A stretch of DNA of 34,337 nucleotides from Gammaproteobacteria bacterium. Its GTDB lineage: Bacteria; Pseudomonadota; Gammaproteobacteria; Thiohalospirales; Thiohalospiraceae. The notes beneath the pieces were generated by a model. That model had not been told where the DNA came from. It was given only the letters and a program-made list of their open reading frames with translations, and ran no database searches. Position 1 is the first letter of the stretch. Every line of letters begins with the position of its first letter. The stretch covers positions 1-34,337 of the forward strand of contig JAJRUX010000122.1 in NCBI GenBank assembly GCA_024277575.1, read 5' to 3'. Below, one piece after another: positions 1 through 34,337 of the stretch. The position numbers and the translations under genes were made by a program.

Positions 1-5
1 GAAGG

Positions 6-103
6 GTTGGCCTGTCAGCGTCCATGGCCGCGTTGCGCCTCTTGGCAAGGACTAAGGCCATTCCCTGTGAGGCGCGCCTTGCCCTGAACGCTGACAGACC
101 AAC
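6..103. repeat. Imperfect 98-bp palindrome (possible MITE-like element)
   Basis: The outer 19 bases at 6-24 and the reverse complement of 85-103 agree at 17 positions (core CTGTCAGCGT / ACGCTGACAG). The inner halves also pair imperfectly around a centre near 54-55: the left half has TTGCGCCTCTTGGCAAGG and the right half GGCGCGCCTTGCC. No convincing gene lies here. A palindrome this long with near-identical ends looks like a non-autonomous mobile repeat or a large transcribed hairpin. The repeat-family assignment is inference, because only one copy is visible in this window. Confidence 0.6.
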
Positions 104-136
104 TGAATCCTAATTTATTACCTTGAAAGAGTACTA
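103..136. repeat. 34-bp dispersed repeat, copy 1
   Basis: This segment matches 13611-13644 without gaps at 28 of 34 positions. The two strong blocks are CTGAATCCT at the left and CCTTGAA-x-GAGTACTA at the right. It sits directly between the two palindromes of the first 300 bases. What it does is unknown. It may be the edge of a repeat family or part of a regulatory site. Confidence 0.45.
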
Positions 137-166
137 GGGGATTTGGGAATAATCTACTGCGCTGAT

Positions 167-252
167 GGGAGAGCGGCCAAAATGTCCCCGGTTTTTCGTT
201 AAATAGATCCACTATTCGCCTCAAAACCGGAAACATTTTGGCTCGCTCTCCC
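167..252. repeat. Long inverted repeat (29/30-bp arms)
   Basis: Arms at 167-195 and 223-252 are inverted copies with one single-base gap and two mismatches (for example GGGAGAGCG, CCAAAATG and CCGGTTTT are shared). The loop of 27 bases contains AAATAG and CTATT as a smaller inverted pair. Transcribed on either strand this would make a very stable hairpin. It lies about 50 bases past the ptsO stop codon, so it could end or protect the PTS-operon transcript, but no T-run follows the stem on the minus strand. It may equally be a mobile palindromic repeat. The rest of 1-300 holds no supported gene. Confidence 0.65.
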
Positions 253-300
253 ACCAGCTCGCTACGATTACCCAAACCCGACAGACTCCTGGGAGGAGGG

Positions 301-570
301 TTACTCCGGTTCCCCGAACCGTCCCAGAATCAGTTTTTCCAGTTGCTCCAGTGCCTGGTTTTCATCGGGGCCGTCAATGCTGATGGTTATGGTGGTGCCG
401 CGAGCGGCGGCCAGCATCATGAGACCCATGATGCTTTTCCCATTCACGCAGCGGTGATTTGCCGTCAGTTGAATCTCGGCATCAAAGTCATTGGCCAGAT
501 TGACGAATTTTACTGCTGCCCGGGCGTGCAGGCCCAGTTTGTTGACAATGGTGATCTGTTTGTTGATCAA
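301..570 (-). CDS. ptsO: HPr family phosphocarrier NPr (PtsO)
   Basis: An 89-residue HPr-fold phosphocarrier, the usual length for the family. The phosphorylated histidine is His15 in the motif GLHARAA, and the regulatory serine is Ser46 in VNGKSIMGL. In the nitrogen-type PTS it takes phosphate from enzyme I and passes it to EIIA proteins in the cytoplasm. Ser46 matters here because an HPr kinase is encoded two genes upstream, so NPr is its likely substrate. The start appears to be TTG at 568-570, with a GGAG-like ribosome site about ten bases upstream; no ATG is in a better place. It is the last gene of the minus-strand PTS cluster. Enzyme I is not in the window and may lie just beyond the left edge. 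Confidence 0.9.
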   Translation of the reverse strand: MINKQITIVNKLGLHARAAVKFVNLANDFDAEIQLTANHRCVNGKSIMGLMMLAAARGTTITISIDGPDENQALEQLEKLILGRFGEPE

Positions 571-627
571 TGCGGTGCTACTCCGTCAGGATGACAAGCC
601 GCAGGCAGCATGAACCCGGCAATAATA

Positions 628-1020
628 CTATCTGGAACTGCTCCAGATGATTCCATCATGTCCGCCACTGGTTGCTTTTTGAGCCAGTTCTGCCAGTCCC
701 AGATGTGAGTAGTTGAGTACCCGGATAAGCATTGGTAGATTGATACCTGTTACAAGCATAATGTGAGGGTGATCCAGCAGTGAAGTTGCAATATTGCTGG
801 GTGTAGAGCCGAACATGTCGGTAAGAATGAGCACCCCGTCACCCTGATCCAGCTCTCTGGTCAGTTCGCGGGCATGCTCTGTTATCTGTTCGGGATTCGA
901 GTTCAGCGTGACGGCCACGGTTCGGGTTTGTAGCGGATATCCTCCTATCATGGTGATGGCGGTGTCAAGTAGTGCTTCGCCGATCTGGTTATGGGTAATA
1001 ATGAGTAATCCGATACTCAT
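628..1020 (-). CDS. PTS mannose-type EIIA protein
   Basis: A 130-residue stand-alone EIIA of the mannose/fructose family. The N-terminal strand IGLLIITH places the phospho-accepting histidine at His10, as in the E. coli ManX IIA domain, and ILTDMFGSTPSN is the conserved active-site loop. The open frame extends upstream to 1122, but those extra residues lie inside rapZ and are proline/arginine-rich and unlike the family, so the ATG at 1018-1020 is chosen. It overlaps the rapZ stop by four bases (ATGA), which suggests translational coupling. No sugar IIB, IIC or IID genes are near, so a regulatory rather than a transport role is likely. The phosphate donor is probably NPr, encoded next. Confidence 0.88.
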   Translation of the reverse strand: MSIGLLIITHNQIGEALLDTAITMIGGYPLQTRTVAVTLNSNPEQITEHARELTRELDQGDGVLILTDMFGSTPSNIATSLLDHPHIMLVTGINLPMLIRVLNYSHLGLAELAQKATSGGHDGIIWSSSR

Positions 1021-1874
1021 GACAGCTCCCGGTGGCGGACCTGTACGTTGACCCGGATCCGTTGGAAGTGTCTGGCAAGTCGCTCCGCCAGATAGACGGA
1101 GCGGTGCTGTCCGCCGGTACAACCGATAGCGATGGTCATGTAGGCACGATTATCTGCTTCGAAATGGGGAATCCAGCTGTTCATGAATTCGCACAGATGA
1201 TCGCTCATCTGATTTACCAGCGGTTCTGCCTCAAGAAATTCGATGACCGGTTGATCACGCCCGCTGAAGGGGCGCAGGTTAAGCTGCCAGTGAGGATTGG
1301 GAAGACAGCGGACGTCAAAAACAAAATCGGCATCAGTCGGGATTCCGTTTTTGAAACCAAAGGATTCAAACAGAATCGACATGGTCCCGGGGTGTAAATC
1401 CTGTAGACGATCCACGATCAAGTCGCGCAGCTGGTGTACGTTGGTACGGCTTGTCTCAATACGCAGATCTGCGTTGGCTGCAATGGGTTCCAGCAAAATC
1501 CCTTCACGCTTGATAGCATCGGCGAGAGGTACTGTCTTGGATGTTAACGGGTGTATACGCCGGGTCTCGCTGAACCGTTTGAGCAGAGTGTCTTCATCGG
1601 CGGTGAGAAAAAAAGTTTCACACTCAACCCCTTTCTCCTTGAGTGTGGCGATAATATCCGGGAATGAATCCAGATCTCCGGTCAGGTTGCGGGCATCAAT
1701 GCCAATCGCGGCTTTGTCGACCCGGGACTGATTATTAATGAGCACCCGTTCAGCAAATGCAGGTAACAGGGAAACGGGCAGGTTGTCGAGACAGTAGTAA
1801 CCGAGATCTTCCAGAACATTCAGCGCAACGCTTTTTCCTGAACCGGACATACCACTGATAATCAGTAGTTTCAT
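1017..1874 (-). CDS. rapZ: RNase adapter protein RapZ (YvcJ family)
   Basis: A 285-residue P-loop protein of full family length. The Walker A motif GMSGSGKS is at residues 8-15, and the C-terminal half carries the conserved IGCTGGQHRSVYLAERLA segment. In E. coli RapZ binds GlmY RNA and guides RNase E to GlmZ, controlling glucosamine-6-phosphate synthase and so the supply of cell-wall precursors; in other bacteria YvcJ proteins hydrolyse nucleotides. Position between hprK and EIIA-Man is common in non-enteric proteobacteria. It overlaps hprK upstream and the EIIA gene downstream by four bases each, so it is inside a tightly coupled operon. Whether GlmY/GlmZ RNAs exist in this organism cannot be seen here. 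Confidence 0.93.
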   Translation of the reverse strand: MKLLIISGMSGSGKSVALNVLEDLGYYCLDNLPVSLLPAFAERVLINNQSRVDKAAIGIDARNLTGDLDSFPDIIATLKEKGVECETFFLTADEDTLLKRFSETRRIHPLTSKTVPLADAIKREGILLEPIAANADLRIETSRTNVHQLRDLIVDRLQDLHPGTMSILFESFGFKNGIPTDADFVFDVRCLPNPHWQLNLRPFSGRDQPVIEFLEAEPLVNQMSDHLCEFMNSWIPHFEADNRAYMTIAIGCTGGQHRSVYLAERLARHFQRIRVNVQVRHRELS

Positions 1875-2413
1875 CTGTCTCCCCCTAAAAAGAACTGCTG
1901 ACGGCTGATAAAATCTTCAGCAGCATTATAGCCAGCTGCGCGAAGAATGTGATTGCGAACAGCGCTTTCCACCATTATCGCCATATTGTATTCTCGTGTG
2001 ACAGGGAGTTTTACTACCGGAATCCCTATACCGAGAATAGCCCGGTGCTGCAGGCTTCCTTTCAGGCGTTCATCTTCCATCAACGCAAATTGTGTTGCAG
2101 GTACCAAGGAGATCAGCAGTTGAAGCTGACTGGATTTTCTTACTGCATCTGCGCCAAACATGGCAGGGATATTTAACACCCCCAGACCAAAAACTTCAAT
2201 GAAATCCTGCAATGGTGCAGGACAGATTCCACTGACAGTTGTGGAAGAACAACAGTAAAACTCGGGTGCATCATCAGCAATCAGCTTGTGCCCGCGGTTT
2301 ATCAGTTCCAGCGCCAGGGCGCTTTTCCCGATCCCGCTGGGTCCTTCAAGAAGTACACCCCGATCCAGTACCTCAATAAACACGCCATGGAGTGTTTCTG
2401 TTTGGGCAGACAT
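1871..2413 (-). CDS. hprK: HPr kinase/phosphorylase, C-terminal domain only
   Basis: The protein is 180 residues from the ATG at 2411-2413 and corresponds to the kinase domain of HprK: LHGVFIEVLDRGVLLEG leads into Walker A GPSGIGKS at residues 24-31, followed by LIADDAPEF and the family signature region VFGLGVLNIPAMFG. Full-length HprK is about 310 residues with an N-terminal domain, which is absent here; the upstream 62 bases in frame contain no start codon and ptsN ends at 2476. Kinase-only versions are known from alphaproteobacteria. The predicted reaction is ATP-dependent phosphorylation (and dephosphorylation) of Ser46 in NPr. It overlaps rapZ by four bases. The family call is secure; the start codon is less so. 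Confidence 0.88.
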   Translation of the reverse strand: MSAQTETLHGVFIEVLDRGVLLEGPSGIGKSALALELINRGHKLIADDAPEFYCCSSTTVSGICPAPLQDFIEVFGLGVLNIPAMFGADAVRKSSQLQLLISLVPATQFALMEDERLKGSLQHRAILGIGIPVVKLPVTREYNMAIMVESAVRNHILRAAGYNAAEDFISRQQFFLGGDR

Positions 2414-2475
2414 ATGTAATCCGGCTTTATTGATCCAGCGTCTGGCGGCTGAACGCGATGTTTCTGGCTGCCGGG

Positions 2476-2961
2476 TTAATTGTCTTCCCCGGCAGAAGTA
2501 TGCCCGGACGGCCGCCAATGTATCAACTGCTGATAGAGCTCCTTGCTGGAGGATGCTTTGCGAAGTAGCTTGCAAAACTCATCATTACGGAACATCTCAG
2601 CCAGAGTAGCCAATATCTGAAGATGTTCGTCGGTAGAGTGTTCCGGAACGACCAGTGCACACAGCAGATCGACCGGCTGGTGGTCATTGCTGTCAAAATC
2701 GATACCTTCGCGCAGCTGAATAAAAGCACAGAGTGTCTGGTCCAAGTCTTTCACTCTTCCATGGGGCAGGGCAACTCCTCTGCCCAGACCGGTACTGCTG
2801 AGTCGTTCACGGGCAAGCAGGCTATCAAAAATATCGGAACTGGAAATGCCTTCCTGATTTTCGGCAAGTTTGGTGCTTAACAGTTCCAAGGCGCGTTTTT
2901 TGCTGGCAGCATCGGCTTGGGCGTAAACGTGCTCAGGAGTCAATATTTCCGAAATTTTCAT
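2476..2961 (-). CDS. ptsN: Nitrogen-regulatory PTS EIIA-Ntr (PtsN)
   Basis: A 161-residue EIIA of the fructose/nitrogen class. The phospho-accepting histidine is His67 in GVALPHGR, preceded by the typical helix SLLARERLSSTGLGRG. PtsN is the output of the nitrogen-type PTS: its phosphorylation state modulates potassium transport, sensor kinases and other targets depending on the species. Its position downstream of rpoN and hpf is the classical arrangement. The next gene, hprK, begins 62 bases downstream. The start is the ATG at 2959-2961, matching the usual MKISEILTPE-like N-terminus. Confidence 0.95.
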   Translation of the reverse strand: MKISEILTPEHVYAQADAASKKRALELLSTKLAENQEGISSSDIFDSLLARERLSSTGLGRGVALPHGRVKDLDQTLCAFIQLREGIDFDSNDHQPVDLLCALVVPEHSTDEHLQILATLAEMFRNDEFCKLLRKASSSKELYQQLIHWRPSGHTSAGEDN

Positions 2962-3003
2962 TGGATTGTCAGCAGCTGTTTGTTTTATAGCTGTTACTTA
3001 CTG

Positions 3004-3297
3004 CTATGGGTGGTGGCTGGTGATTTTTTCCTTGTGTTTTTTGAGTTGGCGGTGAAGTTTGTCACTCAATGCATCAATGGCCGCATACATATTTTCATCT
3101 TCGGCATTGGCAAACAGATCGGCGCCGTTGACATGCATGGTTGCCTCGGCCATCTGTCGGTTTTTCTCTACGCCGAGTACCACATGGACGTTCCCGACCT
3201 TATCGTAATAACGTTCCAGCTTGCCCAGTTTTTCTTCGACATAGGCGCGCAGCGCATCGGTAAGATCTACATGATGTCCGGTCAGATTCAGTTGCAT
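3004..3297 (-). CDS. hpf: Short ribosome hibernation promoting factor HPF
   Basis: This 97-residue protein is the short HPF/YfiA type (sigma-54 modulation protein family). It begins MQLNLTGHHVDLTDALRAYV, has the conserved KLGKLERYYD stretch and ends in a lysine/histidine-rich tail (KKHKEKITSHHP). Short HPF acts in the cytoplasm with RMF to convert 70S ribosomes into inactive 100S dimers in stationary phase; whether RMF exists here is unknown. It lies 32 bases past rpoN and 42 bases before ptsN on the same strand, so it is probably cotranscribed with both. Confidence 0.94.
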   Translation of the reverse strand: MQLNLTGHHVDLTDALRAYVEEKLGKLERYYDKVGNVHVVLGVEKNRQMAEATMHVNGADLFANAEDENMYAAIDALSDKLHRQLKKHKEKITSHHP

Positions 3298-3329
3298 GAT
3301 GATTGCTCCAAAAGAAAAGGCAGAAAGGT

Positions 3330-4811
3330 TTATGCCAACCGTTTACGTTCGTTGGATGGCGGAATGTTCATTACTTCACGATATTTGGCTACGGTTCTTC
3401 GGGCGACTTTGATTCCCTGTTCAGAAAGAATTTCGGCAATCTTGCTGTCGCTCAGGGGTTTTTTGGCTTCTTCGTCTAGAATGAGTTTCTTGATATGCGC
3501 CTGGATGGCAGTAGATGACGCTTCACCGCCGCCGCTGGTTTTTACATGGCTGGAGAAAAAATATTTCAGTTCGAAAATGCCTCGGGGTGTGTGAATGTAT
3601 TTTCGGGTTGTAACGCGCGAAATAGTGGATTCATGCATCTCGACCGCTTCTGCAATGTCATGCAGCACCATGGGCTTCATGGCCATTTCCCCGTACTCGA
3701 GAAAATCACGTTGGCGCTCGACGATGGTGCTTGCCACCTTGAGCAGGGTTTCGCTGCGACTCTGCAGGCTTTTCAGAAACCAGCGTGCTTCCTGCAGGTG
3801 GTTTTTAAGGCAGGTGTTATCGGCGGTGTTGTCTCCGCGGCGAATCATTTTGGCATAATGGGCGTTGATGCCCAAGCGGGGTGTATTCTCCGGGTTCAGT
3901 TCTACACGCCAGTTTCCCTTGACTTTGGTGACGAAAACATCGGGCACGATATATTCCGGACTGCTGCTGGAGATATGTCCTCCAGGCCTGGGGTTGAGTG
4001 ACTGAATCAGTTGAATGACCTGTTGCAGGCTCTCTTCATCAAGTTGGCTGCGTCGCATCAGTTGAGCATAGTCCCTTTTCGCCAGCAGGTTGAAGTGGCG
4101 CTGGATAAGGGTTTTTGCCTCGTTGAGCCAGGGTGCATCGGCGGGCAGCTGCTGCAGCTGCAGAATCAGACTCTCCTGAAGATCCCGCGCGGCCACACCG
4201 GGAGGATCGAAGTGATGAATGCGACGCAGTACGGCAGCCAGTTCGTCGCTTTCCAGCTCGGGGAGATCAGTGATTAGCAGCTGATGTATCTCCTCCAGCG
4301 GGGTGGTCAGATAACCGTCTTCATTGATTGCGTCGATAATTGCTTCGGCGATAATCTGGTCGGTGTCGCTGAAGTTACTCATCTGCACCTGCCAACGCAG
4401 GTGTTCACCCAAGTTCTCGGTGGTGCTACCCTGAAATTCGAAATCCCGACCTTCATCGGAACCACCTCCGCCACCGGGAGTAAATCCGGGCTCGTAGACA
4501 TCCTCCCAACGGGTGTCTACCGGCAGTTCCGAGGGGATATTCTCATTCTGTTTGTTGATGTCCAGAGCCTGCATCTCGGTATCGGCAGCGCTTGTAACGG
4601 ATTCGGGCTGCTGATTTTCCGGTTCGGCCTTGCTGCTGTGGCTGGCTTCACCGTTCTCCTCCTGCCGTTCCAGCATGACATTGGACTCCAGCGCCTGCTG
4701 GATCTCGGCCTGCAACTCCACTGATGACAGTTGCAGCAGGCGTATCGCCTGCTGCAACTGTGGCGTCATGGTCAGTTGTTGTCCGAGACGTAGTTGTAAT
4801 GTCTGTTTCAT
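3330..4811 (-). CDS. rpoN: RNA polymerase sigma-54 factor RpoN
   Basis: A 493-residue sigma-54. Region I is the glutamine/leucine-rich N-terminus ([20 protein letters not shown]) that contacts bacterial enhancer-binding proteins. An acidic, variable region II follows, with a run of five glycines near residue 115. The core-binding and DNA-binding regions come next, and the RpoN box [10 protein letters not shown] is near the C-terminus, which ends [10 protein letters not shown]. It directs core polymerase to -24/-12 promoters. It precedes hpf-ptsN as in most gammaproteobacteria. A 165-bp palindrome separates it from lptB, so it may have its own promoter in 4812-4973; only a weak TATAAA-like hexamer is visible on the minus strand at 4906-4911. 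Confidence 0.97.
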
Positions 4812-4973
4812 CTGGCGTGAATGAACTGGAGAATATTATATTTATTTTACCCCACTGGGAGGTCTGAGAATAGTGAGCTTGTCGCGGAAAAAGCACTTTG
4901 CCATATTTATACAGGCTACTTTCATCCGTCTGGCAGATTAGCAACAACTGTTTTCAAGATACACTTTTTGTTA
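4812..4973 (-). promoter_or_regulatory. Leader region upstream of rpoN
   Basis: This 162-base stretch is AT-rich and has no supported gene. On the minus strand the best sigma-70-like -10 hexamer is TATAAA (plus positions 4906-4911). The sequence 17 bases further upstream does not resemble TTGACA, so the promoter call is weak. No convincing -24/-12 sigma-54 site was found, so autoregulation is not supported. Confidence 0.3.
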
Positions 4974-5138
4974 AACCTGAATCCGTGGGTTCATGACGGC
5001 GAATTGCACAACTCATTGCTCTGTCTCGCTATATGAAAAATTTCGGTAATAGTCCCCCCTATTCCCTCAATTTTTCATTACGCGATACAGATCAAGCAGT
5101 TGCGCGCTTCATCCGCCCTGAACCCACGGATTTAGGTT
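4974..5138. repeat. 165-bp giant palindrome between lptB and rpoN
   Basis: The terminal segments 4974-4994 and 5118-5138 are inverted copies with a single mismatch (core ATCCGTGGGTTCA). The middle pairs again: ATGAAAAATT at 5033-5042 with AATTTTTCAT at 5069-5078, and AATAG/CTATT around a six-base loop at 5053-5058. Intermediate stretches also match (for example TCTGTCTCGC against TCTGTATCGC), so nearly the whole element folds on itself with small gaps. Its right end covers the lptB stop codon (5137-5139). No protein is encoded. The shape suggests a non-autonomous mobile palindrome that may now end or insulate the lpt transcript from rpoN. Confidence 0.75.
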
Positions 5139-5880
5139 AAAGGGTAAATTTATCGCCAAGGTAGACCTCCCGGACCTGCTGGTTTTCAAGCAGAACGGCG
5201 GGGGAACCCTTGGCAATTACCTTGCCGGCGCTGATGATGTAGGCGCGTTCACAGATTCCCAGTGTTTCACGTACGTTGTGATCGGTTATCAATACCCCGA
5301 TTCCACGTTCGCTCAACTGCCGGATGATGCCCTGAATGTCCAGTACGGAGATTGGGTCTACTCCGGCAAATGGCTCGTCCAGCAGGATGAAACGGGGTTC
5401 GGTGGCCAGTGCCCGGGCGATCTCTACCCGGCGTCGCTCGCCACCTGACAGACTGATGCCTGCTGTTTCACGCAGATGACTGATGTGAAAGTCCTGTAGC
5501 AGTTGCTCCAGAAGTTGTTGGCGCTGTTCTTGGTTCAGCTGCTTGCGTGTCTCCAGGATTGCCAGGATGTTTTCCTCCACTGTAAGTTTGCGAAATACGG
5601 ATGCCTCTTGGGGGAGATAGCCAATCCCGAGCCGGGCACGGATGTGCATCGGGTAGGCGGTGATATCCTGGTCGTCCAGGGTGATGCGGCCTTCGTCGCA
5701 GGGAATCAGGCCGACAATCATGTAGAAACTGGTGGTTTTACCTGCACCGTTAGGACCAAGCAGTCCGACTATTTCGCCGCTGTTGACCTCAAGGGAGAAA
5801 CCGTTGACTACCTGCCGGTCACGATACTGTTTTACCAGATCCCGCGCGGTAAGAGAGTGGGTTGTCGCCGGTATGCTCAT
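5137..5880 (-). CDS. lptB: LPS export ABC transporter ATPase LptB
   Basis: A 247-residue ABC ATPase with Walker [10 protein letters not shown], the signature [15 protein letters not shown], Walker [13 protein letters not shown] and the switch histidine in LITDHNVRE. It powers the LptB2FGC complex, which extracts lipopolysaccharide from the outer leaflet of the inner membrane and pushes it onto the periplasmic bridge. The start at 5878-5880 overlaps the lptA stop by four bases, and the length and neighbours (lptA, lptC, kdsC) make the assignment firm. Its stop codon lies in the end of the large palindrome, so that element has become the 3' end of the lpt transcript. LptF and LptG are not in the window. 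Confidence 0.97.
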
Positions 5881-6365
5881 TTGTTGTTTTCATCAGGATA
5901 GATGATGGCGTGCACCCGCTGTTTGCCGCTGTCGTTGCTGTCGGCCTGTACCTTGTCACTGCGTATATGGTAGATGATGCGTTCGCCGCTGAAGCGATTT
6001 TTGTCATGCCATAGACGCGCTTTTCCGGTCATGTGCAATTCTTCTTTGGTGGCAAAATATTCGATTTTTTCCGCCTCGGCACGAATTTCACCGCCTTGGG
6101 GTGTTTTTTGTGTATAGCGTGCAGGATGGCCTTCGGCAACGGTCCGTTCCAGGCGTTTGTTAACCCGGTAGAGTGTTATTTTATCGGCAGTTATGGACAA
6201 AGTGCCGCGCTGCAGCTGGACATCGCCCTGGAAAAAACTGGTTCCGCTGCGTTCATCGAACTCTGCCTGATCGGCCTCTATATCAATGGGTTCGCTGGCT
6301 GTTGCGGTGGTGAATACCAGAAATAGCAGAGAGGCTATAATCCAGTCAGGATGGTGGCGGTACAT
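5877..6365 (-). CDS. lptA: LPS transport periplasmic protein LptA
   Basis: A protein of 162 residues from the ATG at 6363-6365. It begins with a signal peptide ([18 protein letters not shown] then TATAS, cleavage probably just before [12 protein letters not shown]). The mature part is one OstA/LptA beta-jellyroll domain with typical repeats such as [20 protein letters not shown] and [18 protein letters not shown]. LptA polymerises into the bridge carrying lipopolysaccharide between LptC and LptD. A longer frame upstream exists, but GAGGAA lies seven bases before the chosen ATG. The gene overlaps the end of lptC by 20 bases and lptB by four, a strongly coupled order. Confidence 0.93.
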
Positions 6366-6954
6366 AATATCTTCCTCGGGTTTGATGCAGGAAATTGAGT
6401 TTGTCATGCATCAAATCTACTCTGAAACCAATGGCGTTGATCATGGAGTCATCGGATTTCATGGTCACCTCTGCAGCTGTTTCCGCACGCTTCAGTTCGG
6501 GGAGAATCAGCAGATCAGCGGTCTCTACCCGCAGGGTCTCGTCGCTGGATTCCGAGCGTTGTTCCAGGACCACATTTCCTTTCATCACAATCTGTTTTCC
6601 CTGCTCGGTGATCCTGGCCTGCTCTCCCGTTACGCTCCAGGAGGATTGGTTTTTGTTATGAAAAAGCAGCTGTGGCTGAAGGAGTGTGACGGTTTCCTGT
6701 CCTGACATATACTCCATGTAGCTGGACTTGATGAGGTATCGGGGTGCTCCGTCTGTGCCAGTGGCGGTGATGGTGAAATTTTTCAGATAGTAGTCAGGTC
6801 CCGGGCTGGTTTTTGTAATGGAGGTTGCCGAGGGTCTGGTATGCCACTGCATCCAGGCGCTGATTGTTGCCAGAATAATCAAGATGGTGACCAGGACAGG
6901 GGTTCTTGAGCCATAGCGGCGGGTTACTTCTGTCAATGTGTGCTGTACTCCCAT
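6346..6954 (-). CDS. lptC: LPS export protein LptC
   Basis: A 202-residue bitopic inner-membrane protein. One transmembrane helix near residues 19-36 (PVLVTILIILATISAW) is followed by a periplasmic LptC beta-jellyroll domain. LptC joins the LptB2FG pump to LptA. The domain is weakly conserved, as usual for this family, so the call rests on length, topology and position between kdsC and lptA. The start codon is three bases past the kdsC stop, so translation is probably coupled. Confidence 0.92.
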   Translation of the reverse strand: MGVQHTLTEVTRRYGSRTPVLVTILIILATISAWMQWHTRPSATSITKTSPGPDYYLKNFTITATGTDGAPRYLIKSSYMEYMSGQETVTLLQPQLLFHNKNQSSWSVTGEQARITEQGKQIVMKGNVVLEQRSESSDETLRVETADLLILPELKRAETAAEVTMKSDDSMINAIGFRVDLMHDKLNFLHQTRGRYYVPPPS

Positions 6955-6957
6955 TTG

Positions 6958-7482
6958 TCAACCAAGATAGGGAGCCAGTTGGCCGTTAAGTGTCCCTTGG
7001 GCACGCATGATAAGCTCGCAGAGATCCCGCGCCGCCCCGCGACCTCCTCCATTTGGTGTGCACCAGTGGGCATGCTCCTTGACCAGTGGATGTGCATCCT
7101 GCACCGCAACGGCCAGTCCGGCGCGGCGCATCACTGGCAGATCAACCACATCATCACCGGCATAGGCGGCATGATCCGGGCTGATGCCGAGTTTGCTGAC
7201 AAGATCCTCGAAAGCAGGCAGCTTGTCCAGTTGGCCCTGGTATATGTGCCGGATCCCCAGGTTGTCCATGCGGTGCTGAACCACCCGGGAGGTGCGGCCG
7301 GTAATGATGGCAATGTCTACTCCGCTGGCCTGCAGCATCTTCATGCCGTGTCCGTCGCGGGAGTGGAATGCCTTGTACTCCTGCCCGTCATCACCGAGAA
7401 ACAGGCTGCCATCGGTCAGTACGCCGTCAACATCGAAAACCACCAGCTTGATGGCAGTTGCCTTTTCCAGAATATCCTGCAT
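6958..7482 (-). CDS. kdsC: Kdo-8-phosphate phosphatase KdsC
   Basis: A 174-residue HAD-superfamily phosphatase. The catalytic aspartates are in motif I, VVFDVDGVLTDG; motif II is IAIITGRTS, and motif III/IV is AYAGDDVVDLPVM. It hydrolyses 3-deoxy-D-manno-octulosonate 8-phosphate to Kdo in the cytoplasm, a step of lipid A-core synthesis. The ATG at 7480-7482 is chosen because GGGGGAG stands just before it; the longer frame (to 7527) would run into kdsD. Small size and lack of a cap domain are typical for the KdsC class. It follows kdsD by 16 bases. Confidence 0.95.
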   Translation of the reverse strand: MQDILEKATAIKLVVFDVDGVLTDGSLFLGDDGQEYKAFHSRDGHGMKMLQASGVDIAIITGRTSRVVQHRMDNLGIRHIYQGQLDKLPAFEDLVSKLGISPDHAAYAGDDVVDLPVMRRAGLAVAVQDAHPLVKEHAHWCTPNGGGRGAARDLCELIMRAQGTLNGQLAPYLG

Positions 7483-7498
7483 GGTATCTCCCCCGCTG

Positions 7499-8473
7499 TT
7501 AAACAACTCCGGCGCGTAACAGGTCATGCATATTGAATGCGCCGATTAGTCTGCCGTTTTCATCCACCACTGGCAGTGCATTGATTTTGCCGGATTCCAT
7601 TATCTGCAATGCCTCCGCCGCCAGTATATCAGGGTGAACCGTTTTGCCGCCGGGTGTCATTACCTTGCCGACAGGGGTGGTGCGCACGTCCACCTGCTCA
7701 TGTTCGAAAACACGGCGCAGGTCGCCATCGGTGAAGATGCCCTGTATTTTTCTGTTCTTGTCAACAATAGCGACAAACCCCAGCCGTTTCTTGCTCATCT
7801 CCACCAGCGCATCGCTGAGGGGAACCATTTCATTTACCTGGGGAATATCTGCTCCCGTATGCATGATATCGGAGATCAGCAGTAGCAGGCGTCTCCCCAG
7901 GCGGCCGCCGGGATGGGTGCGGGCAAAGTCATCCGCGGTAAAACCCCGCGCCTCCAGCAGGGAGACCGCCAGTGCATCTCCCATTGCCAGTGCGGCGGTG
8001 GTGCTGGAGGTGGGTGCCAGCCCCAGCGGACAGGCCTCCTGGGAGATGCTTACATCGATGTTGATATCAGCTGCCTGGGCGAGGCGGGAGCGCGGGTTGC
8101 CGGTCAGGGTAATGAGCGGTACATGCAGCCGTTTGATAAGGGGTAGAATGGTGAGCAGTTCGTCGGTTTCGCCCGAGTTGGACAGGGCCATGACAACATC
8201 CTGGGCGGTGAACATGCCCAGATCACCATGGCTGGCTTCGCCGGGATGTACAAAAAAGGAGGGGCTGCCGGTGCTGGCCAGGGTTGCGGCAATCTTGCTG
8301 CCGATATGCCCGGATTTACCCATGCCGGTGACCACGATGCGCCCGGTACAGTCAAGCATAAATTGACAGGCATGGACGAAACCTTCGTCGATACGTGGAA
8401 TCAGTTCGCTGATCGCCTGGGCCTCTACCTCCAGTACCGCGCGCCCGAGTTGCTGCAGTTGTTTTGCGCTCAT
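7499..8473 (-). CDS. kdsD: Arabinose-5-phosphate isomerase KdsD
   Basis: A 324-residue protein with an N-terminal SIS sugar-isomerase domain ([20 protein letters not shown], then [14 protein letters not shown] and [10 protein letters not shown]) and two C-terminal CBS domains (from about residue 200, beginning [12 protein letters not shown] and VGKVMTPG). It interconverts ribulose 5-phosphate and arabinose 5-phosphate, the first committed step to Kdo. Length and domain order match E. coli KdsD. The start overlaps the stop of the preceding small metal-binding protein gene by four bases. kdsC follows, so two steps of Kdo synthesis are joined to LPS export genes in one unit. Confidence 0.96.
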
Positions 8474-8679
8474 CCAGATTCCGCTTCAGGGTAACCCAAC
8501 TCGGCCAGTTTGCTGACCAGGGTCTCGCGGCTGATCCCGTCGCTCTCGATAGTAACGCAACCATCCTCGACGGTTGCCGTTACCCCATTCACTTGGGGAA
8601 GGGCGGTCAGCCCGTCGATGATCGCCTTGACACAACCACTGCATTTTACGTTTTGTACCTTGAATTGTTCGGTCATCAT
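8470..8679 (-). CDS. Small heavy-metal-associated (HMA) domain protein
   Basis: A free-standing HMA (ferredoxin-like) domain of 69 residues, starting [16 protein letters not shown]. The metal-binding motif is CSGC, a relative of the usual CxxC in MxCxxC. Such proteins are often copper chaperones (CopZ/Atx1-like), but the methionine before the first cysteine is replaced by lysine (VKCSGC), so the metal is uncertain. Two adjacent ATGs (8677-8679 and 8674-8676) follow AGAGG; the first is used. The longer frame to 8751 has no family similarity upstream and overlaps yrbG. The stop overlaps kdsD by four bases, so it is in the kds-lpt operon, an unusual place for such a gene. Confidence 0.85.
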
Positions 8680-8728
8680 GGTTACCTCTTTACTTTTTAA
8701 TCTGGCAATAACAGATGATACAGCGGGA

Positions 8729-9706
8729 TTATCCCGATGAGCCAGCGCCAAGCCCGAGTACTGCGAGATAACCGAAGTAGGCCGTCAGCAACAGACCTCC
8801 TTCGAGGCGATCGAGAGAGCCTGGTTTGCGAAAGCCGTATGCCATGGCAAACAGGGCGATGGACAGTCCAATCATGACCGGAAAATCTCTGCCCAGCACA
8901 TCGGCGTCAATCACAGAGGGGAAGATAATCCCGGAAATGCCGAGTACGCCCAATATGTTAAAGATATTAGAGCCGATGACATTGCCGATGGCAATATCAT
9001 GTTCACCCTTCACCGCGCTAACGATGGAGGCGGCCAGCTCGGGCAGGCTGGTGCCGATGGCGATGACGGTCAGCCCAATGACCAGATCACTGATCCCGAA
9101 AGCGCGGGCGATATCCACTGCACCCCATACCACCATGCGGGAACTGATCAGCAGAATGGCCAGACCCACCGCCAGCCAGAGCAGGGCTTTTCCGGTGGAC
9201 ATTTCCGGAGGCAGTTCCGCTTCGAATTCCGCCGCCATGGGATCCAGTCCGTCCTGTTCACGGCGACCCATGCGAACCATCCAGTACAGAACCAGACAGA
9301 GCCCGGATATGAGCAGCAGGCCATCCAGGAACCCCAGGGTGTCGTCCATGATCAACAGCAGCGCGAATATCATGGCGATGAACATGATGGGGTACTCCCG
9401 CTGCAGTGTTCCGGAGTGTACCTGTAACGGCCTTATCAACACAGTGGCGCCCAGCACCAGTCCCATGTTGGCGATGTTGGAACCCAGTGCGTTACCGATG
9501 GCGATGCCGGGGTTTTCGTCCCATGCCGACATGGCCGAGATCAGCATCTCCGGTGCCGAAGTGCCAAAGCCGACGATAGTGAGGCCGATAACCAGCGGTG
9601 AGATTCCCATATTGCGAGCGGTGGCCGCGGCACCGTCCACGAAGCGATCTGCGCCCCAGACCAGCAGTATGAATCCGGCTAACACGGCGAGATAGGAGAT
9701 AAGCAT
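8729..9706 (-). CDS. yrbG: Calcium/sodium antiporter, YrbG family
   Basis: A 325-residue polytopic CaCA-family exchanger with about ten hydrophobic segments. The two alpha repeats are clear: GFGTSAPEMLISAMSAW with GNALGSNIANMGLVLGA in the N-terminal half, and AIGTSLPELAASIVSAV with GNVIGSNIFNILGVLGI in the C-terminal half. Each contains the ion-binding acidic residue in TSAPE or TSLPE. In E. coli yrbG also lies directly before kdsD, so the neighbourhood supports the name. The start codon is three bases downstream of mlaA's stop. Function in the operon is unproven; knock-out phenotypes in E. coli are weak. Confidence 0.95.
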   Translation of the reverse strand: MLISYLAVLAGFILLVWGADRFVDGAAATARNMGISPLVIGLTIVGFGTSAPEMLISAMSAWDENPGIAIGNALGSNIANMGLVLGATVLIRPLQVHSGTLQREYPIMFIAMIFALLLIMDDTLGFLDGLLLISGLCLVLYWMVRMGRREQDGLDPMAAEFEAELPPEMSTGKALLWLAVGLAILLISSRMVVWGAVDIARAFGISDLVIGLTVIAIGTSLPELAASIVSAVKGEHDIAIGNVIGSNIFNILGVLGISGIIFPSVIDADVLGRDFPVMIGLSIALFAMAYGFRKPGSLDRLEGGLLLTAYFGYLAVLGLGAGSSG

Positions 9707-9709
9707 GAG

Positions 9710-10474
9710 CTATTCGATTTCCTCGTCATCAAACAGGAAATCGTCTTCCTGATCCAGCGGGGGATTGCCGTCAAATATCTGGTTTCTGCGCTGTTGCAGA
9801 TAAGCATCCCGCAGGAAGGCATAGGGGTCGAAGGTCGATTGTTCCAGAATACGGCTGGCGGAGAGCAGATCAGCGCGTGTATCGACGGCCTCCAGCGCAA
9901 AAAGGCCGTAACGGGTCTGTTGTTTCTTGATATAGGTATAAGGTTCAGTGAAATAATCACCTCCCAGCCCGAGGCTGTCCCGTATGGTGCTGGGTCCCCA
10001 GAAAGGCAGTACGATGTAGGGGCCGGAAGCGAGTCCCCAATAACCCAGTGTCTGACCAAAATCTTCATCATTTTTCGCCAGGTTGAAGGCGGTCGCTACA
10101 TCAACCAGACCAAGCAGTCCCAGTGAACTGTTGATGGTGATTCGGCCCAAGTCTGACAGCGCTGCTTCCGCCTTGAACTGCAGCAGATTGTTTATCAGCG
10201 TAGTGATGTCGTCGAGGTTGTTGAAGAAATTGGTAACCCCTTTGTCCACAAAGCCGGGGGTGATTGCCTGATACCCTTCGGCGATGGGTTTCATTGCGTA
10301 GGTATCAATTTTTTCGTTGAAAGAGTACATGATGCGGTTGTACCGCTCCAGCGGATCACTGGTATCACGGTTTGCAGAGGTGCTGGCGCACCCGGTCAGC
10401 AGCAGGAGCAGAGCCAACAAAGCCAACTGAATAGAGCAGCGAATGGATGGATTTGTGTACACTTTTTGCAACAA
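9710..10474 (-). CDS. mlaA: Outer-membrane lipoprotein MlaA (VacJ)
   Basis: A 254-residue VacJ-family lipoprotein. A signal peptide (SIQLALLALLLL) ends in the lipobox LLTGC, so the mature protein begins at a lipidated cysteine near residue 29. The core has family motifs SDPLERYNRIMYSFNE, ALSDLGRITINSSLGLLGLVD and ASGPYIVLPFWGPSTIRDSLG. MlaA forms a channel-like ring with OmpC/F-type porins that removes phospholipids from the outer leaflet and hands them to MlaC. The start is probably TTG at 10472-10474 (or 10469-10471); no strong ribosome site is visible and no ATG is available. In E. coli mlaA is unlinked to the rest of the system; here it is divergent from mlaFEDCB. Confidence 0.93.
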   Translation of the reverse strand: MLQKVYTNPSIRCSIQLALLALLLLLTGCASTSANRDTSDPLERYNRIMYSFNEKIDTYAMKPIAEGYQAITPGFVDKGVTNFFNNLDDITTLINNLLQFKAEAALSDLGRITINSSLGLLGLVDVATAFNLAKNDEDFGQTLGYWGLASGPYIVLPFWGPSTIRDSLGLGGDYFTEPYTYIKKQQTRYGLFALEAVDTRADLLSASRILEQSTFDPYAFLRDAYLQQRRNQIFDGNPPLDQEDDFLFDDEEIE

Positions 10475-10504
10475 CAGTCCAGAAGCAGATGAAGAAAAGA
10501 GAGC

Positions 10505-10531
10505 ATTCTATCCAAATTAAGGTGCTGTCAG
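10505..10531 (-). promoter_or_regulatory. Candidate promoter of mlaA operon
   Basis: On the minus strand, CTGACA (plus 10526-10531) and TAGAAT (plus 10505-10510) are separated by 15 bases. The -10 box is good and the -35 is good, but the spacing is short. Transcription would begin near 10498, about 24 bases before the TTG start. It would drive mlaA-yrbG-HMA-kdsDC-lptCAB. Confidence 0.45.
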
Positions 10532-10543
10532 CCAGTGGTTATT

Positions 10544-10571
10544 TTGAACGTGCGGTGAATCTGCGTACAAT
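10544..10571 (+). promoter_or_regulatory. Candidate promoter of mlaFEDCB
   Basis: TTGAAC (10544-10549) and TACAAT (10566-10571) are separated by 16 bases, a strong sigma-70-like site. Transcription would start near 10578, leaving a short leader before the mlaF ATG. It lies back to back with the mlaA promoter, so the two phospholipid-transport units could share control. Confidence 0.6.
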
Positions 10572-10605
10572 GCCGGATTCTGATTGGTTGTGGATGGTTG
10601 GCAGT

Positions 10606-11415
10606 ATGTTGGATGGATCACCACTGGTGGAGATTCGGGGGCTTCGTTTCGGGTATTCCGGGCGAATGATTTTCAACGATATCGATATCGATATTCAGCG
10701 CGGCAAGGTGACAGCAATCATGGGACCAAGCGGAACCGGGAAAACCACCCTGTTGCGCCTGATTGGCGGGCAGGAACATCCCTCCGCAGGTGCTGTTCGT
10801 GTTGACGGCGTGAATGTTCCGGATCTTTCCCGTAAAAATCTCTATCAGCTGCGCAAGCGGATGGGAATGCTGTTTCAGAGTGGTGCGCTGTTGACGGATC
10901 TAAACGTGTTTGACAATGTTGCCTTTCCCTTGCGCGAGCATACCGATCTGCCGGAGATTATGATCCGCGATCTGGTGCTGATAAAACTTCAGGCGGTGGG
11001 GTTGCGTGGTGCGCGGGATCTGATGCCTTCGGCCCTGTCCGGAGGAATGGCGCGCCGGGTTGCCCTGGCGCGGGCTATTGCGCTCGATCCGATGATGATG
11101 ATGTATGACGAACCTTTTTCCGGCCAGGATCCCATCTCCATGGGGGTGTTGGTCAAGTTGATCCGTGAATTGAATGATGCGCTGGGGATGACCACCATTA
11201 TCGTCTCACATGATGTCAATGAAACCGCCAGCATTGCTGACTATCTCTATCTGCTGTCGGAAGGAAAGGTGGTGGAACATGGAACCCCGAAACGTCTGCG
11301 CCAGTCTGGTTCTGAATGGACCCGGCAGTTCCTCGAAGGGCTGCCCGATGGCCCGGTGCCGTTTCACTATCCGGCACCGGATTTTGCGGAGGAGCTTTTG
11401 CAGTTCTCCGCTTGA
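10606..11415 (+). CDS. mlaF: Phospholipid ABC transporter ATPase MlaF
   Basis: A 269-residue ABC ATPase. Walker A GPSGTGKTT is at residues 40-48; the signature is LSGGMARRVALARAIA; Walker B is MMMMYDEPFSGQDP; the switch histidine is in TTIIVSHDVNET. It supplies energy to the MlaFEDB complex, which moves phospholipids between the inner membrane and periplasmic MlaC. The open frame extends to 10447, but that part overlaps mlaA and would precede the promoter. ATG 10606 gives the usual short N-terminus before PLVEIRGL; ATG 10594 is an alternative. mlaE follows after 27 bases. Confidence 0.94.
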   Translation: MLDGSPLVEIRGLRFGYSGRMIFNDIDIDIQRGKVTAIMGPSGTGKTTLLRLIGGQEHPSAGAVRVDGVNVPDLSRKNLYQLRKRMGMLFQSGALLTDLNVFDNVAFPLREHTDLPEIMIRDLVLIKLQAVGLRGARDLMPSALSGGMARRVALARAIALDPMMMMYDEPFSGQDPISMGVLVKLIRELNDALGMTTIIVSHDVNETASIADYLYLLSEGKVVEHGTPKRLRQSGSEWTRQFLEGLPDGPVPFHYPAPDFAEELLQFSA

Positions 11416-11442
11416 TAGCGAGAACTGCAGATTGAACCGGCC

Positions 11443-12228
11443 ATGATAACGCAGCTGCAGCATCTGGGGGCATGGGCCCTGAATCGGTTTGAACGGCTTG
11501 GACGCAGCCACCTGTTCCTTTTTCATGTCTCGGCGGGGATGGGCGAACTGTTAACCCGTCCCGGCCTTGTTATCCAGCAGATATTTGCCATCGGGGTGCT
11601 GTCGCTGCCCATTATTCTGGTGGCCGGACTGTTTGTGGGTATGGTGCTGGCATTGCAGCTTTACAATACCATGGTGAATTTCGGCGCGGAACAGTCGCTG
11701 GGGCCGGTTGTAGCGCTCAGTCTGGTGCGTGAGCTGGGGCCGGTGGTAACCGCATTGCTGTTTGCCGGGCGAGCGGGTTCGGCGCTGGCGGCAGAGATTG
11801 GCCTGATGAAGGCGACAGAGCAGCTCTCCAGCATGGAGATGATGGCGGTGGATCCGCTGCGGCGGATCATTGCGCCGCGGCTGGTTGCCGGGACTCTCTC
11901 CATGCCGCTGCTTGCCGCCATGTTCAGCGCAATTGGAATCAGCGGCGGTTTCCTGGTGGCTACCGGTCTGCTGGGCGTTGACAGCAATGCCTACTGGTCG
12001 CAGATGCAGGCCAATGTGGATCTGTTCGACGATATTGCCAATGGCGTAACCAAGAGCATCGTATTTGGCGTTGTCGTGACCTGGATTGCCGTATTTGAAG
12101 GGTTTGATGCTGCCCCCACTTCCGAGGGGGTGGCGCGGGCAACAACCCGCACGGTAGTAAACGGTTCGCTGGCGGTGCTGGGTCTGGATTTTATTCTGAC
12201 CGCGTTGATGTTTGGAGATAATGGATGA
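11443..12228 (+). CDS. mlaE: Phospholipid ABC transporter permease MlaE
   Basis: A 261-residue MlaE/Ttg2B-family permease with about five hydrophobic segments and the conserved stretch LVRELGPVVTALLFAGRAGSALAAEIGLM in pieces (LVRELGPVVTALLFAGRAG, then SALAAEIGLMKATEQLSSME). It ends LGLDFILTALMFGDNG. The dimer forms the membrane core of MlaFEDB. The stop overlaps the mlaD start by four bases (ATGA), as usual in this operon. Confidence 0.96.
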   Translation: MITQLQHLGAWALNRFERLGRSHLFLFHVSAGMGELLTRPGLVIQQIFAIGVLSLPIILVAGLFVGMVLALQLYNTMVNFGAEQSLGPVVALSLVRELGPVVTALLFAGRAGSALAAEIGLMKATEQLSSMEMMAVDPLRRIIAPRLVAGTLSMPLLAAMFSAIGISGGFLVATGLLGVDSNAYWSQMQANVDLFDDIANGVTKSIVFGVVVTWIAVFEGFDAAPTSEGVARATTRTVVNGSLAVLGLDFILTALMFGDNG

Positions 12229-12695
12229 GGCAGTCAAGAGCAATAGAGATCTGGGTGGGGGTATTTGTGGCGCTGGGTTTTGCTGCCCTGCTGATGCTGG
12301 CGATGAAGGTCAGCAATATCACCAGCTATATCGACAACAAGGGCTATCAAATCAGCGCTGCTTTCGAGAATATCGGCGGGCTGACGGTTCGGGCGCCGGT
12401 GCGTATCGCCGGTGTGCGTATCGGGCGGGTGAGTGATATCCGCTTCGACAGCGATACCTTCCAGGCGATTGTATCGATGCGTATTGATGCCCGGTATAAT
12501 CAGCTGCCGCTGGACAGCTCTGCCAGCATCCTCACCGACGGATTGTTGGGTGAAAACTACATCGGTCTGGAACCCGGTGGTGAAGAGGAGAGTCTGAAGG
12601 AGGGTGACCGCATCGAGATTACTCAGTCTGCACTGGTGCTGGAGAAACTTATCGGCCAGTTCCTGTTCAGCCGATCACAGGGGAGCGACAAGTAA
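12225..12695 (+). CDS. mlaD: Phospholipid transport MCE protein MlaD
   Basis: A 156-residue protein with one N-terminal transmembrane helix (GVFVALGFAALLMLAMKV) and one MCE domain (ISAAFENIGGLTVRAPVRIA, then GVRIGRVSDIRFD, and DGLLGENYIGLEPGG). MlaD forms a hexameric ring on the periplasmic face of MlaFE that holds lipid and exchanges it with MlaC. The size matches the gammaproteobacterial MlaD. It overlaps mlaE and directly abuts mlaC with no gap. Confidence 0.96.
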   Translation: MRQSRAIEIWVGVFVALGFAALLMLAMKVSNITSYIDNKGYQISAAFENIGGLTVRAPVRIAGVRIGRVSDIRFDSDTFQAIVSMRIDARYNQLPLDSSASILTDGLLGENYIGLEPGGEEESLKEGDRIEITQSALVLEKLIGQFLFSRSQGSDK

Positions 12696-13313
12696 GTGAA
12701 ACACTATATTTTATCCTTGGGGCTGATATTGTTGCTGTTGCCAGGTGTTACCGTTGCCACAAAGGTTGGCGATGATCCGCATGCTTTGGTGAAAGAGACC
12801 TCGGAGCGCATGTTATCCATACTGAGGGAACAGCGGGAGCAGCTGAAAAGAAATCCCGAGCTTATCTACGGGCTGGTTGATGATATCGTTATCCCGCATT
12901 TCGATTTTACCCGGATGTCCCGCTGGGTGCTGGGCAAATACTGGCGGCAGGCGACCCCGGAGCAGCGCCAGCGGTTTGCAAATGAGTTTCGCACGCTGCT
13001 GGTGAAAACCTATGCCACGTCACTGCTGGAGTTTATTGATGATGAATTCAAATATCCCCCCTTGCGCATGAAACCGGACGCCAAAAGGGTTACCGTAAGG
13101 ACAGACGTTATACGGGGCGGAGCCGCTCCAGTACGGATAGAGTATCGCCTGTTCAAGGGGAAGGGTGGCTGGAAAGCCTATGATGTACTGGTTGAGGGCG
13201 TCAGCCTGGTGGCCAACTACCGCAGTTCTTTCGCTGAGGAGATCAGGCAGGGGGGACTGGACAAATTAATCGCCAGGCTTGCGGAGCATAACAGTAAGGT
13301 TGGCGCCAATTGA
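12696..13313 (+). CDS. mlaC: Periplasmic phospholipid-binding protein MlaC
   Basis: A 205-residue protein of the Tol-Tol/Ttg2D family. A Sec signal peptide (HYILSLGLILLLLPGVTVAT) precedes a domain beginning DPHALVKETSERMLSIL, with the family features VIPHFDFTRMSRWVLGKYW and VEGVSLVANYRSSFAEEI. MlaC ferries single phospholipids across the periplasm between the MlaA-porin complex and MlaD. The start is GTG at 12696, immediately after the mlaD stop; the only ribosome site would be in the end of mlaD (GGGGAGCGACAA), which fits coupled translation. Confidence 0.94.
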   Translation: MKHYILSLGLILLLLPGVTVATKVGDDPHALVKETSERMLSILREQREQLKRNPELIYGLVDDIVIPHFDFTRMSRWVLGKYWRQATPEQRQRFANEFRTLLVKTYATSLLEFIDDEFKYPPLRMKPDAKRVTVRTDVIRGGAAPVRIEYRLFKGKGGWKAYDVLVEGVSLVANYRSSFAEEIRQGGLDKLIARLAEHNSKVGAN

Positions 13314-13621
13314 GCGGAGCCTATATCGGAAAAATGGCAGATGGCAGCTGGCAGGTGTGTGGCGAGCTGAGTTTTTCCAGTGTGCCGGACCTGCTGAAGC
13401 GCAGCGGTATTGTTTTTGAGCCGGATGACGACAAACTTCTGCATATCGATCTGGCGGGTGTGCCGCGGGCCGACAGCGCGGGTCTGGCCCTGCTGGTCTG
13501 CTGGGTTCGGCAGGCCCGGCAGCGCAATATCCGAGTGGTTTTCCGCAATGTTCCTGAACAGATGCTAAAAATAGCTGGGGTCAGTGGTTTATCCGCTGTT
13601 CTTCCCCTGACTGAATCCTGA
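13310..13621 (+). CDS. mlaB: STAS-domain protein MlaB
   Basis: A 103-residue STAS domain. The conserved segment LLHIDLAGVPRADSAGLALLV holds the serine (in DSAGL) that corresponds to the anti-anti-sigma-type phosphorylation site. MlaB binds MlaF in the cytoplasm and is needed for stability and ATPase activity of the complex. The start is TTG at 13310, overlapping the mlaC stop (TTGA). The last few codons and the stop lie in a 34-bp repeat also seen near the left end of the window, so the C-terminus (PLTES) may come from that insertion. Confidence 0.9.
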   Translation: MSGAYIGKMADGSWQVCGELSFSSVPDLLKRSGIVFEPDDDKLLHIDLAGVPRADSAGLALLVCWVRQARQRNIRVVFRNVPEQMLKIAGVSGLSAVLPLTES

Positions 13622-13644
13622 ATCGTCACCTTGAAGGAGTACTA
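13611..13644. repeat. 34-bp dispersed repeat, copy 2
   Basis: Ungapped 28/34 match to 103-136. The left block CTGAATCCT overlaps the mlaB stop codon and the right block CCTTGAAGGAGTACTA lies in the spacer before the amidase gene. A TATAAT follows at 13661-13666, but with no good -35 partner at normal spacing, so promoter function is only possible. Confidence 0.45.
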
Positions 13645-13741
13645 TCCTCAGAGAATGAGCTATAATTAGCGGATGTAGCTATATAAAAAAACAAATAATT
13701 TTTTCTTGAAGTGTCGTGTGATTGGGGGCAGAATTAAAACG

Positions 13742-15055
13742 ATGAGAGTTTTCGCTGCCATATTGTTAGCGTTGTTATCAACTGTAGTGCTGGCTGAGCC
13801 GGTGCAAGTCGGTGGTGTGCGTCTCTGGCAGTCAGCCGAGAAGCTGCGCCTGGTCTTTGATATCAGTTCTCCGCTGGAGCATAAGCTGTTTCGGCTTTCC
13901 AATCCGGATCGGGTAGTTGTTGACCTGACCAATGCACGTCCTGATGCGTTGCGGCCGGTTGTTAAATCCTCCAATGGTTGGCTCAAACGGATACGGACTG
14001 CTCCGAGGAACGGCAGCGATCTGCGCATGGTGCTGGATTTGAGCCGCTCGGTCAGCCCGAACAGCTTTATTCTGAAACCAAACCGGAAATATGGACACCG
14101 GCTGGTTGTTGACCTTGTAGCCAAGGATGTAACTCCCCGTGTAGTGCCCAATAGTGTCAAGTCCAAACCTGCGCCGCGACGGGGACGGGATGTTGTCATT
14201 GCTATCGATGCTGGACACGGTGGAGAGGATCCTGGAGCGATAGGGAAAGGGAAAACCCGTGAAAAAGATGTTGTGTTGGCCATTGCCCGTAAACTGCAAG
14301 CTTTGGTGAACAAAGAACCCGGTATGCAAGCTGTTATGATTCGTGAAGGTGACTACTATGTCGGTCTGCGTGATCGAATAAAAAAAGCTCGTGAGCACAA
14401 GGCTGACCTGTTTGTCTCCATCCATGCGGATTCGTTCAAGAGAAGTAGCGCACGGGGTTCTTCCGTCTTTACCCTCTCATCTCATGGCGCTACCAGTGAG
14501 GCTGCCCGCTGGTTAGCCGAGAAAGAGAATGCGGCGGATTTGATTGGCGGTGTGAGCCTGGATGATAAAGATGATGTGCTGGCCTCGGTGTTGCTGGATC
14601 TATCGCAAACGGCAACCATTGAAGCCAGTACCACGGTGGCTTCCAAGGTATTGAAACAGCTGGGTGAAGTGAACAAACTGCATAAGCCGCATGTGGAGCA
14701 GGCGGGTTTTGCAGTGCTTAAATCGCCGGACATACCTTCTATTTTGGTGGAGACTGCCTTTATCTCAAACCCCAAGGAGGAACGCAAGCTGAAGAGTGCT
14801 GCTCATCAGAAGAAACTGGCCAGTGCCATTTTGTCGGGTGTGCGTTCCTATTTCCGCAAATATCCTCCCCCGGGAACCACGCTGGCGCTCCGCTCAGCTG
14901 GGGAGAAATATGTCATCAAACGGGGTGATACCCTGTCAACCATTGCCCGGCGCTATCGTGTACGGATGGATGAGTTACGCCATAACAACGGCTTGCGGAG
15001 TGATTTGTTGAGAGTTGGTGACGTATTGCTTATCCCCGGTACTCTTGGGGGGTAA
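13742..15055 (+). CDS. amiB: N-acetylmuramoyl-L-alanine amidase AmiB-type (AMIN-Amidase_3-LysM)
   Basis: A 437-residue periplasmic amidase. A Sec signal peptide (MRVFAAILLALLSTVVLA) leads to an AMIN domain (about residues 22-130), a zinc-dependent Amidase_3 catalytic domain with ligands in AIDAGHGGEDPGA, the glutamate of TREKDVVLA and SIHAD, plus catalytic glutamate in LVETAFISN, and a C-terminal LysM domain (KRGDTLSTIARRYRVRMDEL). It removes stem peptides from septal murein during cell separation and is normally activated by EnvC or NlpD-type proteins. The Sec signal and mutL next door favour AmiB over AmiC. A TTG at 13706 would give 12 more residues but breaks the signal peptide. Confidence 0.93.
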   Translation: MRVFAAILLALLSTVVLAEPVQVGGVRLWQSAEKLRLVFDISSPLEHKLFRLSNPDRVVVDLTNARPDALRPVVKSSNGWLKRIRTAPRNGSDLRMVLDLSRSVSPNSFILKPNRKYGHRLVVDLVAKDVTPRVVPNSVKSKPAPRRGRDVVIAIDAGHGGEDPGAIGKGKTREKDVVLAIARKLQALVNKEPGMQAVMIREGDYYVGLRDRIKKAREHKADLFVSIHADSFKRSSARGSSVFTLSSHGATSEAARWLAEKENAADLIGGVSLDDKDDVLASVLLDLSQTATIEASTTVASKVLKQLGEVNKLHKPHVEQAGFAVLKSPDIPSILVETAFISNPKEERKLKSAAHQKKLASAILSGVRSYFRKYPPPGTTLALRSAGEKYVIKRGDTLSTIARRYRVRMDELRHNNGLRSDLLRVGDVLLIPGTLGG

Positions 15056-15083
15056 CGATTAACCCTCCCGGAATTCTTTTTTC
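15047..15083 (+). terminator. Weak intrinsic-terminator candidate after amiB
   Basis: A run of six G that overlaps the amidase stop codon can pair with CCCTCCC at 15063-15069 around TAACGATTAA, and a T-run (15077-15082) follows some seven bases later. The gap between stem and T-run is long, so this is uncertain. Confidence 0.3.
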
Positions 15084-15162
15084 TCTGCGCAGGCCCGGTT
15101 TCGTGGCTGCGTGATAACTTCGTGGGTATAATAAATGCCGGATCGATATTCCGACATTCATA

Positions 15163-16908
15163 ATGACCTTCCTTCCCCGCGTACACCGTCTCTCTGTTCG
15201 ACTGGCCAACCAGATTGCTGCCGGCGAAGTGGTGGAGCGTCCTGCCTCTGTTCTTAAGGAACTGCTGGAAAACAGTCTGGATTCCGGCGCATCAAATATT
15301 TGCGTTGATATCGAGGGTGGGGGAGTCCGCCTTATTCGTGTGCAGGATGATGGCTGCGGTATTCACCGAGATGATATGGAGCTGGCGCTGAGCCGCCATG
15401 CCACCAGCAAGATAAATGAGCTGACCGATCTTGAACGGCTATCCAGCATGGGTTTTCGGGGTGAGGCACTGGCCAGTATTACCTCGGTGTCCCGTTGCCG
15501 GATTGTATCGAGGACGGCGGAGATGGAGACGGGATGTTGTCTCGAAGTGGCAGGCAGTGAACTGCAGGGCGAACTCTCTCCGCAGGCTCATCCACCGGGC
15601 ACAACTGTTGAGGTACGTGATCTATTCTATAATACGCCCGCACGGCGTCGTTTTCTGCGCAGTGAGCGTACCGAGCAAGGCCATCTGGAGAGCGTGTTTA
15701 AACAGGTGGCGCTAAGCCGGTTTGACGTCAGTTTTTCGCTGAACAACGCGCAGCGAGCCGTACATAAATTGCGTGCTTCGCAGGATATCAAGGGACAGGA
15801 GCGACGTGTGATGCAGCTGTGTGGCAAGACGTTTCTGGACCGTACTCTGCATATCGAATTTGAAGCGGCCGGGATGCGCTTATGGGGCTGGATAGCCACA
15901 CCGGACTTTGCCCGGAGCCAGACCGATCTGCAGTATTTCTATCTTAACGGGCGGACCATTCGGGATCGCCTGGTCAACCATGCCATCCGTCAGGCCTATC
16001 AGGATCGTCTGTATCATGGACGGCATCCGGCCTATGTGCTGTTTCTGGAGATGGCGCCGGAGCAGGTGGATGTCAATGTTCACCCCACCAAGCATGAAGT
16101 CCGTTTTCGCGAAGCCCGCATGGTGCATGATTTTCTGGTGAGCAGTTTACAGCGTGCACTGGATGGCAGTGCTGATGCGGCTTTGGTAACACCATCTGAT
16201 GATATTGTTTCTCCTGCTGAATCGACACCATACCGTTTGAGTTCGCCTGGCCGGTCCTCCTCTCCGCCGATGCCCCCGGTTGCCGGTAGTATAAGAGAGC
16301 AGATGTCCGCCTATAAAAAACTACATGAGCCAATGCAGCCGGAGCAGACCGAAACAGCACCGGGTTTGTTGGGTACGGCGCTGGCCGAACTGTATGGCCG
16401 CTATATTCTCGCCCAGCGGGATGAACAGCTGTTGCTGATTGATATTGTGCAAGCGCGTGAATGCCTGTTCAGAGAGCAGCTGGGAATCTCTGTGGGACAA
16501 GGATCCGTGTCCGTACAACCCCTGTTGTTGCCGATTCAGATTCAACTGGAGCAAACCCAATATAAAATACTGGAACAATATAGCGAAAGGCTGCGGGAAT
16601 TGGGATTTGATATTAGCCAGGTTGGTCCCGGAAATGTAATGGTGCGGCAGCTTCCCAGATTGTTGCGCGATTGTGATGCTGGAATGTTGGTGCCTGCCCT
16701 GCTGACGGGACTGGCACGAAGGCCGGTAGAAGAACAGGATCTTGTTGCTGCGGTGGCCAGGCACGCCGCACGGGCTGTGATTCGGCGTACCACCCTTGGT
16801 GAGTTGAGTGTCCTGTTGCGGGAGGTTGGGCCTATGGCGCAGGAACAGGATGGGCGGCGTATCTATGTAGAATTGGAGCGCGTGGATCTGGATAAACTAT
16901 TCCGATAA
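15163..16908 (+). CDS. mutL: DNA mismatch repair protein MutL
   Basis: A 581-residue MutL. The N-terminal GHKL ATPase has ANQIAAGEVVERPASVLKEL, the catalytic glutamate in ELLENSLDSGA, DDGCGI, RHATSKI and MGFRGEALASI. A proline/serine-rich linker (about residues 340-400) precedes the dimerisation domain. The endonuclease motif DQHAxxExxxxE of many bacterial MutL proteins is replaced by DIVQARECLFRE, so this is the non-nicking type, which normally works with MutH. MutL links MutS bound at a mismatch to strand incision and unwinding. A TATAAT at 15127-15132 could be part of its own promoter. The usual miaA-hfq partners do not follow. Confidence 0.96.
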   Translation: MTFLPRVHRLSVRLANQIAAGEVVERPASVLKELLENSLDSGASNICVDIEGGGVRLIRVQDDGCGIHRDDMELALSRHATSKINELTDLERLSSMGFRGEALASITSVSRCRIVSRTAEMETGCCLEVAGSELQGELSPQAHPPGTTVEVRDLFYNTPARRRFLRSERTEQGHLESVFKQVALSRFDVSFSLNNAQRAVHKLRASQDIKGQERRVMQLCGKTFLDRTLHIEFEAAGMRLWGWIATPDFARSQTDLQYFYLNGRTIRDRLVNHAIRQAYQDRLYHGRHPAYVLFLEMAPEQVDVNVHPTKHEVRFREARMVHDFLVSSLQRALDGSADAALVTPSDDIVSPAESTPYRLSSPGRSSSPPMPPVAGSIREQMSAYKKLHEPMQPEQTETAPGLLGTALAELYGRYILAQRDEQLLLIDIVQARECLFREQLGISVGQGSVSVQPLLLPIQIQLEQTQYKILEQYSERLRELGFDISQVGPGNVMVRQLPRLLRDCDAGMLVPALLTGLARRPVEEQDLVAAVARHAARAVIRRTTLGELSVLLREVGPMAQEQDGRRIYVELERVDLDKLFR

Positions 16909-16975
16909 ACAATAGTTGCCGCAGTTTCGGCGGTGTTGGATATCCCGCAACATACTGATCAAGAAGAGACTTTTT

Positions 16976-18880
16976 ATGAGTAAAGCGAACGGAAACGTAT
17001 ATTTTGTTTATGGCAGAGAGTGTGAAGATGTTTTGGGAGAGGTGGAAAGTAGTCAATATGCCACGCTCGTTGAGTCAGCTTCTATCAGTGATTTTATACA
17101 AACTGGAACAGCCGGAGATCTCGATCGCGTTGTCGTTTGTGGGGATACTGATGAGATCAAACAGATACTAACAAAGGCAAGCGAAGATGGTTTCAGCGTG
17201 GCTTTTCTTCCTCAAAAAAACCAGAATACACTTCGTTCAACCTTTCAGATTCCAAAAGGCACAGAAGATGCGTTAAAAATAGCACTGGAAAATGAGCCAA
17301 ATCCTCTGGACTTGCTTTACGCAAACAACAGGATTGTTTTATGGGGGGCTCTTGTTGGGGATGCGCCGCCGCTTACCTACAGCAGCGCTGCTTACCGGCA
17401 GAGTTCCTTCAGGGAAAGATACCATCTGTTGATTGATGCCTTCAGAAAACTGAAACATCTGAGGAAGAATCAAATAAAATTGATTACCGCAAAAAACCAG
17501 GAGATAAATACCGCAGCATGCGGTGTCGTCATTATAGAGCATGACAATCACACCGGCGCATCATCGCTGCTTAAAAAGTATCTTTCTGTCAGTGATGGAA
17601 AACTTTCAGCTCTTCTGCTCTCTCCCGCTTCAACAGTGGATTATCTTTACTATCTGTATGTTTCACTTTTCAAGAAATCAAAAAACAGCAGCTTGCCGGA
17701 TTCAGTTGGTTTTATCAAAAGTGAGTCACTCCATATCGAGAGTACGCCGCCTCTCGAGGTAATGGTTGATGGTGAAAAGGTTACCCAGACGCCAATAGGA
17801 TTTGAGGTTAAAAAACGGGCGGTCCAGCTTATTGCCACTGAACAGTTTTGGGCGGAAATAAACAAGGAGTCATCGGACAAGGAGACACTCAAACTGTCAC
17901 GACTTCCCGTAACAAGTGAGGAGGTCAGTTATGTGCAGGATACCCTGCCTTTTTTTACCCATGCCAGCGAGGACAGGTATCGGGATCTTTTTGCGGAGCT
18001 CAGAAAACAGGGGAAGACGGCGCCGACCTATGTAATCTTGATGTTTCTGAGTACGATACTGGCGACGGTGGGCCTGTTTCTGAATAGCGCCTCCGTAGTT
18101 ATAGGCGCCATGCTGTTGGCCCCGTTGATGCAACCGATTGTATCAGCCTCCATGGGGGTGCTTCGAAATGATCACAGCCTGCTGTTTGGTGCGATGGGAA
18201 CCGTGTTGACAGGGGTGTTGATTGCACTGTTCAGTGCTTCCGTGATTGCACTGATACTGCCACTTGAAAATCTTACCGACGAGATTTCGGCAAGACTAAG
18301 CCCATCTTTGCTGGATCTGATGGTTGCGCTTGTATCTGGTGTGGCGGCAGCTTATGCCCAGAACAACAAGAATATTGTTGGTTCACTTGCCGGCGTATCA
18401 ATAGCCGTTGCTCTGGTGCCACCACTTGCCACTGCGGGTATTGGTCTCGGTTGGATGAATCTGGATGTTTTTTATCAGGCTTTCTTGCTGTTTGTAACCA
18501 ACTTTGTGGGTATTATCTTTGCCGCATCACTTACCTTTCTGATTTTGGGATTTGCCCCCATAAAACGTGCAAAGAAAGGATTGACCTATGCCTTGACCAC
18601 CTCACTGATTGTGGCAATACCGCTGTATCTCTCATTTACAACCATGGCTTTCGATTCCAGAATCCTGTCTGTCCTGGAGCAGAAAGAGTACCTGGTTTCA
18701 GGTAAAAAGGTGCAAATCGAAAACATTGTTCTGAAACATAGCGATGTGTTGATTGTGAAATGCGATTTTGTTGTTGATGAGGAGCTGAGTCATGAAGAAC
18801 TGGCGCAGTTCAAGCAGACACTCCAGGCGGAAATCAAGAAGCCGGTAGCTCTGGAGGTTGTTCAGCGAATCCGTTTTTAA
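16976..18880 (+). CDS. Degenerate diacylglycerol-kinase-like domain fused to DUF389 membrane domain
   Basis: A 634-residue protein in two parts. Residues 1-300 resemble the DAGK/LCB5 lipid-kinase fold: FLPQKNQNTLRSTFQIP (78-93) aligns with the LPxGTxNdfAR-IP segment, and SDGKLSALLLSP plus MVDGEKVTQTPIGFEV match the C-terminal kinase subdomain. The nucleotide-binding GGDGT is replaced by CGDTD (55-59), so catalysis is doubtful. Residues 350-580 are a DUF389 hydrophobic domain of about six helices (SVVIGAMLLAPLMQPI, GVSIAVALVPPLATAGI), followed by a soluble tail. Function is unknown; lipid or nucleotide sensing coupled to a membrane channel-like part is a guess. ATG 16976 follows AGAAGAGA; base composition looks more AT-rich than its neighbours. 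It converges on the ABC permease gene. Confidence 0.82.
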   Translation: MSKANGNVYFVYGRECEDVLGEVESSQYATLVESASISDFIQTGTAGDLDRVVVCGDTDEIKQILTKASEDGFSVAFLPQKNQNTLRSTFQIPKGTEDALKIALENEPNPLDLLYANNRIVLWGALVGDAPPLTYSSAAYRQSSFRERYHLLIDAFRKLKHLRKNQIKLITAKNQEINTAACGVVIIEHDNHTGASSLLKKYLSVSDGKLSALLLSPASTVDYLYYLYVSLFKKSKNSSLPDSVGFIKSESLHIESTPPLEVMVDGEKVTQTPIGFEVKKRAVQLIATEQFWAEINKESSDKETLKLSRLPVTSEEVSYVQDTLPFFTHASEDRYRDLFAELRKQGKTAPTYVILMFLSTILATVGLFLNSASVVIGAMLLAPLMQPIVSASMGVLRNDHSLLFGAMGTVLTGVLIALFSASVIALILPLENLTDEISARLSPSLLDLMVALVSGVAAAYAQNNKNIVGSLAGVSIAVALVPPLATAGIGLGWMNLDVFYQAFLLFVTNFVGIIFAASLTFLILGFAPIKRAKKGLTYALTTSLIVAIPLYLSFTTMAFDSRILSVLEQKEYLVSGKKVQIENIVLKHSDVLIVKCDFVVDEELSHEELAQFKQTLQAEIKKPVALEVVQRIRF

Positions 18881-18889
18881 GCATCCGGG

Positions 18890-19933
18890 TTATTCCCAGC
18901 GAAAACTGGCAGCTCCGATGGCAACAAAAATCGCACTCATTAACGCCAGTATGCCCAGCTGTGGGGCGATGTCGATCAGGCCTGCACCATCGATCATGAT
19001 CGCCCGGGCGCCATCAATAAGGTGGGTCAACGGCAGCAGTTGTGCCAGTTGTTTGATAACGGACGGTGACCCCTCCAGCGAGAACCAGACACCGGAAAGA
19101 AATATCATCGGCCAGCTGATAAGGTTGAGCAGACCACCGGCAAGCTCCTCGCTGGAGAGACGGGCGGCTATCAGCAGACCAAGGCTGATCATGCTGATGG
19201 TGCCGAGGGTAAAGATGATGAACAGGTTTAACCAGGAACCAAACATGGCGAAGTTTACAAAAAGATTGGTGCCTGCAAATACAAAGGTTGTAATGGCCAT
19301 GATCAGCCAGAGGCGGGAGGCGATCTGTGCAGTGAGAAATTCAAGGGCGGTGAGCGGGGTGGCCTTGAGTCGTTTCAGTACGCCGTTTTTACGGTAACGA
19401 ACGATCACATAGCCGATGCCGAAGAGGGCGCTGAACATCATGTTCATGGCCAGTATGCCTGGAATCAGCCAGTCCACATAGCGGATCGCCTTGCCGGTTA
19501 CGCTCTGCCTGCTGAACTTTTCCGGCGCATCTGTTCCGCGCAAAATTCGTTCGAGCAGATAACCACGCGGCGACTCTTCGTTGATCCAGTAGCGCTTTTG
19601 TACCGGATCGAACAGCATGTCCAGCTGGTGGCGCTCCAGTTTGACAATGGCAGGTTGCAGTTCGGTTACCGGAATGAACTGGATATGTTCGGTATTGAGG
19701 AAACGCTCCTGCGATTCAATATTGCCACTCTGCTCACCATAGACCCCGACTTTGTACAGATCCATCTTTTCGCTGGAGAAGGCAAAGGCAAATCCGGCCA
19801 CGATGAGAACGGGGAAGAGAATATTCCACGCCAGTGCGGCCCGGTCCCGAAAGAATTCGATATTTCTTGCCGCCAGTACGGCAAAAAAGTGTTTGAGCCG
19901 AAAGGTGCTGGTGGGTGACCGAGACGGTTTCAT
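18890..19933 (-). CDS. ABC-2 type exporter permease
   Basis: A 347-residue ABC-2 permease of the DrrB/YhhJ type. One N-terminal transmembrane segment (AWNILFPVLIVAGFAFAF) is followed by a periplasmic loop of about 130 residues and five more helices (for example LIPGILAMNMMFSALFGIGY and WPMIFLSGVWFSLEG). The cytoplasmic segment YRKNGVLKRLKATPLTALEF is characteristic. Its start overlaps the ATPase stop by four bases, so the two form one exporter. The substrate (drug, lipid or polysaccharide) cannot be read from the sequence. It is the last gene of the large minus-strand block and ends nine bases from the convergent DUF389 gene, with no clear terminator between. Confidence 0.9.
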   Translation of the reverse strand: MKPSRSPTSTFRLKHFFAVLAARNIEFFRDRAALAWNILFPVLIVAGFAFAFSSEKMDLYKVGVYGEQSGNIESQERFLNTEHIQFIPVTELQPAIVKLERHQLDMLFDPVQKRYWINEESPRGYLLERILRGTDAPEKFSRQSVTGKAIRYVDWLIPGILAMNMMFSALFGIGYVIVRYRKNGVLKRLKATPLTALEFLTAQIASRLWLIMAITTFVFAGTNLFVNFAMFGSWLNLFIIFTLGTISMISLGLLIAARLSSEELAGGLLNLISWPMIFLSGVWFSLEGSPSVIKQLAQLLPLTHLIDGARAIMIDGAGLIDIAPQLGILALMSAIFVAIGAASFRWE

Positions 19934-20808
19934 GTGCGCAGCTCCTTGCCGGTCAACTGCAAAAACAGATCGTCAAGGGTGCGTTCGCGGATCCGCAATC
20001 CGGTAAGGGAAACTCCAGCATCGATCAGCTGCTGAATGGTCTGGTCAACGTTTTGGGTGATGATTTCACAGCTGTCGCCGTTTTTTATTACCGGCATTGG
20101 CAATGAGATGTTTGCCAGTTCGCTGGTGGGGAGTACGGCCACCACATCTGAGAAGTGCTGCGCCAGCAGTTGTTGCGGCGTTCCTTCTGCAATGATTTTT
20201 CCGTGATCCATAATGATGATTTTATCGCACAGCTCGTAGGCCTCTTCCATGTAGTGAGTGGTGAGGATGACGGTCTTTCCTTCCCGCTTTATGCCATGCA
20301 CCAGCTCCCAGAAGTTACGTCGTGCCTGCGGGTCGAGGCCAGTGGTCGGCTCATCAAGGAATAGGATCTCCGGAACATTGATCAGGGTGAGGGCCAGCAG
20401 CAGCCGCTGACGCTGGCCGCCGGAGAGCTTGCGGGTGTCCCGGGTCAGGAACTCCTGCAGAGCGCAACGTTCGATAAGTTCCTCCAGCGGGACGGTTTTG
20501 TCGTAAAGGCGTTGAAACAGTTTGAGTGTTTCATGTACGGTAATGAAGTCCTGTAGCGCCGTGGTTTGAAACATGATTCCCGCTTCATAACGAAAGCGGT
20601 CTCCCAACGGCTGGCCCTGGTAAATAATTTCTCCCCTGGTTGGAATGGTAATCCCCTCCAGCATCTCTACGGTAGTGGTTTTGCCGGCGCCGTTTGGGCC
20701 GAGCAGACCGAAACAGCTGCCTCGCTGAATGTCAAAACTGACACCTCTTACCGCTTCTACATCCTTGTAGTGCTTGACCAGATTCTGTATTTGCAGGAGT
20801 GGTGACAT
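19930..20808 (-). CDS. ABC exporter ATP-binding protein
   Basis: A 292-residue ATPase of the DrrA/CcmA-like class: Walker [15 protein letters not shown], signature KLSGGQRQRLLLALTL, Walker B ILFLDEPTTGLDPQARR and switch histidine in ILTTHYMEEAYELCD. A C-terminal extension of about 80 residues, typical of exporter ATPases, ends in ERTLDDLFLQLTGKEL. ATG 20808 begins MSPLLQIQNLVKHY, as in the family; the longer frame overlaps the DsbA-like gene. It partners with the downstream permease. Gap to the preceding gene is 13 bases, so it is probably read from the cell-wall/lipB operon. Confidence 0.92.
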   Translation of the reverse strand: MSPLLQIQNLVKHYKDVEAVRGVSFDIQRGSCFGLLGPNGAGKTTTVEMLEGITIPTRGEIIYQGQPLGDRFRYEAGIMFQTTALQDFITVHETLKLFQRLYDKTVPLEELIERCALQEFLTRDTRKLSGGQRQRLLLALTLINVPEILFLDEPTTGLDPQARRNFWELVHGIKREGKTVILTTHYMEEAYELCDKIIIMDHGKIIAEGTPQQLLAQHFSDVVAVLPTSELANISLPMPVIKNGDSCEIITQNVDQTIQQLIDAGVSLTGLRIRERTLDDLFLQLTGKELRT

Positions 20809-20821
20809 CAGCCGGGTTTCA

Positions 20822-21532
20822 TTAGCACCAGCTTGCCAGCCCTTCAGGGCGCTCCAGCAGCTCCCTGATGTTTGCTTCAAGGATTTTATAGCCGACATTT
20901 CCGTACAGTTTTTGCCGCCCTTCATTGAAAATCCAGGTGGGACTGCCTTCAACCCGGAAGTCGTCGCGCAGTTTCAGATCATCACACAGGGCGGCCATTG
21001 CGGAGCCGTCATGCAGCAGCTTCAGCAGGGCGTTCCGTGGCACGCCCAGCTCCTCTGCCAAGGCAAGCTGGCTCTCGGCATTGCCTACATCCTTCATGTC
21101 GCGGAAGAAGGCCAGCCGCAGCTGCCAGATCGCCTGTTCGAACAGGCTGCGCCCGTCAAATGATGCAACTGGCTCCGGACTGATCTCGCCCTGTTGTTCC
21201 AGCAGCTGAATCGCTTTCAGATAGAGGTGGCTGCTGGCGGAGCTTTTGGGAATGTTTTTGCTCCAGATTCCGGGTGAAATCTCCACATGGGGGAAATCCT
21301 GGCAGACTTCAATGACATGTTGTCCGAATCCCGGGTAGCCGCCCTTGTCTTTCCAGCCTTCGCCAATACGCTGTTCGGTACAGCCGAAGATGGGAATGAA
21401 GTGGTAGCTGATGCGGATTTGCGGACCGAAACGCTGTCTGAGCTCATCTACTCTGATCTGAGCAGTATATGCCCAGACGCAGAGTACATCTGAAAAATAG
21501 GCGATATGCAGAGGTTCTGTTTGGTTGGTCAT
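20822..21532 (-). CDS. DsbA-family thioredoxin-fold protein (single-cysteine active site)
   Basis: A 236-residue cytoplasmic protein of the DsbA/FrnE/HCCA-isomerase family. The N-terminal strand IAYFSDVLCVWAY has the active-site position, but the CxxC motif is Cys18-Val-Trp-Ala21, so the resolving cysteine is lost. The cis-proline loop is VEGSPTWIFNEG, followed by YKILEANIRELLE. A monothiol or glutathione-using enzyme such as a kappa-GST or isomerase is more likely than a disulfide oxidase; no signal peptide is present. The gene starts five bases after lipB and is followed by the ABC exporter, so it is in one transcription unit with them. The exact reaction is not known. Confidence 0.82.
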   Translation of the reverse strand: MTNQTEPLHIAYFSDVLCVWAYTAQIRVDELRQRFGPQIRISYHFIPIFGCTEQRIGEGWKDKGGYPGFGQHVIEVCQDFPHVEISPGIWSKNIPKSSASSHLYLKAIQLLEQQGEISPEPVASFDGRSLFEQAIWQLRLAFFRDMKDVGNAESQLALAEELGVPRNALLKLLHDGSAMAALCDDLKLRDDFRVEGSPTWIFNEGRQKLYGNVGYKILEANIRELLERPEGLASWC

Positions 21533-21537
21533 GGTCG

Positions 21538-22191
21538 TTAGTTACTTTCCGATACTGACAGGTTATGAATAATGTAGTGCGGCAGCATCAGTTCCAGCTC
21601 CTTGATTGATATGTTCATGCCGATATCGCGCAGACTGGTTACTTCCATCTGTTCGTAACCGCAGGGATTTATGCGCTGGAAAGGGGTCAGATCCATATCA
21701 ACGTTGAGGCTGAGTCCGTGATAGGAGCATCCCCGTCTTACCCGTAGCCCCAGGGCGGCTATTTTCGCCTCGGCAACATAAACCCCCGGTGCATCCCGGC
21801 GAGTCTCCCCCTTGACCTGATATTCGGCCAGCAGGTCGATGATGCTCTGTTCCATGGCGGTTACCAGCTGCCGTATCCCCCAGTGGCGGCGTTTCAGGTC
21901 GATCAGCAGATAGGCGATCAGCTGTCCCGGCCCGTGGTAAGTGACCTGACCGCCCCGGTCGGTTTTTATCACCGGGATATAGCCGGCGTTCAGAATGTGG
22001 TGCTCCTTGCCGTTGGTTCCCAGAGTGAATACGGGTGGATGTTGCACCAGCCAGATCTCGTCGCGGGTGGTACTGTCACGCTGCACCGTGAAGTTGCGCA
22101 TCTTCTCCCAGATGCTGTTGTACTCCTGCAGTCCAAGATGGCGGACTTCAATTTGTGGCTGGATGCTCAGTCGGGACAGCGGTTGGCTCAT
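21538..22191 (-). CDS. lipB: Octanoyl-ACP:protein octanoyltransferase LipB
   Basis: A 217-residue enzyme that moves octanoyl from acyl carrier protein to lipoyl domains, the first step of endogenous lipoate synthesis. Motifs are [14 protein letters not shown], the signature [19 protein letters not shown], the catalytic lysine in [14 protein letters not shown] and the catalytic cysteine in [14 protein letters not shown]. Length is normal. It overlaps ybeD by four bases, as in many gammaproteobacteria, but lipA, which often follows, is replaced by the DsbA-like gene. LipA must be elsewhere if the pathway is complete. Confidence 0.96.
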
Positions 22192-22454
22192 AGCGCCATC
22201 AGTACCTGTTCACAGGCGGTCAGTTCCTGATAGATGGCGTCCAGTTGTTGACGGCTGTTTGCCCGCAGCTGGATGGTTATGGAACGGTATTTACCCCCTT
22301 TGCTGAGGCGGGTGGTGATCTGGAGTTGTTCGCTTTCAGAGGCATGGCGATCGATGATTGCCTTGACCTCCGCTTCAAAGGCTTCGCTGGCGGGTCCCAT
22401 CACCTTGACGGGAAAGTCGCATGGAAAGGTCAGTGCGGAATCCTGGGTTGTCAT
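22188..22454 (-). CDS. ybeD: YbeD family protein (DUF493)
   Basis: An 88-residue DUF493/YbeD protein with an ACT-like alpha-beta fold. Family features include [34 protein letters not shown] and the C-terminal [14 protein letters not shown]. YbeD regularly lies between dacA (or dat) and lipB; a regulatory or lipoate-related role has been proposed but not shown. The start is 12 bases downstream of the ancestral dat stop codon, and its own stop overlaps lipB. Confidence 0.93.
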
Positions 22455-22466
22455 GGTTGGAGTTGG

Positions 22467-23339
22467 TTAGCTCTCCGCCTCGCCGCCATTGCGCAGGTGC
22501 TGTTTGTAGTGCTGATAGCATTGATGCATCTGCCGCCACACAGCCCCCGGTGTGCCGCTGCCTACGGCTTTGTCATCGAGGCGGGAAACGGGAAGGATCT
22601 CCTTGGTGGAGCTGGTCAGCCAGATCTCGTCCGCACTGTGTAGCTCTGCTTCGGGAATGCTCTGTTACAGGCAGGGGATGTGAGCGGCTTGGGCCAGCTC
22701 TACCACCAGATCACGGGTGATTCCCGGCAGTAGCCGATTGTCTTTTGGTGGTGTGACGAGGGTGCCGTCTTTGACGATGAACAGATTGCTGGCGGCGCCT
22801 TCGGTTGCTTCTCCGTCCCGCAGCAGAATGGCTTCATCCGCACTGGCCTCCAGCGCCTGCTGGCGCAGCAGTACATTGGGTAGCAGGGAGATAGCCTTGA
22901 TATGGCAGTAGCGCCAGCGGATGTCATCCAGCGTGATTGCAGAAGCGCCTCGCTCCAGCAGCGTGGGTGCCGGCGCCTTCAGCGGATTGCTCATGGCAAA
23001 AATAGTCGGCGGGGTGTTGGCTGGAAAACCGTGGTCGCGGCTGGCGGTGCCGCGGGTGATCTGCAGATAAAGGGACTGATCTTCCGCATCGCAGCGTTCT
23101 ACCAGTTGCAGAAACAGTTTTTTCCACCCGGCCGGACTCAGCGGGTTGGTGAGTTTTATTGCATCCAGACTGTGCTGCAGCCGCGTCAGATGCTCGGTCA
23201 GCCGAAACGGCAGCCGTCCATAGCAGGGGATGACCTCGTAAACGCCGTCTCCAAATATGAATCCACGATCCAGTACGGAAATCTTTGCCTCTGATAGCGG
23301 CAGAAATTCGCCATTCAGATATACGGTGTCATTGCTCAT
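22467..23339 (-). pseudogene. dat: D-amino-acid aminotransferase (Dat), broken by in-frame stop
   Basis: A class IV PLP aminotransferase gene interrupted by a TAA at 22665-22667. The first 224 codons (from ATG 23339) encode NGEFLPLSEAKISVLDRGF, GDGVYEVIPCYGRLPFRL, the PLP lysine in YCHIKAISLLPN and EATEGAASNLFIVKDG. After the stop the same frame continues for 65 codons with QSIPEAELHSADEIW, LTSSTKEILPVSRLDD and an ordinary C-terminus, ending at 22467 just before ybeD. The whole is 290 codons, the normal length. One base change, such as GAA to TAA, would explain it. The enzyme makes D-glutamate or D-alanine for peptidoglycan. The short product lacks conserved C-terminal residues. Readthrough or a base error cannot be excluded. 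Confidence 0.88.
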
Positions 23340-24490
23340 CACTGTACGAGCATCAGCACGGTGTCTTTCAGGCGGGTAAACAGCCCTCCCTCCGCGATGG
23401 CCTTGAGGGAGATCAGCGGTTGCTGGGTGATCTGCTTGCCATCCAGGGCGATATTTACGGTTCCGAACTCCTGACCCTTTTCTATCGGGGCAACAATGGT
23501 CTCATCGACATTCATGGTTGCCTTGAGATTGTCGTACTGTCCGCGCGGGATAGTGACGTAAAGTGCTTTGCTCAGGCCAAGTGGCAGTTTGTCACTTTCG
23601 CCCTTCCATACCGGCAGATTGGTCAACGGTTTGTTGGCCTCATAGAGCCGGTGGGTACTGAAAAAACGGAAACCGTATTTGAGCAGCTTCTGGCTTTCGG
23701 TCGCACGGGCCTTTTCGCTGGCGGTATTCATTACCACGGAGATCAGGCGCATGCCATCACGTCTGGCGGAAGCCACCAGACAGTAACCGGCCGCGTTTGT
23801 GTGACCGGTTTTCACCCCGTCTACGGAGGGGTCTCGCCATAGCAGCTTGTTGCGGTTGTACTGGGTGATGCCGTTGTAGCGATACTCTTTTTCAGAGTTC
23901 AGTTTGTACTGTTCAGGGAAATCGCGGATCAGTGCCTGGGCCAGCAGGGCAAGATCATGGGCGGTGGTGTAGTGATCCTTGTCCGGTAGTCCGGTGCTGT
24001 TGACGAAATGGGTGTTTTTCATCTCCAGGCGTTTCGCGTGTTTGTTCATCAGTGAGGCAAAGGCCTCTTCACTGCCGGCCACATGTTCGGCCAGGGCAAC
24101 GCTGGCATCGTTGCCGGACTGAATGACCAATCCCTTGAGCAAAGCTTCTACCGGAACCTCCTTGTCTACCTCCACAAACATTCGTGAACCTTCCATGCGC
24201 CACGCTTTTTCGCTGATATGCACCTTGTCGTCAACATGGATGTTGTTGTTTTTCAGCTCATTGAAAATGACATAGGCGGTCATTATTTTTGTAAGGCTGG
24301 CGGGATCCATCCGCTCGTTGGGATTGTTCTCGGCAATAAACTGGCTGCTGTCGAAATCCATCAGTACATAGCTTTTGGCTGCCAGTTGGGGAGGGGAGGG
24401 CATCAATGCCTCGGCGTGGGCGAAGTTGACGGTGAACCACAACAGGGCAAACAGAACGAAGTGGCGGGTCAATGAGTTGAAATTGAGCAT
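23339..24490 (-). CDS. dacA: D-alanyl-D-alanine carboxypeptidase DacA (PBP5/6 type)
   Basis: A 383-residue low-molecular-weight penicillin-binding protein. A signal peptide ends near FAHAEALM. The three active-site motifs are SLTK (in DPASLTKIMTAY), SGN (in VIQSGNDASVALAEHVAG) and KTG (in DGVKTGHTNAAGYC). A C-terminal beta domain follows, ending in an amphipathic helix (GGLFTRLKDTVLMLVQ) that anchors it to the inner membrane surface. It trims the terminal D-alanine from pentapeptides in the periplasm. It lies 24 bases after rlpA and overlaps dat by one base of the stop codon, as is common in this operon. Confidence 0.96.
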   Translation of the reverse strand: MLNFNSLTRHFVLFALLWFTVNFAHAEALMPSPPQLAAKSYVLMDFDSSQFIAENNPNERMDPASLTKIMTAYVIFNELKNNNIHVDDKVHISEKAWRMEGSRMFVEVDKEVPVEALLKGLVIQSGNDASVALAEHVAGSEEAFASLMNKHAKRLEMKNTHFVNSTGLPDKDHYTTAHDLALLAQALIRDFPEQYKLNSEKEYRYNGITQYNRNKLLWRDPSVDGVKTGHTNAAGYCLVASARRDGMRLISVVMNTASEKARATESQKLLKYGFRFFSTHRLYEANKPLTNLPVWKGESDKLPLGLSKALYVTIPRGQYDNLKATMNVDETIVAPIEKGQEFGTVNIALDGKQITQQPLISLKAIAEGGLFTRLKDTVLMLVQ

Positions 24491-24514
24491 ATTTGTGATA
24501 AGTCCCTTGAAATA

Positions 24515-25405
24515 CTATTCAGTAACAATATGTGGGCCGCTGATTACCGCAGCAGCCAACCGCTCTTTTATTTGTATCGCCTCTTCCCTGCTTGTCAGTG
24601 GGCCAACCCGCACTTTATACAGGGTGCGGCCATCGGCGGTGCTGCTCTGCCGGATATGGACACCACCGGCTTTTTCGCTTTCCGCCACAGCGGAGCGCAG
24701 TATTTCGGCGTTCTGCTGTTCGCTGAATGCGCCCATCTGAACGTAGAACCGGTCGTCCTTGGTGTTCTGCTGAACTATCGGCTGTGGTGGCAGTTCGGTT
24801 TGTATCGGCGTGGCAGAGGATTCCGGCGTTTTCAATGTCACTGCATGGACACTGATTTCACCGGCAGGTTCCACCTGGTAGGGATCGATTGCCCGGACCT
24901 CTACCGGAGCGGTCCCCCTGTGCAGCATATCCAGCTTGGCTGCTGCGACATAGGAGAGATCAATCAGGCGATTGTCATGAAAGGGGCCCCGATCATTGAC
25001 TTTCACCACCACGGAACGCCCGTTCTCCAGATTGGTTACCTGGACGTAGGTGGGTAGTGGCAGGGTCCGGTGGGCAGCCGTCATGGCGTACATGTCGTAC
25101 GCCTCGCCGCTGGAGGTGCGCCGGCCATGAAATTTGGTACCGTACCAGGAGGCTGTTCCCCGCTCAAAATAGCCCTGGCTGTTATTGAGCACATAATATT
25201 GCTGCCCGTTAACCTCATAGGAGTCGGGATTACCGTATTTGCTGCGCTGCTCCATCTGGGGAACGGCATCGGGGATGCTGGAAATATCGATCTCCCCCCG
25301 TGGGGCCCGATCCCGCTGCAGTGTGCTGCAGGCGGCCATCAGACAGGCAGATAGCAGAACTGCATACTTTTTCCAGCCACCTCCGGCCGGTGTGAGCCAA
25401 TCCAT
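24515..25405 (-). CDS. rlpA: Septal-ring lytic transglycosylase lipoprotein RlpA
   Basis: A 296-residue lipoprotein. The lipobox LMAAC is near residue 26. The double-psi beta-barrel has RGTASWYGTKFHGRRTSSGE, with acidic and histidine residues of the active site in GEAYDMYAMTAAHRTL, and VVVKVNDRGPFHDNRLIDLS. A C-terminal SPOR domain (DRFYVQMGAFSEQQNAEIL to the end) directs it to denuded septal glycan. It is predicted to cleave glycan strands lacking stem peptides, which links it to the amidase encoded at 13.7 kb. Start ATG overlaps the mltB stop by one base. Confidence 0.95.
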   Translation of the reverse strand: MDWLTPAGGGWKKYAVLLSACLMAACSTLQRDRAPRGEIDISSIPDAVPQMEQRSKYGNPDSYEVNGQQYYVLNNSQGYFERGTASWYGTKFHGRRTSSGEAYDMYAMTAAHRTLPLPTYVQVTNLENGRSVVVKVNDRGPFHDNRLIDLSYVAAAKLDMLHRGTAPVEVRAIDPYQVEPAGEISVHAVTLKTPESSATPIQTELPPQPIVQQNTKDDRFYVQMGAFSEQQNAEILRSAVAESEKAGGVHIRQSSTADGRTLYKVRVGPLTSREEAIQIKERLAAAVISGPHIVTE

Positions 25406-26406
25406 TATTTATGTTCCCATTGTTTGCGTATTTCGTTACTCAGCTGGTATACCGCCATGGCATACAAGGGACTGTGATTATAACGGGTAATGACGTAAAA
25501 GTTGTGCAAACCCAGCCAGAATTCCGGTATGCCTTCAGTCTCAAACTCCAGCAAAGCAGCTGGCTGGTTTTCATCCAGCTGTTCGGGAACCTGGACACCA
25601 AAACCGGAAAATTCTGCAAGCGGCAGTTGTGGTTTCATCCCCTTTTTAACCAGCTCCCGGTATTTGTTTCCTGAAACATGAGTTTGTACGGCAATGGGTT
25701 CACCCGGCTTCCAGCCGTGCTGCTTGAAGTAGTTGGCCACACTGCCAATGGCATCCACCGGGTTGTCCCACAGGTTGCGATGTCCATCATGGTCAAAATC
25801 GACGGCGTAATTCCGGTAGCTGCTGGAGATGAACTGGGGGATGCCCATCGCGCCGGCGTAGGAGCCCTTCAGACTGAGCGGGTCAATCTGTTCTTCACGG
25901 GTCATCAGTAGATACTGTTCCAGTTCGCTGGTGAAAAATTTGCTGCGCGGCGGATAGTCGAATGCTAGGGTGGCGAGGGAGTCGATTACCCGGTGCTTTC
26001 CTGTGTATCCTCCGTAGCGGGTTTCCACCCCGATGATGGCGACGATAATCTCGGCCGGCACTCCATATTCCTGCTCTGCTCTGGCCAGCGTTTCAGCATG
26101 TTCGTCCCAAAAAGAGGCTCCTCCCTTGATGCGTTTTTCAGTAAGGAAAATGGGGCGGTACTGATACCAGGGTTTGCCTTCTGCAGGCTTGCTGATTGCG
26201 GCAACGATATCCGGTTGCAGTTTGGCCTGTTTGAACAGGCGGACAAGGCGTTTGCTGTTGAACTGATGCTGTTCGACCATTTTGTTGATAAAGGTATGCA
26301 GTTCGGGGTTGTCGGTCAGCTCCTTCGCCATCAGCGAACCGGATGCCGATGCCAGAACAGTGGCAGGAAGAAGGGTGGTCAGAAGATGAAAAAATCTCTT
26401 TTTCAT
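25405..26406 (-). CDS. mltB: Membrane-bound lytic murein transglycosylase B
   Basis: A 333-residue lytic transglycosylase of family GH103 (SLT_2). An N-terminal signal (KKRFFHLLTTLLPATVLASA) without a clear lipobox precedes the domain; the catalytic glutamate is in AIIGVETRYGGYTGKHRVID. Further motifs are GSYAGAMGIPQFISSSYRNY and FDHDGHRNLWDNPVDAIGSVANYF. It cleaves murein glycan with formation of 1,6-anhydromuramic acid. The longer frame up to 26499 lacks a signal peptide, so ATG 26406 is used. Absence of a lipobox suggests a soluble periplasmic form, despite the family name. rodA lies 137 bases upstream. Confidence 0.93.
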   Translation of the reverse strand: MKKRFFHLLTTLLPATVLASASGSLMAKELTDNPELHTFINKMVEQHQFNSKRLVRLFKQAKLQPDIVAAISKPAEGKPWYQYRPIFLTEKRIKGGASFWDEHAETLARAEQEYGVPAEIIVAIIGVETRYGGYTGKHRVIDSLATLAFDYPPRSKFFTSELEQYLLMTREEQIDPLSLKGSYAGAMGIPQFISSSYRNYAVDFDHDGHRNLWDNPVDAIGSVANYFKQHGWKPGEPIAVQTHVSGNKYRELVKKGMKPQLPLAEFSGFGVQVPEQLDENQPAALLEFETEGIPEFWLGLHNFYVITRYNHSPLYAMAVYQLSNEIRKQWEHK

Positions 26407-26543
26407 GATTGTCAGCCTGTATGTTTCATGGATGATTCCAATAAAGGAATCTGTGATATCTTTGTCGTGGTAAAAGGATGGCCGGTACACTTGCTGCATC
26501 AGCGATTGGGGATATTAAAACACATTCATATCACTGCTTGCTA

Positions 26544-27677
26544 TCAGCTGGCAACCAGTTTTCGATGAGTCTGAATGGACATCAGGATACCGAAAGCGGC
26601 CATCAGGGTCACCATTGAGCTTCCTCCGTAACTGATGAGTGGCAGCGGCAGTCCTACTACCGGCAGCAGTCCGGTAACCATCCCTATATTCACGAAAAAA
26701 TAGATAAAAAAGGTCAGCGTCAGGCTGCCGGCCAGCAGACGGGAAAAGCAGTCCTGTGCCTGCATGGCAATGACCATTCCACGCCAGACGATAAACAGAT
26801 AACCAGCCAGCAGGACCAGAATTCCGGTAAGGCCGAACTCCTCTCCCAGTACCGCAAAAATAAAATCGGTGGAGCTTTCCGGCAAAAAATCGAGATACGC
26901 CTGGGTGCCGTTCAGCCACCCCTTGCCAAACCATCCACCGGAGCCAATCGCAATCTTGGACTGGATTATGTGGTAACCGGCGCCCAGGGGGTCGCTCTCC
27001 GGATTGAGAAAGGTGAGTACCCGCTGTCGCTGATAGTCATGCATCAGGTGCCAGATGACCGGGGTTGCAACCGCTATCAGACCAAGTACGGAAAAGATCA
27101 GCCGTTTTGCAATGCCGGAAAGCAGCAGCACAAAGGCGCCTGCGGTGGCGATGAGCAGAGAGGTGCCCAGATCCGGTTGTTTGACGATGAGCAGCACAGG
27201 CACAACAATCAGTACGGTAGCAATGCCGATGACACGGGGTCGGGGAGGAAGATGAAAAGCAGCCAGGTATTGTGCGGCCATCATCGGCACGGCGATCTTC
27301 ATCAGTTCGGACGGCTGAAAACGAAACAGTCCAAAGTTGAGCCAACGCTGCGCTCCCTTGCCGATTTCACCCAGAATCAATACCGCAATCAGCAGCAATA
27401 ATCCCAATCCGTAAAGCCAGGGCGCCCAGTGCTGAAAGCTGCGAGGTGGAACCTGTGCCAGGATAAAAGCCACCCCAAAACCTATGCCCAGGCGCGTGGC
27501 CTGGCGGATAATAAGCTCCGGATTCTGTTCGCCGGCGCTGTAAAGAATGACCAGGCTGATACCGGATAGAAACAGCAGTCCGACCAGCAGGGGAAGATCG
27601 ATATGCAGCCGTCTCAGCAGCCGGCCACGATGTGTATCGGCGTTGCCCATGGGAACGGGACCTGCGTTCTGTGTCAC
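26544..27677 (-). CDS. rodA: Rod-shape SEDS glycosyltransferase RodA
   Basis: A 377-residue SEDS-family membrane protein with about ten transmembrane helices. Characteristic stretches are FQPSELMKIAVPMMAAQYLA, VKQPDLGTSLLIATAG and GLPLPLISYGGSSMVTLMAA. RodA polymerises lipid II into glycan strands for side-wall growth with PBP2 as the transpeptidase. The start is GTG at 27675-27677, overlapping the mrdA stop by four bases; an ATG nine codons later is an alternative. The pairing mrdA-rodA-mltB-rlpA-dacA is standard for gammaproteobacteria. Confidence 0.95.
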   Translation of the reverse strand: MTQNAGPVPMGNADTHRGRLLRRLHIDLPLLVGLLFLSGISLVILYSAGEQNPELIIRQATRLGIGFGVAFILAQVPPRSFQHWAPWLYGLGLLLLIAVLILGEIGKGAQRWLNFGLFRFQPSELMKIAVPMMAAQYLAAFHLPPRPRVIGIATVLIVVPVLLIVKQPDLGTSLLIATAGAFVLLLSGIAKRLIFSVLGLIAVATPVIWHLMHDYQRQRVLTFLNPESDPLGAGYHIIQSKIAIGSGGWFGKGWLNGTQAYLDFLPESSTDFIFAVLGEEFGLTGILVLLAGYLFIVWRGMVIAMQAQDCFSRLLAGSLTLTFFIYFFVNIGMVTGLLPVVGLPLPLISYGGSSMVTLMAAFGILMSIQTHRKLVAS

Positions 27678-29539
27678 CTCTTTTCCCCCTGCATGAATGC
27701 GCTGATAACCTTGCCGGCGATGGGTGATGCTATGGCGCCCCCGCTGCCTCCATTTTCCACAATGACCGCTACCACAATACGGGGATTCTCTACCGGCGCA
27801 AAGGCGATAAACAGTGCATGATCGCGCAGCTTTTTAATCAGTTTTTTTGCATCATATTTTTGGTCTTTTTTCAGACCAAAGACTTGAGATGTTCCGGTTT
27901 TTCCAGCAATCCGGTAGCTGCTTTCGGCAATTCGGCGTGCGGTTCCGTGCGGCCCGTGTACTACCTGGGTCATGGCGTGCTTGACAGTGTTCCAGTTATC
28001 GGAATCGATGATGGAAATACTGTTTACAACCTTGACCTTCTGAAGTTCCTGTTTGCCGGTATCGGGAAATTCAATGCTGTGAATCAAGGTCGGTTGCAGG
28101 TGCCTGCCATCCGTCGCCAATGCGGCGGTTGTAACTGCCAGTTGCAGCGGGGTAGTCAACGTATAGCCCTGACCGATGCCGGTAATCAAGGTTTCACCGG
28201 GATACCAGGGCTGCTGTCGGTGGCGTTTTTTCCACTCGCGGGAAGGTAACAGACCTGTGGCCTCACCTGGCAGGTTAATGCCTGTTTTTTCGCCGAAGCC
28301 AAACCTTGCCAGAAAGCTCGACATGCGATCGATACCCAGGTGGTAGGCTAGTTTGTAGTAGTATACGTCACAGGATTCCACAATGGATTTTTCAAGATCA
28401 GTATAGCCATGACCACTTCGTTTCCAGTCACGATAGGGTCGTTTGCTCTGAAACTCCGGGAAGTAAGCTCCGTGACAAAAAACACCGCTGTTTTTGTCTA
28501 TTTTTCCGAACTCCAGTCCGGCCAGACCAATGAAAGGTTTGATGGTTGAGCCGGGGGGGTATTGACCCCTGATAGCGCGATTGAACAAAGGTTGTTCAGT
28601 GGAGTCTCTCAGTTCACTGTAGTCTTTTGATTTAATACCGGAGACGAACAAGTTGGGATCGTAGCTCGGCATGCTGACCAGCGCCAGTACCTCACCGTTG
28701 TTGGGATCCAGCGCCACCAGTGCGCCGTTCTCCTCACCAAAGGCTCCGGTGGCTATTTGTTGCAGGTGTGTATCGATGGAAAGATGGAGGTTTTGCCCGG
28801 GAATGGGCGCGGTCTGGTCAAGAATACGCAGCTTGCGTCCGAGGACGTCGGTCTCTACCTGCTGATAGCCGACAGTGCCGTGCAGAGAAGCTTCATAACT
28901 GCGCTCGATACCTGTCTTGCCGATATGGGTGCTGCCCCGGTAGTTTGCGTCATCGATGGTTTTCAGATCAGCTTCACTGATCCGTCCCACGTACCCTACC
29001 ACATGCGCCATCAAGGCCCCTGTGGGATAGTGGCGGGTCAGACCGGCCTTTATATCGACGCCGGGGAAACGGTAGCGATTGACTGCAAAAACAGCCACCT
29101 CTTCATCGCTTAACCGAAACCGCAGGGGAATACTGTTGAATGAGCGTTTACGCTTTCGTTCCTTGTGGAAACGTTCGATAGCGCTATCGTCAATGGGAAG
29201 CAGTTTTCTCAATTCGCCAATAGTTGCATCAATATCTTTTATCCGTTCAGGAATCAGCTCCAGCCGGAAAGTCGGTACGTTTTCTGCCAGTACTACGCCG
29301 TTGCGATCGTAAATCAGCCCCCGTATCGGTGGAACCGGATAGATGGAGACGCGGTTCTTTTGTGAAAGGGTGGTGAAGTGATCATGTGACAGTACCTGCA
29401 AATAGACCAGTCTTGCCACCAGCACAAGCGTAAGGAGCAGAACAAAAACCAGCGCGGTTACTGCCCGGATGGTAAAAATACGGGTATCGCGATAACCATG
29501 AATGGCTTCATTTTTGCCCGACTTGTTGCGATATCTCAT
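27674..29539 (-). CDS. mrdA: Penicillin-binding protein 2 (MrdA)
   Basis: A 621-residue class B penicillin-binding protein with an N-terminal transmembrane helix (AVTALVFVLLLTLVLVARLV), a pedestal dimerisation region starting PPIRGLIYDRNGVVLAENVP, and a transpeptidase domain with SxxK in PPGSTIKPFIGL, SxD in VESCDVYYYKLA and KTGTS in RIAGKTGTSQVF. It cross-links side-wall peptidoglycan in the elongasome with RodA and MreBCD. It begins after a 185-base spacer from mreD, so it may have its own promoter. Confidence 0.97.
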   Translation of the reverse strand: MRYRNKSGKNEAIHGYRDTRIFTIRAVTALVFVLLLTLVLVARLVYLQVLSHDHFTTLSQKNRVSIYPVPPIRGLIYDRNGVVLAENVPTFRLELIPERIKDIDATIGELRKLLPIDDSAIERFHKERKRKRSFNSIPLRFRLSDEEVAVFAVNRYRFPGVDIKAGLTRHYPTGALMAHVVGYVGRISEADLKTIDDANYRGSTHIGKTGIERSYEASLHGTVGYQQVETDVLGRKLRILDQTAPIPGQNLHLSIDTHLQQIATGAFGEENGALVALDPNNGEVLALVSMPSYDPNLFVSGIKSKDYSELRDSTEQPLFNRAIRGQYPPGSTIKPFIGLAGLEFGKIDKNSGVFCHGAYFPEFQSKRPYRDWKRSGHGYTDLEKSIVESCDVYYYKLAYHLGIDRMSSFLARFGFGEKTGINLPGEATGLLPSREWKKRHRQQPWYPGETLITGIGQGYTLTTPLQLAVTTAALATDGRHLQPTLIHSIEFPDTGKQELQKVKVVNSISIIDSDNWNTVKHAMTQVVHGPHGTARRIAESSYRIAGKTGTSQVFGLKKDQKYDAKKLIKKLRDHALFIAFAPVENPRIVVAVIVENGGSGGAIASPIAGKVISAFMQGEKR

Positions 29540-29724
29540 ATTCCGGTAGCCGGTGTGGGGTTTGGCGCTGACGTTTTCTGAGTATTGTGGACTCTTGTTG
29601 TTCTGATAATATTGCAGAGAGTGTTTCCCGGCGCGTCCCTATTGCCACGATATGTTTTTGGGGGAAAAATTTCCGTCAAATAAATACTCTGAGTAATCAT
29701 CTTGCAGATTGATATATTTCCGGA
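29540..29724 (-). promoter_or_regulatory. Spacer between mreD and mrdA
   Basis: A 185-base gap with no gene. On the minus strand a TTGACG (plus 29674-29679) is present, but the best -10-like partner (CATATC) is 19 bases away, so the promoter is only a candidate. No terminator with a T-run is visible after mreD. The mre and mrd groups may be separate transcripts or joined by readthrough. Confidence 0.3.
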
Positions 29725-30210
29725 TCAGATTACGCTGTATCGGCGTCGAATGTGGCGAAGTACCAGAAAGACAGCGGGCCACGCCAGCATGCTACTGATT
29801 GCAGGTATCCAGTAGAGAAATCCGGCAGGGCGGCCACTGACACCCAGCACCCATGCTCCGATGACCCGGAACAGGGAGATAAAAATAAGGACGATAATGG
29901 CCTGTTGCCATATCGGGTAGTTGCGAATTCGCTGGTGTAACAACAGCACCAGATAGGCAACAACAGCGAGTCCCAAAGCCTGCTGTCCAAGTAAAGTTCC
30001 GGTAGCGGCATCCTGAAACAGGCCGGCCAGCCAGCCGGTTCCTACTCCTACCCGGTGCGGAAGTGCAATGATCCAGTAGATCAGTGCCAATGCTACCCAG
30101 TCGGGACGCAGCGGTGCCAACATCGTTGGCAGTGGAAACAGGGCAAGGGCCAGCGCAGCAACGAAGGTGGCGATAATGACAAACCAGCTTTGAGGGTGAG
30201 AAGGGATCAT
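29725..30210 (-). CDS. mreD: Rod shape-determining protein MreD
   Basis: A 161-residue integral membrane protein with about five hydrophobic helices and little else, as is usual for MreD. The conserved region LRPDWVALALIYWIIALPHRVGVG in pieces (RPDWVALALIYWI, PHRVGVGTGWLAGLFQDA) and the LLGQQALGLAVVAYL helix support the call. MreD joins MreC and RodA/PBP2 in the elongasome. It overlaps the mreC stop by four bases. Confidence 0.92.
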   Translation of the reverse strand: MIPSHPQSWFVIIATFVAALALALFPLPTMLAPLRPDWVALALIYWIIALPHRVGVGTGWLAGLFQDAATGTLLGQQALGLAVVAYLVLLLHQRIRNYPIWQQAIIVLIFISLFRVIGAWVLGVSGRPAGFLYWIPAISSMLAWPAVFLVLRHIRRRYSVI

Positions 30211-31103
30211 TGGCTCTGTTCTGTTGCTGTTTGCGGATCTGATGGGGAGTCATGGGGTGGCACATCCAGTGGGGTTCCCTGTTCCGGACTGGTCCAGACC
30301 AGAAGCACTTCGCGGATTCCATCCAGATGGGCTGTTGGCGTTGCCTCTACCCAGGCATACGGCCTGGAGGGCTCATTCTGGATCCGGGTAATTGTGGCAA
30401 CGGGGTGTCCTGGCGGGAAACGGCCACCCAGTCCGGAAGTGACAAGGACATCACCTGTCCTGATATCGGCGTTGTTAGGAATAAATGGCAGATCCAGGCG
30501 GTTTGATGCCCCTGTTCCCATTGCTATGGCACGCAGGCCGTTGCGATTGACCTGTACGGGTGTCGCGTGGCTGGGATCTGTGATCAGCAAGGCGGTACTG
30601 GAGAATGGACCGGTGTGAATGATCTGCCCCATAACCCCATTGGCATCGAGCAGTGGTTGGCCCAGAAAGACGTTGTCTCTGGTGCCTTTGTTGATCACAA
30701 TCTGGCGACTGAACGGATCAAGATCAACTGCTACGATCTCCGCCACCTGAGTCTCCTCTACCGTTTCCCGTGAAGAGTGCAGCAGTTTGCGCAACCGTCT
30801 GTTTTCTGCTTCAAGGGTAACCAGCCGCTGCAGCTGGGCATTGAGCAGGGTTTGCCGGGTGCGCAGCTCCTCTACCTCTTTGAGCAGTGTGGCTCGCGAT
30901 GAGAGATTTTCCGAGGCCGACCGCAGTGGTGCGGTGGAGAGATCCACCAATGTCTGCAGCGGGTAGATCACCAGGGAGAGGGTGCTGCGGATGGTGTCGA
31001 GGTAGTGCCAGCGATGATCCATCGTCATGATAACGATGGAAAGCAACATAAAAAATATCAACCGTGTGGTGGTGGATGGCCCCCGGGCGAATAACGTTTT
31101 TAT
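30207..31103 (-). CDS. mreC: Rod shape-determining protein MreC, apparent AUA start
   Basis: MreC scaffolds PBP2 and RodA in the periplasm. A transmembrane segment (RLIFFMLLSIVIMTMD) is followed by a coiled coil (about residues 70-105, LLKEVEELRTRQTLLNAQLQ) and a beta-rich MreC domain with INKGTRDNVFLGQPLLDANG and TSGLGGRFPPG. Scanning for ATG, GTG or TTG gives a start at 31061 (TTG), with no ribosome site and a missing N-terminus. Fourteen more in-frame codons upstream spell ..KTLFARGPSTTTR, the usual MreC beginning, and the codon before them is ATA (31101-31103), six bases after a perfect AGGAGG (31110-31115). I therefore place the start at ATA, giving 298 residues. A stop codon lies in frame further upstream. 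Confidence 0.85.
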   Translation of the reverse strand: MKTLFARGPSTTTRLIFFMLLSIVIMTMDHRWHYLDTIRSTLSLVIYPLQTLVDLSTAPLRSASENLSSRATLLKEVEELRTRQTLLNAQLQRLVTLEAENRRLRKLLHSSRETVEETQVAEIVAVDLDPFSRQIVINKGTRDNVFLGQPLLDANGVMGQIIHTGPFSSTALLITDPSHATPVQVNRNGLRAIAMGTGASNRLDLPFIPNNADIRTGDVLVTSGLGGRFPPGHPVATITRIQNEPSRPYAWVEATPTAHLDGIREVLLVWTSPEQGTPLDVPPHDSPSDPQTATEQSQ

Positions 31104-31126
31104 TTCAAGCCTCCTGGATATGCTTT

Positions 31127-31167
31127 ATGGCAGCCAGAAGCAACTTGCTTTCTGATTCCGCTGCCAT
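31127..31167 (-). promoter_or_regulatory. Stem-loop in mreB-mreC spacer
   Basis: ATGGCAGC (31127-31134) pairs perfectly with GCTGCCAT (31160-31167), and CAGAAGCAA with TTGCTTTCTG inside it. No U-run follows on the minus strand, so it is not a standard terminator. Lying between mreB and the mreC ribosome site, it could stabilise the mreB mRNA 3' end or limit readthrough into mreCD. Confidence 0.5.
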
Positions 31168-31229
31168 TTTACCTCACACAACCAGGTAATATCATAGAGT
31201 GTTGCGGAAGAAGATATCTACAATCTGCA

Positions 31230-32630
<1,401 letters not shown>

Positions 32631-32918
32631 ATGTCATTGGAAAAAACGGATATCGAAAAAATTGCCCATCTGGCGCGGCTTGAAATTGATCCCGCCGATG
32701 TTCCGGATTATGCCCGGAACCTGTCCGGTATTCTCGAGCTGGTGGAGCAGATGAATCAGGTGGATACCGAGGGTGTGCAACCCATGGCGCACCCGTTGCG
32801 GATGACGCAGCGGATGCGTGCTGATGAGGTGACCGAATCCAATCAGCGAGACAAGTTTCAGCAGATTGCTCCGCAGGTGGAGGCGGGGCTGTATCTGGTG
32901 CCGAAAGTGATTGAGTAG
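32631..32918 (+). CDS. gatC: Asp-tRNA(Asn)/Glu-tRNA(Gln) amidotransferase subunit GatC
   Basis: A 95-residue GatC: helix [20 protein letters not shown], then [20 protein letters not shown] and the extended segment [21 protein letters not shown] to the C-terminus [13 protein letters not shown]. GatC wraps around and stabilises GatA and holds it to GatB. ATG 32631 follows a GGAG at a nine-base distance. gatA starts 18 bases past the stop. A GatCAB system means that Gln-tRNA or Asn-tRNA is made by transamidation in this organism. Confidence 0.95.
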
Positions 32919-32936
32919 AGGATCAGGACAAACAGG

Positions 32937-34337
32937 ATGCACAACAAGACGATTACCGAGCTGGCTGCCGGTCTCAGGGCGAAGGAGTTCTCCAGCGTTG
33001 AGCTGACCCGCTGCTATCTGGATCGGATCAACCGTTATGACCGGCAGCTCAACAGCTATATTACGGTCTGTGAGGATCATGCCCTGCAGCAGGCGCAGGC
33101 AGCTGACCAGGCGATAGCCGCCGGCGATGCTGCCTCTCTCACCGGTATCCCGCTGGCGCAAAAGGATATTTTTTGTACGGATGGGGTAAAGACCAGCTGC
33201 GGCTCCCGGATGCTGGACAACTTTGTTGCTCCGTATGATGCCGGAGTGGTTGAGCGGTGTAACAGTGTCGGCATGGTCATGCTCGGCAAGACCAACATGG
33301 ATGAGTTTGCCATGGGCTCATCCAACGAGACCAGCTATTACGGCCCGGTGCGTAATCCCTGGGATCCGGATGCCGTTCCCGGTGGCTCTTCCGGCGGTTC
33401 CGCCGCGGCCGTGGCAGCCCGCCTGGCGCCGGTCGCCACCGGGACCGATACCGGTGGCTCCATCCGCCAGCCTGCTTCGCTGTGCGGTATTACCGGCCTG
33501 AAACCGACCTACGGACGGGTTTCCCGCTACGGCATGATAGCCTTTGCCTCCAGTCTGGATCAGGGCGGGGTGATGGCCCGCACCGCAGAGGATGCCGCGC
33601 TGCTGCTCAATGTGATGGCCGGTTTCGACGAGCGCGATTCCACCAGTGCGGAACAGCCTGTCCCTGACTATGGGGCAACGATTGATGACTCCATCGCCGG
33701 CCTGAAAATCGGTCTTCCACAGGAGTATTTTGCCGAGGGTTTGAGTGCAGATGTGGCCAGGGCGATCGAGTCTGCCATTGACGAGTACCGGAAACTGGGG
33801 GCGGAGGTGAGAGAGATCTCCCTGCCCAACACCGGTCTGGCGGTGCCCACCTACTATGTGATTGCGCCTGCCGAGTGCTCTTCAAACCTTTCCCGCTTTG
33901 ATGGTGTGCGGTTCGGTTATCGCTGCAACGATCCGGTGGATCTGGAAGATCTCTACAAACGCTCCCGTGGCGAAGGGTTTGGTGCCGAGGTGAAGCGCCG
34001 CATCATGATCGGAACCTATGCGCTGTCAGCCGGCTACTATGACGCCTACTACCTCAAGGCCCAGCAGCTGCGCCACCTGATCAGCGATGATTTCGCCAAG
34101 GCCTTCGAGGATGTGGATGTCATCATGGGGCCGACCTCGCCCACGGTGGCCTTCAATCTGGGAGAGAAAAGCAGCGATCCGGTCTCCATGTACCTATCGG
34201 ATATCTATACCATTGCCGTGAACCTGGCCGGTCTGCCCGGCATGTCGATCCCGGCTGGTTTCATCAATCAGCGGCCGGTGGGGCTGCAGATCATCGGCAA
34301 CTATTTTGATGAAGCCCGCCTGCTCAATGTTGCCCAC
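32937..34337 (+). CDS. gatA: Asp-tRNA(Asn)/Glu-tRNA(Gln) amidotransferase subunit GatA (partial)
   Basis: The first 467 codons of GatA, cut by the window edge; the family is usually about 485 residues, so only the tail is missing. It is an amidase-signature enzyme: the catalytic lysine is in [20 protein letters not shown], the serine-rich loop is [20 protein letters not shown] and the nucleophile region is [18 protein letters not shown]. GatA releases ammonia from glutamine, which GatB uses to convert mischarged Glu-tRNA(Gln) or Asp-tRNA(Asn). ATG 32937 is preceded by AACAGG. gatB presumably follows outside the window. Confidence 0.96.

Follow-up and report, generated by a model that had tools for sequence, protein, structure and literature searches.

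The cell-shape gene mreC appears to begin at an AUH codon over most of the Gammaproteobacteria sampled

To our knowledge, very few bacterial genes keep an AUH start codon (i.e. AUA, AUC or AUU). The window analysed here, a stretch of 34,337 nucleotides from gammaproteobacterial contig JAJRUX010000122.1 (assembly GCA_024277575.1), contains an mreC gene whose reading frame holds no ATG, GTG or TTG between the in-frame TAA at 31127-31125 and codon 15, and thus raises the question of where its translation begins.

The mreC start in the window and its congeners

The gene was assigned to MreC by profile TIGR00219, with a score of 193 bits against a cut-off of 92.75, and the order mreB-mreC-mreD corresponds to that of mreBCD (Table 1). 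On the minus strand, the start region was shown to read TAAAGCATATCCAGGAGGCTTGAA-ATA-AAAACGTTATTC, with CTTGAA as the spacer between AGGAGG (31115-31110) and ATA (31103-31101), AAA ACG TTA TTC as the codons that follow and TGA at 30209-30207 as the stop. The sequence-only reading had proposed that mreC begins at ATA (31101-31103), six bases after AGGAGG (31110-31115), coordinates which proved exact on the minus strand. It had also described the TTG at 31061, which is the first canonical codon of the frame, as the only such start available and devoid of a ribosome site, consistent with the predicted Shine-Dalgarno:anti-Shine-Dalgarno energies of –1.5 kcal/mol at this TTG versus –10.3 kcal/mol at ATA. 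The duplex at ATA ranks 14th strongest among the 149 AUH starts identified in this study.

Table 1. Features of the mreC locus, in positions of the window
Feature	Position	Strand	Description
mreD	29725..30210	–	ATG overlaps the mreC stop; 3' operon gene, used as control; from the list of open reading frames
mreC coding sequence	30207..31103	–	298 codons from AUA plus stop; from translation, TIGR00219 and E. coli alignment
TTG codon 15	31059..31061	–	Sole nearby canonical in-frame start; rejected as main start
mreC start codon ATA	31101..31103	–	Aligned codon is ATA, ATC or ATT in 149/226 non-redundant orthologues, with in-frame stops just 5'
Possible 20-codon leader ORF (MAAESESKLLLAAIKHIQEA)	31105..31167	–	TGA ends 1 nt before ATA; contains AGGAGG
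Shine-Dalgarno AGGAGG	31110..31115	–	6 nt from ATA; from sequence and predicted duplex energy
In-frame TAA	31125..31127	–	8 codons 5' of ATA; precludes a canonical start further 5'
mreB	31230..32282	–	ATG start; 5' operon gene, used as control; from the list of open reading frames

ATA occupies codon 1 in each of the six congeners whose mreC is complete (the window included), with an AGGAG site before it. The five others (L002 to L006), which derive from separate assemblies and share 73-91% protein identity, exhibit AGGAG and ATA in matching register, and the search for an ATG at the aligned codon of close relatives, suggested by the sequence-only reading as a check, thus returned none. Codons 2-14 of the congeners displayed a pN/pS of 0.28, compared with 0.39 for codons 26-100, while the value for codons 2-25 was 0.25. 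As judged from these ratios, the segment that would be lost with a start at TTG15 is under purifying selection as coding sequence, in agreement with the earlier claim that such a start drops a conserved N-terminus.

The same boundary was observed in the wider alignment of mreC, where in-frame stops are frequent 5' of codon 1 and absent from codon 1 onward, and where amino-acid information rises from 0.35-0.94 bits at positions –2 and –1 to 3.2-3.8 bits at codons 1-2. F5 is present in all 174 rows with ATN at codon 1, and R14 in 154 of these. The window MreC aligns to E. coli MreC (7eft) starting at residue 2, the E. coli gene beginning ATG AAG CCA ATT TTT; a nucleotide search of E. coli genomes with the window mreC gave no match. 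Together, the Shine-Dalgarno site, the upstream stop, the ATA of the congeners and the orthologues described below strongly support ATA at 31103-31101 as codon 1 of the window mreC.

A possible leader ORF directly precedes this codon and has an ATG and a GAGG site of its own. It is found with equal length and place in three close species only (L001 to L003) and was rejected as a general feature of mreC; its pN/pS is 0.54. TGA-(A/G)-ATA is retained in all six congeners, and translation of the leader ORF may be coupled to that of mreC.

Start codons of mreC over the Gammaproteobacteria

Relatives were anchored by protein alignment, after which the codon at position 1 was read. The survey drew on 80 named contigs plus some 150 additional genomes from the class, which yielded 226 mreC orthologues upon removal of redundancy. 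Codon 1 was ATC in 72, ATT in 41 and ATA in 36 of these (149 ATH in total), ATG in 25 and GTG or TTG in seven, while the remainder mostly have ATG, GTG or TTG further 5', or ATH one to three codons 5'. The upstream in-frame stop of ATH-starting genes lies at a median distance of eight codons, and 121 of the 149 contain no canonical start from this stop to codon 4. At the same loci, a canonical start was within reach in 116 of 116 mreB and 89 of 89 mreD genes, compared with only 34 of 122 mreC genes; the effect is thus confined to mreC within its operon and is not created by the start-finding method.

Named carriers of AUH include Thiocapsa roseopersicina DSM 217, Thiobaca trueperi DSM 13587, Ca. 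Thiodiazotropha, Lamellibrachia endosymbionts and one Methylophaga MAG, and finished genomes of other families also read ATA, ATC or ATT at codon 1. The pattern spans many families of the class, exceptions being the enteric-like lineages, in which (as in E. coli) mreC has ATG, and some others; Acinetobacter and Legionella records carry annotated GTG starts. Since approximately one quarter to one third of the orthologues start at ATG, at GTG/TTG or at a canonical codon further 5', an AUH start is not indispensable. On these counts, AUH appears to be the usual mreC start over most of the Gammaproteobacteria sampled, and what had been taken for a rarity of one gene is instead the common state. 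Few loci from other classes of the phylum were readable, and in these a canonical codon lies ahead of the membrane helix; this sample is small and poorly aligned, and several loci yielding antisense or mreB frames were left out of it.

Some orthologues depart from these categories. GTT occupies codon 1 in three, one of which has ATC directly before it; L067 and L219 combine GTT with Shine-Dalgarno energies of –10 to –11.5 kcal/mol and no canonical codon 5', making GUU starts possible in both. Four Competibacter-like orthologues (L086, L088, L090 and L207) lack AUH at codon 1 and have a GTG or TTG nine codons 5', which extends the N-terminus.

All 25 genomes of a Pseudomonas-like genus (5.5-7.2 Mb) carry ATH at mreC codon 1, usually with a stop four codons 5'. 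One of these genomes (L331) encodes an MreC with 100% identity to the P. aeruginosa MreC structure 6ZLV across 174 residues, and the residues Pro114, Phe115, Arg175, Glu188 and Arg190 named in PMC8137920 all match it at an offset of 16, indicating that the published numbering starts at codon 17; the total length is two residues off the 330 given in that paper, which leaves the offset unaffected. Codon 17 of P. aeruginosa mreC is a GTG within the hydrophobic membrane helix. Correspondingly, the mreC annotation in P. aeruginosa record CP123788.1 begins at base 267, the ATC being located exactly 48 bases before this, at base 219. Since both the record and the published numbering begin at the internal GTG, the ATC start was missed in each, and the N-terminal cytoplasmic segment of MreC (the first 16 residues) is missing from the record. 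PMC8137920 itself remarks that the cytoplasmic part and membrane helix of P. aeruginosa MreC fall within only 14 residues.

Third-base changes and Shine-Dalgarno strength

Codon 1 was left out when building the tree, on which its third base was found to have switched at least 50 times within the set A, C and T, and nine times towards or away from G. Eight fourfold sites within codons 3-14, when pooled, displayed 191 changes without G and 173 involving G, the deficit of G changes at codon 1 being significant (Fisher p 1.7e-6). ATA accounts for 36 of 149 ATH codons at position 1 versus 277 of 2437 internal Ile codons of the same genes, i.e. about twice the share (p 2e-5). In most of these genes the upstream stops leave no room for an amino-acid constraint, and selection against an efficient start, by which AUG would be kept out of codon 1, is therefore the natural reading of these changes.

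The median Shine-Dalgarno energy was –6.7 kcal/mol for ATH-starting compared with –2.5 for ATG-starting mreC, and a GGAG, GAGG or AGGA core was present in 104 of 149 versus 4 of 25 genes, nearly all ATH cores being positioned 5-10 nt away; ATG-starting orthologues, including that of E. coli, mostly lack such a site. This trade-off between site and start codon is large in raw counts, but comprises four to nine contrasts on the tree and is not significant after tree correction; it is thus suggestive, and would agree with an initiation rate conserved at a moderate level.

A proposed limit on MreC supply and its alternatives

The AUH start and the avoidance of AUG suggest that MreC supply is deliberately held down. 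A good Shine-Dalgarno site would bring the ribosome onto the mreC start, where the third base of AUH, being mismatched with fMet-tRNA and disfavoured by IF3, would slow initiation; selection would exclude AUG, keeping MreC scarce relative to MreB of the same operon. MreC is a bitopic scaffold, an excess of which disturbs the elongasome. We consider it probable that mreC is translated from a conserved AUH start and throttled in this manner. The comparisons show where the codon lies, its conservation, the avoidance of G at its third base, the lack of other starts and the restriction of the effect to mreC within the operon, and we infer fMet-tRNA initiation at AUH in vivo, a low yield, a role for IF3 and dosage as the selected trait. 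An excess of MreC shortens and widens E. coli cells, in which the balance between MreC and MreD matters (PMC7793260). Such shape defects upon overexpression, along with the conserved absence of AUG despite many changes of the third base, make the low MreC:MreB ratio suggested by the sequence-only reading plausible. In E. coli, MreC has been estimated at roughly double the amount of MreD and of PBP2-RodA (PMC7793260) and is therefore not in every case the scarcest component. Net mreC yield may be moderate, as a strong Shine-Dalgarno site partly offsets a weak codon.

Other readings of the ATH codon were weighed against this proposal. The window derives from a draft genome of 221 contigs, in which an ATA could be a sequencing or assembly error for ATG; this is refuted, as congeners from separate assemblies also read ATA after AGGAG and finished genomes of other families read ATA, ATC or ATT, leaving practically no probability for such an error. 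A true start at TTG15 (GTG17 in P. aeruginosa), with a non-coding AUH segment, would provide the canonical in-frame codon that annotation pipelines choose, and both the published numbering and the deposited annotation of P. aeruginosa begin at codon 17. However, codons 2-14 are conserved as protein and correspond by homology to the N-terminus of E. coli MreC as read from the ATG of that gene, TTG15 lacks a Shine-Dalgarno site, a start there would cut the membrane helix, and the downstream canonical codon sits at differing places from species to species, which renders this start highly improbable. We give equally little credence to the codon being an internal Ile of a longer protein begun 5', with its A/C/T variation reflecting amino-acid constraint. 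A third base that is H and not G is indeed the pattern of Ile codons, and some orthologues have GTG, TTG or ATG starts further 5', but the frame is closed by a stop without an intervening canonical start in 121 of 149 genes, protein conservation 5' of codon 1 is slight, ATA exceeds internal Ile usage, and a Shine-Dalgarno core lies 5-10 nt 5'.

A more serious contender, albeit an unlikely one, is that AUH is used and was selected for regulation, through IF3 or ribosome state or through coupling to the leader ORF, rather than for a constant low dose. Repression by IF3 is known for such starts (PMC5472188), an AUA start in S. aureus depends on the medium (PMC13009471), and the 20-codon leader ORF ends 1 nt before ATA in L001 to L003. 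Conversely, this leader is present in three close species only, an Rfam search of the mreC start region returned no known RNA family, and the comparative results obtained here do not discriminate regulation from constant throttling. A specific form, in which the AUH codon of mreC acts as an IF3-sensed control that ties supply of the elongasome scaffold to translation state (IF3:30S ratio, growth rate), is regarded as rather doubtful.

Comparison with known non-canonical starts places throttled initiation of mreC in context. The known AUH starts of infC, pcnB, cvfC1 and ccpN are weak, as is the GTC start of sigR, and several of these are subject to IF3. Like mreC, infC, which encodes IF3, has a conserved AUH start (AUU, AUC or AUA) after a strong Shine-Dalgarno site; mreC shares with it a conserved non-NTG start, a Shine-Dalgarno site at proper spacing and the lack of a nearby canonical start. 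Unlike mreC, infC is autoregulated by its own product, whereas MreC is a cell-shape protein without a known link to initiation. The infC gene of the window genome (L266, contig C65) reads AAAGGAGTAAAATA-ATC-GCTGCT, with an AUC (or AUA) start, and those of close relatives are alike. E. coli pcnB is likewise a chromosomal gene held low by an AUU start (Binns and Masters 2002, in the account given where it is cited by PMC9410913 and PMC13009471); there it is described for E. coli, whereas in mreC, a different gene, the start persists across a large part of a class. AUU starts in E. coli are limited to infC and pcnB (PMC9410913). In Streptomyces, the GTC start of sigR is repressed by IF3 and sets stoichiometry with a partner (PMC5472188), as is proposed for mreC within its operon, and GTT occurs in two or three mreC orthologues; sigR differs in its GTC codon, in encoding a stress sigma factor and in its demonstrated IF3 dependence. 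Staphylococcus cvfC1 (AUU) and ccpN (AUA) also combine a conserved AUH start with a strong Shine-Dalgarno site, at about 10% of AUG yield for such S. aureus starts, but belong to Firmicutes, are conserved among staphylococci and were experimentally mapped (PMC13009471).

A literature search of papers available without subscription revealed none that connects mreC with a non-canonical start. If true, the use of AUH by a core cell-shape gene across a class would exceed in breadth every case known to us other than infC, and mreC would be a clear-cut natural instance of selection against AUG. In many records, the N-terminus of MreC is probably misassigned, and for P. aeruginosa MreC, structural work has used an annotation without the first 16 residues. 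If the codon were IF3-sensed, translation capacity would feed into cell width or elongation throughout the Gammaproteobacteria, Pseudomonas among them. With an AUH start in mreC, the setting of MreB, MreC and MreD doses would become directly testable by a one-base change.
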